Part shown: one piece after another, positions 1-64,000 of the stretch
Layout of the letters: every line of letters starts with the position of its first letter
Position numbering within the stretch: the stretch's first letter is position 1
Source: a bacterium 336/3
Lineage (GTDB): Bacteria; Bacteroidota; Bacteroidia; Cytophagales; Thermonemataceae
Reading direction: 5' to 3'
Assembly (NCBI GenBank): GCA_001281695.1
Contig: LJIE01000001.1
Coordinates: 874,107-938,106 of the forward strand
Length of the DNA stretch: 64,000 nt
Translations under genes and position numbers: made by a program
The notes under the pieces: model-generated
Seen by the model: only the letters and a program-made list of their open reading frames with translations
Databases searched by the model: none
Told to the model about the DNA's origin: nothing

Positions 1-119
1 ATTGTTTCAATCAAAAAATAGTAAAAATTCAAATGGGGCAATTTGCAAAAGTTAAAGATTATTTAGAAGGCGTTAGTGATGGAAAAGCTGGTTTCAGAGA
101 ATATAAGCCCCAACCTTAA
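1..119 (+). CDS. C-terminal end of an unrecognised protein (5' truncated)
   Basis: Reading in the frame that starts at base 3, the window opens inside a reading frame that stays open to a TAA at 117-119, giving about 38 residues. An internal ATG lies at 33, but the frame is open upstream of it, so this is probably the tail of a longer gene beginning before the window. The tail is charged and ends in Glu-Tyr-Lys-Pro-Gln-Pro. I do not recognise the family and give no function. Confidence 0.45.
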   Translation, partial: CFNQKIVKIQMGQFAKVKDYLEGVSDGKAGFREYKPQP

Positions 120-163
120 AAGTATTTGGTTTTTATCAAAAAAATGTTAGCTTTGTATAACAT

Positions 164-183
164 AGAATAGTAAAAACTATTCT
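164..183. terminator. Hairpin between convergent genes
   Basis: AGAATAGT (164-171) pairs perfectly with ACTATTCT (176-183) across an AAAA loop, and the stem can be lengthened imperfectly on both sides (AGCTTTGT near 150 with ACATAGCT near 184). It sits between two convergent genes, where a bidirectional terminator is expected. There is no clean T-run, so the role is inferred from position. Confidence 0.35.
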
Positions 184-231
184 ACATAGCTGGTTGAAGG
201 ATATTGGGAAGCCATGCTTCTCATTTATCTT

Positions 232-867
232 TTATAGGAAAGGGTTATGAACTTTCTCAAAACCAATAGTAGTGGGATTTCCATGCCCAGTGTAGATAAC
301 TGTATCATCAGGAAGCACAAACATTTTTTCTTTGATAGACTTGATGAGTTGTTGGTGATTGCCTCCTGGTAAATCAGTTCTCCCTATACTCATTTTAAAT
401 AAAACATCTCCATTGATACAAAAATTTTGCTCTTTGTTATAAAAAACAACATGTCCAGGTGAGTGTCCAGGTGTAAAAATAACATCTAAAGAAGATTTTC
501 CAAATTCAACTACATCGCCCTCTTCTATAAAACTATCTATTCTGGTAGCTTCAATATGCCCTATACCAAACATACGAGCAGATGCTTCTAAAAAGCCAAT
601 ATTAAAATTTTCTAAATCATGAGCATAAGCCTGTACATGCCAAGTTTTTTTTACAAACTCGTTGCCAAAAACATGGTCTAAATGGCAATGTGTATTGAGT
701 AGTTTTACAACCTTTAGTTTATGAGTATCTATAAAGCTTTTTAATTGTTGTCTTTCATAATGGTCATAACAACCTGGGTCTATCACAACTGCTTCAAGGG
801 TTTCATCGTATAAGACGTATGTATTTTCAGAAAAAGGACTAAACTCAAAAGATGCAATTTGAATCAT
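232..867 (-). CDS. MBL-fold metallo-hydrolase (glyoxalase II-like)
   Basis: Metallo-beta-lactamase-fold hydrolase of about 211 residues. The metal-binding signature THCHLDH is visible near residue 60, followed by the downstream ligands expected for the fold: a His in the TPGHSPGH segment, an Asp in NGDVLF and a His in YTGHGNPT. This small single-domain form is common in Bacteroidota and is usually annotated as a hydroxyacylglutathione-hydrolase-like thioesterase. The true substrate cannot be read from the sequence. The frame extends to base 891, but I prefer the ATG at 867 because the protein then starts directly with the conserved first strand (MIQIASFEFSPFSENTYVL). It is transcribed divergently from the polysaccharide-export gene and cytosolic, with no signal peptide. 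Confidence 0.85.
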   Translation of the reverse strand: MIQIASFEFSPFSENTYVLYDETLEAVVIDPGCYDHYERQQLKSFIDTHKLKVVKLLNTHCHLDHVFGNEFVKKTWHVQAYAHDLENFNIGFLEASARMFGIGHIEATRIDSFIEEGDVVEFGKSSLDVIFTPGHSPGHVVFYNKEQNFCINGDVLFKMSIGRTDLPGGNHQQLIKSIKEKMFVLPDDTVIYTGHGNPTTIGFEKVHNPFL

Positions 868-986
868 GATGGGTAGTGTTTTAAAACCCAAAAATAGCTA
901 AAATTTGGTTTGTTAAGTTTTTTTTGTAGATTTACATGATAATTTTTTTTGAATATTTTAAGCCTTTTTAGTGATATAAAGATTTT

Positions 987-3437
987 ATGGCTCAATTTCT
1001 GACAGAGGAAGAAAAATTCAGACAAATGATGCAAAACTCTGAATTGGGAGAAGAGGAACAAAGCCCATTAGATAGTATTGATATTGATAAAATATTACAT
1101 ATTTTACGTAAAAATTGGTATTGGGTCATTATTATTCCCACTATTTTTCTTTTAGCAGCTTACCTTTATCTTCGTTATACAAAACCATTATTTCAGAGTT
1201 CTTCTAATCTGAAAATGGAAATCAAAGATGAATCAAGTGGACTTAATATCCAAAATCCATTAATTACAGCTCCACAAGATAATATTGCTGGTGAGTTAGA
1301 GGTGATTCGTTCCCCTATCATTTATGAAGAAGTTACCAAAAAACTTGACTTGTCTGTAAGTTACTTTGCAGAAGGAAGGATATTGGATAATGAAATGTAT
1401 GGATACTCACCTATCCATGTACAATCTACTATTTATAATGAAGGCATCTATGGACAGGTATTCTATATATTTGTAGAAGATGGCAGGAATTATATCCTCA
1501 AACGAAAGCTAAATGGTAAGATTTTAGCAGAATATAGAGGAGTATTTGACCAAGAACTGAAAAATACAGATTTTAATTTTATTATCAGTCAAAAAAAGGA
1601 TTTAAAGGCATACTACGAAAATATATTTTTTATACCCAATAGTAGAGGTGCTATCATGGGATACTTATCATCTGGGTTGGAGGCTGCAATAGTCAACCCA
1701 CAGGCAAAAATTATAGGAATTAGTTTTAAAGACTATAATGCATCCAAAGCTCGTGATATTTTGCATACACTCAGCGAAGTATATCGTAATAAAAGTGTTG
1801 AGATAAAAAATAGAGCAAACAAACAAAAACAAGAATATCTAGATTCTCAGATAGAAAAAACTGAAAAAGAGTTGAATGCTTATGAGACTCAAATGGAGAA
1901 TTTTATCATAGAAAATAAAACCAATAACGTAGAAGCCAAAATAGGAGAGCTAGTAACTAAAATACAACAACTCACAGAAGAGAGAATAAAACTAAATGCC
2001 AAACTTCAAAGTATAGTAGAATTACAAATTTATACACAACAAAGAGTTGCTGATAACAAAATAGTACCCATCATGCCAGAAATTGATGCAGCTATTATGC
2101 AACAAATTTTTGAACTTAATAAACTTAAAGCAGTACGACAAGAACAAGAACTTTCAGAAAATACGAATACTTATAGTTATCAAAAACTAGGTATTCAAGT
2201 TGGTAATTTGCAAAAAAGTATTTCAGAGAGTATAGAGCGTAATAAAACAAAGCTCATCAAAGAAATGACAGAAATAGGTTCTAAACTTTCAGACATAGAA
2301 CAAGCATTTTATGGACTACCATCTAAAATAACTGAGTTTAATAAACTCCGAAAAAAATATGAAACAGTACAAGGTTATTATAATAGCTTAATTCAACAAA
2401 AAATACAAATTGGATTAGCAGAAGCAGGTACTGTACCAAGTTTCGAGGTCATAGCCCCTGCCAATATACCAATAATCCCTATATCTCCCAAAAAGACCCT
2501 TATTTACATCATAGCAGGAATAGCTGGTGCTGCTTTGAGTTTACTACTGATTTTAGGGAAATACATCATGAAAAATACCATAGGTACTCAAAACGAGCTA
2601 GAAAAGTTGGTAAACTTAGCTATTATGGGGTCTATTCCTAAGTATCGAAAAGAAAAGCTCGAAGTATCCAAATTAGTTGTTCATAAAAATCCAAAATCGG
2701 CTGTTAGTGAATCTTTTAGAAATGTAAGAACAAACTTGGATTTTATGTTTTCTCATTCTGAGAAAGACAAAAGCCGAAATTTTCAAAAAGTTATTTCTGT
2801 AACTTCAACCATCAGTGGAGAAGGTAAAACGTTTGTAACAATTAATTTAGGAGGTATTATTGCCATGTCTGGACTTCGAGTAGTCATACTCGACTTGGAT
2901 ATGCGTAAACCAAAAGTTCATTTAGGGTTAAATGGTACAAACGAAAAAGGAGTAAGCACCATTTTGATAGGCAGACATTCGTTGGAAGAATGTTTGCGTA
3001 GTACGGAAATTGATAACCTCTCTTATATTTCATCAGGTCCCATTCCTCCTAACCCATCAGAACTTATTTTAAGAGATGAATTTAATGATTTAATTAAAAA
3101 TCTTCAAGAACTCTATGATGTGATTTTAATAGATACTCCTCCTGTGGGTTTGGTTACAGATGCTATGATTATTATGCGTCAAGTGGATGTTCGTTTTTTT
3201 GTGATGAGGGCGAATTATTCAAAACGAGGCTTTGCAAAGAATATTCAAAGAATCACGAAAGTACATCAAATTACCAAAATTGGACTTATACTCAACTCTG
3301 TTGAATCCAAAGGTACTTATGGATATGGTTATGGGTATGGTTATGATTATGGAGGGTATTATGAAGAAGATACTAAAAAACAAAAATGGTGGAGTTTTTT
3401 ACAACCCATTCTTGATAAATTGCCTAAAAGAAAATGA
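987..3437 (+). CDS. Wzc/GumC-type polysaccharide co-polymerase with C-terminal tyrosine kinase
   Basis: Inner-membrane polysaccharide co-polymerase fused to a BY-kinase; such proteins set chain length and drive export of capsule or exopolysaccharide. Residues about 30-60 hold the Wzz domain start and first membrane segment. A long periplasmic part with coiled coil spans about 270-470, and a second membrane segment lies near 508-530. The kinase domain follows: Walker A SGEGKT (610-615), Walker A' (VVILDLDMRKPK, about 632-643) and Walker B (VILIDTPP, about 712-719). The C-terminus carries a tyrosine cluster (Gly-Tyr repeats and GGYYEED, about 779-795), the expected autophosphorylation tail. The stop codon overlaps the start of the next gene by ATGA, so the phosphatase is translationally coupled. 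Length 816 residues is normal for the Bacteroidota form with a fused kinase. Confidence 0.9.
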   Translation: MAQFLTEEEKFRQMMQNSELGEEEQSPLDSIDIDKILHILRKNWYWVIIIPTIFLLAAYLYLRYTKPLFQSSSNLKMEIKDESSGLNIQNPLITAPQDNIAGELEVIRSPIIYEEVTKKLDLSVSYFAEGRILDNEMYGYSPIHVQSTIYNEGIYGQVFYIFVEDGRNYILKRKLNGKILAEYRGVFDQELKNTDFNFIISQKKDLKAYYENIFFIPNSRGAIMGYLSSGLEAAIVNPQAKIIGISFKDYNASKARDILHTLSEVYRNKSVEIKNRANKQKQEYLDSQIEKTEKELNAYETQMENFIIENKTNNVEAKIGELVTKIQQLTEERIKLNAKLQSIVELQIYTQQRVADNKIVPIMPEIDAAIMQQIFELNKLKAVRQEQELSENTNTYSYQKLGIQVGNLQKSISESIERNKTKLIKEMTEIGSKLSDIEQAFYGLPSKITEFNKLRKKYETVQGYYNSLIQQKIQIGLAEAGTVPSFEVIAPANIPIIPISPKKTLIYIIAGIAGAALSLLLILGKYIMKNTIGTQNELEKLVNLAIMGSIPKYRKEKLEVSKLVVHKNPKSAVSESFRNVRTNLDFMFSHSEKDKSRNFQKVISVTSTISGEGKTFVTINLGGIIAMSGLRVVILDLDMRKPKVHLGLNGTNEKGVSTILIGRHSLEECLRSTEIDNLSYISSGPIPPNPSELILRDEFNDLIKNLQELYDVILIDTPPVGLVTDAMIIMRQVDVRFFVMRANYSKRGFAKNIQRITKVHQITKIGLILNSVESKGTYGYGYGYGYDYGGYYEEDTKKQKWWSFLQPILDKLPKRK

Positions 3438-4180
3438 CCTCTCTGTTAAATGCTATTTTTGGAGGAAAAAAATCTTCTGAGCAAAATACTTTGCAAGTAG
3501 ATATGCATTCGCATTTGCTTGCTGCCATTGATGATGGTGTTAAGTCTTTGGAAGAATCTTTTGAAATTATTAGAAAATTTAGAGAATTGGGGTACAAAAA
3601 AATCATTACAACACCTCATATTATGAGTGATTTTTATAGAAATACTCCTGAAATCATTCAGAAAAAACTCAAAGATTTACAAGACTTTTTAGATAGCAAA
3701 GCCTTTTATTTTCCTGTAGAGGCTGCTGCCGAATATTATGTAGATGAATCGTTTTTAGAAATGCTTAAAAAGAAACAAAAAATGCTTTCTTTTGGTGAAG
3801 AACGTTATTTGCTTTTTGAAACAGGTTTTATGAATCCACCACCTTTTTTGGATGAAGCTATATTTTTGATGCAAACAGAAGGTTATAAACCGATATTTGC
3901 TCATCCTGAAAGATATATTTATCTGTATGATAATTTTTCTATGCTTGAACGCATTTGGGAAACAGGGGTGTATTTACAAGTGAACTTGCTCTCTCTTACT
4001 GGATATTACTCAAGAGAAGCAAAAAAAATGGTAGAAAAATTAATTGATGCAAACTTAGTTCATTTTGCGGCCTCCGATTGCCATGGTCATAAACATTTTG
4101 AGGCTCTAAAAGAAGCTACAAAAACATCTTATTACAAAAAACTAACTCAAAAGAGCTTACTTAATAATACCTTAATGTAA
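3434..4180 (+). CDS. CpsB/YwqE-type PHP tyrosine-protein phosphatase
   Basis: Manganese-dependent PHP-family phosphotyrosine phosphatase of 248 residues, the usual partner that dephosphorylates the Wzc tyrosine tail. The N-terminal PHP signature DMHSHLL (residues 23-29) followed by DDG provides metal ligands. Further ligands are in TTPHIM, the FAHPERY motif and the C-terminal SDCHGH motif. Its ATG lies inside the last codons of the kinase gene (ATGA overlap), so both are made from one message in matched amounts. No polysaccharide glycosyltransferases follow, so this is a detached kinase/phosphatase pair that presumably serves a capsule locus elsewhere. Confidence 0.9.
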   Translation: MTSLLNAIFGGKKSSEQNTLQVDMHSHLLAAIDDGVKSLEESFEIIRKFRELGYKKIITTPHIMSDFYRNTPEIIQKKLKDLQDFLDSKAFYFPVEAAAEYYVDESFLEMLKKKQKMLSFGEERYLLFETGFMNPPPFLDEAIFLMQTEGYKPIFAHPERYIYLYDNFSMLERIWETGVYLQVNLLSLTGYYSREAKKMVEKLIDANLVHFAASDCHGHKHFEALKEATKTSYYKKLTQKSLLNNTLM

Positions 4181-4183
4181 ATT

Positions 4184-4214
4184 TTTGATAAATTTTATAA
4201 AATGTGTACTTTTG
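4184..4214 (+). promoter_or_regulatory. Bacteroidota sigma-A promoter of the AONS/SPT-family gene
   Basis: TTTG at 4184-4187, exactly 19 bases, then TACTTTTG at 4207-4214: a perfect match to the Bacteroidota housekeeping consensus TTTG-N19-TAnnTTTG. The start codon lies about 48 bases downstream, leaving a leader of roughly 40 bases. Confidence 0.75.
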
Positions 4215-4262
4215 CAAAATTTGTCTATAGAATATTAATCGTTAATTAAAAATTTTATCAAA

Positions 4263-5519
4263 GTGGATTTATTTGAAAGATTATTGAAAGATAGAGGACC
4301 TTTAGGACAACATTCTAAAGAGGCTCATGGTTATTTTACATTCCCTAAGTTGGAAGGTGAAATTGCCCCAAGAATGACTTTTAGAGGCAAAGAAGTTTTG
4401 ACTTGGAGTTTAAATAACTACTTAGGTTTGGCTAACCATCCTGAAGTTCGTAAGGCAGATGCAGAATCAGCTGCAAAGTGGGGAATGGCTTACCCTATGG
4501 GTGCAAGAATGATGTCAGGAAACTCAAACCAACATGAAGAGTTAGAAGCTCGTCTTTCTAAATTTGTAGGTAAAGAAGATACAGTGCTTGTAAACTTTGG
4601 TTATCAAGGTATTATGTCAGCAATTGATTGTTTGATGACACGCCATGATGTAATTGTTTATGATTCTCTTTCGCATGCTTGTATCATTGATGGAGTACGT
4701 TTACATATGGGTAAGCGTTTTGTGTATCCTCATAATGATATGGAGTCATTAGAAACGCAATTAAAAAGAGCAACTCGTATCATTGAACAAACAGGAGGTT
4801 CTATCCTTGTAATTACAGAAGGTGTATTTGGTATGGAGGGAACAATGGGCAATCTAAAAGATGTAGTTGCTCTTAAAAAGAAATACGAATTCCGTTTGCT
4901 TGTAGATGATGCTCATGGTTTTGGAACAATGGGTGCAACTGGAGCAGGTTCTGGTGAGGCTCAAGGATGTCAAGACGGTATAGATATTTATTTCTCTACA
5001 TTTGCAAAATCTATGGCAAGTATTGGAGCTTTCCTTTCTGCTGATGCTCAAGTGTGTGATTATTTGCGTTATAACATGCGTTCACAAATTTTTGCTAAAA
5101 CACTTCCAATGCCTCTTGTAGAAGGAGCTTTGAAACGTTTGGAATTGCTACAAACTCGTCCAGAATTACGTGAAAACCTTTGGAAAATAGTAAATGCTTT
5201 ACAAACCAAATTAAGAGCTAAAGGCTTCAATATTGGTCGTACAGTATCACCTGTTACACCTGTGTTTTTCCAAGGAGGTAAAGGAGAGGCTACTAAAATG
5301 GCATTAGATTTACGTGAAAATTACAATATTTTCTGTTCTGTAGTAGCTTATCCTGTAATCCCTAAAGATAGAATTATGTTGCGTTTAATCCCTACAGCTG
5401 TTCATACACTTGAAGATGTAGATATAACTATTGCAGCTTTTGAAGAAGTAGCTGTAAAACTTAAAGATGGAGCTTATGCTGGTGAAGCTATTGCTGTTCC
5501 TGATATGAAAAATAGCTAA
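4263..5519 (+). CDS. PLP-dependent alpha-oxoamine synthase (serine palmitoyltransferase or cysteate acyltransferase type)
   Basis: Fold-type I PLP enzyme of the alpha-oxoamine synthase family, which condenses an amino acid with an acyl thioester. Visible features are the SLSHACIIDG segment with the PLP-stacking His, VDDAHGFG (Asp215/His218) that binds the pyridine ring, and the Schiff-base Lys249 in FAKSMAS. In Bacteroidota this type makes 3-ketosphinganine (serine palmitoyltransferase) or the cysteate-derived precursor of capnine sulfonolipids; the sequence alone does not tell which. 8-amino-7-oxononanoate synthase is less likely, as no biotin genes are near. The start is a GTG at 4263, and no better ATG exists upstream in frame. 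The codon choice (many GGT, CGT) and the perfect promoter suggest strong expression. It is monocistronic, with its own terminator. Confidence 0.85.
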   Translation: MDLFERLLKDRGPLGQHSKEAHGYFTFPKLEGEIAPRMTFRGKEVLTWSLNNYLGLANHPEVRKADAESAAKWGMAYPMGARMMSGNSNQHEELEARLSKFVGKEDTVLVNFGYQGIMSAIDCLMTRHDVIVYDSLSHACIIDGVRLHMGKRFVYPHNDMESLETQLKRATRIIEQTGGSILVITEGVFGMEGTMGNLKDVVALKKKYEFRLLVDDAHGFGTMGATGAGSGEAQGCQDGIDIYFSTFAKSMASIGAFLSADAQVCDYLRYNMRSQIFAKTLPMPLVEGALKRLELLQTRPELRENLWKIVNALQTKLRAKGFNIGRTVSPVTPVFFQGGKGEATKMALDLRENYNIFCSVVAYPVIPKDRIMLRLIPTAVHTLEDVDITIAAFEEVAVKLKDGAYAGEAIAVPDMKNS

Positions 5520-5531
5520 AAAATATATTTG

Positions 5532-5570
5532 AAAGGTTGATATAAACATATCAACCTTTATTTTTATTAT
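5532..5570 (+). terminator. Rho-independent terminator
   Basis: AAAGGTTGATA (5532-5542) and TATCAACCTTT (5549-5559) form an 11-bp stem with loop TAAACA, followed by a T-rich run. It ends the alpha-oxoamine synthase transcript. Confidence 0.8.
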
Positions 5571-5804
5571 TAAAGTTGTTTTATATTATCAATACCCAGA
5601 CAAGAATTTATCAGAACGTTTTTATTAAAAACTACTAAGGTAGATAAATCGTTTTTTAGGAAAAAAATAGAAAGGAAAAATAAAAAATACATGAACCTTT
5701 TTTAGACTAAACATTAAAAGATTACCATAAAAAAAATATTTTTCTTGTTTTCTATTGAAAAAAAAACAATTTTGTATTCTCAAATCAGCATTATTTTTCA
5801 AATT

Positions 5805-6584
5805 ATGGACTTACAGACTAAAAAAGAAGGAGATTATACATACATAGATGAAGGACAAGGAGAGATTTTATTGTTGCTTCATGGACTTTTTGGAGCTTTA
5901 AGCAACTGGAAAGCAGTTATAAATGAATTTTCAAATAGTTATAGAGTAGTAATTCCTATGATGCCTGTTTATGACTTACCTCTCAAAAATACAGGTATAG
6001 AATCATTAACAGATTTTATTGAAGGTTTTGTCGAATTTAAAAAATTACAGAACGTTACCCTTTTAGGAAATTCTTTAGGTGGACATATTGCACTAAATTA
6101 TACACTTCGTAATCAAAGTAATGTGAAAAGCTTAGTACTGACTGGTAGTTCTGGACTTTTTGAAAATACAATGGGAGGCTCTTATCCCAAACGTGGAAGT
6201 TTCGACTATATCAAAGATAGGGTAGAATATACCTTCTTTGACCCCAAAACAGCTACAGAAGACTTGGTGTTAGAGGTTTTCGAAATTACTAAAAGTATTC
6301 CGAAATGTATGAAAATTGTAGCCATTGCCAAATCTGCTCAAAGACACAATATGGCAAAGGATATCCCTAAAATAAAAATCCCAACACTTCTAATTTGGGG
6401 ACTAAATGATACAATTACTCCTCCATTGGTTGCTTATGAATTTGATGATAGAATGCCTAATACAGAGTTGCGTTTTATTGATAAATGTGGACATGCCCCG
6501 ATGATGGAACATCCAGAAAAATTTAATGCAATCTTGCATCAATTCTTACATAGGCTTGGATATGTAAGTGAAAATGTAGCATAG
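5805..6584 (+). CDS. Alpha/beta-fold hydrolase
   Basis: Alpha/beta hydrolase of about 259 residues. The oxyanion-hole motif LHGLFG is near residue 28, the nucleophile elbow GNSLGG places Ser90, the acid is in WGLNDTITPP and the catalytic His in KCGHAPMMEHP. The frame is open from 5745, but the extra 20 residues look like translated leader, and the ATG at 5805 starts right at the conserved first strand. Substrate unknown; in Bacteroidota this family is often annotated only as alpha/beta hydrolase. It is cytosolic, with a CBS-domain gene 33 bases downstream on the same strand. Confidence 0.85.
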   Translation: MDLQTKKEGDYTYIDEGQGEILLLLHGLFGALSNWKAVINEFSNSYRVVIPMMPVYDLPLKNTGIESLTDFIEGFVEFKKLQNVTLLGNSLGGHIALNYTLRNQSNVKSLVLTGSSGLFENTMGGSYPKRGSFDYIKDRVEYTFFDPKTATEDLVLEVFEITKSIPKCMKIVAIAKSAQRHNMAKDIPKIKIPTLLIWGLNDTITPPLVAYEFDDRMPNTELRFIDKCGHAPMMEHPEKFNAILHQFLHRLGYVSENVA

Positions 6585-6617
6585 ATTTTGATGATATTTA
6601 CATAAATCCTTACCACT

Positions 6618-7286
6618 ATGACAATGCAAGACTTTACTAATCCCAATATTAGTCCACTTAAAGTGGGTGACTCCCTCGAAAAAGCTCTCAGATGGATGGA
6701 AGAGTTGCATTGTCATGCCTTACCTGTAATTACAGAGGAGGGGATTTACAAAGGTCTTATCTATGAAAATACACTTCTTGAACTTTGGGAGAATGAAATA
6801 GAGTGGAACTTGATAGCTCTCGAATACCCTGATACCTTCATATATGAAAACCAAAATTGGATGGATGGCATATCTCTTCTAAAAAATGACAAGGAAATGA
6901 TAGCTCTATTGGATGAAGAAGGTATGTTTTTAGGAGCTATCACTGCCAAAAACTTTATCAATAAATTAGCAAATATTTACTCTTTTCAAGAAGAAGGCTC
7001 TATCTTAATACTTGCTGTCAATCAGACAGATTATAGTTTGTCAGAAATTAGTCGGCTTGTTGAGACGAATAATGCGAAAATCTTACATCTCTTTACAGAT
7101 ACAATTCCTCAAGAACCTTTTAGACTTTTAGTTACACTCAAAATAAATCAAATAGATATTAGTCGAATAGTGGCTACTTTTGAGCGTTTTGGCTATGATA
7201 TAGCTGCCAAATACCATCAAGCTCTTGTTTTTGATGATATTGAGCAAGAACGTTTAGGACTTTTATTTAAGTATTTAAGTTTCTAA
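6618..7286 (+). CDS. CBS-domain protein
   Basis: Protein of 222 residues whose first half (about 8-115) reads as a pair of CBS modules, the adenosine-nucleotide sensing fold, with the typical LPVITEEGIYKGLI and MIALLDEEGMFLGAIT strands. The second half (about 125-200) looks ACT-like. In Bacteroidota such AcuB-like proteins often precede NAD kinase and pdxJ. Here neither is adjacent (pdxJ is about 31 kb away in this window), so the job is unknown. There is no signal peptide or membrane segment. Cotranscription with the upstream hydrolase is possible (gap 33 bases). Confidence 0.75.
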   Translation: MTMQDFTNPNISPLKVGDSLEKALRWMEELHCHALPVITEEGIYKGLIYENTLLELWENEIEWNLIALEYPDTFIYENQNWMDGISLLKNDKEMIALLDEEGMFLGAITAKNFINKLANIYSFQEEGSILILAVNQTDYSLSEISRLVETNNAKILHLFTDTIPQEPFRLLVTLKINQIDISRIVATFERFGYDIAAKYHQALVFDDIEQERLGLLFKYLSF

Positions 7287-7676
7287 ATACTATCCATACA
7301 GATAAATTTAAAAGAAATGGATTCTATATGACAAAAAAATATCATATAGAATCTTGTATCTTTGAGAAATTAATCATACTTTTCATAGAGCTTCTTATTA
7401 TTTCCTTATACTTAATATAGGTGATTTCCATCTTAATTTTTATTGTTTAGAAACAGAAAAATTAAAACACTTTTGATTTTTAAATAATACTAATCACCAA
7501 TACTTAAGCATCTTAAATCTCTGAAAAATAATTTTACCGAGAAATAAACTTATTTCATCGAGTATAGTGTATATATTAATGAATAACCAATATAGGTTAT
7601 TTATTTTTAAATTATTATTGTATTCTCAAACAATGCCTTTTTGATACTTTTTAAACTTCAAAACAAACCAAAATTT
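7287..7676 (+). promoter_or_regulatory. Structured intergenic leader before the giant adhesin gene
   Basis: A 390-bp stretch without a gene. It holds four signals. A perfect 12-bp inverted repeat has arms GATTCTATATGA (7320-7331) and TCATATAGAATC (7342-7353). A -7-like element TATCTTTG lies at 7357-7364, only three bases after that repeat, but with no good TTTG at -33. An imperfect long-range inverted repeat pairs CTTAATATAGGTGATTT (7411-7427) with a region near 7490-7507. A perfect 7-bp hairpin lies at 7582-7601 (AATAACC, loop AATATA, GGTTATT). If 7357 is the promoter, the mRNA leader is about 300 bases and structured. Confidence 0.5.
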
Positions 7677-10600
7677 ATGATGGTGAAGACTACGCCTCAA
7701 AAATGGTTATCAAAATTCAAAAAAACACTAATATTTATAAGTGTTTTTTGGCTTATATCTTTGATATCCTTTGCCCAAGAAACTAACTGTACTGATGGAA
7801 TCGACAATGATAATGACAATCTAATAGATTGTCAAGACCCAGATTGTCCCAGTTGCGACCCTTCTTTAGAGTGTACAGCTCCCTATACTTATTACATGCC
7901 TCCGATTTTTGGAGATAGAGTAAGTTATAACTGTAATTATTATGGTACAGAAGACTTGGTAATCTCTACTTTAGGAAGAGCTACAACAGTAACAATAAAA
8001 GCCCCTAATGGAACAATTTTACAAACAGTCAATATTCCTATTGCTAATCCTGTAAATATCCCTATTGATGGAGTCTCTATACCTATTACTCAAATTATGA
8101 GTAATAACCCTTCTTTAAACACAGTACAAAGTAATAAAGGTTTAATTATTGAGGCTGACCAACCCCTACAAGCAACTTACAGATTGCTTTCAAGGGCTGG
8201 CTGTGCTACAAACAACCAAGATTTATTGCAATTACAAGGAAGAGCTGCATTAGGTCGTTCTTTTTATGCAGCCAGCCAAACAGATATGACAAATTCAACG
8301 GGTCACCATCAAGAAAGACATTTTGTATCTGTGATGGCAACCCAAAATAATACACAAGTTACATTTTATGTACCTCCTACATTTAGATTATTTGATAATA
8401 CAGTTGTAAATATGGCTCTCTCTGATGGCTCAGAAAATACAACATCTGCTCTTGCATTACCAGCAAGCAGAGAAGTAACAGTTACACTCAATGCTGGACA
8501 GAGCTATATGATAGCTACTTTAGATGAAAGAATGAGTGTTACAGGTGTTCGTATAACTTCTGATAAAGATATTGTTGTAAACAGTGGCTCACAACATACC
8601 AACACTACTCAAGGTGGTGATTCAGATGCGGGATTTCATCAAATTGTACCTACACAAGCATTAGAAACAAACTATATAGCTCTAGATGGTGGAAATGTAA
8701 ATAATGTAAAAGATTATTTAGTTATCATTTCAGTAGAAAATAACACAACTTTTACTGTAAATGGTGTTTCTGGCGGTACAGATGGTAGAGGCAGAGCAGT
8801 TCCTACAACATTGAATGCAGGTCAGTATTTTACATACTATTTTGATGATATTCAATATAAAGCTTACAATTTACAAGCATCCAATCGTTTGTACGTTTAT
8901 CATGCAAGTACTTATGGTACAAGTGAATTTGGTATGGATATTTTACCACCAATCAGTACTTGTATAGGTAGTAAACAGTTAGATTTTGAACGTCCAGGAA
9001 CAACCAGTTCAGCTTTTGTAATTGTTCCTACATCAGGCCTTTCTACACTTAGGTTTAGAAATCAGCCCTATACAGTATTTGCAGCAAATATAGACCCTGA
9101 TGGTGGAGGAGCTCTTCCTGCTGCTCAGGCAAATACAATTGGTACATCAGGTTATTCGTATGTTGTATTTTTAGATGCTAATATTTCAGCTATTGGTGTT
9201 AATAATAGGGTTACTTGTAACGAAAAGTTTCACTTAGGAGTAAACTCTCGTACAGGAGGGACAGGAAATTATGCTTTTTATTCTAATTATGAGAAAACCA
9301 TAGAAGTTTTAGATCCAGTAACTCTCCAACCAACAAACGGATACCAAGCAGGAGAAGTGGATCCTGGTGTTCCCATTACACATTGTCTTTTGGTAACAGG
9401 TTGCGGTTCTAATAATACCATTACTGGAGCAACAGCAAGTGGTTATGCAGGTGCTGGTACTGAAGGAACAGTAACAATTTCTGGTACTTGTGTAACTTAC
9501 ACAATGCAACCAGGAGCTCCTTCTTGTGCAAGAGAAACTGTAACTGTAAGCGTTCAAAATGAGTTTGGTATTACGAGTCAGGTGTGTTTACGTTTCGAGA
9601 ATAGAACCAAACCATTTACAGTAGGAACACCAACACCTACAAATCCTTTTATTTGTACAGTTGGTTTACCTAATTCGGTAAGTGTAAGTGTTCCTGTTAC
9701 AGTACCAAGTGGCTCACCCACATTTACATGGGTCAATCCTAATGGGGTAACCATTGCCTCTACCAATACAGGTTCAAACCCTAATTTTACTACCACCATT
9801 ACTGCAAATATTGCAGGAACTTACATACTTACTGTTACAGTTGGTACTTGTAGTCAAAGTGTCAACTTTGTTGTTTCTGCTAGAAACTGTAACGATGCAG
9901 ATGGTGATGGGATTAATGATACTGTAGATATAGATGATGATAATGATGGTATTATTGATGCAGATGAAGGAACAGGAGATAATGATGGTGATGGAGTGGC
10001 CAATAACTTAGACTTGGATAGTGATAATGATGGTATTCCTGATGTAATTGAAGCAGGTGGTGTAGATGCAGATGGTAATGGAATTGTAGATGGAGCAACA
10101 AGTGCTACAGTTGGGCCAAATGGCTTGTTTGATCCTCTTGATAATTTAGGTTTAGGTAATCCTGATTCAGATGGTGATGGCATTGCCAATATTTTTGACT
10201 TGGATGCTGACAATGATGGCATTCCTGATGTAATAGAAGCAGGGGGAGTAGATGTTAATAATGATGGACTTGCAGATAATTATACAGATGCAAACGCCAA
10301 TGGTTTTATAGACTTATATGATTCTAATGCAGGTGCATCTGGTACACCTATCACAGCTACTGGTCCTGATGGTAATAATGATGGAAGGCCTAGCTCTTAT
10401 CCACTAGATAATCCTGATGGAGATGGCAGACCTAATTACCTTGATATTGACTCAGATAATGATGGTATTATAGATTTTGTTGAATCAGGATTGCCTGATG
10501 CTAACAATGATGGAAGACCAGATGGAGCAACAGGATCAGATGGTTGGAGTGATGTAGTGGATGCTCTAGTGTCATTAAATCTCTTAAATTCTGATTTTTC

Positions 10601-13600
10601 AGGTTTACCCAACTATTTGGATATAGACGCTGATAATGATGGAATTGTAGATAATGTGGAAGGTCAGAGTACAGCAGGCTATATTGCTCCAACAGGAACA
10701 GACTCTGATAATGATGGTTTAGATAATGCTTATGACAATGATGATGCTGTATTTGGTGGAAATGTCAATAATGGTATTACACCAGTAAATACAGATGGAG
10801 CAGATGTAGCAGACTATATTGATTTAGATACAGATAATGATGGAAGTTTTGATTTGGTGGAAGGTCATGATAGTGATGGAAATGGAGTAGCAGATACAGG
10901 TTCACCAGCGGATAGTGGAATAGGAGGATTAACAGACTCAGATGGAGATGGTTTATTAGATGGATTTGATAACAATGATGCTTCATGGAATCCAACCAAT
11001 GGAACAACACCAACAAATTATCCAGATGTGATTACAGTGGGAGGAGATAGAGATTGGAGACAAATTAGAGATCATGATGGAGATGGCATACCTGATTTAG
11101 TGGATTTGGATGATGATAATGATGGTATCACTGATTTGAATGAAAGTGGAGGAGTAGATCCATTAGCAGATGCAGATGGAGATGGAATACCAAACTACAT
11201 AGATACAACACCAGGAGTGGGTGTACCAGCTTTTGTGGACACAGATAGCGATGGAATAAATGATGCTTATGACCAAGATCAAGATGGTGTAATTGATGCT
11301 TATGATTTAGATTCAGATAATGATGGTATTAGTGATGTGAGTGAATCAGGAGGTAGTGATCCAGATGGAAATGGAATAGCAGGCACAGGAGTACCCACAG
11401 TAAATGCTCAAGGTCTTGTGTTGATATTAGGTGTACCTGTAAACAATCCAAATGTGGATAGTGATGGAGATGGAGTACCCAATAGTCAAGATTTAGACTC
11501 AGATAATGATGGAATTAGTGATGTTGCTGAAAATGGCAATGGAGCTTTAGATGCCAACAATGATGGTATTGTAGATGGTAGTGATACAGATGGAGATGGA
11601 ATTATCAACAATGCAGCTATTGACAACAACAGCACAATTGGAGGAAACTTTGCAGCCCCAGCCAATGCAGATGGAGATGGTAGACCTAACTATTTGGATT
11701 TAGATTCAGATAATGATGGAATTAGTGATGTTGCTGAAAATGGCAATGGAGCTTTAGATGCTAATAATGATGGTATTGTGGATGGAACAGACTCTGATGG
11801 AGATGGAATTATCAACAATACAGCTATTGACAACAACAGCACAATTGGAGGTAACTTTACAGCCCCAGCCAATGCAGATGGAGATACTAGACCTAACTAT
11901 TTGGATTTAGATTCAGATAATGATGGAATTAGTGATGTTGCTGAAAATGGCAATGGAGCTTTAGATGCTAATAATGATGGTATTGTGGATGGAACAGACT
12001 CTGATGGAGATGGAATTATCAACAATACAGCTATTGACAACAACAGCACAATTGGAGGTAACTTTACAGCCCCAGCCAATGCAGATGGAGATGGCAGACC
12101 TAACTATTTGGATATTGATTCAGATAATGATGGAATTACAGATATTGATGAGACAAATCCAGCCTTAGATGCCAACAATGATGGTATTGTAGATGGAACA
12201 GACTCTGATGGAGATGGAATCATCAACAATGCAACTATTGATAATAACAGTACAGTTGGAGGAAATTTCCCTACTGCACCCAATACAGATTCAAATGGTC
12301 TGCCTAACTATTTAGATATAGATGCTGATAATGATGGAATTGTAGATAATGTGGAAGGTCAGAGTACAGCAGGCTATATTGCTCCAACAGGAACAGATAC
12401 AGATGGAGATGGCTTAGACAATGCTTATGATGCTATTGTAGGTATAGGAGGAGCAGGCATTACACCAGTAAATACAGATGGAGTGGATAATCCTGATTAT
12501 ACAGATTTAAACTCAGATAATGATGCCTTAACAGATTTAATAGAAGGTCATGATAGTGATGGAAATGGAGTAGCAGATGCAGGTTCACCAGCGGATAGTG
12601 GAATAGGAGGATCAACAGATACAGATGGAGATGGTTTATTAGATGGATTTGATAACAATGATGCTTCATGGAATCCAACCAATGGAACAACACCAACAAG
12701 TTATCCAGATGTGATTACAGTGGGAGGAGATAGAGATTGGAGACAAGTCCCTCTAGCGAATTTGGGAGTAACCAAAGTGGCAAGTAACAATACCCCAGCA
12801 GTTGGAAGTAACATTACTTTCACAATTACAGCTAACAATGCAGGTCCAAGTAATGCAACAGGAGTGGTAATCAATGATGTATTACCTGCTGGTTACACAT
12901 TTGTATCATCTACTCCATCAGTTGGCACTTATAACAGTGGAACAGGAGTTTGGACAATTGGAAACTTAGCAAATGGAGCTTCTGCAACATTAGATATAGT
13001 AGTGACAGTGAATGCAACAGGTAGTTATGCTAATACAGCAACAATTTCGGGTAATGAAACAGACCCAACACCTGGAAATAATACTTCTACCTCTACTCCA
13101 GTACCAGTTCCACAAGCGAATTTAGGAGTAACCAAAGTAGCAAGTAATAATACTCCAGCAGTTGGAAGTAATATTACTTTCACGATTACAGCTAACAATG
13201 CAGGTCCAAGTAATGCAACAGGAGTGGTAATTAATGATGTATTACCTGCTGGTTATACATTTGTATCATCTACTCCATCAGTTGGCACTTATAACAATGG
13301 AACAGGAGTTTGGACAATTGGAAACTTAGCCAATGGAGCTTCTGCAACATTAGATATAGTAGTGACAGTGAATGCAACAGGTAGTTATGCTAATACAGCA
13401 ACAATTTCGGGTAATGAAACAGACCCAACACCTGGAAACAATACTTCTACTTCTACTCCAGTACCAGCTCCACAAGCGAATTTGGGAGTGACCAAAGTAG
13501 CAAGTAACAATACTCCAGCAGTTGGAAGTAACATTACTTTCACCATTACAGCCAGCAATGCAGGTCCAAGTAATGCAACAGGAGTGGTAATTAATGATGT

Positions 13601-16379
13601 ATTACCTGCTGGTTACACATTTGTATCATCTACTCCATCAGTTGGCACTTATAACAATGGAACAGGAGTTTGGACAATTGGAAACTTAGCAAATGGAGCT
13701 TCTGCAACATTAGATATAGTAGTGACAGTGAATGCAACAGGTAGTTATGCTAATACAGCAACAATTTCGGGTAATGAAACAGACCCAACACCTGGAAACA
13801 ATACTTCTACCTCTACTCCAGTACCAGCTCCACAAGCGAATTTAGGAGTAACCAAAGTAGCAAGTAACAATACCCCAGCAGTTGGAAGTAACATTACTTT
13901 CACAATTACAGCTAACAATGCAGGTCCAAGTAATGCAACAGGAGTGGTAATCAATGATGTATTACCTGCTGGTTACACATTTGTATCATCTACTCCATCA
14001 GTTGGCACTTATAACAGTGGAACAGGAGTTTGGACAATTGGAAACTTAGCAAATGGAGCTTCTGCAACATTAGATATAGTAGTGACAGTGAATGCAACAG
14101 GTAGTTATGCTAATACAGCAACAATTTCGGGTAATGAAACAGACCCAACACCTGGAAATAATACTTCTACCTCTACTCCAGTACCAGTTCCACAAGCGAA
14201 TTTAGGAGTAACCAAAGTGGCAAGTAACAATACCCCAGCAGTTGGAAGTAATATTACTTTCACGATTACAGCTAACAATGCAGGTCCAAGTAATGCAACA
14301 GGAGTGGTAATTAATGATGTATTACCTGCTGGTTATACATTTGTATCATCTACTCCATCAGTTGGCACTTATAACAATGGAACAGGAGTTTGGACAATTG
14401 GAAACTTAGCCAATGGAGCTTCTGCAACATTAGATATAGTAGTGACAGTGAATGTAACAGGTAGTTATGCTAACACAGCAACAATTTCGGGTAATGAAAC
14501 AGACCCAACACCTGGAAACAATACTTCTACTGCTACTCCAGTACCAGCTCCACAAGCGAATTTGGGAGTGACCAAAGTAGCAAGTAACAATACCCCAGCA
14601 GTTGGAAGTAACATTACTTTCACAATTACAGCTAACAATGCAGGTCCAAGTAATGCAACAGGAGTGGTAATCAATGATGTATTACCTGCTGGTTACACAT
14701 TTGTATCATCTACTCCATCAGTTGGCACTTATAACAGTGGAACAGGAGTTTGGACAATTGGAAACTTAGCAAATGGAGCTTCTGCAACATTAGATATAGT
14801 AGTGACAGTGAATGCAACAGGTAGTTATGCTAATACAGCAACAATTTCGGGTAATGAAACAGACCCAACACCTGGAAATAATACTTCTACCTCTACTCCA
14901 GTACCAGTTCCACAAGCGAATTTAGGAGTAACCAAAGTGGCAAGTAACAATACTCCAGCAGTTGGAAGTAACATTACTTTCACGATTACAGCTAACAATG
15001 CAGGTCCAAGTAATGCAACAGGAGTGGTAATTAATGATGTATTACCAGCTGGCTATACATTTGTATCTTCAACACCATCAGTTGGCACTTATAACAGTGG
15101 AACAGGAGTTTGGACAATTGGAAACTTAGCCAATGGAGCTTCTGCAACATTAGATATAGTAGTGACAGTGAATGCAACAGGAAGTTATGCTAATACAGCA
15201 ACAATTTCGGGTAATGAAACAGACCCAACACCTGGAAACAATACTTCTACCTCTACTCCAGTACCAGTTAATCTTGCACCTACTGCTAACAATGATACCA
15301 ATGGAACATCTCTAAATACACCAGTAAGTGGTGGAGTAAGTGGCAATGATGTGTTACCTGCTGGTGGAACATATACCTTCACAGTAACAACACCTCCTAA
15401 CCCTGCTCAAGGAACAGTAGTGATGAACCCTGATGGGACTTATACTTTCACTCCAGCAACAGGTTTTGTAGGTACTACAACATTTGTTTATCAAGTATGT
15501 AATCAGTTTGGACAGTGTAGTTCAGCAACTGTAACTATCACTATAGGACAACCTCCTTTAGCTGTAAATGATACATACAATACAGGTGCAGGCATACCTG
15601 TAAATGGAAATGTTGGAACAAATGACCAGAATACAAGTGGTGGAACATTTACATTGGTAAGTGGTGGTACAGCAACACAAAATGGTACATTAGTATTGAA
15701 CCCTAATGGTACATTTACTTTCACACCAAACAATGGTTTTGTAGGAACAGTGACATTTGTTTATCAGATATGTAATCCAATGGGATGTTCACAAGCAACT
15801 GTAACAATTAATGTAGCTCCTCTAGTAGTAGCTGTTGATGATAACTACACAATAGGTGTAAATAATCCTATTACAGATTCTTTATCAATAAATGACATAC
15901 TTCCTATTGGTTCAGTTCCTGTATTTAGCCTTGTAAATGGCGGTACAGCAGCCGATAATGGTACATTGGTTATAAACCCTAATGGTACATTTACATTCAC
16001 ACCAAATAATGGTTTTGTGGGTACAGTAACATTCACATACCAAGTATGTAATCAGTTTGGACAGTGTAGTACGGCAACTGTAACTATCAATATTATTGAA
16101 CCAACAGTGATTATTCCTGAAGGATTTTCTCCTAATAATGATGGTACAAACGATTTCTTTATCATCAAAGGTAGAAATGGAAGACCATTAGTCTTGAAAA
16201 TCTATAATCGTTGGGGTAATTTGGTGTATGAAAATAACAATTATGAAGATAATTGGAATGGAACAGCTAATATAGGTATCCGTATAGGTGACCAACTTCC
16301 TGATGGCACATATTTTTATACAGCTGAATTCAAGGATAATGGTGAACGTTATGCACGTTATCTAACTATCAAACGTTAA
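7677..16379 (+). CDS. Giant T9SS type-B secreted adhesin (SprB-like) with IgGFc-binding, calcium-rich and tandem repeat domains
   Basis: Secreted surface protein of 2900 residues. It starts at ATG 7677; the frame opens at a TTG 7641, but the signal peptide (Lys-rich start, hydrophobic core, cleavage after SFA) fits the ATG. Order: a Cys-rich DGIDNDND segment; an IgGFc-binding-type domain (about 50-430); Ig-like modules (about 530-740); a long Asp-rich run of thrombospondin-3-like DxDxDG calcium repeats (about 740-1690) with internal duplications; seven 120-residue DUF11-like repeats (about 1694-2533); three Ig/cadherin-like repeats of the [12 protein letters not shown] type (to about 2815). 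It ends in a gliding-motility-associated type-B sorting domain ([33 protein letters not shown]). By family it should be exported by the T9SS and held on the surface. The following SprF-like gene is the usual dedicated partner of type-B substrates. Confidence 0.92.
10606..12750 (+). repeat. Duplicated 450-bp block in the calcium-binding region
   Basis: The block at about 10606-11064 (from [19 protein letters not shown] to VGGDRDWRQ) recurs at about 12304-12750 with long stretches of identical DNA. Both copies contain [11 protein letters not shown] and [14 protein letters not shown]. The copies flank the 207-bp tandem repeats, so the middle of the calcium-binding region looks built by segmental duplication. 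Confidence 0.75.
11490..12314 (+). repeat. Four tandem 207-bp repeats (69 residues each)
   Basis: Units begin at 11490, 11697, 11904 and 12111, each opening with an LDSDNDGI-type calcium loop and containing [10 protein letters not shown] and GDGIINN. Units 2 and 3 are almost identical in DNA. The last unit is 204 bp and more diverged. All lie in frame within the adhesin. Confidence 0.85.
12756..15275 (+). repeat. Seven tandem 360-bp DUF11-like repeats, no indels
   Basis: Units start with GCGAAT at 12756, 13116, 13476, 13836, 14196, 14556 and 14916, exactly 360 bp apart. Marker variants show a higher-order pattern. Units 1, 4 and 6 share CAGTGGA, GCAAATGG and the CCAGTTCC tail. Units 2 and 5 share CAATGGA and GCCAATGG. 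Unit 3 has its own CCAGCAATG. Unit 7 has silent changes (CCAGCTGGC). The array thus grew by copying multi-unit segments. Confidence 0.93.
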
Positions 16380-16399
16380 TTTCAAATCAACTTGCAGAT

Positions 16400-16419
16400 C
16401 TCTCTGGGTATCCAGAGAG
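16400..16419 (+). promoter_or_regulatory. Intercistronic hairpin between adhesin and sprF-like gene
   Basis: CTCTCTGG (16400-16407), loop GTAT, CCAGAGAG (16412-16419): a perfect 8-bp stem with no T-run, 28 bases before the next start codon. Without a T-run it is more likely a processing or stability element that lets the small SprF-like protein be made in larger amounts than the adhesin. That role is inferred. Confidence 0.45.
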
Positions 16420-16446
16420 CTTCTGTAAGTCAAACCAACAAAGACA

Positions 16447-17376
16447 ATGAAAAAGATTCAAAATATTGTTTTAGGGTTTTTGATGTTATCAAGTTTGATA
16501 GCATCTGCCCAACAAGATGCGATGTTTTCGCAGTATATGTTCAATCCAATTGCTGTAAACCCTGCTTATGTAGGTAGTAATGAAGCACTTACATTTACAG
16601 GTTTATTTAGAAGCCAATGGGTAGGTATTAAAGGAGCTCCTAATACAGGTACATTTTCGATAGATGCACCTTTTAGAGGTGAAAAAATGGGAGTAGGTCT
16701 GAATTTAGTTGCAGATAGAATAGGGATTATAAGTACTATTGGTGCTTTTGGTTCTTATGCTTATCGCATCAAAACTTCTGAAAAGGGTAGATTGGCTTTA
16801 GGTTTACAAGTTGGATTTAGCCAGTATACAGCAGATTTGCAAGGAGTAAATTTAGGAGACCCTAATGACCCAGCTTTTTCCAATAATATCAACCATTTAC
16901 AACCCAATGTAGGTGTAGGAACATGGTATAATACAGATAGACTTTTTGTAGGAGTTTCTATTCCTCATTTGATAAATAATTCACTTACAGATGAGTATCA
17001 ATTTTTAAATGATACAAATGGAGCGAGACAGTACAGACATTATTTCATTACAGCAGGTTATGCTTTTGATTTGAAAGAAGACTTGGTATTGAAACCCTCT
17101 GTTTTATTTAAAGGAGTAGGAGGAGCACCTTTACAAGTAGATTTGAATGCAACATTATGGTATTTAGATAGATTTGGAGTGGGAGCTTCTTGGCGTTCAT
17201 TTAGTTCTGCCAATATTCTGGTAGGATATAAAATCAATGAACAATTGAGTGCTGGTTATGCCTATGATTTTTCTACGACAGACCTACAAAAATACAATAG
17301 TGGTAGTCATGAATTGATGTTGCGTTATCAGTTAAAATCTGATAAAACTAAAATTATCACTCCAAGATTCTTTTAA
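16447..17376 (+). CDS. PorP/SprF family T9SS outer-membrane protein
   Basis: Outer-membrane beta-barrel protein of 309 residues with a Sec signal peptide (cleavage after SAQ) and the family start QQDAMFSQYMFNPIAVNPAYVGS. Aromatic alternating strands follow through the length (for example FRSQWVGIKGAPNTGTFSIDAPF). In Flavobacterium, SprF is needed for export or surface attachment of the adhesin SprB, and PorP/SprF paralogues are each coded next to their type-B substrate. This gene sits 67 bases after the adhesin and 2 bases before the OmpA gene, so the three form one functional unit. Confidence 0.92.
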   Translation: MKKIQNIVLGFLMLSSLIASAQQDAMFSQYMFNPIAVNPAYVGSNEALTFTGLFRSQWVGIKGAPNTGTFSIDAPFRGEKMGVGLNLVADRIGIISTIGAFGSYAYRIKTSEKGRLALGLQVGFSQYTADLQGVNLGDPNDPAFSNNINHLQPNVGVGTWYNTDRLFVGVSIPHLINNSLTDEYQFLNDTNGARQYRHYFITAGYAFDLKEDLVLKPSVLFKGVGGAPLQVDLNATLWYLDRFGVGASWRSFSSANILVGYKINEQLSAGYAYDFSTTDLQKYNSGSHELMLRYQLKSDKTKIITPRFF

Positions 17377-17378
17377 GC

Positions 17379-19628
17379 ATGAAAAAGATATTTATTATAG
17401 TAGCATTCTTTCCCATACTGGTGTATGGTCAAAGTCTCAAGAAGAAAGTAGCAGACAAAGATTTCTCAAGTTTTCATTATGTTGAAGCTATCAAACATTA
17501 TGAAAGTCTTGTGGCTAAAAATCCTGAAGATGCAGACTCTGAAGAAAAATTGGCAGAAAGCTATCGCCAAATTAACGATACCAAAAATGCTGAAAAATGG
17601 TATGGTAAAGTAGCTCAAAGAGCAGGTTCTAAACCTATTGCCAAACTTTATTATGCAGAATCTCTTGCCAATGAAAAGAAATATGAGGAAGCAAAAGTAT
17701 GGTATGCTAAATATGCTCAGGAAATGGCAAGTGATAGCAGAGGCAATAACTTTGTAAATTTCTATACTAAGGAAATGAGTAGTTTAGAGAAAAGTGCAAA
17801 TGATTATAGTATTGAAAAAGCAACTTTCAATTCTGAAACTGGCTCTGATTTTAGCCCTGCTTTTATGGGAGATAAAATTGTTTTTTGCTCAAATCGCCAT
17901 TCTACAAGCAATGGTATCAGAAAAGATGAGTTTAAGTGGACGAAAACCTCTTTTTTAGATTTGTATGTAGTAGATGCAAATGGCAATGTAGAAGTTTTTA
18001 ACAAAAAACTTAATAGTCGTTATCATGAAGGACCTGTAGCTTTTTTTCAAGGAAATAACAAGGTTGTTTTTACTCGTAACAATTATTTTGAAGGTAAATA
18101 CAAAGAAAGTTCTGAAGGAGTAAATAAATTAAAAATGTTTTTTGCAGAAAAAACTGAAAATGGTTCTTGGGGCAATGTAGTTCCTTTTCCATATAATAGT
18201 GATGAATATAGTGTTGGGCATCCTACACTTTCGCCAGATGGACAAACACTTTATTTCGCTTCTGATATGCCTGGTGGTTTAGGAGAGACAGATATTTATA
18301 TGTCTAAACTCGAAAATGGTGTTTGGGGAAAACCTGTAAATATGGGTAAGGGTATCAATACAGAAGGTAAAGAAGAATTTCCTTTTATGGATGGTAAAGG
18401 ACATTTGTTTTTCTCTTCAACAGGATACGGAGGTTTTGGAGGTTTAGATATTTTCTTTGCTGAGAATGTAAATGGACAATTTGAGAAACCTACTAATGTA
18501 GGTTTGCCACTCAACTCTTCTCAAGATGATTTTGGTATTATTGTAGATGAAACAGGAATGGCAGGCTATCTTTCATCTGATAGAGCTAGTGCTGCTGCTC
18601 AAGATGATATTTACAAATTTTCAGGAAAACCTTTTGGTAATTTTATTACGCTCAAAGCAATTACGATTCATGCTGAAACTAAGAATCCAATTCCAATGGC
18701 TAATGTAGATATTAGTGTTGAAGAGGTGGTTAGTAGCAGTGTTTCAGGGGAAAATGGAATGGTAGAAGGTAAATTTAACAGAACAAAAACTTATAGCTTT
18801 GTTGTGAAAAAAGAAGGTTTTGAAGAAAAAAGAATGACTTTGACACCCGAGCAACTTAAGACTTATAAAAATGGAGATTTGATAGAGATTCCTCTTGTTC
18901 CAATTCCTCAGAATATGCCTGTTGTGGTAATTTTGGATGAAGAAACTCGAGAGCCTGTTGCATCACACTTACTAATAGTAGATAAAACCAAAAAAGCAGT
19001 TTTTGAGCAGAAGGAAGTCAGTAAAACGACTGTAGAAAAGATAGGAAATGGAAAGTTTGACTTGAATGTAACTGCAAAAGGGTATTTCTTCAAGAATGAC
19101 ACCATGAGCATTGTAGATAATAAGAAAAAAACAGAAAAAATTGTTTTGCTTAAAAGATTAAAGAAAAATATGGTTTTGGTAGTAAACAATATCAATTTCG
19201 AGTTTAATTCTGATAAACTGACTCTACAATCCAAAAAAGAAGTAGATTATATCTACGAATTGATGAAGGAAAATCCGAGTTTAAAAATAGGTGTGTATGC
19301 TCACACGGATGCTGTAGGTACAGATGCTAAAAACTTAGACTTATCAAATCGAAGAGCAAAATCTGTTTATAGCTATATCAATTCTAAAGGAATACCCATT
19401 GAAAGAATGAAATGGCAAGGTTTTGGGGAAAGTAAACCCATAGAAACCAATAATACTAAAGAAGGTAGAGCTAAAAATAGAAGGGTAGAATTTGAAGTAT
19501 TGGAAGTAGAAGGTGTAGAAATTAAAGATAAATATGATTCTAATAAAGGAATAAAAGACGATAAGTTTGATGAGAAAAAAGCTTCGGAAGAAGAAAGAAA
19601 GAAAAAAGAGAAAGAAGGGAAACCTTAA
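17379..19628 (+). CDS. PorE-like OmpA-family protein with TPR, PD40 and carboxypeptidase-regulatory domains
   Basis: Exported protein of 749 residues. Order: signal peptide (to YGQ, about residue 18); TPR-like helices (about 25-130); WD40/PD40 beta-propeller strands (about 150-410, with LSPDGQTLYFASD and GETDIYMSK); a carboxypeptidase-regulatory Ig-like module (about 425-590); a C-terminal OmpA peptidoglycan-binding domain (about 600-715, INFEFNSDKLTLQS, AHTDAVGTDAKNLDLSNRRA and NRRVEFEV). A Lys/Glu-rich tail follows. This is the architecture of PorE and its paralogues, which anchor T9SS components to peptidoglycan. It starts 2 bases after the sprF-like stop and ends in a strong terminator. 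Confidence 0.9.
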   Translation: MKKIFIIVAFFPILVYGQSLKKKVADKDFSSFHYVEAIKHYESLVAKNPEDADSEEKLAESYRQINDTKNAEKWYGKVAQRAGSKPIAKLYYAESLANEKKYEEAKVWYAKYAQEMASDSRGNNFVNFYTKEMSSLEKSANDYSIEKATFNSETGSDFSPAFMGDKIVFCSNRHSTSNGIRKDEFKWTKTSFLDLYVVDANGNVEVFNKKLNSRYHEGPVAFFQGNNKVVFTRNNYFEGKYKESSEGVNKLKMFFAEKTENGSWGNVVPFPYNSDEYSVGHPTLSPDGQTLYFASDMPGGLGETDIYMSKLENGVWGKPVNMGKGINTEGKEEFPFMDGKGHLFFSSTGYGGFGGLDIFFAENVNGQFEKPTNVGLPLNSSQDDFGIIVDETGMAGYLSSDRASAAAQDDIYKFSGKPFGNFITLKAITIHAETKNPIPMANVDISVEEVVSSSVSGENGMVEGKFNRTKTYSFVVKKEGFEEKRMTLTPEQLKTYKNGDLIEIPLVPIPQNMPVVVILDEETREPVASHLLIVDKTKKAVFEQKEVSKTTVEKIGNGKFDLNVTAKGYFFKNDTMSIVDNKKKTEKIVLLKRLKKNMVLVVNNINFEFNSDKLTLQSKKEVDYIYELMKENPSLKIGVYAHTDAVGTDAKNLDLSNRRAKSVYSYINSKGIPIERMKWQGFGESKPIETNNTKEGRAKNRRVEFEVLEVEGVEIKDKYDSNKGIKDDKFDEKKASEEERKKKEKEGKP

Positions 19629-19629
19629 T

Positions 19630-19662
19630 AAAGAGCAGGCTTAAAGCCTGCTCTTTTGATTT
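19630..19662 (+). terminator. Rho-independent terminator of the adhesin operon
   Basis: AAAGAGCAGGC (19630-19640), loop TTAAA, GCCTGCTCTTT (19646-19656), then T. An 11-bp GC-containing stem immediately after the OmpA-family stop codon. Confidence 0.9.
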
Positions 19663-19824
19663 TTGAGTCAATTTCTCTAATCTTAGTTCTTGTTTTTGAT
19701 GATATTAAATAAGAATTTCTTGGACTTCTGTTTAAATATTTGAGTTTTTAGAACATATTTTTTCATTTTAATCTTTCAATATGGAGTTGCAAACAAAATT
19801 TACACTTTTAATATCACATCAAAA

Positions 19825-19858
19825 ATATTCCCAATACAAATAATAGTATTGGGAATAT
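19825..19858 (-). terminator. Terminator of the fasciclin gene
   Basis: A 13-bp perfect inverted repeat (ATATTCCCAATAC at 19825-19837, GTATTGGGAATAT at 19846-19858), loop of 8. On the minus strand it is followed by TTTT, which fits the end of the minus-strand fasciclin-domain gene 22 bases away. Confidence 0.8.
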
Positions 19859-19880
19859 AGAATTTTGATATTGTGTATTT

Positions 19881-20291
19881 CTACTTAGGCATCAATACTT
19901 TATCAATAAGATGCACCACACCATTAGATGCAGCAACATCTGCTGAAGATACATGGGCATCTCCAACCATTACTTTACCATCTTTGACAGAAACTCTTAT
20001 TTTCCCACCTTCTACAGTAGTAAGCTCTTGTCCATCTTTGAGTTCAGCAGCCAAATGCTTACCACTTACTACATGATAGGTAAGTGTTTTAGTAAGTTTA
20101 GCTTTGTTTTCAGGCTTTAATAAACTATCTACATCTTTCTGAATGGCACTAAAAGCGGCATCGGTTGGTGCAAATACTGTGAAAGGTCCTTTTCCTTCTA
20201 GAGTTTCTACTAATCCTGCTGCTTTTACAGCGGCAGCAAGCGTTTTGGCACTTTCAGAAGCCAAAGTTACAATATTTTTGTTTGAGTCCAT
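19881..20291 (-). CDS. Fasciclin (FAS1) domain protein without signal peptide
   Basis: A single FAS1 domain of 136 residues, covering nearly the whole protein. The two conserved segments are clear: H1 at GPFTVFAPTDAAFSAI and H2 near the end (NGVVHLIDKVLMPK), with the YHVVSG motif between. FAS1 domains normally mediate adhesion outside the cell. Here the protein begins MDSNKNIVTLASES with no hydrophobic leader, and no start upstream in frame adds one. Either it stays in the cytosol or leaves by another route. It is monocistronic with its own terminator, divergent to nothing, downstream of ileS on the same strand with a 107-bp gap. Confidence 0.9.
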   Translation of the reverse strand: MDSNKNIVTLASESAKTLAAAVKAAGLVETLEGKGPFTVFAPTDAAFSAIQKDVDSLLKPENKAKLTKTLTYHVVSGKHLAAELKDGQELTTVEGGKIRVSVKDGKVMVGDAHVSSADVAASNGVVHLIDKVLMPK

Positions 20292-20398
20292 GTTAGAAAA
20301 AATTTAAGTGATTGTAGATATTCTACTTGACAAAGTTCAGTAAAAAAAATCCATAAACTTTACACACAAAAATCATTAACTTACATAAATTTCAGTTT

Positions 20399-23300
20399 TT
20401 AGACCTTCTCAATATTGACCTTCAATACAAAATCTTCCATATCAACTTCTTCAGAGTTTCCATTAAGAGCAGGAACAAGTTCAAAAGAAAGAGCTTGTAC
20501 TTCACCAGCAATGTAATTTTTATGTTTTTCTAAAGCTGTATTTACTTCATCAGAAGCTTGTTGTATTTGCACCTTAATTTTATCAGCTACTTCTAAGTTT
20601 TTGTCTTTTCTTAGATTTTGTAAACGATTTACAAGCTCTCTGGCTATACCTTCTTGCTTCAAATTGTCTGTGAGTGTAATATCCAAAGCTACAGTAAGCC
20701 CTTTATCACTTGATACAGACCAGCCTGCAATTTCTTTGGCTTCTACTACTACATCTTCCATTGTAAGTGTGATGAATCCATCAGAAGTTTGAGCTTCAAA
20801 AAGTCCTTCTTTCTCCAATTTATTGATATCCTCTTGGCTAAACTGTTGAATGATGCCTGTTACTTCTTTCATTTTGGTTTTGTAGATTTCACCTAAACGC
20901 TTAAAGTTAGGTTTGATGCTTTTTACCAAAATTCCAGATGTATCATCAATGTATTCAATCGCCTTGATGTTCACTTCTGCTTTGATAAGCTCCTGAACAG
21001 TAGTAACTTGCTCTTTGCTATGAGCATTGAGTACAGGAATTAATATTCTGCTCAATGGCTGACGAACTTTAAGTTTCTCCTTTTTACGTAAGGCATGAGT
21101 AAGCGAACAAATATTCTGAGCTAAATCCATTTTTTGCTCTAAATCTTTGTCAATGAGGTTTTCATCTGCTTTTTGCCAGTTAGTAAGATGTATCGAAATT
21201 TCTTCACCTTCAGAACCAACCAAATTTTTATATAAGAAATCTGCATAAAACGGAGCAATTGGTGACATCATTTGAGCAACTACTTTCAAACACTCAAACA
21301 AAGTTTCGTAGGCAGCTTGTTTGTCTGTATTCATTTCACCTACCCAAAAACGTTTACGAGAAAGCCTTACGTACCAATTAGAAAGATGCTCAGTAACAAA
21401 ATCGCTGATGGTACGAGCAGCTTTAGTTGGTTCGTATTCGTTAAATGCCTTTTCTACTTCCAAAATAGTAGTCTGGAGTTTAGAAAGTACCCAACGGTCA
21501 AGCTCGGTAAATGCTTGGTTTTTCAAACCTGTGGGCTTGAATTTATCCAAATTGGCATAAAGAGCAAAAAAGTTGTAGGTGTTATGAAGCGTTCCAAAAA
21601 ACTTATTTCTTACTTCCACGATACCATCCAAATCGAATTTAAGGTTATCCCAAGGGTTGGCATTTTCTATCATGTACCAACGAGTGGTATCTGCTCCGTA
21701 TTTCTCCATGGTTTCAAAAGGATTGACAACATTTCCTTTTGATTTGGACATTTTCTCGCCATTTTTATCCAATACAAGCCCTGTAGAAACCACATTTTTG
21801 AATGCTACGCTATCAAAAAGCATTACTGCAATGGCATGAAGTGTAAAGAACCAACCTCTTGTTTGGTCAACACCCTCTGAGATGAAATCGGCAGGGTAAG
21901 CATTTTTATAAATCTCCTGATTTTCAAAAGGATAATGCCATTGTGCATAAGGCATAGCTCCACTATCAAACCAAACATCTATTAAGTCTGTTTCACGAAT
22001 CATTTTTTCGCCACTATCCGAAACCAAAACCACATTGTCCACATAAGGTCTATGTAAATCAGGGAGTTCTGTAGGTTGGTTTAAGCCTAATACCTGATTA
22101 GCTTTTTCTATTTCAGTTTTGAGTTCAGTAAGTGAACCTATACATTTTTCAGCATCACCATTTTCTGTTCTCCAGATGGGCAGAGGTGTACCCCAATAAC
22201 GTGAACGGGATAAATTCCAATCCACCAAATTCTCTAACCAGCTACCAAAACGCCCAGAACCTGTACTTTCAGGTTTCCAGTTAATTGTTTTGTTTAGTTC
22301 CACCATTCTGTCTTTTAGGGCAGTAGTTTTGATAAACCAGCTATCCAAAGGATAATACAATACAGGTTTACCAGTACGCCAGCAATGTGGATAACTGTGC
22401 GAATATTTTTCTACATGAAATGCTTTGTTTTCTTGTTTTAAAATGATGGAAATTAAAACATCTGTAGATTTATAATTTTCTTGGGTTTCGTCTTCAGAGA
22501 GATAATTTTTTACATAAAAATCATTTTCGCCATAGACTTTATGCGTTTTGATACCAAAATGCTTTACACTTTCAGCCAAACGACTGCCTACTTCTTTTAC
22601 AAATTTGCCTTTTTTATCCACTACAGGCACTTCTTTGTCATTTTCGTCAAACACCATGACAGAAGGAATGTTGTTTTGCTTACAAATCCTAAAGTCATCA
22701 GCACCAAATACAGAAGCTGTATGAACAATACCTGTACCATCTTCAGTGGTTACAAAATCACCTGCAATTACTCTAAAGGCATTTTTTTCTAAATCTTCAT
22801 TGGTAACATAAGGCATGAGCTGCTCATAACGGATTTCAAGCAAATCTTTGCCTTTAAACTCAGCTACCAGCTCAAAAGGTATCAGTTTATCGCCTGCTTT
22901 GTATTCTTCAAGGCGTAATTCTTTAGCTTTTTCAGGGAAATACTTACCCAATAAATCTTTGGCTAATACCACCGAAACAGCTTTGAATGTATATTGATTA
23001 AAAGTTTTTACTTTTACATAACTGATATTTTCACCAACAGCCAGAGCACAGTTTGCAGGGAGAGTCCAAGGGGTGGTTGTCCAAGCTAAGATTCGTACAT
23101 CTTCATCAGTATTTTCAAATAAAAATGCTGATTTTTCAGAATGTTTTACTTTAAACTCAGCTACAACAGAAGTATCAGACACATCTTGATATGTACCAGG
23201 GTAATTGAGTTCATGAGAACTCAAGCCTGTACCAGCAGCGGGCGAGTAGGGTTGTACACTATAACCTTTGTACAACAAGTCTTTTTTGTAGATTTCTTTG

Positions 23301-23785
23301 AGTAAAAACCACAAACTTTCAATATAAGTATTCTCGTAAGTGATATATGGATTCTGTAAATCGACCCAGTAACCCATTTTTTCAGTCAGGTCATTCCACT
23401 GGTCAGTGTACATCATTACTGTTTCTCTACACTTTTGGTTGTAGGCTTCTACTGAAATCTTTGTTCCAATATCGTCTTTTGTGATGCCCAGCATCTTTTC
23501 TACTTGCAATTCAACAGGCAAACCATGGGTGTCCCAGCCACCTTTTCTGTGTACTTGGAAGCCTTGAAGGGTTTTATATCTACAAAAAATATCTTTAATA
23601 GTACGAGCCATTACGTGGTGAATACCAGGTGTCCCGTTTGCAGATGGAGGACCCTCGTAGAAGGTAAATGTAGGCTTACCTTCTCTCTTTGTTACCGATT
23701 GTTCAAATACTTGATTGTCTTTCCAAAACTTCAAGATTTGATTGGCTACTTCGGCGTAATGGAGATTTTTGTGTTCAGGATACAT
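20399..23785 (-). CDS. ileS: Isoleucyl-tRNA synthetase
   Basis: Charges tRNA-Ile. The 1128-residue protein has the class I Rossmann fold. The HIGH-like motif reads GIHH (residues 54-57, in ANGTPGIHHVMAR), and the KMSKS loop is present at about residues 677-682 (KMSKSKGNV). The editing (CP1) domain with WTTTPWTLPAN is about residues 235-250. The C-terminal anticodon-binding part and the longer tail fit the long type-2 or eukaryote-like IleRS typical of Bacteroidota, a group generally less sensitive to mupirocin. A TATCTTTG promoter lies just upstream. No T-box leader is seen. Confidence 0.96.
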   Translation of the reverse strand: MYPEHKNLHYAEVANQILKFWKDNQVFEQSVTKREGKPTFTFYEGPPSANGTPGIHHVMARTIKDIFCRYKTLQGFQVHRKGGWDTHGLPVELQVEKMLGITKDDIGTKISVEAYNQKCRETVMMYTDQWNDLTEKMGYWVDLQNPYITYENTYIESLWFLLKEIYKKDLLYKGYSVQPYSPAAGTGLSSHELNYPGTYQDVSDTSVVAEFKVKHSEKSAFLFENTDEDVRILAWTTTPWTLPANCALAVGENISYVKVKTFNQYTFKAVSVVLAKDLLGKYFPEKAKELRLEEYKAGDKLIPFELVAEFKGKDLLEIRYEQLMPYVTNEDLEKNAFRVIAGDFVTTEDGTGIVHTASVFGADDFRICKQNNIPSVMVFDENDKEVPVVDKKGKFVKEVGSRLAESVKHFGIKTHKVYGENDFYVKNYLSEDETQENYKSTDVLISIILKQENKAFHVEKYSHSYPHCWRTGKPVLYYPLDSWFIKTTALKDRMVELNKTINWKPESTGSGRFGSWLENLVDWNLSRSRYWGTPLPIWRTENGDAEKCIGSLTELKTEIEKANQVLGLNQPTELPDLHRPYVDNVVLVSDSGEKMIRETDLIDVWFDSGAMPYAQWHYPFENQEIYKNAYPADFISEGVDQTRGWFFTLHAIAVMLFDSVAFKNVVSTGLVLDKNGEKMSKSKGNVVNPFETMEKYGADTTRWYMIENANPWDNLKFDLDGIVEVRNKFFGTLHNTYNFFALYANLDKFKPTGLKNQAFTELDRWVLSKLQTTILEVEKAFNEYEPTKAARTISDFVTEHLSNWYVRLSRKRFWVGEMNTDKQAAYETLFECLKVVAQMMSPIAPFYADFLYKNLVGSEGEEISIHLTNWQKADENLIDKDLEQKMDLAQNICSLTHALRKKEKLKVRQPLSRILIPVLNAHSKEQVTTVQELIKAEVNIKAIEYIDDTSGILVKSIKPNFKRLGEIYKTKMKEVTGIIQQFSQEDINKLEKEGLFEAQTSDGFITLTMEDVVVEAKEIAGWSVSSDKGLTVALDITLTDNLKQEGIARELVNRLQNLRKDKNLEVADKIKVQIQQASDEVNTALEKHKNYIAGEVQALSFELVPALNGNSEEVDMEDFVLKVNIEKV

Positions 23786-23826
23786 TTTTTTGAAAATTTA
23801 TGTTATCAACGCTGATTTTCAGAGTG

Positions 23827-23857
23827 CAAAGATACGAAAAAAAAAAAGAATGAAAAA
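23827..23857 (-). promoter_or_regulatory. Promoter of ileS
   Basis: On the minus strand TATCTTTG (complement of CAAAGATA at 23827-23834) matches TAnnTTTG. A T-run (TTTT, 23854-23857) lies 19 bases upstream in place of TTTG. The start codon is 42 bases downstream of the -7 element. Confidence 0.6.
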
Positions 23858-23929
23858 TTATATTCAAGACTTCAAAACCCTTAACAAACACATTTCAAAT
23901 GTATTAAAAGATGTTTTTGTTGTTTTATG

Positions 23930-23964
23930 TAAAATTATTTTTACATAATGTAAAAATAATTTTA
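23930..23964. promoter_or_regulatory. Perfect 17-bp palindrome, candidate operator
   Basis: TAAAATTATTTTTACAT (23930-23946), one spacer base, then its exact reverse complement ATGTAAAAATAATTTTA (23948-23964). The core ACATAATGT is symmetric, and a further TTTTACAT half-site lies near 23990. It stands between the divergent ileS and the membrane-protein/XRE pair, 54 bases before the latter's ATG. An XRE-type repressor encoded in that unit is the natural candidate to bind it; this is inferred. Confidence 0.55.
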
Positions 23965-24017
23965 TTTTTTGTAAGGTTTATTTTACATTTATGACATGAA
24001 CTAAACTTTATAATTTT

Positions 24018-24497
24018 ATGACAACACTTTTTTTATTTCCAAACTCATGGAAAAAAGTAGGATGGGGGCTTTTTATCATTCCTATAATAGTTTGTATGTA
24101 TTTCTGGATAACAGAAAGTTCAATGGATGCAATATTAAAAACAAAGGTCTTTGCTATCTATCATGATGAGTTTTTAGGAAAGACTGGGTTTTTCCAAATC
24201 ATAGAAAATCATATTTTAGATGAGCTACTATTGATTACTTGTTTGATAGGAGGCTTGATGGTGGGGTTTGGCAGGACAAAAATTGAGGATGAAATGGTCA
24301 CAGCAATTCGATATGAAAGTCTGGTTTGGGCAACCTATTTTAATATCACATTTGTGATTTTGGGGACAGCTTTCATTTATGGAGTTGGTTATTTTAATTT
24401 TATGATTATTAGTATGATTTCATCTTTAGTTTTTTTCATTATTCGTTTTCAAATTAAATTATATTTGATTCAGAAAGGAGGAAACCATGACGAATAA
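24018..24497 (+). CDS. Small integral membrane protein paired with an XRE regulator
   Basis: Protein of 159 residues with four predicted membrane segments (about 13-31, 66-86, 103-123, 127-147), an acidic loop and a short cytosolic tail. It resembles the small membrane proteins (DUF2178-like) that are often coded just before a minimal YozG-type helix-turn-helix regulator. Its last 11 bases overlap the start of that regulator, so the two are translationally coupled. The function of such pairs is unknown; a membrane sensor that holds or tunes the regulator is one possibility. Confidence 0.65.
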   Translation: MTTLFLFPNSWKKVGWGLFIIPIIVCMYFWITESSMDAILKTKVFAIYHDEFLGKTGFFQIIENHILDELLLITCLIGGLMVGFGRTKIEDEMVTAIRYESLVWATYFNITFVILGTAFIYGVGYFNFMIISMISSLVFFIIRFQIKLYLIQKGGNHDE

Positions 24498-24687
24498 AAT
24501 CAAAATACACAGAGCCATTAAAGATATTTCACAGGAGCAATTGGCTCAAGCTATTGGTGTGAGCAGGCAAACTATTAATACAATGGAAAAAAACAAGTAT
24601 GTTCCTTCTACTGTGTTGGCTTTAAAAATTGCGAAATATTTTGGTGTAATGGTTGAAGAAATTTTTTTCCTTGAAGAAACAGATTAA
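24487..24687 (+). CDS. Minimal XRE-family transcriptional regulator
   Basis: A 66-residue protein that is almost only a helix-turn-helix domain: SQEQLAQAIGVSRQTINTMEKNKYVPS is the recognition unit, followed by LALKIAKYFGVMVEEIF. This is the YozG or Cro/C1-like short form. It overlaps the upstream membrane-protein gene by 11 bases. The perfect palindrome upstream of the pair is its most likely binding site. It lacks any ligand-binding domain, so the signal would have to come through the membrane partner or from protein level. Confidence 0.9.
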   Translation: MTNKIKIHRAIKDISQEQLAQAIGVSRQTINTMEKNKYVPSTVLALKIAKYFGVMVEEIFFLEETD

Positions 24688-24704
24688 AAGCTTTTTTTCT
24701 TAGA

Positions 24705-24733
24705 TTTAAAGTAAAAAACTTGCTCATTCGTCT
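24705..24733 (+). promoter_or_regulatory. ECF-type promoter, copy 1 (before the sigma gene itself)
   Basis: AAAGTAAAAA, 11 bases, CGTCT (24729-24733). The whole 29-bp stretch matches copy 3 at 26013-26041 at 27 positions. CGTCT is a classic ECF -10 element. It lies before the sigma factor gene, implying autoregulation. Confidence 0.7.
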
Positions 24734-24765
24734 TCGTGTGTATGAAGACCGTAATGAATTTATCA

Positions 24766-25314
24766 ATGGCTCAAAAAAACTCCATATCCATCACCGAAAC
24801 TGTCAAGAAATACAGCAAAAAGTTATTTGGATTTATTCGGGGTAAAGTAAAATCTTCGGAAGATGCCGAAGACATTTTACAAGATATTTGGTATCAGTTA
24901 AGCAATATAGATCCGGATAATTTGGAGAATGTAAATGCTTGGTTGCACCGAGTTGCTCGAAATAAAGTAACAGATAGTTATAGAAAGAAAACAAATGAAC
25001 TTTTAGAAGATTATGCTTATGAAAATGAAGAAGGAGAGTTGAATTTTAAAGAAATACTTCTTTTAGATGATAGTAACAATCCAGATTTAGAATTTTTCAA
25101 AGAAACATTCTGGCGAGAGCTTATGGAGGCTTTGGAAGAATTACCTGAAAAACAAAGGCAGGTTTTTATGATGAATGAAATAGAAGACTTAACTTTGCAA
25201 GAAATAGCAGACCAAACAGGTGAAAATCTCAAAACAATTATCAGCAGAAAACAATATGCTATAAAACATCTGAGAAATAAGCTAGGCTATTTGTATGAAG
25301 AACTAAACTATTAA
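24766..25314 (+). CDS. ECF RNA polymerase sigma factor
   Basis: Sigma-70 family factor of about 182 residues with region 2 (KLFGFIRGKVKSSEDAEDILQDIWYQL, the core-binding and -10 reading part) and region 4 (ALEELPEKQRQVFMMNEIEDLTLQEIADQTGENLKTIISRKQYAIKHLR, the -35 reading helix-turn-helix). The frame is open from GTG 24736, and ATGs lie at 24742, 24754 and 24766. I prefer 24766 because it puts the start 32 bases after the CGTCT element, matching the 30 and 31 bases seen at the two sister promoters. It heads a unit with the next gene (stop and ATG one base apart). No classical anti-sigma gene follows. Confidence 0.9.
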   Translation: MAQKNSISITETVKKYSKKLFGFIRGKVKSSEDAEDILQDIWYQLSNIDPDNLENVNAWLHRVARNKVTDSYRKKTNELLEDYAYENEEGELNFKEILLLDDSNNPDLEFFKETFWRELMEALEELPEKQRQVFMMNEIEDLTLQEIADQTGENLKTIISRKQYAIKHLRNKLGYLYEELNY

Positions 25315-25315
25315 A

Positions 25316-25654
25316 ATGATGAAAGCATCTCCCAATTCTGATAAAAGATGGCTTGCCTTTCCAATTTTACTGGTGGCTTTGGCTGCTGGAAGTGCTGCTG
25401 TATGGCTTCTTTGGAATTGGTTGATGCCTGAAATATTCAAACTACCTCAAATTTCGTATTGGCAAGCGATGGGATTATTAGTACTATCTCGATTACTTGT
25501 GGGAGGGTGGGGTTCTAGAAAATCACATCATCGAACACCCTTCGAGAAAGAAGCTTTTAAACAAAAGTTTATGAATATGACAGATGAGGAAAAGCTGAAA
25601 TTTAAAGAAGAATGGAAACAACGTTGTAATAAACAAAACCCATCAGATAACTAA
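25316..25654 (+). CDS. Small membrane protein coupled to the ECF sigma factor
   Basis: Protein of 112 residues with two membrane segments, the second being the conserved stretch WLLWNWLMPEIFKLPQISYW continuing into QAMGLLVLSRLLVGG. After it comes a charged tail (about 65-112) with FEKEAFKQKFMNMTDEEKLKFKEEW and a Cys. Proteins of this kind are widespread in Bacteroidota beside ECF sigma factors but have no known function. Position one base after the sigma stop suggests a sensor or an anti-sigma-like role; this is inference. Its tail shares the NM[TS]-acidic motif with the product of 25756-26022. Confidence 0.75.
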   Translation: MMKASPNSDKRWLAFPILLVALAAGSAAVWLLWNWLMPEIFKLPQISYWQAMGLLVLSRLLVGGWGSRKSHHRTPFEKEAFKQKFMNMTDEEKLKFKEEWKQRCNKQNPSDN

Positions 25655-25669
25655 ACTGATGGGTTTTTT
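25635..25669 (+). terminator. Terminator overlapping the 3' end of the sigma/membrane-protein unit
   Basis: AAAACCCATCAG (25635-25646) and CTGATGGGTTTT (25656-25667) form a 12-bp stem followed by T residues. The left arm lies inside the last codons of the preceding gene and its TAA is in the loop. Confidence 0.88.
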
Positions 25670-25696
25670 AATTTTTTTCAAAATAATTTCAAAATA

Positions 25697-25725
25697 ATTA
25701 AAGTAAAAATTCTATTTGTACGTCT
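25697..25725 (+). promoter_or_regulatory. ECF-type promoter, copy 2
   Basis: AAAGTAAAAA, 11 bases, CGTCT (25721-25725), the same layout as copies 1 and 3 though the 11-bp spacer differs in sequence. That difference suggests the two outer blocks are what is conserved. ATG follows 30 bases later. Confidence 0.65.
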
Positions 25726-25755
25726 GCATAGTTGTAACCCAAAATTTCTACAACT

Positions 25756-26022
25756 ATGGTGAAATCAATTTTTAAATCGGTATTGATAGGTGTATTGCTT
25801 GGTGCGATGGCATTTTTTGTACCTGTCTTTTTGGTCAGTATGTTTATTTTATTTGGACTGGCTCGTCTTTTCGGAGGCAAACGCAGAGAAAAATGGATGT
25901 ACTATCAAATTCGTTTTGCTGAAAAAATACGCAATATGAGTGAAGATGAATATACACAATTTAGAGTCTCTTTAGCATCTGCAAGGTGCAATTATCAAAA
26001 AGAAGCTACGCCTTTAAAGTAA
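25756..26022 (+). CDS. Small membrane-anchored protein of the ECF locus
   Basis: Protein of 88 residues: one long hydrophobic segment (about 8-38) possibly forming a hairpin, then FGGKRREKW and a charged tail KIRNMSEDEYTQFRVSL with a Cys. The layout (hydrophobic part, Gly-Gly, basic stretch, then NMSEDE) is a short version of the product of 25316-25654, so the two may be distant paralogues. Family unknown to me. It has its own copy of the ECF promoter motif, and its stop codon lies within the third copy. Confidence 0.65.
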   Translation: MVKSIFKSVLIGVLLGAMAFFVPVFLVSMFILFGLARLFGGKRREKWMYYQIRFAEKIRNMSEDEYTQFRVSLASARCNYQKEATPLK

Positions 26023-26041
26023 AAAAGTTTCTCATTCGTCT
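26013..26041 (+). promoter_or_regulatory. ECF-type promoter, copy 3
   Basis: AAAGTAAAAA, 11 bases, CGTCT (26037-26041); differs from copy 1 at only two of 29 positions. It starts inside the end of the preceding gene. The next ATG (26073) is 31 bases away. Confidence 0.7.
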
Positions 26042-26072
26042 ATCTATTTACAACTCTTAAACTCGTACAGCT

Positions 26073-26231
26073 ATGAATAGAAAATCAAAAATAATCGTAG
26101 GTTTTTTGGCTGCTGCCATCACTTTCGGAAGTCTTGTGGCTTTTGTAAAACCACATCATAAGCATAAACATGCTTGTCATCAATCAAATATCAAAGAAAA
26201 TCAAAAAACAAACCCTCAACCCTCAAAATAA
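26073..26231 (+). CDS. 52-residue His-rich exported peptide
   Basis: A short gene with a basic start (MNRKSK), a hydrophobic stretch (IIVGFLAAAITFGSLVAFV) acting as signal or anchor, then the metal-ligand-rich KPHHKHKHACHQ and a polar tail. It is placed between an ECF promoter copy and the Hsp20 gene, whose ATG comes 2 bases after this stop, so they should be cotranscribed. The His/Cys cluster could bind a metal such as Zn or Cu in the periplasm. No family recognised. Confidence 0.6.
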   Translation: MNRKSKIIVGFLAAAITFGSLVAFVKPHHKHKHACHQSNIKENQKTNPQPSK

Positions 26232-26233
26232 TT

Positions 26234-26659
26234 ATGTTCAAAGGATTTCATTCAGCAGGTAGCTCACATGGTTGTGGCTCTGCATATCAGAAACAATACT
26301 TTATGCCTCATTTTACAAAAGGAGGTTATCGCAGACCTAAATACAATGTTCCCATGAACGTTGTAGAGTCGGAAACAGCTTATGAAGTGCATGTATTTGC
26401 AGTAGGTTTTGAGAAAGAACATATTTCTCTTACAGTGGTAGATGATGTACTCTATATCAGTGGAACAAAAACAATAGAAGCTTCTCCAAATTTCACTCGC
26501 CAAGAGTTTCCTGTCAAAAATTTTGAAAGAACACTCAACTTAAATGGGCAAGTAGATGTGGAAAACATTAGTGCAAAATCTGAAAATGGAGTTTTGATAG
26601 TATCTTTACCCAAAACTAAAGAAGCTCAGAAAAAAGAGTATAAAGTAGAAGTAAAATAA
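26234..26659 (+). CDS. Hsp20/alpha-crystallin small heat-shock protein
   Basis: ATP-independent chaperone of about 141 residues. The alpha-crystallin domain covers about 38-135: YNVPMNVVESETAYEVHVFAVGFEKE opens it, and the conserved ENGVLIVSLPK box closes it. A Lys/Glu tail follows. The N-terminal arm is unusual, rich in Gly, Ser, His and aromatic residues. The frame is open upstream to 26174, but that part overlaps the His-rich peptide in another frame, and the ATG at 26234 is 2 bases after its stop. Control by the ECF promoter copy 3 links it to envelope stress instead of the general heat-shock response. Confidence 0.9.
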   Translation: MFKGFHSAGSSHGCGSAYQKQYFMPHFTKGGYRRPKYNVPMNVVESETAYEVHVFAVGFEKEHISLTVVDDVLYISGTKTIEASPNFTRQEFPVKNFERTLNLNGQVDVENISAKSENGVLIVSLPKTKEAQKKEYKVEVK

Positions 26660-26660
26660 A

Positions 26661-26688
26661 AAAAGCCTGTGTACTACACAGGCTTTTT
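26661..26688 (+). terminator. Rho-independent terminator of the ECF locus
   Basis: AAAAGCCTGTGTA (26661-26673) pairs with TACACAGGCTTTT (26675-26687), tight loop, then T. It lies directly after the Hsp20 stop and closes the locus. It may also serve the convergent minus-strand gene. Confidence 0.9.
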
Positions 26689-26714
26689 GTTTGTAAAATA
26701 TGGAAAAGGCAAAA

Positions 26715-27413
26715 TTAGTTATGTTGATAATGATAAAAAATTCCTGTATCAAAGGGAGTCCAGACGCAAGCTTTTTGCCCAGCTATTTTCAGGGCATTGT
26801 TTGTCCAAGTATTGCAAGTATGAAATAAACTATAACTGCCTGTAGCTTCATAAAAAGCATCATTTTTTCCATATCTTGCATCAGTTTGGATACAAACAAA
26901 ATGATTTTCAGAGTCAGTTTTAAAACTCTTTTTTACATATTCTATGAGTTTCTGATATTGATTTGCTGAAATTTTAATTTTTACACAATTTTTTCCTTCT
27001 TTTAATTCTTGATAAAAAGTAGTATGGATGGCTGTTTTACTTAATCCAAAAGCAGCTTTGAAGGCAGTTGAGAATTTTAAATCAGCCCAAGTAGGCGTTT
27101 CCAAGTAAAAGCCTCTATCACCCCAACCCAAAGCTACATACTGAAATGCTGTATCTTTACTATTAGTATTCTCAAATTTAATTTCTTCACTCCAGTCAAT
27201 AAAATTTGTTTTGATAGGCAATACAATATCTGTATGAACGCCATTAGTTAAAATATAAATCGAAATATCTTTAGACGTATTGGGTTCAGCATTTACACTC
27301 ATTCTTGAAAGCGTATAGGCAGAAAGAGCATATGTACATAACGTTGTTACAAAGAAAAGAATCGCAATACCTACTCTTTTGAGAATTCTGATGGGTTTGA
27401 AAGCTATTTTCAT
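26715..27413 (-). CDS. DUF2459/TIGR02117 family protein
   Basis: Protein of 232 residues with one N-terminal membrane segment (about 14-33) and a globular part outside. The family hallmarks are present: TNGVHTDIVLPI, ALGWGDRGFYLETPTWADL, and the C-terminal HTCNTWTNNALKIAG and WTPFDTGIF. The conserved His, Cys and Asn suggest an NlpC/P60-like catalytic site, but the function is not established. The related gene often lies near polyhydroxyalkanoate genes in other phyla; none is near here. A 12-bp inverted repeat abuts the start codon. Confidence 0.85.
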   Translation of the reverse strand: MKIAFKPIRILKRVGIAILFFVTTLCTYALSAYTLSRMSVNAEPNTSKDISIYILTNGVHTDIVLPIKTNFIDWSEEIKFENTNSKDTAFQYVALGWGDRGFYLETPTWADLKFSTAFKAAFGLSKTAIHTTFYQELKEGKNCVKIKISANQYQKLIEYVKKSFKTDSENHFVCIQTDARYGKNDAFYEATGSYSLFHTCNTWTNNALKIAGQKACVWTPFDTGIFYHYQHN

Positions 27414-27449
27414 GGGAAATTAAAATATAAATTCATCTTTTAATTTCCC
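27414..27449 (-). promoter_or_regulatory. 12-bp inverted repeat abutting the DUF2459 start codon
   Basis: GGGAAATTAAAA (27414-27425) and TTTTAATTTCCC (27438-27449) are perfect complements with a 12-base loop. The arm touches the ATG (27411-27413) directly, so in RNA the hairpin would cover the ribosome-landing site. In DNA it would be a protein-binding palindrome at the promoter or leader. It also stands 42 bases after the previous minus-strand gene, so a terminator is an alternative. Confidence 0.5.
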
Positions 27450-27490
27450 AATAGAAAAAAAGTAACCCAATAAAGGCTAAAAATAAATTT

Positions 27491-27703
27491 TTATTCTGCT
27501 CGTTTTACAGGGCAAGTAGAAAGTCCAAAAATACTATATAAAGGGCAAAAGCCTATTGCACTTGTTAAACTAAATACTCCAGCTAAAACTAACAAAATAA
27601 TACCCAAAGTACCAGTAACAATATTGGTAAAATATAGAGCTACAAAAATAGTAGCAATCACCAAACGGATGATTTTATCAGCAGAACCTACATTCTTTTT
27701 CAT
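27491..27703 (-). CDS. DUF2892 (YgaP-type) membrane protein
   Basis: A 70-residue inner-membrane protein: MKKNVGSADKIIRLVIATIF is the family start, two membrane helices follow (about 11-28 and 33-53), then GFCPLYSIFGLSTCPVK with two conserved Cys. In other proteins this module follows a rhodanese domain; here it is free-standing. The open frame goes further upstream to 27886, but the family start is the ATG at 27703. Exact role unknown. Confidence 0.88.
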   Translation of the reverse strand: MKKNVGSADKIIRLVIATIFVALYFTNIVTGTLGIILLVLAGVFSLTSAIGFCPLYSIFGLSTCPVKRAE

Positions 27704-27714
27704 AATAGTAGAAA

Positions 27715-27807
27715 TTAAGACGTGAAATATTGAATACTTAATACAATAAGAGAAACAAGTAAAATGCAAATCAGACAGACCAATATGAATTTGAAAGCTT
27801 TTGTCAT
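27715..27807 (-). CDS. Possible 30-residue single-span membrane peptide
   Basis: An ATG-to-TAA frame coding a basic start (MTKAFKF) followed by about 18 hydrophobic residues (ILVCLICILLVSLIVLSI) and a short tail. It ends 11 bases before the DUF2892 start on the same strand. The composition is that of a real micro membrane protein, but at 30 residues chance cannot be excluded and no family is known to me. Confidence 0.35.
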   Translation of the reverse strand: MTKAFKFILVCLICILLVSLIVLSIQYFTS

Positions 27808-27888
27808 GGATTGTATGATATAAAGATAGATGTTTGAACATCATAAAAACATGAAAAAAAGTAAGGAATGCTATGATTATAGTCATAA

Positions 27889-27914
27889 AAAAAGCCTCCT
27901 AAATGGAGGCTTAC
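27889..27914 (-). terminator. Terminator of the small exported-protein gene
   Basis: AAGCCTCC (27894-27901), loop TAAAT, GGAGGCTT (27907-27914); on the minus strand a T-run follows. It stands 20 bases after the stop of the gene at 27934-28335. Confidence 0.88.
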
Positions 27915-27933
27915 TTATCTTGAAATATGCAAA

Positions 27934-28335
27934 TTATTTTTTACCACTAAAGTTCCATGTTTTTGTACCTGCTACAATAGCGATGTCTAGAGAGTTTTGT
28001 GAAAGAGTAATACCAGCTACTTCACCTTTTACATGGGTTGCAATATAAGTTCCTTTAGAAGTAAGTTGAAAACTAATATTTTCTACGGGAGGTACATTTT
28101 TATTAAACTCAATGGAGTAAGTGTTTTTTCCTGTTTCTACTATATTAGCTATTCCAGTACCACTGGCACTTATCATTTTAGAACCTCCATAGTTTAAATC
28201 ACCTTTAAATTTTCCCAGCATGGTTGAAGGTAACTTGGCTGGTACAATGCTCATTTGAAACGAGACAGATACAATGCTTACCAAAAAAGCAAATATAATA
28301 ATCTGTGAAATGGAATGTTGCTTAGATACTTTCAT
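27934..28335 (-). CDS. Small exported protein of unknown function
   Basis: Protein of 133 residues with an N-terminal signal or anchor helix (about 11-28, IIIFAFLVSIVSVSF). The rest is rich in alternating beta-strand patterns, Gly and Thr, ending in TKTWNFSGKK. There are no Cys residues and no lipobox. It resembles a small beta-sandwich or lipocalin-like secreted protein, but I recognise no family. It has its own terminator and lies 136 bases downstream of the dnaJ end on the same strand. Confidence 0.65.
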   Translation of the reverse strand: MKVSKQHSISQIIIFAFLVSIVSVSFQMSIVPAKLPSTMLGKFKGDLNYGGSKMISASGTGIANIVETGKNTYSIEFNKNVPPVENISFQLTSKGTYIATHVKGEVAGITLSQNSLDIAIVAGTKTWNFSGKK

Positions 28336-28440
28336 AAAATTCGAGATTTAGTGATATACATGCTCATTCATGTTTACGACTAAAAAAGAAAATGGTTGTA
28401 TCTTTTACATAATTTATTTGGGATAATGGTATGATAATAA

Positions 28441-28467
28441 AAAAGCCTCCAAATAGAGGAGGCTTTT
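28441..28467 (-). terminator. Terminator of grpE-dnaJ
   Basis: AAAAGCCTCC (28441-28450), 7-base loop, GGAGGCTTTT (28458-28467). On the minus strand it follows the dnaJ stop by 4 bases. The GCCTCC/GGAGGC core is the same as in the terminator at 27889-27914. Confidence 0.9.
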
Positions 28468-28471
28468 AATG

Positions 28472-29626
28472 TTATTGAAAAAATTCTTTCATTTTTTCAA
28501 AGAAACTTTTTTCACTTTTATCTGGGGATGGCATAAAATTTTTAGAATTTCGGAGTTTTTCTAAAATAATTTTTTCATCTGGAGTTAATTTTTTTGGTGT
28601 CCAAATATTGATATGTACCAATTGATCACCACGCTCATATCTCTGAATATCTTTTACTCCTTTTCCTTTAAGCCTTAAAATCTTGCCACTTTGAGTGCCT
28701 GGCTCTATTTTGATTTTCACTTTACCATCAATAGTGGGAACTTCTACAGATGCTCCAAGAGCTGCGTCTACAAAACTGATATATAAATCGTATATAATAT
28801 TGCTACCATCACGTTTGAGTTGTTCGTCTTCAGCTTCTTCAATTACTACATATAAATCTCCATATTGTCCACCACGCTGAGGATAATTTCCTTTTCCAGC
28901 AATAGAAAGTTGCATACCTTCCATCACACCAGCAGGCACACGAATAGGAATGATTTCCTCTTCTAATACTCGTCCTTCACCTACACAAACATCACATTTT
29001 TGACTAATTATTTTTCCAGTACCTTCGCAAGTAGGACAAGTGGCTGTACTTATCATCTGACCAAGCATGGTGTTAGTAACTCTTCTTACTTGCCCTGTGC
29101 CTCCACAAGTTCCACAATTTTGTAGAGAAACTCCATTTTTGGAACCATTGCCATTACATGACTTACAAGCTACATGACGTTTTACTTTTATTTTCTTTTC
29201 TGAACCTTCAGCTACTTCTTGTAGGGTAAGCTTGAGTTTAATACGTAAATTTGTTCCTCTTCTCATGGTTGCACCTCTTCCACCTCCACCTCCGAAAAAA
29301 CTTTCAAAACCACTCCCTCCGCCAAAAATATCACTAAATCTAGAGAAAATATCTTCCATATCCATACCTCCACCAAAATCTCCATATCCAGCTCCACCAG
29401 CTCCTAAACCTCCATGTCCAAACTGATCATAACGTTTGCGTTTTTCTGTATCTGAAAGAACTTCATAGGCTTCTGCAGCTTCTTTAAATTTCTCTTCAGC
29501 CTCATGATTACCAGGGTTTTTATCTGGATGATATTTGATAGCAAGTTGGCGATATGCTTTTTTTAATTCTTCGGGTGTAGCTGTACGTGCTACCCCTAAT
29601 ATTTCATAATAATCTCTCTTTGCCAT
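28472..29626 (-). CDS. dnaJ: Chaperone DnaJ
   Basis: Full-length type I Hsp40 of 384 residues and co-chaperone of DnaK. The J domain is residues 1-70 with the HPD tripeptide in KYHPDKN. A Gly/Phe-rich linker follows (about 72-125), then the zinc-binding domain with four CxxCxGxG units ([32 protein letters not shown], about 150-220). The C-terminal substrate-binding domains complete it. It lies 9 bases after grpE on the same strand; dnaK is not in the window. Confidence 0.97.
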
Positions 29627-29635
29627 AGTTGTATT

Positions 29636-30226
29636 TTAGTTTCCTATTACTACTTTGGCAAAACGAACTACTTTTTCGCCTAAATAATAACCTTTTTCTA
29701 CTGTATCAATCACTTTACCTTTCAGTTCTTCGGATGGGGCAGGTACTTGAGCAATGGCTTCATGCTTGTCTGGGTCAAAATCTTGCCCATTAGACTCCAT
29801 CACCACCAAGCTTTGTTTTTCTAAGAATTTAGAAAACTTCTGATAAATCAAGTTAACACCTTCTTTTGCTGTTTCTATTTTTAATTCAGGAGTTTCAAAA
29901 GATTTGAGGGCTCTTTCAAAATCATCAAATACTGGCAGAATATCTGTCAGTAATTTGGCATTGGCTTGCTCTAAAAAATCTATTTTTTCTTTAGCTGTTC
30001 TGCGTCTAAAATTTTCAAAATCAGCGTACAATCTCAAATAAGAATCTTTTTGTTCAGCTAAATTTTTCTCTAGCAAACGTACTTTTTCTTCTAAAGAAGC
30101 AGAAGCATTGTCCTGATTTTTTACTTCTTCTGTTTTTTCTTCAGGAGTTGTATTTTCTTTTGATTCTTGAGGAGTTTCTTCTCCTACTTTAGTTTCTTTA
30201 AGTTCGTCTTGATTCATATTTTCCAT
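29636..30226 (-). CDS. grpE: Nucleotide exchange factor GrpE
   Basis: Exchange factor for DnaK, about 196 residues. A Glu-rich disordered start (with EETPQESKENTTPEEKTEE) leads into a long helix (LEEKVRLLEKNLAEQKDSYLRLYADFENFRRR) and the C-terminal beta domain. The GrpE signature is seen in VLPVFDDFERAL and the end motif VEKGYYLGEKVVRFAKVVIG. The frame opens at 30271, but the ATG at 30226 (or 30217) gives a normal N-terminus. It is first gene of the grpE-dnaJ pair. Confidence 0.95.
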   Translation of the reverse strand: MENMNQDELKETKVGEETPQESKENTTPEEKTEEVKNQDNASASLEEKVRLLEKNLAEQKDSYLRLYADFENFRRRTAKEKIDFLEQANAKLLTDILPVFDDFERALKSFETPELKIETAKEGVNLIYQKFSKFLEKQSLVVMESNGQDFDPDKHEAIAQVPAPSEELKGKVIDTVEKGYYLGEKVVRFAKVVIGN

Positions 30227-30265
30227 AAAAATAAATAGCTTTTGAGATGCAATTATCAATTTTTT

Positions 30266-30295
30266 TGCCAAAGGTTTTTTATGACAGAATGGCAG
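30266..30295 (-). promoter_or_regulatory. Candidate promoter/operator of grpE-dnaJ
   Basis: On the minus strand CTGCCATTCTGTCAT is followed by AACCTTTGGCA. AACCTTTG differs from the -7 consensus by one base, and TGCCA/TGGCA form a short inverted repeat around it. The TSS would fall about 35 bases before the chosen start. Use as a heat-shock control site is a guess from its position. Confidence 0.3.
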
Positions 30296-30504
30296 TGTGT
30301 TTTATTGTTTTTTATCTGTGAATGCTACGATTATAAGCCCTAAAATTATGCATTTAACAAATAGAAATAAAAGGAAAATTTTTCATGGCAAATAGTTTTA
30401 GAAATCGGATTAGACGAAAATTTAAAAAACTTTCACCGAATAATTTGTAAAACTGATGGAGATGTTTGGTTGATATACCTAATTTAATTTTTAGAAAGAA
30501 AACT

Positions 30505-30536
30505 GATGATTTTCTTTGGTGCGTCATCAAAGAAAA
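30505..30536 (+). promoter_or_regulatory. Two mutually exclusive hairpins just before the ABC transporter start
   Basis: TTTTCTTTG (30510-30518) pairs perfectly with CAAAGAAAA (30528-30536). GATGA (30505-30509) can instead pair with TCATC (30524-30528), which shares one base with the second arm and encloses the first arm of the other hairpin. The ATG is 6 bases further on. Such a layout could switch access to the start codon. Confidence 0.35.
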
Positions 30537-30542
30537 AAAATT

Positions 30543-31439
30543 ATGAATGCCATAGAAATTAAGAATTTAGGTTATCAGTTTTCAAAAGACAATGTTATTC
30601 TTCAAAATATTAGCTTGTGTATTCCTGAAGGGAGTATTTATGGTTTTTTAGGACCTAACGGAGCAGGTAAAACCACTACTCTTCGACTTATTTTAGGTTT
30701 ACTTAAAAAGCAAAATGGAGATATTTCTGTTTTGGGTAAAGTTTTAGAAAAGAATAGGATAGAAGTATTGAGAGAAATAGGCTCTCTGATAGAAATGCCT
30801 TCTATTTATAGCCATTTAACAGCAAAAGAAAATTTGGAAATTTGGCGAAGGATTTATCAATGCCCTAAGAATAGAATAGAAGAAGTCTTAAAACTTGTTG
30901 GACTCGAAAATGTGGGTTTGAAAAAAACAGGACAGTTTTCTTTGGGAATGAAACAACGTATGGGAATTGCTATTGCCCTTTTGCATCATCCGAAACTACT
31001 TATTTTAGATGAACCCACCAATGGTTTAGACCCTAATGGGATGATAGAAATGAGAGACTTGTTGAAAAACCTGAATAAAAATTATGGAATAACTATCCTG
31101 ATTTCAAGTCATTTACTTTCAGAAATGGAAAAAATGACCACTCATATTGGAGTGATTCATCAGGGCACAATGAGATTTGAAGGGACATTGGATGAGTTTT
31201 TCAAATTGCGAAGTGTGTCGAATAACGTTCGTCTCAGAACAAATGCTCTTGCTAAAGCAACCGAATTGCTTACAAATTATGCTTTTAGTGTACAGGACAA
31301 TACAATTGAGGTGAAAATCCAGAATGAATTAGAAGTTGCTTCTATTGTAAAAATGCTTGTTACACACGATATAGCTGTTTACGAGGCAACTACAAATCAA
31401 AATAATATAGAAACGGTATTTATGAACCTTATAAACTAA
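30543..31439 (+). CDS. ABC transporter ATP-binding protein (BcrA/lantibiotic-export type)
   Basis: ATPase subunit of 298 residues. Walker A is GPNGAGKTT (about 36-44), the Q-loop region follows, the signature is FSLGMKQRMGIA and Walker B is LLILDEPTNGLDPNGM with the switch His in SSHLLSEM. The C-terminal part has the domain seen in BcrA-like subunits of bacitracin or lantibiotic immunity transporters. The open frame starts 27 bases earlier at a GTG, but the ATG at 30543 is preferred. The permease follows after 6 bases and a two-component pair after that, a common arrangement in peptide-antibiotic response modules. Confidence 0.92.
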   Translation: MNAIEIKNLGYQFSKDNVILQNISLCIPEGSIYGFLGPNGAGKTTTLRLILGLLKKQNGDISVLGKVLEKNRIEVLREIGSLIEMPSIYSHLTAKENLEIWRRIYQCPKNRIEEVLKLVGLENVGLKKTGQFSLGMKQRMGIAIALLHHPKLLILDEPTNGLDPNGMIEMRDLLKNLNKNYGITILISSHLLSEMEKMTTHIGVIHQGTMRFEGTLDEFFKLRSVSNNVRLRTNALAKATELLTNYAFSVQDNTIEVKIQNELEVASIVKMLVTHDIAVYEATTNQNNIETVFMNLIN

Positions 31440-31445
31440 AAAATT

Positions 31446-32345
31446 ATGATAAATTTTTTATATAGCTTCCAGAGCGAATGGCTCAAATTACGCAGAAGTA
31501 GTGCCTTATGGCTTACATTGGTGGGTGGATTACTGATACCTTCCATTATTTTAATAGCAAGGCTTGTTCGTTATAAGCAAACTATTCAAGAAAACTCTTT
31601 AGAACAAGTATGGTTTATATTGTTCAATCGTTGTTGGGAGAATATGGCAATATTGGTTTTACCTGTTGGGATTATTTTAGTAGCAAGCCTTATTCATCAG
31701 ATAGAGTACCGAAACAACGCATGGAAACAAGTACTTACCTCTCCTCAAAGCCTCCATACTATTTTCTGGTCAAAATACTTGGTTGTATTTATCATGCTTT
31801 TTGGTTTTTTTGTACTATTGAATATAGGGATTTACTTAACAGGTATTGTTCCTACATTGCTTTATGCTTCTGTTCCTTTTCCTAAAGGAGAATTTCCTAT
31901 CAAAATATTTATGGAGAAAAATCTGTATTTTATGTTGGGAATATTGCCTATTTTGGGTTTTCAATACCTTTTGAGCTTACATATTAAAAATTTTATTGTA
32001 TCAATTGGAGTAGGCTTTGTATTACTGATAGCTTCATTGATAGGCATTGGTTGGGAACATAATTATATATTGCCATACAATTATGCAGCTATTGAACATT
32101 TAATGGGTAATAAACATCTTCTTCTCCAAAATAATATCAGAAGTTGGGCTGTAAGCTATTTTTTCTTAGCTACAATTTTGAGTTATGTGTTGTTTTTATT
32201 TAGAAATCAGGATTTAAGATTACATTATGGTAAAGTATTAAAAATTGTTTTAATATTAAATTTATTGTGGATGATATCCATTTGGGGATTAAATACCAAG
32301 AAAAATGCTGCCAATAAATTGAGTATGTTGGTAAATAAACAATAG
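31446..32345 (+). CDS. ABC-2 type permease subunit
   Basis: Membrane protein of 299 residues with about six segments (near 20-38, 62-84, 110-135, 160-180, 186-205, 238-256, the last near 262-280). The start FQSEWLKLRRSSALWLTLVGG is typical of lantibiotic-type ABC permeases (MutG/BcrB-like). It pairs with the ATPase just upstream. Export of, or protection from, a membrane-active peptide is the usual role; the substrate is unknown. Confidence 0.85.
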   Translation: MINFLYSFQSEWLKLRRSSALWLTLVGGLLIPSIILIARLVRYKQTIQENSLEQVWFILFNRCWENMAILVLPVGIILVASLIHQIEYRNNAWKQVLTSPQSLHTIFWSKYLVVFIMLFGFFVLLNIGIYLTGIVPTLLYASVPFPKGEFPIKIFMEKNLYFMLGILPILGFQYLLSLHIKNFIVSIGVGFVLLIASLIGIGWEHNYILPYNYAAIEHLMGNKHLLLQNNIRSWAVSYFFLATILSYVLFLFRNQDLRLHYGKVLKIVLILNLLWMISIWGLNTKKNAANKLSMLVNKQ

Positions 32346-32367
32346 ATATTAAGTACATGCGTAAAAA

Positions 32368-33411
32368 ATGAAGAAAATCTTTGTTATTATTCTCAATATA
32401 GGCTACTGGCTATGTTATTTCCTTTTGTTGATGATTATTTTGCTCTTGACAGTACAACCACAAAAAGATTTTTGGCAAAAAGAAAAATACATAGCCATGA
32501 CTTTTATAGGAGTTTTTACAGTGTTACCTGCTATTATTTCTTTTTATGGAAGCTATTTTTTCTTAATTCCATTCATCAATCAGAAAAAGCATAAAAAATT
32601 TGCAATAGGAGCAGTTATCTTAACTCTTATCAGTATTACTGTTACTTTTTTTATTGTTGTGCCTTTTATCAATCCAAATTTGACATTTGAAAAAATTGTA
32701 GGTATAGCTTTGGAAGTAGGTATTATGCTAGGAGTTTTATCTGTAATTCATGGGACGTTGGGGCTTGTGGTAAAGGGTTTTATCAATTGGTATCAGGACA
32801 TTAAATGGAAAGAACAAATTACCCAAAAGAATCTTGAAATAGAATTGGCTCTCATTAAATCACAAATAGACCCTCATTTTCTTTTCAATACACTCAACAA
32901 TATTGATATTCTGATTGAAAAAGATGCCCAGCAAGCATCTTTGTACTTAAATAAACTTTCAGAAATTATGCGTTTTATGCTCTATGAAACCAAAACAGAA
33001 AGAATATCTCTCCAAAAAGAAGTAGAATACATTACAAAATACATGGATTTACAGAAAATAAGAACTTCTAATCCTAATTTTGCTATATTTTCAGTGGAAG
33101 GAAATATTCAAAAACATATAATTGCACCCATGATTTTCATTCCATTCATTGAAAATGCTTTTAAATATGCACCTGTTTTGAAAGAAGGTAATGTAATTGA
33201 AATACAGATACTTGTAAATAATAACTCAATTGATTTTTTTTGTAAAAATAAAATACAAAATATGATAGCTCAAAAAGATTTTGGAGGGTTGGGCAATGAT
33301 TTGATTCAAAAAAGATTGGAGCTTCTGTATGCGAAAAAACACACATTGGAAATAAAACAAACATATGAAAACTATGAAGTACATTTAAACATCAAAACAG
33401 ATGAAAATTAA
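32368..33411 (+). CDS. LytS-family sensor histidine kinase
   Basis: Kinase of 347 residues with four N-terminal membrane helices (about 5-30, 45-70, 80-103, 115-140) and no large extracellular domain. The phospho-acceptor box is QIDPHFLFNTLNNID with His170, followed by the His_kinase/HATPase domain with the N-box FIPFIENAFKYA and G-box FGGLGNDL. The absence of a sensor domain suggests it monitors the adjacent ABC permease or the membrane itself, as in intramembrane-sensing kinases of peptide-response modules. It overlaps the regulator gene by 11 bases. Confidence 0.92.
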   Translation: MKKIFVIILNIGYWLCYFLLLMIILLLTVQPQKDFWQKEKYIAMTFIGVFTVLPAIISFYGSYFFLIPFINQKKHKKFAIGAVILTLISITVTFFIVVPFINPNLTFEKIVGIALEVGIMLGVLSVIHGTLGLVVKGFINWYQDIKWKEQITQKNLEIELALIKSQIDPHFLFNTLNNIDILIEKDAQQASLYLNKLSEIMRFMLYETKTERISLQKEVEYITKYMDLQKIRTSNPNFAIFSVEGNIQKHIIAPMIFIPFIENAFKYAPVLKEGNVIEIQILVNNNSIDFFCKNKIQNMIAQKDFGGLGNDLIQKRLELLYAKKHTLEIKQTYENYEVHLNIKTDEN

Positions 33412-34090
33412 CTGTATTATTGTAGAGGATGAGCCTTTGGCTCAGGAAAGAGCAAAAGATTATGTCAATAAAGTTCCTTTTTTGGAGCTTCTGGGAGTAT
33501 TTGATAACGCCTTAGAGGCTTTAGGTTTTTTGAAAAATAATACTGTTGATTTACTTTTTTTAGACATCAATCTGGGTAATTTTTCGGGTATTCAACTTCT
33601 TGAAAATGCCACTATTACAAGTCAGGTTGTTTTTACAACAGCGTATCAGGAGTATGCTCTCAAGGGTTATGAGTTGCAAGTTGCTGATTATCTGCTTAAA
33701 CCTTATACATTTGAACGTTTTGTACAGGCTGTCAGTAGGGTTCAGGAGCTTGTTGGAAATAAACAAGAAAGCCTGACAAGTCAGAAAAAATTTATCTTTG
33801 TGAAAACTGAATATCGTTTGGAAAAAATTAATTTAGAGGATATTATCTATATTGAAGGCATGGATGATTATAGACAAATCCATACAACCACAAAGAAAAT
33901 CATGACACTCCAAACATTTACAGATTTGGAGAAGGAAATACCTTCAAATATTGTTTGTAGGGTTCATAAATCGTATATGGTAGCTATTGGGCATATAGAA
34001 TCCATTGAAAAAGACAGAATTAAAATAGGCAATAAACTCATTCCTATTTCGGATAGTTATCGAAAAGATTTCTTTGATTTGATAAAATAA
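33401..34090 (+). CDS. LytTR-family response regulator
   Basis: Regulator of 229 residues: receiver domain (1-115) with acidic pair in IIVEDEP, phospho-acceptor Asp55 (LLFLDINLG) and Lys in LLKPY; LytTR DNA-binding domain (about 130-229) with FVKTEYRLEKINLEDIIYIEG and the RVHKSYMV motif. Cognate partner of the kinase whose 3' end it overlaps. LytTR proteins bind pairs of direct repeats, which I could not locate with confidence in the leader before 30543. Confidence 0.94.
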   Translation: MKINCIIVEDEPLAQERAKDYVNKVPFLELLGVFDNALEALGFLKNNTVDLLFLDINLGNFSGIQLLENATITSQVVFTTAYQEYALKGYELQVADYLLKPYTFERFVQAVSRVQELVGNKQESLTSQKKFIFVKTEYRLEKINLEDIIYIEGMDDYRQIHTTTKKIMTLQTFTDLEKEIPSNIVCRVHKSYMVAIGHIESIEKDRIKIGNKLIPISDSYRKDFFDLIK

Positions 34091-34097
34091 GCATCTG

Positions 34098-35414
34098 ATG
34101 ATAAAAAAACTAAAAAATGTAGCCCTGATTGCTTTTACAGCAAATTTTCTTGCTTGCAATACTGATTCTGCAAACAAAAAATCAGAAAATGACAGTTTGC
34201 AAACTTCTGTAAAAAAGGCTGATACAGCCAAACAAAGTGAACTGTTTGATAAAAATAGCTTCAAAGATGCCAAATTGGATGAAGGGGCAAAGAAATTAGC
34301 TCAGAAGCATAATCTTTTTGCAATGGATTTGTATAAACAAATGATGGTAAAAGATTCTAATGTGTTTTTTTCTCCTACAAGTGTATATAGTATTTTGGGC
34401 GTAAATCTGCTTGCCAGCCAAGAAAAAACGAAGGCAGAACTCGAAAAACTGCTGTATACTCAGTCGGATGCAAATACAGCGAAGAATTTTTATAATCTTT
34501 TTGGGCATTTATACCAAATCAATCAGGATACAACCTACAAGTTTAATATTGCCAATGCTATTTGGGTCAATAAAGACATTTCTTTGAAAACTGAATTCAC
34601 TGATTTAATTAAAAAGAACTTTGAGTTTCAAATAAAATCAGGTGATTTTAAAAACCCAGAATTGGTAAAAGTTATCAACGAGTGGGTCAATAAAAATACA
34701 AGAGGCACAATACCTAGTATTATTGAAGCATTAGATCCTGATACCAAACTTGCCATGCTCAATGCAATTTATATGAAAGCTCCTTGGGCAGAGGCTTTTA
34801 ATGAAAATCAGACTCAGGAAAAAACATTTTATCTGAAGGGCAAAGACACCACAAAGGCTATGTTTATGCACAAATACGAAGCTAATTTGTCTTACACAGA
34901 AGACGCTTTGTGGCAGGTGGTTGAACTCCCTTACAAAAACGATAGAATTAGTATGTTTATAGCTCTTCCTAAAGTAAAAAATCAGATTCAAAATATTCAA
35001 AATCAGATAAATACAAATAAAATAGAAGCTTGGGAAAAAGCTATGAAATCCGAATTGACAAATTTGAGTATGCCTAAATTTACGATTAGAACGGATGTTA
35101 TCAATATCAGCGAATTTTTAGACAAAATGGGTGTGAAAGAAGCGTTCTCTGGTACAGCTAATTTTAAATTGATGTTTGATAATAATACAAGTATGCCACT
35201 TGGTCAAATATTTCATAAGGCATTTATCAATGTAAATGAAAAAGAAACAGAAGCCTCAGCCGTTACAATTGAATTAAAAACAGAAGAAGCCAGAGAAATA
35301 CCCATACCCAAAGAGTTTCACGCCAATCATCCATTTGTATTTTGGATAAAAGAAAAAGAAAGTGGTATGATATTGTTTATGGGCAGATTAGATAACCCAA
35401 GCCTTCAAAAATAA
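34098..35414 (+). CDS. Lipoprotein serpin (serine protease inhibitor)
   Basis: Serpin of 438 residues with a lipoprotein signal (lipobox NFLAC, Cys about residue 20), so probably held in the outer or inner membrane facing out. The serpin core begins near 65 (AMDLYKQMMVKDSNVFFSPTSVYSIL) and contains the ANAIWVN and LNAIYMKAPW strands. The reactive-centre hinge is NEKETEASAVT: P14 Thr and the small P12-P9 residues fit an inhibitor, but P15 is Glu where Gly is usual. The loop down to NHPFVFWI is about four residues longer than in antitrypsin. It starts 7 bases after the regulator gene, so it belongs to the same unit and may protect the surface from foreign proteases. Confidence 0.9.
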   Translation: MIKKLKNVALIAFTANFLACNTDSANKKSENDSLQTSVKKADTAKQSELFDKNSFKDAKLDEGAKKLAQKHNLFAMDLYKQMMVKDSNVFFSPTSVYSILGVNLLASQEKTKAELEKLLYTQSDANTAKNFYNLFGHLYQINQDTTYKFNIANAIWVNKDISLKTEFTDLIKKNFEFQIKSGDFKNPELVKVINEWVNKNTRGTIPSIIEALDPDTKLAMLNAIYMKAPWAEAFNENQTQEKTFYLKGKDTTKAMFMHKYEANLSYTEDALWQVVELPYKNDRISMFIALPKVKNQIQNIQNQINTNKIEAWEKAMKSELTNLSMPKFTIRTDVINISEFLDKMGVKEAFSGTANFKLMFDNNTSMPLGQIFHKAFINVNEKETEASAVTIELKTEEAREIPIPKEFHANHPFVFWIKEKESGMILFMGRLDNPSLQK

Positions 35415-35467
35415 ACTTTTTAGATTTTAGATAAAATCGTAAATTGCAGCCCTAAAACGTAGCTAAT

Positions 35468-36550
35468 ATGTTCAAAAATTTTAAATCTGTTAATAAATGT
35501 GCTTATGGACGTGGTAGTTTTGCCAAATTGGGTGAGATTATTTCTGAAAAACGCCATGAGAATCAGGGGTATTTTTTGTTTTTGGTAGATGATTATTTTC
35601 AAGATAAAGAAGAATTTAAAGCAAGAATTCCTGCTGAAAGCAATGATGTGGTGGAGTTTATCTACACCTCTGGAGAGGAGCCTAAAACATCTCAAATAGA
35701 CGAATTCAGAGATAGATTTTTATCTCAGAAAGGTCTTCCTGCTGGAGTAATTGGTATTGGTGGTGGAAGTATCATGGATATAGCCAAAGCCTTATCTTTG
35801 ATGTTTACCAATGAAGGCTCATCAGTTCAGTATCAGGGACTTAATCTGATTAAAAAACCAGGGATTTATCATGTGGGTGTACCTACTATTTCGGGTACAG
35901 GTGCAGAAGTATCTATGACAGCTGTACTCACTGGACCTACCAAAAAATTAGGTTTAAAATGTGATTGGACAGTTTTTGACCAAATTGTTCTTGACCCCGA
36001 TTTGATTGCCAGCGTACCAAGAAATGAGTGGTTTTATACAGGAATGGATACTTATATTCATTGTGTAGAATCTATGAATGGTCGCTTAAAAAACACATTT
36101 AGTGAGGCTTATGGTTACAAAGCCATTGAACTTTGTAAAGATGTGTATATCAATGAAGGTTATGGGCAAACTGCTGTCAACGATGAAAAACTGATGGTTG
36201 CTTCTTATTTTGGAGGATTAAGCCTTACTTATTCAGAAGTGGGAGTGTGTCATGCTCTTTCTTATGGGCTTTCGTATGTGTTTGGAACAAGACATTGTTT
36301 TGCAAATTGTGTGATATTCCCTCATTTAGGTGAATACTACCCAGAGGGTGTGAAGGAATTCAATGAAATGGTGGAGAAGAATAATATTTTTATCCCTAAA
36401 AATCTTTCTAAAGACTGGACTGATGCAGAAATCGAGAAAATGATTGATGTTTGTTGGGCACTCACTCACATGTGGAAACATGCTATTGGTGATGATTGGG
36501 AACAAAAGCTCACTCGTCAAAAATTAAAAGAATTGTATTTGAAAATGTAA
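35468..36550 (+). CDS. Iron-containing alcohol dehydrogenase, KdnB-like (Kdo 8-oxidase)
   Basis: Fe-ADH fold protein of 360 residues. The NAD-binding GIGGGSIMDIAKAL is seen near 96-109, the TISGTGAEVS loop near 140 and metal ligands in MDTYIHCVES, VGVCHALSYGLS and FGTRHCFAN. The whole sequence resembles KdnB, which oxidises C8 of Kdo on the route to 8-amino-Kdo in lipid A cores. The partner aminotransferase kdnA is not adjacent, so the assignment rests on likeness and on the neighbouring lpxH. A generic alcohol dehydrogenase is the alternative. Confidence 0.75.
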   Translation: MFKNFKSVNKCAYGRGSFAKLGEIISEKRHENQGYFLFLVDDYFQDKEEFKARIPAESNDVVEFIYTSGEEPKTSQIDEFRDRFLSQKGLPAGVIGIGGGSIMDIAKALSLMFTNEGSSVQYQGLNLIKKPGIYHVGVPTISGTGAEVSMTAVLTGPTKKLGLKCDWTVFDQIVLDPDLIASVPRNEWFYTGMDTYIHCVESMNGRLKNTFSEAYGYKAIELCKDVYINEGYGQTAVNDEKLMVASYFGGLSLTYSEVGVCHALSYGLSYVFGTRHCFANCVIFPHLGEYYPEGVKEFNEMVEKNNIFIPKNLSKDWTDAEIEKMIDVCWALTHMWKHAIGDDWEQKLTRQKLKELYLKM

Positions 36551-36556
36551 AATATA

Positions 36557-36578
36557 GGGCGATTTTTTCGCCCTTTTT
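36557..36578 (+). terminator. Rho-independent terminator
   Basis: GGGCGA (36557-36562), T-rich loop, TCGCCC (36568-36573), then TTTTT. It follows the KdnB-like gene by 7 bases. Confidence 0.82.
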
Positions 36579-36631
36579 AAATTAAAACCTATCAGGTTTT
36601 ATAAAATAATATTTTGTAACTTTTTGATTAA

Positions 36632-37402
36632 ATGCAATCCATAGAACTCAAACCCAACCAAAAAATATATTTTGCTTCTGACTTCCATTTGGGAGTACCT
36701 ACACTTGAAAAAAGCCAAGAACGTGAACGAAAAATAATTCGTTGGCTCGACTCCATTAAAACGGATGCTCAGGTAATTTTTTTGATGGGTGATATTTTTG
36801 ATTTTTGGTTCGAGTACAAACATGCCATCCCAAAGGGCATGATACGTTTTCAGGGAAAACTTGCTGAATTGGTGGATAGTGGCATACAAGTTGTATTTTT
36901 TACAGGAAACCACGATATGTGGCTTTTTGACTACTTTACAAAAGAATTGGGTATTCCTATTTACAGAAAACCTTTGGACGTAGTGATTGGAAACCAGACT
37001 TTTTATTTGGGACATGGTGATGGTTTGGGACCTGGTGATAGAAAATATAAAATCTTGAAAAAGATATTTGCCAATCCTGTTTGTCAGTGGTTATTTGGTT
37101 TTTTACACCCCAATGTGGGTATAGGAATTGCAAAATACTGGTCAAGACATAGCCGAATACAAAGTACCAAAAAAGGAGAAGAACACTTTTTAGGAGAAGG
37201 AGAGTGGCTTTGGACATATACCAAAGAACAGGAACAAAAAAAACACCGAGATTATTACGTTTTTGGACACAGACACTTGCCTCTTGACTTAAAAGTTGGT
37301 GAAAAAGCCAGATATATGAATTTAGGGGAATGGCTACATCATTGTACTTACGCTGTTTATGATGGTAAAGATTTGGTTTTGAAGACATTTGAAGAGAATT
37401 GA
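36632..37402 (+). CDS. lpxH: UDP-2,3-diacylglucosamine diphosphatase
   Basis: Calcineurin-like metallophosphatase of 256 residues that makes lipid X in lipid A synthesis at the inner-membrane surface. All metal motifs are present: SDFHLG (Asp/His), GDIFDFWFE, GNHD, LGHGDG and FGHRHLP. The Bacteroidota form, with GPGDRKYKILKKIFANP and W-rich middle, is clear. Its neighbour on the same strand is the KdnB-like enzyme, also of the lipid A/Kdo branch, though a terminator lies between them. Confidence 0.92.
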   Translation: MQSIELKPNQKIYFASDFHLGVPTLEKSQERERKIIRWLDSIKTDAQVIFLMGDIFDFWFEYKHAIPKGMIRFQGKLAELVDSGIQVVFFTGNHDMWLFDYFTKELGIPIYRKPLDVVIGNQTFYLGHGDGLGPGDRKYKILKKIFANPVCQWLFGFLHPNVGIGIAKYWSRHSRIQSTKKGEEHFLGEGEWLWTYTKEQEQKKHRDYYVFGHRHLPLDLKVGEKARYMNLGEWLHHCTYAVYDGKDLVLKTFEEN

Positions 37403-37426
37403 AAGACTTAAATTCTTTTCAAAAAA

Positions 37427-38380
37427 TTATGTTTTGCGTAATTTTTTTCTGATAAGCACAATAAGCAAGTAAATGATTAATGTTAATATCAGCAAGATAG
37501 GCTCAAGAGCAAAAACAAATCTTGAATATTCTATTTCTTCAGAATATGAACAACCATAAAAGAACTTTTGCTTTTTTATAATCGTATCGTTGTAAATTAA
37601 AAATTCAAAAACTTCACGATGGCAGGTAGAGAGTGTACCTACCCTAATAATCACGTAAGTATACGCCTTGTCATACAAAACAGCATGAGGCATTGTGGGG
37701 TCGTTTGCGTTTATAAGAGTTGTGTGATGACCATCTATGCTGGCTCCAAACTTAATAAACAATCCACTTAACGAATCGTGTTGTTTTTTAAAGAATCCTG
37801 TGTTTTCTATCTTTTTTAGAATTTGTTGTATCTCTTTATCAGAAGTTTTAGCAGTTTTTGATTTATAAATTTTCTCATAGTTGGATAAATAATAATCATA
37901 GTATTTACCTTCTAATATCATTAAGAAAGGTCTTTCATAAATCTGATAGTAGTAATCAGGATTTAAGCTAGAATCAAAAAAAGAAAATAGATTGGTATCT
38001 TTGCTGATTTGATTATTTTTTAAATGAGTAATGGAAAGAAATTGGTTTGCCTCTTTTAACTCACTAAAAACGGAGGGTCTTTTGGAGAAATACCCCCACG
38101 AATTAAAATTGAGAATTCCGCATACTAAACTTGTTACAACCAAACAAGGGAAGAATACCTTTCCAAAATTGATAAAAAATAGAGATTCTCTCAGCAATAA
38201 AGCACTTAATGTGCCTATTAAAATGGGTAGAAGATAACTAATAAAAAACCAAAAAGAATCATTGGTTGCGTTGTAATAAATAAACTCAAAGGTCTTGCTC
38301 CATGCGAAAATCAATGTAAAAAACCTTATTAAAACATAAAATATTGAACTTATGGCAATAACTTGGTAAGCTTTTTTCAT
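37427..38380 (-). CDS. Membrane protein of unknown function
   Basis: Protein of 317 residues with three N-terminal membrane segments (about 8-27, 41-64, 74-94), a long extracytoplasmic domain (about 95-285) and one C-terminal membrane helix (FALEPILLILTLIIYLLIVLI). A very basic end (RKKLRKT) follows. The middle domain holds Tyr-rich stretches (SLNPDYYYQIYERPF) and one SxCHREVFEF segment. No family recognised and no operon partner: it converges with lpxH and is divergent to crcB. Confidence 0.65.
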   Translation of the reverse strand: MKKAYQVIAISSIFYVLIRFFTLIFAWSKTFEFIYYNATNDSFWFFISYLLPILIGTLSALLLRESLFFINFGKVFFPCLVVTSLVCGILNFNSWGYFSKRPSVFSELKEANQFLSITHLKNNQISKDTNLFSFFDSSLNPDYYYQIYERPFLMILEGKYYDYYLSNYEKIYKSKTAKTSDKEIQQILKKIENTGFFKKQHDSLSGLFIKFGASIDGHHTTLINANDPTMPHAVLYDKAYTYVIIRVGTLSTCHREVFEFLIYNDTIIKKQKFFYGCSYSEEIEYSRFVFALEPILLILTLIIYLLIVLIRKKLRKT

Positions 38381-38468
38381 AGAAAAATTAACTTAGAACT
38401 TTTGATAGTAATTGAGCTTAAAAGTAAATATTTTTATAATTTTATCTTCTTAATAAATTATACTATTT

Positions 38469-38828
38469 ATGTGGAAAGAATTTCTTTGGGTGTTTGTTGG
38501 TGGTGGGGTAGGAAGCGTGGTGAGGTATGGAATAACACTTCTGACTCAATATTTGAACTGGCAAAAATTTCCTTATAATACCTTGATAGTAAATACCATA
38601 GGAGCTTTTCTGATAGGCTTGTTTTTCGGAATGTACCAAGAGCCTGCCACTAGAAACAAACTGATTATAGTAACAGGCTTTTTGGGAGGGTTTACAACTT
38701 TTTCAGCTTTTAGTTATGAAACTTTTGTATTAGCTCAAAAATCTATGCTATTAGCCGTTTTAAATGTATTAGCTAATGTTTGCCTCACTCTATTGTTGGT
38801 TTGGCTGGGTTATAAATTAACTTCTTAA
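38469..38828 (+). CDS. crcB: Fluoride channel CrcB/Fluc
   Basis: Fluoride exporter subunit of 119 residues with four membrane helices. The pore Asn in [16 protein letters not shown] and the signature [15 protein letters not shown] (with the stacked Phe and Na-site region) are intact. It works as an antiparallel dimer. No fluoride riboswitch is visible in the 88 bases before it. Its last 12 bases overlap the 3' end of the convergent pdxJ. Confidence 0.95.
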
Positions 38829-39533
38829 AGACCTCAAATACAATTGAATCGTATTTTCTAAGCCTAAATACAAAGCATCGCAGACTAACGCATGCCCAAT
38901 CGAGACTTCTAATAAATGAGGCACACTCTGATGGAAATAATATAAATTCTCTAAACTCAAATCGTGTCCTGCATTGATGCCTAAACCTAAACTATGAGCA
39001 ATTTCAGCAGCTTTTTTATAAGGTATTACTGCATTCAATGGGTTTTGATCAAAATGATGAGCGTAAGGCTCTGTATAAAGCTCAATTCGGTCTGTGCCTA
39101 TTTTGGCAGCACCTTCAATAGTTTCCTGAGAGGTATCTGTAAATAATGAAACTCGAATACCAGCATTTTTTAATTCTGCCACAATTTCTTTCAAAAAACT
39201 TTGATGCTTAATAGTATCCCAGCCAGCATTTGATGTAAGTACATTGGGAGCATCAGGGACAAGCGTAGCTTGTGTGGGTTTTACTTTCAAAACTAAATCA
39301 AGCCATTGTCTATCAGGGTAGCCTTCAATATTAAACTCTGTGGTAATGAGTGGAGCAATATCTAAAACATCCTGATAACGAATATGCCTTTCATCTGGAC
39401 GTGGGTGAACTGTAACACCCTCAGCTCCAAAATTTTGAATATCTGTTGTTACTTTCTGAATATCAGGATTATTGCCCCCTCTTGCATTACGGATAGTGGC
39501 AAATTTATTGATGTTTACACTTAGTTTTGTCAT
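38817..39533 (-). CDS. pdxJ: Pyridoxine 5'-phosphate synthase
   Basis: Final step of the DXP-dependent vitamin B6 route, joining 1-deoxyxylulose-5-phosphate with aminoacetone phosphate. TIM-barrel of 238 residues with the family motifs [38 protein letters not shown] and [13 protein letters not shown]. The 3' end overlaps the crcB end by 12 bases on the other strand. Confidence 0.96.
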
Positions 39534-39558
39534 GGCTTGTTGAAGTAGGAATCCAAGA

Positions 39559-39566
39559 CAAATTTA
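39559..39566 (-). promoter_or_regulatory. -7 element of pdxJ
   Basis: TAAATTTG on the minus strand (CAAATTTA at 39559-39566) matches TAnnTTTG and lies 25 bases before the ATG. The -33 position does not match TTTG, so the promoter call is moderate. Confidence 0.4.
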
Positions 39567-39574
39567 ATAAAAGT

Positions 39575-40234
39575 TTAGTTTTTTTCAGTCTTAAAATCGT
39601 CTATTTGTTCTAGAGCTTTCATGGCATTCAATAAAGGAGTCCATTCTTTTCCTTTAAATATTAATAAAAACCATTTTTTGTCTCTGTTTTCTTTTTTGAT
39701 ATTCAGAAATAACCAAACAGCCACATACACAAATATAGATATAACGCTCATTTGTAAAGCAAAAACCCAGAGGTTTTCAAACACATAATCACCCCAATAA
39801 AAAGTTGTCCAAAGTGGTAGCTGTAAAAATAATATTCGTGTCACCCATAGAGTAGAAGCCTGTAAACGAGTAATTTGTTCTTGTGTTTGGATAATGGAAT
39901 GGCTTATATCTATATTGTGGATTAAATACATTTGGTATAAATACACTCCAATTGCAATTTTTGTAATAAGACTTTGCAAACCTGCTGAAATCAAAAAGAA
40001 AATACTTGTAGAACTAAAAGCATACAATGTTAAATTGATGACAATATAATCCACCATTAACACCCATAAAACACCTATTATAATCGTAAATATTTTTATA
40101 GGCTTCATAGAAGAGATAAAAGACTGAGCTTTCAGCGTACTAATTTCTTCAGTTTGTTGTTTATTTATCAGCAATACATCTTCCAATTTCTGATGATAAG
40201 ATTGCCACATTTGTTTTAAATTAAATTCTTCCAT
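39575..40234 (-). CDS. Membrane protein paired with sigma factor
   Basis: Protein of 219 residues: cytosolic start MEEFNLKQMWQSYHQKLEDVLLINKQQTEEI, four membrane helices (about 45-63, 68-100, 128-146, 152-172), then a charged tail. Bacteroidota often code this type just after an ECF sigma gene, and the cytosolic N-terminus could bind the sigma factor as an anti-sigma domain. This role is inferred from position. It begins 4 bases after the sigma gene. Confidence 0.75.
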   Translation of the reverse strand: MEEFNLKQMWQSYHQKLEDVLLINKQQTEEISTLKAQSFISSMKPIKIFTIIIGVLWVLMVDYIVINLTLYAFSSTSIFFLISAGLQSLITKIAIGVYLYQMYLIHNIDISHSIIQTQEQITRLQASTLWVTRILFLQLPLWTTFYWGDYVFENLWVFALQMSVISIFVYVAVWLFLNIKKENRDKKWFLLIFKGKEWTPLLNAMKALEQIDDFKTEKN

Positions 40235-40238
40235 AGTT

Positions 40239-40739
40239 TTAAAAATTTGAATGTTTTGAGAATTGTAGTTTCAGTTTTTCTTTAATTCTGCCTACTTTGG
40301 TAGCTACATTGGTTACAGAAATTCCTAAAATATCTGCAATTTCTGCATGAGTCTTATCTTCCAAATAAAGTAAAATCAGGGCTTTATCAAGTTCTTTTAA
40401 TTCACTAATAAATTGTTCTAAAAGACTGATTTGTTGTTCTTTTTGAGGTGTTTGTTCTTCCTGAATCTGAAAAACTTGTTTGTTTAAAGGAACATCTTTA
40501 GATTTTTTAATAGAGCCTTTTCGATAAAATGAAATAGCAACATTCAGGGCTATCCGATATAGCCAAGTGGAAATTTTAACACTTTGATTGTATTTGGGAA
40601 GAGCTCTCCATACTTGTATCATCATTTCTTGTACAAGGTCTTGTCTATCAAGTTCACCAAAACAATAAGTACGAGCTATTTTTAAAAAAATGCCCTTATG
40701 CTCTTCTATAATATCCTGAAACCACTGACTATAATCCAT
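40239..40739 (-). CDS. ECF-like RNA polymerase sigma factor
   Basis: Sigma-70 family factor of 166 residues. Region 2 is FLKIARTYCFGELDRQDLVQEMMIQVWRALPKYNQSVKISTWLYRIALNVAI, and region 4 is LDKALILLYLEDKTHAEIADILGISVTNVATKVGRIKEKL. Cotranscribed with the membrane protein downstream (4-base gap). No copy of the CGTCT promoter motif used by the other sigma locus was found before it. Confidence 0.92.
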   Translation of the reverse strand: MDYSQWFQDIIEEHKGIFLKIARTYCFGELDRQDLVQEMMIQVWRALPKYNQSVKISTWLYRIALNVAISFYRKGSIKKSKDVPLNKQVFQIQEEQTPQKEQQISLLEQFISELKELDKALILLYLEDKTHAEIADILGISVTNVATKVGRIKEKLKLQFSKHSNF

Positions 40740-40845
40740 AAAGACAATTGTAATTAAAAAAAATCATAAAAAAACGAATAACAGAGTGAGACAATTTCTT
40801 CTCTATTATTCGTAGGTTTTGTGATTTAATCACACTTTTTTAAAA

Positions 40846-42177
40846 CTATTTTTTATTTCTTAAAACAGTATCTGTATAACCATCATCCCAATACATCTTA
40901 AACGAATTACAGAAACCATTCTCATCAAAAATAAACTCAATTTGATAATCATTGCCAATTTGATAAAGTATTTGGGTAATACCAATCATTTTTTCAGGAC
41001 TTTTATAATTTTTTTTATCCATAAATAGTAACTGATTATCTTTAAGGGTTACTTCAAAATAGTCGTATTCACCTACAAGTTTTGATGCAATAGAAGGATT
41101 AAGAGTGAATACAATACTTTTTGATTTAAGAAAATTGATTAGAAAATTAATTTGATTTTTCTCAGTATCTGATTTTGCAGCATTTTTTTTATCCTCTAAA
41201 ATAAGACCTTGAGCTGTAAGTAAGGCATTTTCTTCTGGTATTTGTATTTTTGGAATGATTCCTTTTCCTTCCCAATCTGTTTTTGTTATCACATGCTCAG
41301 AACGTGAATAAGGTATAAAACCTACAAATCCATTGCTTAGACTAAAACTTCGTGTCAAATGAGCTCCACCTCTTGTGATTTCTCCTACTATTGTGGCATT
41401 TTTTAGGTTTTGCAAATTATAGGCAAAACTCTCTGCTGCAGAGAAAGTTCTTTCACTAGTGAGTATGTAAATGGGCATTTTCATAACCAACCCTCTTGTT
41501 TTTTTTGAATGGTTTTCAATATATTGATCATTCCATTTATTATCAATTCTATTAAAACGTCTACCTGTATAAGTTTTGGAACTGAAAAAATAGTTTAAAA
41601 CTTCACCAGCAACCAGTCCATTTCCTCCAAAATTATTTCTTAAATCAATAATTAATGCATCTGTATTAGCTACAAATTGCATAGCAGCATGAATAGTTTC
41701 ACTGGTTGCTTGACTGGGAACAGCAAAACCATTTAACTGAATATAGCCAATATTTGAGGGTAAAATTTCTACTTTTCTGAAATGGAAATTTTTCTTCTTG
41801 TCTTTTTCAATATCTTCTGTTGTTATTTTCTCAGCTCCTTTTTTTGAAGATAAAAATTCTATTATTTCTTTTTCAAGTTCAAAGTCATAATCAATTCTGA
41901 GGTGTTTATCATGGTAAATAGAACGAATATCTTTGTTTATTTGACGAGCCAAATCATTTGGTCTTTTCAATGTGTCATATACACCTTTTTTATTTTGCTC
42001 TTTGATAAAGTCAGTCATAAGTTTTGCCTTTTCAGGGAAAACTTAGTTTTTATCTAATGCTTTGCAAATATTATCAACCACTGTATTTTTAGTTTTTAAG
42101 TCCATTAACTTGGTTTGTCCTATTGACACAATGTGGACAAAAACAAAAAAAATTAAAGAAAAGATGCTGTTTTTCAT
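40846..42177 (-). pseudogene. S41 (tail-specific/IRBP-type) peptidase gene interrupted by one in-frame TAA
   Basis: Two pieces in the same frame add up to one S41 peptidase. The first (42177-42046) codes a signal peptide (MKNSIFSLIFFVFVHIVSIG) and the start of the IRBP-like N-terminal domain, ending NICKALDKN. A TAA at 42045-42043 follows, and the very next codons give VFPEKAKLMTDFI, continuing without a frame change to 40846. The family usually reads Asn-Tyr-Val-Phe-Pro-Glu-Lys-Ala here, so the TAA replaces a Tyr codon. The rest is intact, including the catalytic Ser in TFSAAESFAYNL. Without readthrough, a downstream start at 42018 would make a 390-residue protein lacking signal peptide, probably stranded in the cytosol. 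Confidence 0.85.
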
Positions 42178-42400
42178 TTTGTTATTAGTTTTTGTTCGAA
42201 ATAATTTTGGAAAGAATAATTTATAAATATTCAACCTTATTCAAAGGTCAAATTTTGTTATTAATGATATGCTTAAGATATTTTTATAATATCATCTTTG
42301 TAAATAGAGAAAATAGGTAATAAGTTTTTGTGATTTGTATTTGATGTAAATATAATTGATATATCAAATATAAAGAAAAAAAATAATAAAATTTTATTAT

Positions 42401-43894
42401 TTAATTTTTATTTATTCTTTTCGCTTCACCTGAAAATTCTCCATTGTTTTTGATAAGAATAGTGTCTTTATCTAAAAATGTAACAGAGTAGTTTCTTGAT
42501 AATACAAAAGCAGTATTTTCAGATGAGAAATATAGCTTTTCAGGTGTACCATCATTGCTATTTTGGATATAGAACTGATTATTATTCTTTGTAATGGAAA
42601 TATTAAATTCTTTTTTTAGAGTTTTGAGGGTATAACTACCTGTTAAAATATCATTTGATTTGATATTTGGTTGAATAACAGTCTTATATTGATAACTTAC
42701 ATAGTTCTCCCAATGAAAAGTAGTGGCAATGCTATTTAATATTTCAAGGATTATTCCTGCGTAAGAAGTATTTACAATAATTACAGCCCCATCTTTTCCA
42801 TCAAGACTTCCTATATATACAGATGTATAGCCATCTATGCTACCCGCATGTGTAAAATATTGTCTGTTTCCTTTTTCAAACAACATGATACCCAAACCAT
42901 TTTTATAAGGTACATCTAAATTGCCATCGTAGGTTTTTTCACCTAATTGTGGTGTAAACATTTTTTGAATAGTTTCTTTTTTGAGAAATGTATTATCTTT
43001 TTCATTATAAGCATTTTGAATTGCAATAACCATTTTTGCAATATCATCAGTAGTAGAAACTAATCCTCCCTCAGCCTGACAAGGAAAAACCCAAGAAGGC
43101 ACAACTTCATAATCATATACATAACCACGAGCCAATTTTTCTTCTTGTACATTATTTAACTTTACTGCAAAAGTACTATTATTCATTTGTAAAGGTCTAA
43201 AAATACTATTGGTTAACAAACGGTTATAATCCGTATCAAAATTATCAGACAATATTTTTTGAATAATACAGATTGCTTGGTTAGAATACTGATAATCTTC
43301 ATTGGGTTTACGGATGCTAATAGCACCCTTTCCTAAAGCGGGTTTTTCGCCTTTTACAATTTGTGTAATATTTGGTAAAGGTTTGTTATGTGTGTAATCC
43401 CCTGAAGCTCCATCATCCCTAATAATACCTGCAGTGTGGCTTAATAAGTTAGCAATTGTAATTTTTTGTCCTTTTGAAAATTTATTTTCCTTAAAACTTC
43501 CATCTTTTATATACTCTCTAAAATCAGTATTAAGTGAAAGTTTACCTTGTTCAATTAATTTCATCACACACAATGCATTGGCAGTCTTACTAATTGAAGC
43601 AAAATGAAATAACGTTGAACTATCTGCTTTTGTATTTTTTGAGATATCAGCTAATCCATAACTTTTGGATAGAACAATATTTCCATTTTTAATTACTGAA
43701 ATAGCTACTGAGGGAACTTTTCTAAGTTTCATTCTATCAACAATATGATAATGCGTAATTGCACTATCTTTAAGTTGATTAGTTGTGCTTAATCCATTTT
43801 CAAACTTTATAACTAAATTTTTATTCTCTTGTGAAAATATCTTGTGATTTAGAATAAAAAGAATAAAGATAAATACCAAGAATATCTTCTGCAT
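42401..43894 (-). CDS. Beta-lactamase-fold serine hydrolase (class C/PBP4* type)
   Basis: Exported hydrolase of 497 residues with a signal peptide (to FSQ, about residue 21). The three active-site elements are present: SxxK as SISK in FHFASISKTANAL, the Tyr motif YSN in DYQYSNQAIC, and the third box as HAG in YFTHAGSIDGYTS. A C-terminal extension (about 395-497) is a lipocalin-like domain. Such proteins are D-amino-peptidases or esterases more often than real beta-lactamases. It lies on the same strand as, and 223 bases before, the broken S41 gene. Confidence 0.88.
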   Translation of the reverse strand: MQKIFLVFIFILFILNHKIFSQENKNLVIKFENGLSTTNQLKDSAITHYHIVDRMKLRKVPSVAISVIKNGNIVLSKSYGLADISKNTKADSSTLFHFASISKTANALCVMKLIEQGKLSLNTDFREYIKDGSFKENKFSKGQKITIANLLSHTAGIIRDDGASGDYTHNKPLPNITQIVKGEKPALGKGAISIRKPNEDYQYSNQAICIIQKILSDNFDTDYNRLLTNSIFRPLQMNNSTFAVKLNNVQEEKLARGYVYDYEVVPSWVFPCQAEGGLVSTTDDIAKMVIAIQNAYNEKDNTFLKKETIQKMFTPQLGEKTYDGNLDVPYKNGLGIMLFEKGNRQYFTHAGSIDGYTSVYIGSLDGKDGAVIIVNTSYAGIILEILNSIATTFHWENYVSYQYKTVIQPNIKSNDILTGSYTLKTLKKEFNISITKNNNQFYIQNSNDGTPEKLYFSSENTAFVLSRNYSVTFLDKDTILIKNNGEFSGEAKRINKN

Positions 43895-43977
43895 TTAATT
43901 TTAATTATTAATATTATAAAATATAGGCTTTTTATTCTATTATTTTAAAGTGTATATAAAATTTGAATTAATAAGCT

Positions 43978-44487
43978 TTATTCAAATTCTATTAAAACCT
44001 TATTCTTTTCTACATTTTCTCCTTGTTTAATTTTAATAGCCTTAATAGTGGCATCTGTAGGCGATTTGATTACATTTTCCATCTTCATTGCCTCCAAAAT
44101 GAGCAAAATATCTCCTTTTTGTACTTTCTGACCTACTTCAATCTTAATATTTATAATCAGTCCAGGCATGGGAGCTTTCACTTGATTTACTTTAACAGAA
44201 GCTGTACTATTCAACCCCATTTTTTCCAAAAGTAAATCCATACGATCTTTGGCTGTATAATCAAAAACTTCTCCATTGATTTTCAACTGGAAACTTTTCT
44301 CTTGGAAATCAGCTTTTACTACTTCTATTGTAAACGATTGGTCTTGGTGTACTACATGAAAAGTAGAATCATTGAGCGTTGTAAAATCCCAATCAAATGC
44401 TTCTTGGTTGATTATTTTCTGATCTTGAGAGGTTTCTACTTCAAAATTTGTTTGCTCATTCCCATGATTTAGTGTAATTTTATGCAT
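43978..44487 (-). CDS. Biotin/lipoyl carrier protein of an acyl-CoA carboxylase
   Basis: Protein of 169 residues with the C-terminal biotinyl domain: KAPMPGLIINIKIEVGQKVQKGDILLILEAMKMEN, where the Lys of AMKM carries biotin. The N-terminal part (about 1-90) is the linker region found in the carboxyl-carrier subunits of propionyl- or acetyl-CoA carboxylase in Bacteroidota (INGEVFDYTAKDRMDLLLEKMG). Carboxylase genes are not adjacent in the window. I take the ATG at 44487; the frame is open further upstream but runs through the opposing gene. Confidence 0.9.
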   Translation of the reverse strand: MHKITLNHGNEQTNFEVETSQDQKIINQEAFDWDFTTLNDSTFHVVHQDQSFTIEVVKADFQEKSFQLKINGEVFDYTAKDRMDLLLEKMGLNSTASVKVNQVKAPMPGLIINIKIEVGQKVQKGDILLILEAMKMENVIKSPTDATIKAIKIKQGENVEKNKVLIEFE

Positions 44488-44505
44488 AAATTTATCGAAG
44501 ACCTT

Positions 44506-44832
44506 ATGAGTGTGTTGAGAAAGGTAATAAAACAAATAAAAAAAATTCATTTGCCCAAATTTACAAAGAATTTTTACTTTATGACAGGCTTTGCTTTGTT
44601 TGTTTGGATGCTCTTTTTTGATGTAAATGATTTTATCAGTCAATATAAATGGAAAAAACGCCAAGACCGACTGCTGAAAGAAAAAATATATTATGAAGAA
44701 TTAAATAATTCGCTCAAACAACAAATGAAAGATTACACTGAATCTGAAAATTTTGAGCGATTTGCTCGTGAAAAACACTTGCTTCAAAAGCCTAACGAAG
44801 ACGTATTTGTCATTGTAGAAGAGGAAGAATAA
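44506..44832 (+). CDS. DivIC/FtsB-type septum formation initiator
   Basis: Bitopic cell-division protein: one membrane helix (FYFMTGFALFVWMLFFDVNDF) followed by a periplasmic coiled coil (KKRQDRLLKEKIYYEELNNSLKQQMKDYT) and the family box FERFAREKHLLQKPNEDVFVIV. I prefer the ATG at 44506 (108 residues) over the one at 44482, because the latter would overlap the start codon of the divergent gene. Either way at most 18 bases separate the two divergent genes. Confidence 0.87.
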   Translation: MSVLRKVIKQIKKIHLPKFTKNFYFMTGFALFVWMLFFDVNDFISQYKWKKRQDRLLKEKIYYEELNNSLKQQMKDYTESENFERFAREKHLLQKPNEDVFVIVEEEE

Positions 44833-44990
44833 CAAATTTCTTCAAACTTTTTAGTTTAGAATAATGTTAGTTTAGTATCTGTTTGAGTTTTCAGAAAAAA
44901 GTGTTTGATGACTGCTCTTTCTTAACATTTTGCTCAAAAAACAGATACATTTTCTTGTTCTTGATACATCACATCTAATATTTTAATTCT

Positions 44991-46097
44991 ATGTTAGGTT
45001 ACCGTTTTACTGATTATGCCCCTGAAGAAAGTAGCCAACAAGGAAAAGCAAACTTTCAGGATTTGTTAAAAATATTCCTTGATCTCATTAATATGACAGG
45101 AGGGAATGTGGCAGAGGCATTGGCATGGCTCAATAATTTAGATAAAAAATATAATCTCACAGACGATGGCTATGGAATAGGAGATTTTATTGAAGATCTA
45201 AAACAAAAAGGCTATATCGAAGAAAATGAACAAGAACGTAGTGGTTTACAAATTACTCCCAAAAGTGAGCAAACTATTCGAAGAAATGCCTTAGATGAAA
45301 TATTTGGTAAACTAAAAAAAACAAAAGTAGGAAATCATCAAACCAAGAAAACAGGGCAGGGTGATGAACTGGGTTCTGATAGAAAAACCTTTCAATTTGG
45401 GGATGAATTGGATAAAATAGCATTCACAGAATCTATCAGAAATGCTCAAATTAATCATGGATACGAAAATTTTTTCCTAACTCAAGAAGATTTGGAAGTT
45501 GTAGAAACAGAATACAAAGCTCAAACTTCTACGGTTCTGATGATTGATATTTCTCACTCCATGATTCTTTATGGAGAAGATCGCATCACACCTGCAAAAA
45601 AAGTGGCAATGGCACTAGCCGAACTGATTACAACTAAATATCCTAAAGATACTCTTGATATTTTGGTATTTGGAAATGATGCTTGGCAGATTAATATCAA
45701 AGATTTACCTTATCTACAAGTAGGACCTTACCATACCAATACAGTAGCTGGTTTGGAATTGGCAATGGACTTGCTCAGAAGAAGAAAAAATGCCAACAAA
45801 CAAATTTTTATGATAACAGATGGAAAGCCCACTTGTCTGAAAGAAGGTATCCGATATTATAAAAATAGCTTTGGCTTGGATAAAAAAATATTAAACAGAA
45901 CACTTAATTTAGGTGCTCAATGCCGTAGACTGAAAATACCCATCACTACTTTTATGATAGCTTCAGACCCATATTTACAAGAGTTTGTAAGAGAGTTTAC
46001 AGAAGTTAATCAGGGAAGAGCTTATTACAGCTCACTCAAAGGCTTAGGGCATTATATCTTTGAAGATTATCAGAAAAACAGAAAGAAAAATATCTAA
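44991..46097 (+). CDS. VWA-domain protein
   Basis: Cytosolic protein of 368 residues. An N-terminal helical part (1-130) leads into a von Willebrand factor A domain (about 170-350) with the MIDAS start VLMIDISHSM (DxSxS), a downstream Thr near HTNTVAGL and the Asp of FMITDGKPT. Such proteins usually work with a MoxR-type AAA ATPase, but none is coded next to it. No signal peptide. It has a gap of 158 bases before and no operon partner. Confidence 0.88.
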   Translation: MLGYRFTDYAPEESSQQGKANFQDLLKIFLDLINMTGGNVAEALAWLNNLDKKYNLTDDGYGIGDFIEDLKQKGYIEENEQERSGLQITPKSEQTIRRNALDEIFGKLKKTKVGNHQTKKTGQGDELGSDRKTFQFGDELDKIAFTESIRNAQINHGYENFFLTQEDLEVVETEYKAQTSTVLMIDISHSMILYGEDRITPAKKVAMALAELITTKYPKDTLDILVFGNDAWQINIKDLPYLQVGPYHTNTVAGLELAMDLLRRRKNANKQIFMITDGKPTCLKEGIRYYKNSFGLDKKILNRTLNLGAQCRRLKIPITTFMIASDPYLQEFVREFTEVNQGRAYYSSLKGLGHYIFEDYQKNRKKNI

Positions 46098-46186
46098 ATC
46101 TATTCAGACTATTCGGTTTAAAGTCAGAATTTTAACAATATAAAAAAGATTTTTAATAAAAGTTTTTTTTATGTGTTTGATTATCT

Positions 46187-46194
46187 TATCTTTG
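46187..46194 (+). promoter_or_regulatory. -7 element of the HU-like gene
   Basis: TATCTTTG matches TAnnTTTG exactly; a T-run about 19-23 bases upstream stands in for the -33 TTTG. The ATG is 54 bases downstream. Confidence 0.6.
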
Positions 46195-46248
46195 TGCCTC
46201 CAAAAATTAAAGCTAATTTCTTGTTTAGCATAAATTAACAATAAAAAG

Positions 46249-46572
46249 ATGACAAAAGCAGAAGTTATTTCAGAAATCGCCAACAACACAGGCATTGACC
46301 GTACAGAGGTTCAAAAAACAGTTGAAGAGTTTTTCAACGTGATCAAAGGTAACATGGTAAAAGGCGAAAACGTTTATGTAAGAGGTTTCGGTTCTTTTAT
46401 CAATAAGAAAAGAGCAAAGAAAACAGCTCGTAACATTTCTAAAAATACAGCACTTATCATTGATGCTCATTATGTTCCTGCTTTCAAACCTGCTAAAACT
46501 TTTGTTGATCAGGTAAAGAAAACTGTAAGTGACAAAAATGCAAAGCAAGTTAAAAAGAAAAACTTAGCATAG
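46249..46572 (+). CDS. HU/IHF-family DNA-bending protein
   Basis: Nucleoid protein of 107 residues. The helical dimer part (MTKAEVISEIANNTGIDRTEVQKTVEEFFNVI) is followed by the DNA-binding arm with VRGFGSFINKKRAKKTARNISKNTALII and the closing PAFKPAKTFVDQV. A short Lys-rich tail beyond the normal HU length (about 90 residues) is usual in Bacteroidota. The next gene starts one base after the stop. Confidence 0.94.
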   Translation: MTKAEVISEIANNTGIDRTEVQKTVEEFFNVIKGNMVKGENVYVRGFGSFINKKRAKKTARNISKNTALIIDAHYVPAFKPAKTFVDQVKKTVSDKNAKQVKKKNLA

Positions 46573-46573
46573 T

Positions 46574-47404
46574 GTGCTCAAACCTCAGATAATCATAGTA
46601 ACAGGTGCAATAGTTTTGGTAGCAGGTTTATTCTTCCTACCCAAAGTTGTTGTGAAAAATCCTTCAGGTATGGTAACACAAGAGTCTTTGAATAATAAAA
46701 AGACTGAAGCAACCAAAGAGGAATCTCATACTATGGAAATATCTGAAAATCAGAAACAAAAAATTACACTGTTTAAGAAAAATTTATTAAAATCTACATC
46801 TATCCAAGAACAAAGTCAATGGACTGATTCTTTGATAGTATCTTTTAAGGCTATTAATCAGTGGGATAGTGCTGCCAATTATGCAGAAAAACTATCTAAT
46901 AAAATCAATAATGAAGCAACATGGCTTAAAACAGCCGAAACATATTTTGAAGCATTTACCTTTGCCTTAGATAGTACGAAAATTCGTACACTAGGGCAAA
47001 AAGGTTATACAGCCTATGAAAAAGTGTTAAGTTTGAATGAGAGTAATTTATTAGCTCAAACAAAAATGGGGGTTTTATATAAAAGCTTAAACCCTCAAGC
47101 ACCTATGAAAGGTATCCAAATGGTTTCGGCAGTAGTGAAAAAAGATCCTAAGAATGAATTAGCTTTGTTTTATTTGGGAACTTTCTTTGCAGAACGTGGA
47201 GCTTTCCCTGATGCTATTGATAGACTTGAACAAGTAGTTGCTATTAATCCAAAAAATCCTGATGCTTGGATTTACCTTGCACAGTGTTATGAGGAAACTG
47301 GTAAACCCGAAAAGGTAAAAGAAGCCTTGACTAATGTTTTGGCTTTGGATATATCTCCCGACATTAAAAAGGAGTTAGAAAAGAAAATTAAAAGTATTCG
47401 TTAA
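46574..47404 (+). CDS. Membrane-anchored TPR protein
   Basis: Protein of 276 residues: an N-terminal anchor (about 5-25), a polar linker and TPR-like helices from about 95 on, with a clear TPR (AIDRLEQVVAINPKNPDAWIYLAQCYEETGKPEKVKEAL, about 215-253). It starts with GTG at 46574, one base after the HU stop, so it is translationally coupled to HU. Cell-envelope scaffold roles are typical; the partner is unknown. Confidence 0.8.
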   Translation: MLKPQIIIVTGAIVLVAGLFFLPKVVVKNPSGMVTQESLNNKKTEATKEESHTMEISENQKQKITLFKKNLLKSTSIQEQSQWTDSLIVSFKAINQWDSAANYAEKLSNKINNEATWLKTAETYFEAFTFALDSTKIRTLGQKGYTAYEKVLSLNESNLLAQTKMGVLYKSLNPQAPMKGIQMVSAVVKKDPKNELALFYLGTFFAERGAFPDAIDRLEQVVAINPKNPDAWIYLAQCYEETGKPEKVKEALTNVLALDISPDIKKELEKKIKSIR

Positions 47405-47424
47405 CCTTTAAAAATATTACTATT

Positions 47425-47514
47425 ATGCCTTGTGGAAAGAAAAGAAAAAGACACAAAATCGCTACTCATAAGCGTAAAAAGAGATTAAGAAAAAATCGTC
47501 ACAAGAAGAAGTAA
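47425..47514 (+). CDS. 29-residue AURKAIP1/COX24-domain ribosomal peptide
   Basis: A very basic peptide starting MPCGKKRKRHKIATHKRKKR and ending in HKKK, 29 residues. This is the conserved Bacteroidota peptide of the AURKAIP1/COX24 family, a small-subunit ribosomal protein (bS22/Thx-like). It is too short for most gene finders. It sits 20 bases after the TPR gene and ahead of the RNase G/E gene, the usual neighbour in this phylum. Confidence 0.88.
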   Translation: MPCGKKRKRHKIATHKRKKRLRKNRHKKK

Positions 47515-47532
47515 CATACTTCTCTTACGTTT

Positions 47533-47565
47533 GGGCTTTCAATACGTGAAAGCCCTTCATTTATT
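47533..47565 (+). terminator. Hairpin between the small ribosomal peptide and RNase G/E
   Basis: GGGCTTTC (47533-47540), loop AATACGT, GAAAGCCC (47548-47555), followed by a T-rich stretch. It may be a terminator, or a leader element of the RNase gene 38 bases later; RNase E of enterobacteria is autoregulated through its leader. Confidence 0.6.
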
Positions 47566-47593
47566 TATTGTATAACCAAAAAATACTATCAAT

Positions 47594-49147
47594 TTGAATA
47601 ATGAACTGATTATCAATGCCAGCCCTGAAGGGGTACGTATTGCTCTACTCAAGGAAAAACAGATTGTTGAATACCACGTAGAGCAAGAAGGCAGTCAGTT
47701 TGTAGTAGGTGATATTTACTTGGGGGTTATCAAAAAGTTAGTACCTGGCATGAATGCAGCTTTTGTAGATGTAGGTTATGAAAAAGATGGTTTCCTACAT
47801 TACTTAGACTTAGGTGCAAATGTGAGGTCGTTGCTCAAATATACCAAAGAAGTAATAGCCAAAAGACAACAATCAGCTTTTTTAAAAGGCTTCAAATTAG
47901 AGTCTGAAATTGATAAAATGGGTAAAATAGAAGAGGTATTACAGAAAAATACTCCTATTTTAGTTCAAATTGCTAAAGAACCCATATCAACCAAAGGACC
48001 TCGTTTGGCTTGTGAACTTTCATTAGCTGGACGATATTTAGTATTAGTTCCTTTCTCAGATGCAGTCAGCATTTCTAAGAAAATTGTAAGCCGAGATGAA
48101 AGACAAAGGCTTTCTAAATTGGTGAATTCTGTAAAACCCGAAAACTTTGGGGTGATTGTCAGAACTGTAGCCGAAAATGTGGAACTATCCGAAATAGAAG
48201 CTGATTTACAAAGCCTGATGCAAAAATGGCAAGAAGGTTATAAAAATCTCAAAGAGGCTATGCCTCGTGAAAAAGTAATAGGTGAGATTGGTCGCGTTTC
48301 TGCAATTTTGCGTGATATGCTTAACGATAATTTCGATAATATTGTGGTAGATGATAAACTACTTTACGAAGAAATTAGAGGCTATATCAAAAAAATTGCT
48401 CCTAAGCAAGAAAAAATTGTAAAGCTACACAATAGCAAAACTAAAATATTTGAAACTCTTGGTATAGAGAGACAACTTAAAGGACTTTTTGGCAAAACAG
48501 TACCTCTTTCGGGTGGAGGCTACCTGATTATTGAACATACAGAAGCTCTCCATGTAATTGATGTAAATAGTGGTAATAAATCTTCTTCTGAAGCAGACCA
48601 AGAAGCAACAGCTCTGAATGTAAACTTAGAGGCTGCTACTGAAATAGCCCGCCAACTCCGTATGAGAGATATGGGAGGAATCGTGGTTATTGATTTTATA
48701 GATATGAAAAAAGCTGATAATAAGCGTGTTATCTATGAAAAAATGAAAGAAGCTATGGCCGATGATAGAGCCAAACACACTATTTTACCTCTTACACGCT
48801 TTGGCTTGATGCAAGTTACACGCCAAAGAGTACGCCCAGAAGTAAATATTGCAACACTCGAAGACTGCTCAGCTTGTGGAGGCACAGGCAAAATTGGAGC
48901 AAGTATTATTGTTTCTGATTTGATAGAACAAAATTTAGAATACCTGATTCAAAAAAATAATGAAAAAGGCATTCAACTCATTGTTCATCCTTATTTATAT
49001 GCTTATTTTACCAAAGGATGGTTCCGCTCCAAAAGATTTAAGTGGTTCTTCCGTTATGGTAGATGGGTAAAAATTCTTGCTGATAGCTCATTTGGAATCA
49101 ATGAGTTTCGTTTTAAAAATAAGCAAGAAGAAGAAATTGAATTGTAA
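47594..49147 (+). CDS. rng: Ribonuclease G/E family endoribonuclease
   Basis: Endoribonuclease of 517 residues for rRNA and tRNA processing and mRNA decay. The S1 domain occupies about 36-120 (VGDIYLGVIKKLVPGMNAAFVDVGYEKDGFLHYLD). The RNase H-like/catalytic part contains the metal site VIDVNSGNKS and IDFIDMKK, and the zinc-link DCSACGGTGK. Length fits RNase G more than the longer RNase E, as is usual in Bacteroidota. The start is TTG at 47594; the resulting MNNELIINASPEGVRIALL is the expected N-terminus, and no in-frame ATG fits. Confidence 0.95.
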   Translation: MNNELIINASPEGVRIALLKEKQIVEYHVEQEGSQFVVGDIYLGVIKKLVPGMNAAFVDVGYEKDGFLHYLDLGANVRSLLKYTKEVIAKRQQSAFLKGFKLESEIDKMGKIEEVLQKNTPILVQIAKEPISTKGPRLACELSLAGRYLVLVPFSDAVSISKKIVSRDERQRLSKLVNSVKPENFGVIVRTVAENVELSEIEADLQSLMQKWQEGYKNLKEAMPREKVIGEIGRVSAILRDMLNDNFDNIVVDDKLLYEEIRGYIKKIAPKQEKIVKLHNSKTKIFETLGIERQLKGLFGKTVPLSGGGYLIIEHTEALHVIDVNSGNKSSSEADQEATALNVNLEAATEIARQLRMRDMGGIVVIDFIDMKKADNKRVIYEKMKEAMADDRAKHTILPLTRFGLMQVTRQRVRPEVNIATLEDCSACGGTGKIGASIIVSDLIEQNLEYLIQKNNEKGIQLIVHPYLYAYFTKGWFRSKRFKWFFRYGRWVKILADSSFGINEFRFKNKQEEEIEL

Positions 49148-49174
49148 AAAAACCCTCTTCATGAGGGTTTTTTT
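49146..49174 (+). terminator. Rho-independent terminator of rng
   Basis: AAACCCTC (49150-49157), loop TTCAT, GAGGGTTT (49163-49170), flanked by A-run and T-run. It overlaps the stop codon region of rng. Confidence 0.9.
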
Positions 49175-49312
49175 ATTCCTACCTTTTTATATACCCTATC
49201 TTTTAATAAAACTTTTCTGCTTTTAGATATAACTTTTCTAATAAATTTGATAAGTGTCCACTTAGAGTCCTCTATTTTTAGATTATTGTCCACTCCTAAT
49301 CCTCCTTAAAAA

Positions 49313-49343
49313 TTTGCCAATATAATTCAAGGAGCTACTTTTG
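49313..49343 (+). promoter_or_regulatory. Bacteroidota promoter of the subtilase gene
   Basis: TTTG (49313-49316), exactly 19 bases, TACTTTTG (49336-49343): a perfect consensus match. The ATG is 105 bases downstream, so the leader is about 100 bases long. The rest of the 274-bp gap (49175-49312) shows nothing else clear. Confidence 0.75.
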
Positions 49344-49448
49344 TACCATGTTTTTGAAATTCATAAACGTCCGGAAGTAATATGATATTTCTAAGAACAA
49401 TTAAACAATATAATCAATTTAATTTTAATTTCCTAAAGTGTACGCAGT

Positions 49449-51071
49449 ATGAAAAATCTTAAGCAAAGTTTCCTGATTTTAGCCTCAGTAGCTACATTGT
49501 ATAGCTGTAAAAAAGCTGAAACTGTCCAAGATATTCAGCCTCAGACAAATGCATCTACACAGATTGCAGATGAAGTCATGGTTTTGAATGAAAATGACTT
49601 AAACAAAGCAATTGAAGAGCAAATGAAAAACTCACAAGAAGGTCTTGATTGGAATAAGTCTCCAATTAATGTAGTTTGGAGTGCTATTCAACATTCACAA
49701 GATAAACTTCTATTTGTAGGGTACAAACCTGCTCAAGTATCAGAATTAGAGGTACAAAAACATCTTTTAGAGTCTTCTGGAAGTCGTACAACAAGTTGGA
49801 CAAGTGAGAAGGGGGCTTTATTAAATCTTATCTTAGAAGAAGAAGCAAAAATTAATCCATCTGTAAAACAAGAAGATATATTAGTTTCAGAAATGGATGA
49901 ACTATCTGCTATAGTTATTAGGATTTCAAACCCTAATACACTTAAAAAAATGAAGAAAAGTGATTTCCTTCGTTATGCTGAACCAACTTATGAACCATCA
50001 AAACATTATGAAAATCAGCAAATTGCTACGGAGTCGATCTTACCTCAAAATTTTGGTTGTGGAGCATACTCACCAGTTACAGTGAGTTTTTTAACTCCTA
50101 ATCCAAATTCTATTGCAATGGAATCATGGAATTATGGTTATCACAGAATCAAAGGTGCTTGGGCAAGTAATGTTACAGGTAAAGGAATAGAAGTTATGGT
50201 TTTAGATGGTGGACATTTTGACCAACAACAATTATTAACTACATACATTAACAATGGTTTAATTAAAGGCAGAAGTTTCCGTAAGCAATCTTTTATCTCT
50301 AATAGTGTAAATGATCCTCAAGACAATTGTGGTCATGGCACAGCTTTAGCAGGAGTAATAGGAGCTCCTCGTATGGATAATGGTTTTGGTTTTGATAGAG
50401 AGCAATCTATGATGGGGGTGGCTTATGGTTGTAACTTATATATGGCAAAAGTTGTAAATGATGTAGTGATAGATACTGCCGAAGAAGTTGCAGCAGTAGC
50501 CAATGCCTTTAATACAGCAGCCAATTCTTCTTCTGTAAGAATTATTAGTATGAGCTTGGGTAGAATAGGCAACGTGACAACCATAGCAGATGCCATTCGT
50601 AATGCAAAAAATAGAGGTAAACTAATTTTTGTTGCATCAGGTACAGCACCTTGGTTAGTATCTGTTTTCTCTAACTGGAATGGTGCTTCAAGTATTGTAT
50701 TCCCTGCAAATATGGTAAATGAAACAGTAGCCGTTTCAGGTATCAAAACTAATTTTACAAGAGCTGATGAAGCAGTAGTAGGTGCAGAAACAGATTTTGT
50801 TGTAGTGATGCAAAATGATAATTTACCTGCTGGTACTGCAAAAACTCCATTGGGTATGTCTAAAAGTTCTCGTCCATATCCTTCAACTATTGGAGGCTCT
50901 TCTGTAGCTACAGCAACTATGGCAGGTATGGCGGCTTTGGTATGGTCTAAATTCCCTGGTGCTACAGCCAATGATATTTTATACAGACTCAGAATTTATT
51001 CCAATTTTGGCAATAACCGTCATCCTCAATTTGGTTGGGGAAGTTGCGATGTAAGCAAAGCTATTCAATAG
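49449..51071 (+). CDS. Lipoprotein subtilase (S8 serine peptidase)
   Basis: Peptidase of 540 residues with a lipoprotein signal (lipobox LYSC, Cys about residue 20). A propeptide-like part (about 30-190) precedes the subtilisin fold. The triad is Asp253 (VMVLDGG), His296 ([13 protein letters not shown]) and Ser485 ([12 protein letters not shown]). The Ser motif departs from GTSMAxP, with Ser for Thr and Ala for Pro. No T9SS sorting domain is seen, so it is probably exported by Sec and lipid-anchored. It is monocistronic with a perfect promoter. Confidence 0.9.
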
Positions 51072-51100
51072 ATAATATTTTTACAAAAACATAAAAAAAA

Positions 51101-51131
51101 TTTGGAGTGTAAAATATAATTCTTATATTTG
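51101..51131 (+). promoter_or_regulatory. tRNA-Ser promoter embedded in an inverted repeat
   Basis: TTTG (51101-51104), 19 bases, TATATTTG (51124-51131): perfect consensus. The promoter lies inside an inverted repeat: TTTGGAGTG (51101-51109) against CACTCCAAA (51132-51140), and the arms extend inwards with one bulge to about 18 bases. Confidence 0.8.
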
Positions 51132-51143
51132 CACTCCAAACAC

Positions 51144-51228
51144 AGAGAGATGGCAGAGCGGTCGAATGCGGCGGTCTTGAAAACCGTTGACTGTAACAGG
51201 TCCGGGGGTTCGAATCCCTCTCTCTCTA
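51144..51228 (+). tRNA. tRNA-Ser (anticodon TGA)
   Basis: Class II tRNA of 85 bases. The 7-bp acceptor stem is AGAGAGA/TCTCTCT, the anticodon loop is CTTGAAA (anticodon TGA, reading UCA and UCG), there is a long variable arm (TTGACTGTAACAGGTCC) and the T loop is TTCGAAT. CCA is not encoded. The transcript start would be about 6-7 bases before it, and a terminator follows 2 bases later. Confidence 0.95.
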
Positions 51229-51230
51229 CT

Positions 51231-51258
51231 AAACCTAAACATTCGTTTAGGTTTTTTT
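51231..51258 (+). terminator. Terminator of tRNA-Ser
   Basis: AAACCTAAAC (51231-51240), loop ATTC, GTTTAGGTTT (51245-51254), then TTTT. A perfect 10-bp stem. Confidence 0.9.
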
Positions 51259-51298
51259 ATTTGTATAAGGCTGCAAAATCGGTAATGCTATGATGCTT

Positions 51299-51916
51299 CT
51301 ATAACTTTTCAAAATATTTATCTAAAAAATCACCTTTACTTTTAAAGTATTTACCTTTAAAAGTAAAAATAATTCCATCAGAGAAAATTGTATCTTTCTT
51401 GTTCATAATGATTCTGTATTCCTTTCCAAATTTATAAGCAACATTTATTTTTCTAAGAGAGTAGATTGTATAAGCAATGGCTTTTACACTGTCTTTATTG
51501 TTAATTATTAATTTCTTATTTTTATTTTGAACTTCAATATTTTCAATGGAACTATCTAAATAATGTTGAAGTTGAGTAACAGAGGTTTGTCTTTCAATGA
51601 ATTTGCTTTTATTAAATGTAAGAGTCAAAATAGAAATGAATAATCCAATGATTGGAAGAATCAGACTTTTTAAAAAGGACATTCTTGTTTTAACTATATT
51701 TTTAAGTATTAAATAATTTATGCCAATTGTAATTAAAAAAATAATGAATGTATAAAAAGTAAATTTATTTGAAATTTCATCGGCTACTTCTTTGCCAGTA
51801 AACTCTCCAAAATCAGTAACCACTATAAAAAAAGAAAAAATTATATAAAAGCAAAAACATCCAAAAATGAAAGCATTAAGAATAAATAGAATCATTTGAT
51901 ATATGTACTTTCTCAT
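51299..51916 (-). CDS. Membrane protein of unknown function
   Basis: Protein of 205 residues with three N-terminal membrane helices (about 6-33, 53-70, 84-102) followed by a soluble C-terminal domain with mixed strands (KNKKLIINNKDSVKAIAYTIYSLRKI and DTIFSDGIIFTFKGKYF). It is Lys- and Ile-rich, with base composition even lower in GC than its neighbours. No family recognised and no partner; it stands alone between tRNA-Ser and the next gene on the opposite strand. Confidence 0.6.
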   Translation of the reverse strand: MRKYIYQMILFILNAFIFGCFCFYIIFSFFIVVTDFGEFTGKEVADEISNKFTFYTFIIFLITIGINYLILKNIVKTRMSFLKSLILPIIGLFISILTLTFNKSKFIERQTSVTQLQHYLDSSIENIEVQNKNKKLIINNKDSVKAIAYTIYSLRKINVAYKFGKEYRIIMNKKDTIFSDGIIFTFKGKYFKSKGDFLDKYFEKL

Positions 51917-52064
51917 AATGGTTTACTCTATGTTTCTAAACTATACAAAAAATAATGTAAATTCTACAAATTATTAGTTTTTTACTGTATATGCTAAAAT
52001 AAGCAGGATTTGACAAATAAGAACGTTATATACTTGATATATTCGTAAATAAATAAAACCGTTT

Positions 52065-54587
52065 ATGAAATATCTATTTTTACCTCTCTTATGTTTTCTG
52101 TTAGTGACTCAGAAGTCATGGGCTCAGAATCTTATACGAAAAGGAAGTCTTGGAGTAGGTTTCTACCAGAAAGTTCCTGATAGCTTATTGACTAAGTTAC
52201 AATATCAAAAAGGAGCTTTGATTCGCTTTATTGTACCCAATACTACGGCAGCCAGTTTAGGCATTCAACCCAATGATATTATTACTCAAATCAATAACAA
52301 GCCTATTAATGCTCCAAATGAACTATTTCCCATTGCAAAGAACTTAAGGGATGGCGAAAAAATAACAATTTCTCTTGTTCGTAACCAGAACCCAATGACA
52401 TTAGAAGGCAAAGTGGTAGCTCGTCCTAAAGAAACAAGTGCCACAGCAGATGTTGTATATGGGGAGTTTGCTTATAAAAATGGTTATGTACGAACCATTT
52501 ACAAAACACTTAAAGGTAAAAAACCACTGGGAACAGTTTATTTTCTGCAAGGTTTAGCTTGTTATTCCATGGATAACTTTCAAGAGTTAGACAAAACTAA
52601 ACAAGCTCTTGATGCAATGGTAGATAGAGGTTTTGCTGTATTCAGAATGGAGAAGGCCGATATGGGAGATAATATGGGTATGCCTCCTTGTGAAACAATG
52701 GGTTATCACGAAGAATTAGCCATGTACGAAGCTGGTTATAAACATTTACTTACACTCAAAGAAGTAGATAAGTCTTCTATTTTTCTTTTTGGACACTCTA
52801 TGGGGGGCATTACAGCACCCATTTTAGCTGAAAAATTTCAGCCAAGAGGGATTGTAGTGTATGGTACAGGTTTCAAACCTTGGTTAGAATATCTTTGTGA
52901 TGCATATCTGATTCAATTACAATGGAGAGGTGAAGATTTAGGAGCTCTCAGAGCTAGTTTAGAGATGTTTAAACCATATTTATACGATTACTTTTATAAA
53001 GATAAGCCTATTGATGAAATTTGTAAAGAACCTATTGGATTGATGGCAATGCAAGAAATCTTAGGTTATAATCCTGCTACAAAAATAACATCATCATCAA
53101 GAAGCCCTTTGACTTACAAAGAATTAAATCAACATAATTTGGCAAAAGCATTAAGTAACTATCAAAATGATGTATTGGCTATTTATGGCGAATGTGATAT
53201 TGCTGCCAACAATGCTGATGACCATATTAATCTTATCAAGTATGTAAATTCTAAACGCTCAGGGAATGGAACTTTTTGGCTTGCTCCTAAAACTACACAT
53301 GGTTTTGAAGAGATTGGAACAATGGAAGAATTTATGAAATGGCAAGATAATCCACAAGCCTATCAACAATATGCAGCTACCAGATTTAATCCTAAAGTTT
53401 TTGACTATACCTGTGATTGGATGAAAGATGTTCTTAAAAAAATGCCTAATAAGAGAAAAGAGCCTCTTTTTAGGGAAGCAAGTGAAAACTTGATGGATAA
53501 TGGAGCAAAAGGAGCAAGTATGGATGTAAAAGCTATAGATATAGATGGGGATAAAGATTTAGATATTGTGCTTGCCAATGAATTTCAGGCAAATACAATT
53601 CTCATAAATAATGGGAAAGGTGTTTTTACAAATGAATCGACTCAAAGATTGCCACAAGTAGTACATGATAGCGAAGATGTGGTGGTTGCTGACTTTAATG
53701 GAGATAAATTATTAGACTTAATATTTTGTAGCGAAGATGATAAAATCCATGAATATTATATCAATACAGGGAAGGGGGTATTTAAAGAATCGAGTTTTAA
53801 ACTACCTGATTCAGAAGCCAATGCTATCATTACAGCTGATTTGAATAAAGATGGTAAACTGGATTTGATATTTGGTAATAATGGAGTGAATACTATACTT
53901 ATTAACAAGGGAGATGGAACTTTTAACCAAGAAAATAACCGTTTGCCTCAAATAAAAAGAGTTACACAAGATTTAGCTCTGTTGGATGTGGATAAAGATG
54001 GCGATTTGGATTTATTTGTTGGTTGCGAAGATGGTAATTTATTGTACATCAATAATGGTAAAGGCTTTTTTACAGATGTAACAGAAACAAACCTCCCTAA
54101 AGGTGTTGATATGGAAACTAGAAAAATTAGCTTTGCAGATGTGGATAAAGATGGAGATTTGGATTTATTTTTGTCTAATGTGAATTTTATAGGTAATAAA
54201 AATCCTCAGAATAGGCTTTATATCAATAATGGAAGAGGAAAATTTACAGACGAAACAGATTCAAGACTTCCAACAGATACAGACCATACCATTGATGCTG
54301 TTTTTGAAGATATAAATAATGATGGTAGTTTGGATTTAGTGGTTTCCAATGTTTTTGGAGGCTATTTGAAGATATACCTGAATAATGGTAAAGGTACATT
54401 TGCAGATGAGACAGATGCTGTTTTAGGAAAGAAATATGTAAGAGATGGTTTGGGAGTAATAGTCGCTGATTTGGATGGAGATGGACAAAAAGATATTTAT
54501 GTATGTGATAGACATAATCCTGCTATAGATAAAAAAGACCTTCTTTTACTTAAAAATAGGAAAATAATCGAAAGTTCTAATAGATAA
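52065..54587 (+). CDS. Secreted PDZ + alpha/beta-hydrolase + FG-GAP/VCBS propeller fusion
   Basis: Exported protein of 840 residues with signal peptide (to WAQ, about residue 21). A PDZ domain (about 45-130, with FIVPNTTAASLGIQPNDIITQINNKPI) comes first. An alpha/beta hydrolase follows (about 135-465) with nucleophile FGHSMGG, an acid in IYGECDIAA and His in KTTHGFEE. Then come about seven FG-GAP/VCBS repeats (about 480-830) of the type DVDKDGDLDLFLSN ... LYINNGRGKFTDET, which fold as a calcium-binding beta-propeller. Each part is well known; the combination in one chain is not familiar to me. The propeller is probably for binding and the hydrolase for an ester or peptide substrate. It precedes a small membrane protein by 6 bases. 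Confidence 0.88.
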   Translation: MKYLFLPLLCFLLVTQKSWAQNLIRKGSLGVGFYQKVPDSLLTKLQYQKGALIRFIVPNTTAASLGIQPNDIITQINNKPINAPNELFPIAKNLRDGEKITISLVRNQNPMTLEGKVVARPKETSATADVVYGEFAYKNGYVRTIYKTLKGKKPLGTVYFLQGLACYSMDNFQELDKTKQALDAMVDRGFAVFRMEKADMGDNMGMPPCETMGYHEELAMYEAGYKHLLTLKEVDKSSIFLFGHSMGGITAPILAEKFQPRGIVVYGTGFKPWLEYLCDAYLIQLQWRGEDLGALRASLEMFKPYLYDYFYKDKPIDEICKEPIGLMAMQEILGYNPATKITSSSRSPLTYKELNQHNLAKALSNYQNDVLAIYGECDIAANNADDHINLIKYVNSKRSGNGTFWLAPKTTHGFEEIGTMEEFMKWQDNPQAYQQYAATRFNPKVFDYTCDWMKDVLKKMPNKRKEPLFREASENLMDNGAKGASMDVKAIDIDGDKDLDIVLANEFQANTILINNGKGVFTNESTQRLPQVVHDSEDVVVADFNGDKLLDLIFCSEDDKIHEYYINTGKGVFKESSFKLPDSEANAIITADLNKDGKLDLIFGNNGVNTILINKGDGTFNQENNRLPQIKRVTQDLALLDVDKDGDLDLFVGCEDGNLLYINNGKGFFTDVTETNLPKGVDMETRKISFADVDKDGDLDLFLSNVNFIGNKNPQNRLYINNGRGKFTDETDSRLPTDTDHTIDAVFEDINNDGSLDLVVSNVFGGYLKIYLNNGKGTFADETDAVLGKKYVRDGLGVIVADLDGDGQKDIYVCDRHNPAIDKKDLLLLKNRKIIESSNR

Positions 54588-54593
54588 GAAGCA

Positions 54594-54998
54594 ATGACTA
54601 TGGAAACTTTAATTTTAACACGACCTTATGAAAGGTTTAATAAATATTGCTCCTATATAATATTTATGAATGGAGAAAAAATAGGAGAGCTAAAAAATGG
54701 AGAAGAAAAATATATAGAGATAGACAATTTTTTTGATAAAGAAATAGAAGTGAAAATAGCATGGTGTGGTAGTGGTAAAAGAAAAATTAGTAAGCAACAT
54801 CTAATCATTACAGGGAATATATTTTTTAACCAAAGAATGCCAATCATGGTGATACTATTTTGGATGACAGGTCTTTTGATTAATATAAACAAAGAGATTT
54901 CTATATGGGGAACTGGTTTGGTGTGCTTTCTTTTGTTATCTACTCTGACAATATTCAGAAATAAATGGATTCGTATTCAAGAATTGAACACTACATAA
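54594..54998 (+). CDS. Small membrane protein of unknown function
   Basis: Protein of 134 residues. The first 80 residues form a soluble beta-rich domain (FNKYCSYIIFMNGEKIGELKNGEEKYIEID resembles a carboxypeptidase-regulatory or PEGA-like strand pattern), and two membrane helices follow (about 82-98, 103-120). It starts 6 bases after the fusion protein's stop and ends at a strong bidirectional terminator, so the two are probably cotranscribed. Family unknown. Confidence 0.65.
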   Translation: MTMETLILTRPYERFNKYCSYIIFMNGEKIGELKNGEEKYIEIDNFFDKEIEVKIAWCGSGKRKISKQHLIITGNIFFNQRMPIMVILFWMTGLLININKEISIWGTGLVCFLLLSTLTIFRNKWIRIQELNTT

Positions 54999-55000
54999 AT

Positions 55001-55027
55001 AAAAAGGCTCTTTTAAAGAGCCTTTTT
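55001..55027. terminator. Bidirectional terminator
   Basis: AAAAAGGCTCTTT (55001-55013) and AAAGAGCCTTTTT (55015-55027) form a perfect hairpin with A-run and T-run on both sides. It stands between convergent genes that end at 54998 and 55030. Confidence 0.92.
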
Positions 55028-55029
55028 AT

Positions 55030-56346
55030 TTATCCATGTATCATCCATTTGATAATTTCTTTGAAATTTACTTTCTTTCCATACATTAAAATACCTACTC
55101 TATAGATACGGGCAGCAACCCAAGTAATACCTAAAAAGCCTCCAATTAATAAACTCATAGACAAAATAAGCTCCCAAGTAGGAACGCCAGAAGCTACACG
55201 TACCATCATTACTACAGGAGAAGTAAAAGGTATCATAGACATCCAAAATGCTAATCCTCCATTAGGTTCATTGATAATACTTTGGGCTAGAATAAAGCCC
55301 AATATAAGTGGCAAACTGACTGGCAAGGTAAACTGCTGGGCTTCTGTTTCATTATCGCCTGCTGAGCCTACAGCTGCAAACATAGCACTATACAACAAGT
55401 ATCCAAACACAAAATAAAATAAAAAGCAACCAATAATTAGAGGGATATTTAAGTTGCTAAGCCCTTTATTGATATTAGCAAGCATATCTCCTGAACTCTT
55501 TTTCTCTACTTTTTCTATGTTAGGATTATTTTTAGATAACTCTTTCATTTGCTCTATTCTTGGATCTTTGGCATCTACACCCAATGCTGCTGAAACACCA
55601 GTTGAAATAGCAAAAGTTAATAATATCCATAATAAAAACTGTGTGAGCCCTACAGCTGCAACTCCTAAAATTTTACCCAACATCAGTTGAACGGGTTTTA
55701 CAGAAGAAATCATCACTTCTACAATTCTGTTGGTTTTTTCTTCAATAACACTTCTCATGACTTGTACACCATACAAAAGTACAGACATATAGATAAGGAT
55801 AGCTCCTAAAAAGCTTACTGCATAAATAATTCCACTACTACTTTCTTTCCCTTCTTGGGTTTCAGTAGAAATTCTTACTTTCGCTTTGGTTTTATCTAAA
55901 TCTTCTTGTTTGATATTCAAAGCTAACATACGCTCATCTCTAATAATACGTTCTAACTCATCTTCTAAATAATTTTCTACATCAAAACTTACATTTTTCT
56001 TTCCTACGAGTTTAAAGCCTTGAGGATTAGCCAAAGTCATTTTGGGAATTATTAGAAGAGCATAGCTTTTAGACTTTTCAAAATCTTTTCGAGCATTTAA
56101 AGAATCGGTATCAATGATTTGAAACTTGATTTTTTCTGTACTTTTGAGTTTGTTCCCAAACAATTTACTTTGGTCTAATACCTGAATATTTTTATCTTCT
56201 TTAAATGCTGAAGAGTTTGCAATCCAGGCAGGAACAACCATTAAAGCCGCAAATAAAATAGGTGTAAGAAGTGTCATAATAATAAAAGACTTCTTACGAA
56301 CTCTTACTAAATATTCTCTTTGGATAATCAACCAAATTTTGTTCAT
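55030..56346 (-). CDS. NatB-like ABC-2 permease
   Basis: Membrane subunit of 438 residues: start MNKIWLIIQREYLVRVRKKSFIIMTLLTPILFAALMV, a large extracytoplasmic loop (about 40-175), then five membrane helices in the second half (about 178-200, 225-250, 312-335, 348-368, 375-420). This is the permease of sodium-extruding or multidrug Nat-type exporters. The ATPase subunit normally lies directly upstream, but here the upstream gene is a GH3-family enzyme, so the ATPase must be elsewhere. Confidence 0.88.
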   Translation of the reverse strand: MNKIWLIIQREYLVRVRKKSFIIMTLLTPILFAALMVVPAWIANSSAFKEDKNIQVLDQSKLFGNKLKSTEKIKFQIIDTDSLNARKDFEKSKSYALLIIPKMTLANPQGFKLVGKKNVSFDVENYLEDELERIIRDERMLALNIKQEDLDKTKAKVRISTETQEGKESSSGIIYAVSFLGAILIYMSVLLYGVQVMRSVIEEKTNRIVEVMISSVKPVQLMLGKILGVAAVGLTQFLLWILLTFAISTGVSAALGVDAKDPRIEQMKELSKNNPNIEKVEKKSSGDMLANINKGLSNLNIPLIIGCFLFYFVFGYLLYSAMFAAVGSAGDNETEAQQFTLPVSLPLILGFILAQSIINEPNGGLAFWMSMIPFTSPVVMMVRVASGVPTWELILSMSLLIGGFLGITWVAARIYRVGILMYGKKVNFKEIIKWMIHG

Positions 56347-56383
56347 GTCGTTGCAGTTTTGTTTGAAATAAAATGTTTAAGTT

Positions 56384-57892
56384 TTATGTGTTAAGTTTCC
56401 ATTTATATAACTCATCAGCAATTTTTCTGTCATTAGATAAACGAGGAACTTTATTTTGTCCACCTAGTTTCCCTAAAGATTTCATATACTCAATAAAAGC
56501 ATTGGGTTGTAAAGGTGTAATGACTAATTTTCTCAAAATATTTCCTGTAATCAAGTCATCATAATAAACGTTGAGTTCTGTCATTTTCTTATCTAAAACC
56601 TCTGTAAATTTTTGTAAATTGGAAGGTTGTTTAGCAAATGAAATAAGCCACTCATGGTGAGGTAAACCTTCTTGTGGAGTTACTTGTGGAGCAACAGTTA
56701 TTTCAACTATTTCAGTTTCAGGGAATTGTTCTAAAGCATACTTTAATGCTTTTTCGACTTCTTCGCCAATTACATGCTCTCCAAATGCAGAAATAAAATG
56801 TTTTATTCTGCCAGAAACAATCACTCTATAAGGATTTTTAGAAACAAATTTTACAGTGTCGCCAATAGAATAAGACCATAATCCAGCATTGCTACTTAAA
56901 ACTAAAGCATAATTTTTATTCAATTCTACTTCACCAATAGTTAAACGAGTTGGTTTCTCATTAAAATATTCTTCAGTAGGGATAAATTCATAAAAAATAC
57001 CTGTATCCAAAAGCAAAAGCAAGCCTTCAGCACCTTCACCAAATTTATCTTGGTAAGCAAAAAAGCCTTCTGAAGCAGGAAACATTTCTAAATAATCTAT
57101 TTTTTTTCCAATGCTTTCTAAAATTTTAGCTTTATAAGGTTCAAAATTAACTCCACCATTGATTAAAAGTGAAAAGTTCGGAAATACATCTTTAATTTTC
57201 TTTCCTGCTTTTTCTATAACTCTATCAAAATACATTTGAACCCAAGGAGGAATACCTGAAATAAGCCCCATATCCTGATGTAATGTTTCACCAATGATTT
57301 TATCAAGTTTTTCTTCCCAATCTTCAATGCAATTAGTTTCCCAAGAAGGTAATTGGTTGGTTCTAAGATAACCAGGTACATGATGGTTTGAAATACCAGA
57401 TAATCTACCTGTTAGCACACCACCTTTTTTGTCAAGTACGGGGCTACCTGATAAAAAAATGAGTTTTTTATCTAAAAATTCGCTATTTCCTGTTTCATAA
57501 ACATAATTAAGTAATGCATTTTTTGCCCCATTGATATGGTTATGAATAGAATCGTTAGAAATAGGAATATATTTTACACCTGAAGTTGTTCCACTTGTTT
57601 TGGCAAAATAAAGAGGTTTTCCTTGCCATAAAATGTTTTCTTGCCCTTCTGTTACTTTTTCAATGTAAGGGCGTAGAGCCTCATAATCTCTGACAGGCAC
57701 TCTCTGGACAAAATCTTGATGATTTTGAATATTCTGAAAATCATGATCTTTCCCAAAAAGTGTATGTTGAGCTTTTTTTATAATATGCTGAAAAACTTTT
57801 TCTTGTGCAACAATAGGCTGTTTCGCCCATTTTTCTTGTCGAGCAACAGTATAAGACGCCAAAGGTTTGGCTAAGAAGGAACGAATACCCAT
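56384..57892 (-). CDS. GH3-family acyl-acid-amido synthetase
   Basis: Member of the GH3 branch of the ANL adenylating superfamily, 502 residues. The phosphate-binding loop is AKTSGTTSGVKYIPIS (residues 97-112). The core follows with INGGVNFEPYKAKIL and the adenine-site segment EMFPASEGFFAYQD, and the C-terminal domain with SGRIKHFISAFGEHVIGEEVE. In plants GH3 enzymes conjugate auxin or jasmonate to amino acids; the bacterial substrate is unknown. It lies between trmD and the permease on the same strand with gaps of 37 bases each. Confidence 0.9.
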   Translation of the reverse strand: MGIRSFLAKPLASYTVARQEKWAKQPIVAQEKVFQHIIKKAQHTLFGKDHDFQNIQNHQDFVQRVPVRDYEALRPYIEKVTEGQENILWQGKPLYFAKTSGTTSGVKYIPISNDSIHNHINGAKNALLNYVYETGNSEFLDKKLIFLSGSPVLDKKGGVLTGRLSGISNHHVPGYLRTNQLPSWETNCIEDWEEKLDKIIGETLHQDMGLISGIPPWVQMYFDRVIEKAGKKIKDVFPNFSLLINGGVNFEPYKAKILESIGKKIDYLEMFPASEGFFAYQDKFGEGAEGLLLLLDTGIFYEFIPTEEYFNEKPTRLTIGEVELNKNYALVLSSNAGLWSYSIGDTVKFVSKNPYRVIVSGRIKHFISAFGEHVIGEEVEKALKYALEQFPETEIVEITVAPQVTPQEGLPHHEWLISFAKQPSNLQKFTEVLDKKMTELNVYYDDLITGNILRKLVITPLQPNAFIEYMKSLGKLGGQNKVPRLSNDRKIADELYKWKLNT

Positions 57893-57929
57893 TTGTATCT
57901 TAATTCGGTTTGATGATGGAATAAAATCT

Positions 57930-58610
57930 TTATTCGTGATTTAATAAGTCTGGTCTTCTGATTTTGGTTCGTTCTAATGATTGTTCAAAACGCCAAGCAT
58001 CAATTTTTTTGTGGTCTCCAGAAAGTAAAATTTCAGGAACTTGCCATCCATTATAATCTTCGGGGCGTGTATAAACTGGTGGAGCTAAGAAATTATCTTG
58101 AAAAGAATCTGTAAGAGCTGATGTTTCATCAGAAAGAACCCCAGGCAGTAATCTGATGATAGCATCAGAAACCACAGCAGCAGCAAGTTCTCCACCTGAA
58201 AGTACATAATCGCCAATACTGATCTCTTTAGTAATAAAATGTTCTCTTATACGCTCATCAATCCCCTTATAATGTCCACAAAGCATAATCAAATTCCCTT
58301 TAAGTGAAAGCTGATTAGCCATTTTCTGATTAAAACGTTCACCGTCAGGAGTCATATAAATAATTTCATCATAATCTCTTTCAGCTTTGAGTTTACTGAT
58401 GCATTTATCAATAGGCTCTATCATCATCACCATTCCTGCTCCACCTCCAAACTGATAATCATCTGTAGTTCTATGTTTTCCTAATCCGTAATCTCGTAAA
58501 TTATGTACAACCACTTCTACCAATCCTTTTTCAATAGCTCTTTTAAGAATGCTATGAGAGAAGGGGCTTTCAAGTAGATGAGGAACAACACTAATAATAT
58601 CTATTCGCAT
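57930..58610 (-). CDS. trmD: tRNA (guanine37-N1)-methyltransferase
   Basis: Methylates G37 next to the anticodon of several tRNAs, preventing frameshifts. SPOUT-fold protein of about 226 residues: [21 protein letters not shown] start, [29 protein letters not shown] and the knot motif [15 protein letters not shown]. The frame starts 15 bases earlier, but the family start is the ATG at 58610, 11 bases after the preceding gene's stop. In many bacteria trmD sits with rpsP-rimM-rplS; that linkage is missing here. Confidence 0.95.
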
Positions 58611-58621
58611 GAGAAATGAAA

Positions 58622-59716
58622 TCAATATTTAGAAATTTTTATTTGTTTCATAGCATCTTCCAAACTGATTTTTTTTGAATGATAAAGTTCTATAGTAGAT
58701 TGATTGATGCTGATAGTTATGAAATTAAAGACTTTGGTTGGGATACCTTCTATATATTCTATCTTCTTTTTATTCAACTCAAATTGTATGTACCAAGTTA
58801 TACTCTCGTTGGGTTTTAGTTGGGGAAGTAAAATATAACTATAATACATCAAAGACTCTTTGCTCGAATGTTCTATTTTGGCTTGAAATAAAGCTAAATT
58901 CTCATTAAAATCTTGTTTCTTATTTTCAGAATAGAAGAAACTATCTTCTGAGAAGTAAAGATAGTCAATATAATAAATTCCTGAATTCTGAAAATAATAA
59001 TGTTGTCTTATGCTACCATACTGAATATGGTCTTCATCAGCAATAGTTTGGATAACATCGTTTGGAATAACTCCAAATATCTTTTTCCCTAATGTGGTTT
59101 TAGAATCTTCTTTAGAGAGAATATTTTTTTGTATTTTTTTTAGAAGCTCATCTTTACTATAATTACCATTTTTGAATATATCAAATTCTTTCTTAGAAAG
59201 CTCCCAAGATGCTTTTGGACGAATTACTAAATTTCCTTTAGCATCTTTTTTCCTAAGGTTAAAAGTATCTATTTGGCTTTCAAAATATATCATTCGGATA
59301 GACTGATGTGCTTCTAATTCAGCTACATCCATACTTTCAAGTATTAAATTTCTAATTTTTTTATCATTATATTCATTATCAAAAGCAATAGTTTTTTGAG
59401 TTTTGAGTAGAAGCTCTTTTTTAGGATTAGTGGACTCTTTTTTATTTTTGATATTTGGAGTGGGCTCTATAAAATCTTCTAATTGAAAATCACGATATTC
59501 TAAATGACGACTGTTATCATTAATTACTACAATATAACCAAAACTATGAATGTAGAAAGCATCTGCTTTTGGAGAAAACTTGTCTGTTCCATCAAGATGC
59601 ATTTTTTCTTGAATATTATCCTTAAGTTTTGCTATATTTTGAACAATAGAGAAGTTTTGAGCATATACTCCTTCAAGAAATAGATAAAATACAAGGAATA
59701 AAAATAGTCTAAACAT
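58622..59716 (-). CDS. Secreted protein of unknown function
   Basis: Protein of 364 residues with a signal peptide ([20 protein letters not shown]). The mature part is Lys/Glu-rich, with aromatic strands ([27 protein letters not shown]) and no known motif. Its start overlaps the cheB end by 8 bases, and trmD follows after 11 bases, so it is part of the cheR-cheB-unknown-trmD run. I recognise no family; a comparison with gliding-motility GldN-like proteins was considered but is not supported by shared motifs. Confidence 0.6.
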
Positions 59717-60320
59717 AATGATAGTGTAGCTGATTGAGGAAATCTAAAATTTCATCTGTAGTAAGTATGTAATCAATGGCAGTTTCTTTTAATGCAGAGG
59801 TTGGCATAGTATCAATCAGACATTCTGAAGGTTCTTGAATGATAGTTAATCCACCTTTTTCTGCAATTCTTTTCATGCCCAAAGCTCCATCTTTATTTGC
59901 CCCTGAAAGTAGAATGCCAATTAGTTTATTACGAAATACATAAGCTGCTGTTGTGAATGTAATATCAATGGCTGGTCTGGAATTATTAAACATTCCTTCA
60001 GTAGAGATTGAAAAAGTATTTCCTAATTCAAAACCTAAATGATAATTGGCTGGAGCTAAATATATTTTCCCTTTTCTGATTTGCTCTTTGTCTTCAGGTT
60101 CTTCTATCAGTTTGGCACTTTTGATATTCAGAGCTTCTACAAATCCATTTCTTACATCTTTGAGTCTATGCAAACACATAATAATAGGAACTTGAAAGTC
60201 TTCGGGTAAATTTTGTAAAATTTTACTAATTACCTGAAAACTTCCAGCCGACCCACCTATTACAATGGCTTTGTACTGATTGCTAAGATTATATTTGCTT
60301 TTTGTAAGACTGATATTCAT
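59709..60320 (-). CDS. cheB: CheB-type methylesterase domain protein (no receiver domain)
   Basis: Stand-alone CheB catalytic domain of 203 residues. The triad is Ser24 (IGGSAGS), His51 (CLHRL) and Asp144 (GANKDGALG). It lacks the N-terminal receiver domain that normally controls activity. It follows cheR by 21 bases and overlaps the next gene by 8. No chemoreceptor, CheA or CheW lies nearby, so the pair may modify or modulate another signalling protein, as in the CheB/CheR-associated hybrid kinases of Cytophagales. Confidence 0.9.
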   Translation of the reverse strand: MNISLTKSKYNLSNQYKAIVIGGSAGSFQVISKILQNLPEDFQVPIIMCLHRLKDVRNGFVEALNIKSAKLIEEPEDKEQIRKGKIYLAPANYHLGFELGNTFSISTEGMFNNSRPAIDITFTTAAYVFRNKLIGILLSGANKDGALGMKRIAEKGGLTIIQEPSECLIDTMPTSALKETAIDYILTTDEILDFLNQLHYHYV

Positions 60321-60341
60321 TATTTTAAAACACTCACCAAA

Positions 60342-61172
60342 TTAGTCCCTAATTTTCTTATAAATTTTTTCTTCATTATTTACTACAATAAACTTATTTG
60401 CCAACTCACACCATATCAATGACTCTTTAGAGCCAATAGCTAAATAAGCGTATTTATGCAAACTTTCATGAAATAGTTTTAGTACCTGATTTTGAAGGGT
60501 TTGATTGAAGTATATCATGACATTTCGGCAAAGAATCAAGTCGAACTTGCTAAAAGCTGAACCAGTTACAAGATTTTGCTCTCTAAATTCTACATTTCTT
60601 ACTAAATTTTGGTCCATTACAGCTTTTCCACCTTCTTCTCTATAATAATTTTCTAAGTTGTAAACTCCTCCAAAAGTTGCATAGTTTTTCTTATTGACTT
60701 CCATGTTCTTGATATGATAATGGGCTTCTCTTGCTTTATCTAAAATAACATGGTCTATGTCTGTGGCTACAATTTTCACATTATCCAAAATTCCCATTTC
60801 TTCAAGTAAAATAGCCATGGAATAAACTTCTTCTCCAGAAGAACAGCCAGCATGCCAAATGGAAAACTTTTCGTTATTTTGTCTGATGTGAGGAATAATA
60901 TGAGCTTTGAGTTCAACCCAAAAGGTTGGGTCTCTGAACATTTCGGTCACATTTACCGTGATTTCTGCTAAAAATTCTTTAAAAAATTTAGCATCTATAT
61001 CTAATCTTCTCAACAATGTAGATACACTGTCCATTTTATAGAGTTCCAACACACGAGCAACACGCCTCTTAAAAGAAGACATAGCATAATTACCAAAATC
61101 GTAATCATATTTTTGTTTAATGAGGTCCGTAATTAGACGAAGTTCACTAATCTCTATTTCTTGCTGTAACAT
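60342..61172 (-). CDS. cheR: CheR-type methyltransferase
   Basis: S-adenosylmethionine-dependent glutamate O-methyltransferase of 276 residues. The N-terminal helical domain (about 1-75) is followed by the catalytic domain with SAM motif IWHAGCSSGEEVYSMAI, the acidic VATDID, and CRNVMIYFNQ. NVTEMFRDPTFW is the expected link. It is first gene of a minus-strand run with cheB and two further genes, behind the terminator of the dciA-like gene. Confidence 0.94.
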   Translation of the reverse strand: MLQQEIEISELRLITDLIKQKYDYDFGNYAMSSFKRRVARVLELYKMDSVSTLLRRLDIDAKFFKEFLAEITVNVTEMFRDPTFWVELKAHIIPHIRQNNEKFSIWHAGCSSGEEVYSMAILLEEMGILDNVKIVATDIDHVILDKAREAHYHIKNMEVNKKNYATFGGVYNLENYYREEGGKAVMDQNLVRNVEFREQNLVTGSAFSKFDLILCRNVMIYFNQTLQNQVLKLFHESLHKYAYLAIGSKESLIWCELANKFIVVNNEEKIYKKIRD

Positions 61173-61229
61173 ACCTATCAGCCTATTTTTTGAATAAAAA
61201 TAAGAGGGTTTTATGAATTTTCAAAATAA

Positions 61230-61258
61230 AAAAGCAAACCTCAGGAAGATTTGCTTTT
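61230..61258 (-). terminator. Terminator of the DciA-like gene
   Basis: On the minus strand AAAAGCAAA (61250-61258) and TTTGCTTTT (61230-61238) form a 9-bp stem with an 11-base loop, then a T-run. It isolates cheR from the gene upstream. The 165-bp gap 61173-61337 also has an AAAACTTAC/GTAAGTTTT repeat of unclear meaning. Confidence 0.75.
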
Positions 61259-61337
61259 AATGTATCTTTAAACTTTTACTAAAACTTACTGATATAGTAA
61301 AATCAAATACCTTGCCACTTGTTGGCTGATGTAAGTT

Positions 61338-61646
61338 TTATAGAAAGGTTATATCATTAATAACATCGTATTGAAACTTCTGATTCAAGAGATATATGAT
61401 TTTATCTTTACTCATTTGAAGTTCATTGCGTAAGGGTGCAGAAATAATCTTCACACACAAAACTTTATCTTTAATGAAAATAGTAGTTGTTTTTTCTGCA
61501 ATAGGTAACCCCATAATATCAGACCAAGATTGTACAATTTGTGTTGAATCGAGCTTTGTACGTAATTTATAAGAGTCTAAAAGAGCATCAATAGCCTCTT
61601 TCATAGTATAAGTATCAGCTTTACGAGATTTGTGATTTAAACCCAT
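61338..61646 (-). CDS. DUF721/DciA-like protein
   Basis: Protein of 102 residues of the DUF721 family: MKEAIDALLDSYKLRTKLDSTQIVQSWSDIMGLPIAEKT and the strand KDKVLCVKIISAPLRNELQMSK. DciA homologues load the replicative helicase in bacteria that lack DnaC/DnaI, which fits Bacteroidota. Monocistronic with its own promoter and terminator. Confidence 0.9.
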   Translation of the reverse strand: MGLNHKSRKADTYTMKEAIDALLDSYKLRTKLDSTQIVQSWSDIMGLPIAEKTTTIFIKDKVLCVKIISAPLRNELQMSKDKIIYLLNQKFQYDVINDITFL

Positions 61647-61667
61647 TTGTCAAAAAATATAATGTAA

Positions 61668-61699
61668 CAAAATTACTATAAAATGACTTTATTTACAAA
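61668..61699 (-). promoter_or_regulatory. Promoter of the DciA-like gene
   Basis: On the minus strand TTTG (61696-61699), 20 bases, TAATTTTG (61668-61675). The -7 matches TAnnTTTG, and the start codon is 22 bases beyond it. Confidence 0.6.
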
Positions 61700-61744
61700 G
61701 TTTGAACAAAATTTATTATATTAGCTTCCAAAAAGTTTGTAATT

Positions 61745-63295
61745 ATGAGATATACTTTATTCTTACTATTTTTATTACCATTTTTATCAGTTGCTCAACT
61801 GCACGAAGATAGCCGATTTGAACAAAAAATACCCAAAAAACTGGATTATACCTTTGAAATGTTGCCACTTATCAAAGAAAAGAAAATGATTTTATTTGGA
61901 GAGAAAGAAACTTGGTCTGAAAACACCAAAAAAAGAACGTATTATTTTAAAACGTTGGATTCTACTCTCAAACAAACCACAGAAAAAGAATTTAATTTGG
62001 ATAGAAGGTGGCTTTATGAAGAAAGCTATACTGATAGTACCAATTTATACTTATTGTTTTATACTGATAACCACAAAGAATTTGTGTTGTTAGTTTATAC
62101 ACAAAATGGAGAAATAGAGTATAAGGGAGGGACACTTCCTTTTAATTTTACACCTAGCAGTTTTGTTGTTTTTGGTAACAATGCTTTCCTGATTGGTCAA
62201 AATAAAGGAAAAGATGTAGTTATAGATTTTAGCTTTTTTGATAATTCAGTAAAAGTCATACCTGCTTTTTTTGACGAAAAATATGATATTAAAAACATAG
62301 AGGTTAATCATCAAGAAAGTATTGCCAATATTGTTGTACAAGAATCAAAACGGGGTGATAAAGATTTTTTTATCAGAAGAGTTTTAAGTAATGGAAAAAA
62401 GTTATCAGAAAATAAATTTTCTTTTGATAAAGAAAAATACCCAACTGATTTAGAACCTATTACTGTTAATAATCAACATTATTTAATTGGATTGTATGGA
62501 GATGGGCAAAGTCATTTTTACTCACAAGGTTGGATTTGGTCAAAATACGAACCGGAAACACCTACGCCATATATCAAACAAGAATCTTTTGATTATGTGA
62601 AGAATTTTTTTGTCTATTTCCCCAAAAAAAACAGACAAGAGCGTGAAAGAGAAAGAGTCATTGAAAAAAAGAAAGAAGGTAAATCTTATAATTATAAACT
62701 AAGATTCAGATTACACAAGCCAATATTTTATAACAATCAGATTATTGTAGTAGCTGAATCGTTCAATGCTGCTTATCAATATAATACAACATTCCCAACA
62801 CCTGTAACGAGTACAAATCCTATGTACATGAACCTTCCAAATGCTAATAGAGGTTGGAGAGGCTCAACAACGCCAACATATCAATTTGTTCATGCTATTG
62901 TGTTGGCTTTCAATCTACAAGGGGAACTATTATGGGATAATGCTATTCGTATCAAAGATATTACAAAAAGTTATTTAGATGAGAATGTAACATTTGTTTC
63001 TCAAAAGGAACAATCTATTTTGCTACAATGTCATGAAAAAGGAATTAACATGAAAGTATTTAAGCAAAATGAAGTAATTTATGAAAATGAAACAGTTCCT
63101 TATCAAAAGAGTTATAATGTTGTACCCAAAAAAGATGATAAAATTAAAACAAATAATAGTCAAATATTAGGTTGGTATGATGACTATATATTAGTTTCAG
63201 GTATATACAATCCAAAAGCTCATAAATTTTTTACATCAGAAGAGGATGTTTTTTACATAGCAAAAGTTAAATTTGCAAAACCAGAAAGTAAATAA
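61745..63295 (+). CDS. Secreted protein of unknown function
   Basis: Protein of 516 residues with a signal peptide (MRYTLFLLFLLPFLSVAQ). The mature part has repeating strand patterns (KKMILFGEKETWS, NLYLLFYTDNHKEFVLLVYT, NNAFLIGQNKGKDVVIDFS) that suggest a beta-propeller, with a strongly charged linker (about 295-315, NRQERERERVIEKKKEG) in the middle. No Cys cluster, no lipobox, no sorting domain. Family unknown. The next gene starts 7 bases after its stop. Confidence 0.65.
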   Translation: MRYTLFLLFLLPFLSVAQLHEDSRFEQKIPKKLDYTFEMLPLIKEKKMILFGEKETWSENTKKRTYYFKTLDSTLKQTTEKEFNLDRRWLYEESYTDSTNLYLLFYTDNHKEFVLLVYTQNGEIEYKGGTLPFNFTPSSFVVFGNNAFLIGQNKGKDVVIDFSFFDNSVKVIPAFFDEKYDIKNIEVNHQESIANIVVQESKRGDKDFFIRRVLSNGKKLSENKFSFDKEKYPTDLEPITVNNQHYLIGLYGDGQSHFYSQGWIWSKYEPETPTPYIKQESFDYVKNFFVYFPKKNRQERERERVIEKKKEGKSYNYKLRFRLHKPIFYNNQIIVVAESFNAAYQYNTTFPTPVTSTNPMYMNLPNANRGWRGSTTPTYQFVHAIVLAFNLQGELLWDNAIRIKDITKSYLDENVTFVSQKEQSILLQCHEKGINMKVFKQNEVIYENETVPYQKSYNVVPKKDDKIKTNNSQILGWYDDYILVSGIYNPKAHKFFTSEEDVFYIAKVKFAKPESK

Positions 63296-63302
63296 AACCA
63301 AA

Positions 63303-64000
63303 ATGTCGAATATTTTTTATAGTGTCTTACTATTGATGTTTCTACAATCTTGTGCTCAATCGCAAGGAGAAAATCAGAAAGATAATGTTGCTAAAAAAGC
63401 TCAAGAAGAAACAACAGCTATTTTAGCGGTTACTGGTTTTGGAGTAGAAAGAACAAGTATTCCACTCAATGAATTAAAAGATTTATATTGTAAAGGAGAA
63501 GTTTATGTACTTGAAAAATCTCAGAAAAGAGTAAGCCAAATTTTTGGTTGTAAAAATACTAAAATTCTTAAGGACATTCAAGACTTTGCTTCTTTAGCAA
63601 AAGAAAAAATTTTACTCTTGGATCTGGAGAATGCTAATCCTCAGTTTAAAGCATTGGCAATAGATTCCATTAACTTCTTTCAAAATCCAGAAAAATACAA
63701 TTTATATGTTTTAGGAGAAGAGAAAAAAAAGTTTGAATTTCAAAGTAAAATTACAAAATTTACTCTTACTGGCACAACAGCAATTACTCGCCATATGGGG
63801 CGAGCAACATCAGCCAATGGTATGGATTGGTTGATAGCTAATATTGTAAACGAGGTTAAAAACTCGGATTTTTTGCATGTAAGTAATGAAGTAAGTGCCA
63901 AAGACAACTGCGAATATGTTTCGGGTATGCGTTTTTGTATGAAAACAGAACATCTTGAGGTTTTAAATAAATTGGGGGTGGATATTGTGGAACTCACAGG
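63303..64000 (+). CDS. CapA-family lipoprotein (3' truncated by window end)
   Basis: The frame runs from ATG 63303 to the window edge without a stop (about 232 residues seen). Lipoprotein signal with lipobox LQSCAQ (Cys about 17). Residues 20-150 are a linker domain, and from about 158 the CapA metallophosphatase-like domain begins: FTLTGTTAITR, then WLIANIVNEVKNSDFLHVSNE, CMKTEHLEVLNKLGVDIVELTG. The family is related to poly-gamma-glutamate capsule protein CapA/PgsA. The usual NHxxD that should follow lies beyond the window. Confidence 0.8.
   Translation, partial: MSNIFYSVLLLMFLQSCAQSQGENQKDNVAKKAQEETTAILAVTGFGVERTSIPLNELKDLYCKGEVYVLEKSQKRVSQIFGCKNTKILKDIQDFASLAKEKILLLDLENANPQFKALAIDSINFFQNPEKYNLYVLGEEKKKFEFQSKITKFTLTGTTAITRHMGRATSANGMDWLIANIVNEVKNSDFLHVSNEVSAKDNCEYVSGMRFCMKTEHLEVLNKLGVDIVELT

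Follow-up and report, generated by a model that had tools for sequence, protein, structure and literature searches.

Seven near-identical DUF11 (CLIPPER) domains as the probable self-recombining stalk of a type IX-secreted surface protein in bacterium 336/3

Introduction

Surface proteins with a stalk of near-identical domains are a well-known bacterial kind. In the genome of bacterium 336/3 (Bacteroidota; Thermonemataceae), a giant open reading frame (ORF) carries seven consecutive 360-bp repeats, raising the question of what such an array builds, how its units came to be so similar, and whether recombination or selection keeps them so. We address these questions in a stretch of 64,000 nucleotides, here called the window (contig LJIE01000001.1 of assembly GCA_001281695.1, positions 874,107 to 938,106), and in relatives and comparator arrays from other species. 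Periscope Proteins, as they are characterized in the portions of PMC8201768 and PMC9704523 used here, consist of an N-terminal functional domain, a stalk of highly identical folded domains encoded by DNA that is itself highly identical, and a C-terminal anchor; intragenic recombination has been proposed to change their length, and variation among strains is a defining feature. We propose that the array is probably the stalk of a fixed, periscope-type adhesin secreted by the type IX secretion system (T9SS), made of isopeptide-locked domains and recombining with itself.

Results

Structure of the array and of the protein that carries it

Positions 12756 to 15275 comprise seven units of exactly 360 bp each, in frame with the ORF at 7641 to 16379. 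Tandem Repeats Finder (TRF) independently called 12755 to 15269 with a period of 360, 7.0 copies, and 96% matches, and the repeats reported in a preliminary description of the locus are thereby confirmed. Only the final ~6 bases of unit 7 deviate from the pattern, because the next domain starts there. DNA identity between units is 96 to 99%, and seven in-frame copies at that level cannot be chance. Over the first 352 bases, there are 2 pairwise differences among units 1, 4, and 6 and 6 between units 2 and 5, while unit 3 differs from the others at 7 to 15 positions and unit 7 at 11 to 15; the type labels A-B-C-A-B-A-D, and with them the earlier grouping of 1/4/6 and 2/5, are therefore correct. 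The same bases contain 24 variable columns, 20 synonymous and 4 changing a single residue, as the preliminary description had said of the markers. The silent fraction (83%) far exceeds the 26% of possible changes that are expected to be silent (P = 8e-9).

Table 1. Features of the giant surface protein gene and the two genes that follow it (window coordinates).
Feature	Positions	Strand	Basis
Giant surface protein ORF, 2912 aa from TTG	7641..16379	+	ORF list and translation
N-terminal IgGFc_binding (PF17517), candidate distal head, residues 190-518 from 7677	8244..9230	+	Pfam, E 4.2e-29
Asp-rich DxDxDG repeat region	9891..12755	+	Translation, by eye
Further tandem array within the Asp-rich region (period 207 bp, 4.1 copies)	11490..12341	+	TRF
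Unit 1, type A, DUF11/CLIPPER	12756..13115	+	Unit cutting, profile match, pairwise differences
Unit 2, type B, DUF11/CLIPPER	13116..13475	+	Unit cutting, profile match, pairwise differences
Unit 3, type C, DUF11/CLIPPER	13476..13835	+	Unit cutting, profile match, pairwise differences
Unit 4, type A, DUF11/CLIPPER	13836..14195	+	Unit cutting, profile match, pairwise differences
Unit 5, type B, DUF11/CLIPPER	14196..14555	+	Unit cutting, profile match, pairwise differences
Unit 6, a mosaic: type A, but type C at columns 9 and 15	14556..14915	+	Same as units 1-5
Unit 7, type D, DUF11/CLIPPER; next domain takes up the final ~6 bases	14916..15275	+	Same as units 1-5
Three Big_9/cadherin-like domains, approximate limits	15276..16109	+	Pfam Big_9, best residues 2724-2817; outer limits by eye
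CHU_C/TIGR04131 type B C-terminal type IX secretion signal	16110..16376	+	PF13585 and TIGR04131
PorP/SprF family outer-membrane carrier, no cysteine	16447..17376	+	PF11751, E 9.8e-84; TIGR03519, E 8e-87
PorE-like protein: TPR-like, PD40, C-terminal OmpA domain	17379..19628	+	Pfam; NF052230

The likelier start of the giant protein is an ATG at 7677 or 7680, followed by a signal-peptide-like stretch (start and signal peptide were both judged by eye). A Pfam scan of the whole protein returned seven DUF11 domains, three Big_9 domains, and a C-terminal CHU_C domain (PF13585; E = 1e-22, residues 2824 to 2910), and the NCBIfam model TIGR04131 scored 50.4 bits against a cut-off of 35, reaching residue 2912. 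That scan listed 14 families, and SprB repeats (PF13573) were not one of them. The IgGFc_binding match came from the N-terminal part scanned alone and is absent from the whole-protein listing. Side matches within the array, such as those to Chlam_OMP6, WH1, and Adap_comp_sub, were dropped; no single stretch passed alone.

By eye, the Asp-rich region resembles thrombospondin type 3/calcium-binding repeats; Pfam gave no real match there, and one irrelevant match fell below the cut-off. The closest two copies of its 207-bp array are 98.6% identical, and their array has a pN/pS of 0.19 (3 pairs), above that of the DUF11 array. Two pairs of segments about 1.69 kb apart (10598-10736 with 12293-12431, and 10846-11072 with 12529-12755) are 87% and 91% identical, which we read as an older, larger duplication within the same gene.

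Together, the match of the head domain and the T9SS signal point to a secreted surface protein with an adhesin-like architecture, in support of the earlier assignment; its putative adhesive role is suggested by domain name and position. The layout runs from the IgGFc_binding domain, the candidate head, through the Asp-rich repeats, the seven DUF11/CLIPPER domains, and three Big_9 domains to the type B signal.

A predicted isopeptide lock in each unit

Each of the seven units matched the DUF11 profile at 135 to 136 bits (cut-off, 24.6). DUF11 has been renamed CLIPPER, and crystal structure 9IFR shows an isopeptide bond involving Lys 715, Asp 748, and Asn 806 (PMC12617251, in the portion drawn on here). 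The candidate equivalents K7, D41, and N93 are present in all seven units, and in an alignment of 30 rows the lysine is found in 27, the aspartate in 29, and the asparagine in 28. In a profile search against the PDB, 9IFR was the sole match at E 0.01, with the K and D columns aligned; the aligned stretch of 9IFR stops before the asparagine, whose equivalence rests on the family pattern. The K-to-D spacing is 34 in the window units and in the 9IFR alignment, versus 33 by the numbering given in that portion of PMC12617251. A phmmer search of the PDB with one unit gave 19 matches, all to armadillo-type or importin chains; with 9IFR as the only hit of the profile search, we attributed them to compositional noise.

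AlphaFold2 modeled units 2 and 3 as a repeated pair of all-beta domains, each with nine strands (pLDDT, 96; pTM, 0.79). Integrin alpha chains ranked first when this model was submitted to Foldseek, and 9IFR was absent among the best 50 matches listed. We postulate that an Asp41-catalyzed isopeptide bond between Lys7 and Asn93 would close in each of the seven domains, and that such predicted locks would make the array a stiff, protease-resistant rod.

Probable exchange of sequence between units

Eleven columns of the array are informative with two states, and all four combinations of states occur in 24 of their 55 pairs. Trees simulated free of exchange gave a mean of 1.0 and a maximum of 21 such failures of the four-gamete test, and none of the 5,000 runs reached 24. 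With gamma-distributed rates (shape down to 0.3, two kinds of tree), P ranged from 0.0007 to 0.006 by count and from 0.0009 to 0.025 by fraction. Failures thus lie far above those of tree-only simulations, and the units have very probably exchanged sequence, as the claim of recombination in the preliminary description had it. A PHI-like test for agreement between neighboring sites within the unit was not significant (P = 0.30), which limits statements about tract length.

The longest exact stretch shared within the array is 383 bp and runs from unit 4 into 5 and from unit 6 into 7, and a 359-bp stretch is common to the passages from unit 1 into 2, 4 into 5, and 6 into 7. Exact matches of 359 to 383 bp correspond to one unit plus a small part of the next. 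Unit 6 bears the markers of unit 3 at columns 9 and 15 and then those of type A, so it is a join. It may have arisen as an A-B-C block whose last unit was overwritten later or by conversion of a single unit, and both readings fit.

It had been claimed that blocks of two to three units were copied as a whole. We enumerated all 5,040 orders of the seven units: the best two-unit block was equalled by 27% of orders, and the lag-3 value was matched or beaten by 4.4%, or by 12.5% when lags 2 to 4 were all allowed. Block periodicity was tested in these three ways, and none establishes it. The unit labels stand, but their order is weaker as a higher-order period. It fits copying of an A-B or A-B-C block, yet the longest exact match is 383 bp; these results leave the block-copying claim possible but do not establish it. 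Nor does "recent" apply throughout. It fits units 1, 4, and 6 (dS, 0.02) but not units 2 and 5 (0.04) or the other pairs (0.055 to 0.18), and the copying of type A alone looks very recent.

In unit 7 (14916-15275), five of the six private changes, all silent, fall within 28 bp (columns 132 to 159; chance, ~0.001). This cluster could be a conversion tract from another donor or old divergence spared by homogenization. Searching the 336/3 genome for a donor at the DNA level (12 of 29 candidates scored) brought up nothing besides the seven units themselves. One other DUF11 match is present in the genome (contig C5), and it was rejected as the donor, being much weaker (64.7 bits versus 135 to 136 for the array units in the profile search); no donor was found.

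Relatives, comparators, and the length of the stalk

A syntenic gene in a genome of the same genus (G002) encodes a protein of 2,243 aa with 3 DUF11, 13 Big_9, and a CHU_C domain, compared with 7 DUF11 and 3 Big_9 here. The downstream PorP and PorE-like proteins are 69% and 75% identical to those of the window, and no similarity to the N terminus of the window protein was found at the N terminus of the G002 protein. The window units share 65 to 68% DNA identity with the three DUF11 units of G002, of which units 2 and 3 are 93% alike; compared with 96 to 99% within the window, this implies that the array was homogenized within its own lineage.

PorP was found at an identity of at least 54% in 5 of the 7 relatives checked. 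In 4 of these 5 (G001, G004, G005, and G007), the adhesin ORF leaves the contig inside the stalk, and only that of G002 is whole; long repeats break the contigs of draft assemblies, and unit counts are blocked in those four genomes. A PorE-like protein comes next in G001, G002, G004, and G007, each time under the family cut-off, while the G005 contig ends earlier. The C-terminal domain in the 147-residue end from G004 was recognized by eye. The N-terminal region of the window protein is 63% identical in G004, which belongs to another genus, and 43% identical in G050; the N-terminal part from G004 matches IgGFc_binding at E = 8.4e-33. In G050, a distant relative, the locus at L114 7843-19206 has 36 SprB repeats instead of DUF11, a different stalk that apparently bears a related head. 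IgGFc_binding was absent from the Pfam listing of this 3,787-aa protein, which was scanned whole. In the family-level relatives examined here, carrier genes are conserved and stalk modules differ, which suggests that what evolves, within an otherwise fixed kit for export and anchoring, is the length and composition of the stalk.

For comparison, we assembled 19 hand-picked arrays, 2 from the window and 17 from 37 candidate rows (an array was present in 24 of 84 loci). The 17 comparators, built of various domains, have 3 to 24 units. Best-lag permutation P values fell below 0.05 (uncorrected) in 7 of the 19 arrays, none of which passes Bonferroni correction, and in 4 of the 7 the best lag was above 1 (L009, L014, the first L061 array, and L064, likewise uncorrected). 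In the same comparison, the 360-bp array of the window gave P = 0.108 with six of its seven units used. Units 1 and 6 of an Aquimarina litoralis array (L014, 1231-5036) share 93% identity, compared with 68 to 77% between either of them and the remaining units, and its units 2 and 7 share 95%. The corresponding pairs in Pedobacter punctiformis (L009, 9998-19028) are identical (1 and 6) and 97% alike (2 and 7). Block copying at an offset of five units is clearer in these two arrays than in that of the window.

An alternative hypothesis is that gene conversion alone homogenized the array while copy number stayed fixed, with no periscope-like change of length. Conversion could give shared tracts of about one unit, and both the mosaic unit 6 and the silent cluster in unit 7 could be obtained in that way. 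Against it, copy number changes at least between species, as the DUF11 and Big_9 counts within the genus show, and unit number differs widely across the comparator arrays. We consider this alternative unlikely, though it deserves weight. It is plausible that stalk length can change between strains; with one genome per species, the difference is seen only between species.

Export and anchoring

Three observations mark the giant protein as a type B T9SS substrate: CHU_C and TIGR04131 score over their cut-offs, a PorP-like gene adjoins, and the genome encodes SprA of the T9SS translocon. The genome has 17 CHU_C matches (over cut-off, 15) and 9 PorP/SprF matches; 6 of these 9 were inspected for a Cys-X-Cys tail, and 2 of the 6 end in a fused OmpA-like part. 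The PorE-like protein scored 306 bits against NF052230 (PorE), under the cut-off of 600. PorP-like carriers hold type B proteins, and the authors of PMC9143113 postulate, in the portion considered here, that non-mobile type B proteins are also tied to the wall via PorP-PorE-like complexes. In 336/3, the C terminus of the giant protein would be held at the outer membrane by the PorP-like protein and tied to peptidoglycan by the PorE-like one, giving a fixed adhesin.

A second adhesin-PorP pair is found in the genome at L177 1232-5779 (G000 contig C1, 1155731-1160278), where a 1,194-aa protein has six Big_9 domains and CHU_C. The PorP of this pair is 51% identical to that of the window, and no PorE-like gene directly follows it.

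The giant protein could instead be an SprB-like gliding adhesin that travels on a GldJ/GldK track. The type B signal, the adjoining PorP/SprF gene, and SprA are compatible with such a role, as are GldJ-like sequences in the genome, which were scored in pieces that each fell under the GldJ cut-off (two adjoining GldJ-like genes of this kind lie at 486183-489240 of G000 contig C1). SprF, however, requires a C-terminal Cys-X-Cys for gliding, according to the cited portion of PMC12635249, whereas the PorP of the window has zero cysteines and the tails of five family orthologues are similar and likewise lack cysteine. The PorE-like gene next to it is, moreover, the mark postulated for non-mobile type B proteins. 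Because its PorP has no cysteine, the adhesin is probably static rather than gliding, and we regard the gliding alternative as improbable.

Assembly and the origin of the units

Assemblies are known to be at risk from near-identical repeats (PMC6868369, in the part used here), and the broken adhesin ORFs of 4 of the 5 relatives with a close PorP illustrate this risk, so the number or order of units might be an artefact. The window lies within a 4.11-Mb contig of an assembly of 13 contigs that is 99.3% complete, units 2, 3, 5, and 7 have private markers, the frame is kept throughout, and the variable sites are largely silent, unlike random errors. An artefact is accordingly very improbable. Plain successive tandem duplication with no later exchange, for which the PHI-like result and a tree that can be drawn with moderate supports might speak, is already largely refuted by the 24 of 55 site pairs in conflict with one tree (at most 0.6% of simulations by count and 2.5% by fraction) and is hardly credible.

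Selection on the units

Units 1 and 7 differ by 13 silent and 0 replacement changes. Among pairs of at least 85% identity, pooled pN/pS is 0.060 in the DUF11 array and 0.065 to 0.34 in ten comparator arrays from other species; 12 of the 19 arrays entered this calculation. The comparators also have low values, and purifying selection is therefore not peculiar to the DUF11 array. The near-identity of the unit proteins is partly due to selection, but a low pN/pS would result both from selection that keeps the copies alike and from ordinary constraint acting on every copy, and alone it cannot tell the two apart.

Discussion

We favor a scheme in which the repeat DNA recombines with itself by unequal crossing-over, gene conversion, or both, in tracts of about one unit. 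Recombination would homogenize the units and create mosaics such as unit 6, and it should add or remove whole 120-residue domains with the frame intact. Purifying selection would act in addition, leaving proteins almost identical while silent sites differ by up to a dS of 0.18. The array would be a clean case in which silent markers record recombination inside a single adhesin gene.

We tentatively extend this scheme to a bolder proposal, which we think unlikely as a whole: within-array recombination sets the length of a T9SS-exported, wall-fixed periscope stalk and makes its mosaics, and strong selection at the protein level keeps isopeptide-locked neighbors identical. If this is true, the identity of the domains is itself selected and not a mere by-product of recombination. 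That would run against the usual rule that neighboring domains diverge to avoid misfolding, and identical neighbors could be tolerated thanks to the covalent lock inside each domain.

The closest parallel is with Periscope Proteins, again as described in the portions of PMC8201768 and PMC9704523 drawn on here. The 336/3 protein resembles them in its seven 120-aa units of 96 to 99% DNA identity within a surface protein that bears a T9SS signal. Its N-terminal IgGFc_binding match, for which ligand binding is putative, and its C-terminal type B signal may correspond to the functional domain and the anchor of the class. It differs in that export and anchoring would be by T9SS and in that divergence is greater at silent sites than in the protein; repeat number in Periscope Proteins varies by strain, whereas our comparison, at one genome per species, is of 3 versus 7 units between species. 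The present reading would extend the periscope concept to a stalk of isopeptide-type domains that is secreted by the type IX system, and in the open-licence PMC literature we found, among the matches listed, no paper on T9SS-exported DUF11 periscope stalks.

At the level of the domain, the units resemble the CLIPPER domain (DUF11, PF01345) of 9IFR, as portrayed in the cited portion of PMC12617251, in family match, in the Lys/Asp/Asn triad of all seven units, and in their tandem stalk position in an adhesin-like protein; here, unlike there, seven copies are 96 to 99% identical in DNA and the bond is predicted. With SprB-SprF of Flavobacterium johnsoniae, the locus shares a giant repetitive type B T9SS substrate beside a PorP-like carrier, but it has no SprB repeats, its carrier is without the Cys-X-Cys tail, and a PorE-like gene is present. 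PorE-PorP-PG1035 of Porphyromonas gingivalis, in the account given in the cited portion of PMC9143113, likewise joins a type B protein to PorP-like and PorE-like partners; in 336/3, the partners are suggested by three adjoining genes, one of which encodes the substrate, a giant protein built of repeats.

Follow-up and report, generated by a model that had tools for sequence, protein, structure and literature searches.

A local ECF sigma factor cassette with conserved predicted promoters and a candidate membrane anti-sigma factor in the Cytophagales bacterium 336/3

In Bacteroidetes, a recognizable brake seems to be missing for most ECF sigma factors, as class I anti-sigma domains adjoin only 6% of these sigma factors; the authors who reported this proportion suggest that other anti-sigma classes dominate in this group (PMC7406223). 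In Acinetobacter, the 107-aa protein AabA, which is encoded after SigAb, has been shown to inhibit SigAb (PMC12153292). With regard to chaperone genes, those encoding GroEL, DnaK and DnaJ in Flavobacterium psychrophilum have sigma-54 promoters (PMC9723704). For Bacteroidota, neither an ECF-Hsp20 unit nor the small two-TM membrane protein F2 described below was the subject of any paper retrieved in a literature search; F2 may be listed as a conserved neighbor in the re-classification of ECF sigma factors (10.1093/nar/gkaa1229).

Analysis of a 64,000-nucleotide stretch of the genome of bacterium 336/3 (the window, to which all positions refer) identified a cassette of five genes that begins with an ECF sigma factor (Table 1). 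This cassette probably represents a positively autoregulated ECF unit that is restrained by a membrane partner of its own, F2. The gene set, the promoter copies and their conservation, the linkage and co-diversification of F2 with sigma and the tail common to F2 and F3 are evident from the sequences; recognition of the promoters by sigma, inhibition of sigma by F2 and feedback by F3 are the steps that we infer. The genes predicted in the first-pass annotation of this DNA do exist, with Hsp20 and the sigma factor accompanied by a His-rich exported peptide and a pair of small membrane proteins. P0002, however, which directly follows the sigma gene, had not been recognized there as a distinct element of what is a five-gene unit.

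The sigma factor F1 carries regions 2 and 4 only, as found in the ECF group (group 4) of the sigma-70 family, with a length in the class of approximately 180-200 aa, and matches the NCBIfam sigma70-ECF family (5e-23; 81.5 bits, cut-off 42.9). Alternative in-frame ATGs are possible upstream at 24742 and 24754; the start was placed at ATG 24766 because ATG 24742 coincides with the predicted +1. The F2 gene starts 1 base after the sigma stop codon. Orthologues of the sigma factor, with 53-65% identity, are present in several families of the order and none was found in seven sampled genomes from its own genus and family; this absence from close relatives could reflect a recent gain or repeated loss. 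The named relatives are MAGs of Chitinophagaceae, Saprospiraceae and Flavobacteriaceae. The hairpin that closes the first unit was not reported by a terminator scan with a loop limit of 8. Directly upstream of P1, a 159-aa membrane protein is overlapped by a 66-aa Cro/C1-type regulator (24018-24687; HTH_3 4e-13), and dnaJ and grpE (28472-30271, minus strand) form a second chaperone cluster less than 2 kb from the cassette and near the Hsp20 unit.

Table 1. Predicted features of the sigma factor cassette (window positions)
Feature	Position	Strand	Description and basis
Promoter P1 (predicted)	24708..24733	+	-35 AAAGTAA, -10 CGTCT; predicted +1 A 24742; exact motif, conserved before sigma orthologues, +1 purine conserved
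F1 (P0001)	24766..25314	+	ECF sigma factor, 182 aa from MAQKN; Pfam Sigma70_r2 9e-11, Sigma70_r4_2 3e-13
F2 (P0002)	25316..25654	+	112 aa, two-TM hairpin and cytosolic helical tail, candidate anti-sigma factor/sensor; family alignment A1, sigma linkage, AlphaFold, charge topology
Terminator-like hairpin	25638..25672	+	Hairpin resembling an intrinsic terminator, with T-run, at the end of unit 1; ACCCATCAG-N9-CTGATGGGTTTTTT, -12.9 kcal/mol
Promoter P2 (predicted)	25700..25725	+	Predicted +1 G 25734; exact motif; second site 3' of sigma in 20/45 loci
F3 (P0003)	25756..26022	+	88 aa, different membrane hairpin and F2-type 29-residue C-terminal tail; hhalign; family A3
Promoter P3 (predicted)	26016..26041	+	Predicted +1 A 26050; exact motif; -35 box overlaps F3 stop codon
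F4 (P0004)	26073..26231	+	52 aa; helix at the N terminus (signal/anchor), His-rich tail; 10-member family, same place in other cassettes
Hsp20 (P0005)	26234..26659	+	Small heat shock protein, 141 aa; Pfam HSP20 3e-17; syntenic relatives; no apparent signal peptide
Terminator hairpin	26660..26688	.	3' of Hsp20, T-runs in both directions; -17.8 kcal/mol

Three exact copies of AAAGTAAAAA-N11-CGTCT, confined to 1.34 kb of the forward strand, constitute the predicted promoters. The identical spacing noted previously was found again, with the earlier starts (24705, 25697 and 26013) including 3 extra bases; recounting also gave the same 27 of 29 identical positions between copies 1 and 3. The reported distance of 30-32 bases from motif to ATG was measured here, from CGTCT, as 32 bases for the sigma gene (using ATG 24766), 30 for P0003 and 31 for P0004, and the predicted +1 positions leave leaders of 22-24 bases. 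A search of the whole genome (4.71 Mb in 13 contigs) yielded exactly three perfect matches, all in the cassette. With up to 2 mismatches, 70 matches were found in the genome compared to 78 for a reversed control pattern; near-matches of the motif are therefore noise, and those checked in the window genome were intragenic or had no downstream gene. The simplest reading of this arrangement is three transcription units, i.e., sigma-F2, F3 and F4-Hsp20.

Further analysis used 89 oriented loci found by either sigma or F2, of which the 45 with a sigma match of at least 150 bits were scanned for promoters, the range searched at the sigma start extending from -160 to +90 around the first ATG. At the start of the orthologous sigma gene, AAGTA-N15-CGTC was present in 20 of the 45 loci, compared to 0 of 4,293 control intervals drawn from these loci; when the pattern was relaxed to AARTA with a spacer of 14-16, it was present in 32 of the 45 and in 21 of 4,375 control intervals (0.5%). 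The loci are related, so these counts are not independent trials, although they span many genera with 34-61% GC. A strict site within 4 kb downstream of sigma was found in 20 of the 45 loci (21 sites, all on the sense strand and none antisense). The distance from the start of the sigma gene is usually about 950-1,100 bases, which places the site after F2 and before F3 or Hsp20. Only the window locus showed two downstream sites in the strict scan, and P3 therefore looks like a local addition. Among 34 non-redundant sites, bases outside the anchored pattern were conserved as well: position -1 was A in 34/34 and position -2 was T in 32/34, and CGTC was followed by T in 30/34, with C two bases later in 26/34. 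Base 9 after CGTCT was a purine in 97% of these sites, preceded by a pyrimidine in 74%; since a purine after a pyrimidine is expected of a transcription start, the +1 positions were placed accordingly (Table 1), and this conserved purine is likely to be the actual +1. Both promoter sequence and conservation are strong for a CGTC-type -10 with a -35 at the sigma gene. The predicted promoters of the cassette, and its autoregulation, are very probably real.

Regulon members beyond the cassette were sought in the window genome and 19 others with AAAGTAW-N14-CGTCT, a pattern that may miss sites with a different -35. These 20 genomes contained 47 matches, compared to 77 for the reversed control; 17 of the 47 were located in the cassette, which represents a minute share of those genomes, and all matches fell within the cassette in the window genome and two others (G098 and G126). 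Most of the extra matches that were inspected look random, being intragenic or lacking a conserved downstream gene. The regulon thus looks local, and the motif recurs before orthologous genes across Bacteroidota, with nothing convincing found elsewhere in the genomes. This recurrence and locality support the previous description of a self-contained, autoregulated ECF unit with a repeated promoter.

F2 relatives, which share the consensus LWNaiLP...WQAxGLLvLxrILFGGF...KWmnMSxEERxkFKExWxxRC (alignment A1), adjoin every close homologue of the sigma factor. When genomes were searched by the F2 family alone, matches were found in 72 of 395 sampled Bacteroidota genomes (strong in 54), and an ECF sigma gene adjoined F2 in 58 of 60 loci chosen in this way. 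When 20 further homologues were chosen by sigma similarity, F2 was present in 16/16 loci at or above 104 bits and in 0/4 loci at or below 74 bits, the latter carrying an unrelated small protein of 70-83 aa in the place of F2. Sigma precedes F2 in most loci; in four the order is reversed, and the two genes nevertheless stay together. Four genomes have two sigma-F2 pairs, in which F2 distances were 0.66-1.30 (A-A) and 0.82-1.66 (B-B) within types and 2.41-3.01 (A-B) between types; F2 copies of one type are therefore closer across genomes than the two copies in one genome, mirroring the sigma factors, and F2 appears to co-diversify with sigma, paralogue by paralogue. In Proteobacteria, the pair was found on large plasmids (L238, L239, L240 and L241 overall), with F2 as the first gene in Pantoea and sigma as the first gene in Burkholderia and Caballeronia; on these plasmids, F2 is either annotated merely as a hypothetical protein, as in Pantoea, or is not annotated. 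A plasmid search with P0002 as the query gave no match, even though the proteobacterial F2 is plain by eye beside sigma.

No Pfam or NCBIfam family was found for F2 above cut-off, none of the known anti-sigma families or structures was matched in Pfam, NCBIfam and PDB profile searches, and the F2 model had no match among PDB folds. AlphaFold2, run with eight sequences, gave a model of modest quality (pLDDT 70, pTM 0.32) with helices at residues 6-40, 48-62, 75-86 and 90-107; the last two, predicted with moderate confidence, form the C-terminal tail, for which the PDB profile search gave no sequence similarity to the class II protein CnrY. Mean net charges across 97 members were +3.0 for the segment preceding TM1, -0.25 for the loop and +3.7 for the segment following TM2, which by the positive-inside rule places both ends in the cytosol (N-in/C-in). 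Class I (ASDI) partners have an N-terminal cytosolic domain of more than 50 aa, compared to approximately 12 residues before TM1 in F2, which therefore cannot be assigned to class I. The most conserved part of F2 is the membrane hairpin rather than the tail, and one copy (L074) has no tail motif. Of 103 F2 tails, 76 have a Cys among their final 12 residues. The Metal_resist/Spy-CpxP family (PF13801) was matched weakly by 3 of 21 F2 members (best 9e-4) and not at all by the window protein; a role of F2 as a Spy/CpxP-like periplasmic sensor was rejected, as the charge-based topology puts the tail in the cytosol. The first-pass annotation was right in the literal sense that the locus lacks a classical anti-sigma gene, but the sigma-adjacent P0002 family is tied to this sigma clade and is the best non-classical candidate. 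From genetic linkage and co-diversification, we consider it fairly likely that P0002 is a non-classical membrane anti-sigma factor; the failure to match known anti-sigma families, the stronger conservation of the hairpin than of the tail and the tailless L074 copy count against this role.

The homology between F2 and F3 is limited to the tail (hhalign profiles, probability 95.5, E 1.5e-8) and their membrane parts differ. F3 thus combines its own sigma-type promoter with the cytosolic segment of F2, which fits feedback inhibition. Family and structure look-ups gave nothing above cut-off for F3 and F4, F4 having no Pfam family; HMG-box and ion-channel matches for F2-F4 were regarded as chance. 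The Hsp20 protein carries an alpha-crystallin domain (PF00011, 3.1e-17; 63 bits, cut-off 20.8). The downstream trio of F3, the His-rich F4 and Hsp20 seen in the window recurs in ten further loci, which represent several families, and Hsp20-like genes occur in 19 loci overall. Elsewhere in the clade, TetR-TolC-MFP-RND efflux genes follow in 9-11 loci, a gene for a 71-aa protein in 8 loci, and a DnaJ-type gene accompanied by one for a small membrane protein with an F3-like tail in 5 loci. In loci of the latter type (L157, L158, L160, L161 and L162), the membrane protein follows F2 and a J-domain protein further downstream replaces Hsp20. A conserved protein of approximately 71 aa with no convincing Pfam family was seen to adjoin sigma-F2 in L154, L170, L171, L173, L177, L182, L183, L187 and L222. 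An apparent neighbor cluster of ABC transporters was dropped, as the ATPases grouped in it are unrelated; the one from the window lies 5 kb away. Given that the outputs vary among loci, the clade has the appearance of a general stress switch whose outputs can be exchanged, Hsp20 being one of them. The earlier label of "envelope stress" is just one reading, as Hsp20 is cytosolic and other clade members are found beside efflux pumps or a DnaJ-type protein; metal stress (suggested by the His- and Cys-rich tails), membrane stress and protein-folding stress all fit as the inducing signal.

Under the proposed mechanism, the F2 hairpin at rest, with both of its ends cytosolic, would hold sigma via its short helical C-terminal tail. 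Membrane or protein stress, possibly also metal stress, would change F2 and free sigma, and sigma-RNA polymerase is predicted from promoter conservation to read TAAAGTAAWW-N13-CGTCT at P1 (sigma and F2), P2 (F3) and P3 (F4 and Hsp20). F2 would be remade together with sigma, F3 could add negative feedback by presenting the same tail on another anchor, and F4 and Hsp20 would, judging from their families, do the protective work. We therefore propose P0003 as a feedback copy, and the His-rich peptide with Hsp20 as one of several interchangeable outputs.

A sigma activator or a constant effector would also be tightly linked to sigma, as F2 is. F2 could be an output of the autoregulated unit, such as a membrane stabilizer or metal handler, with sigma controlled by transcription, proteolysis or an unlinked regulator. 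The position of F2 behind P1, where it is made together with sigma, and its lack of a known anti-sigma domain are consistent with this, and the tail Cys residues and weak Metal_resist matches hint at metal binding. This explanation is nevertheless unlikely, as the neighbors are swapped (Hsp20, TetR-TolC-RND or DnaJ type) while F2 stays constant in both gene orders and in two phyla, and effectors usually turn over whereas cognate regulators do not. The same linkage and co-diversification would suit a positive partner, i.e., a membrane sensor or anchor needed for the activity or stability of sigma; however, a small membrane protein encoded immediately downstream of an ECF gene is generally an anti-sigma factor, as is the case for AabA (PMC12153292), and we regard a positive role as quite improbable. 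That the repeated motif reflects chance, or a repeat element without promoter function, might be argued from the AT-rich genome and from near-matches that are no more common genome-wide than those of the reversed control, but the sites keep their position, strand, spacing and flanking bases across loci with GC contents of 34-61%, which makes such an origin extremely improbable.

The F2 family offers a concrete candidate for a sigma brake, one for which the sigma clade and the promoter are defined and start sites are predicted. In addition, the promoter-sigma-F2 set is compact and apparently locus-specific, which would suit an orthogonal regulator for Bacteroidota. Beyond this locus, the chances seem evenly balanced that F2 founds an unrecognized anti-sigma class, which would consist of a membrane hairpin with a minimal C-terminal cytosolic docking tail, would serve a widespread ECF clade in Bacteroidota and Proteobacteria, and would include F3-type proteins as sigma-induced feedback inhibitors with the same tail.

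Among described systems, RpoE-RseA and other class I (ASDI) systems resemble the cassette in having an autoregulated ECF sigma factor and an adjacent gene for a membrane partner; unlike those partners, F2 has no ASDI domain, a segment of only approximately 12 residues before TM1 and no periplasmic domain. The SM6 promoters of F. psychrophilum differ in that they control T9SS genes, with no Hsp20 cassette described in the consulted passages of that study (PMC9723704). The SigAb-AabA-AabB system (PMC12153292), likened to F1 and F2 here by its description, shares autoregulation of an ECF sigma factor, a very small direct regulon, a CGTT-type -10 and a small membrane anti-sigma factor encoded directly after sigma; it differs in its -35 (GTCAAC), its periplasmic partner AabB and its lack of Hsp20. 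In the class II pair CnrY/CnrH, a membrane-anchored protein needs no more than a short helical piece in the cytosol to hold the ECF sigma factor, as in the model for F2, and two helices are involved in both. F2 differs from CnrY in having two TMs and a C-terminal tail, its profile did not match CnrY in the PDB search, and F1 and CnrH are not closely related (E 2e-4). By analogy, F2 would act like the partners in CnrY-CnrH or SigAb-AabA, with a short cytosolic segment of a small membrane protein holding the sigma factor (PMC12153292, PMC7406223).
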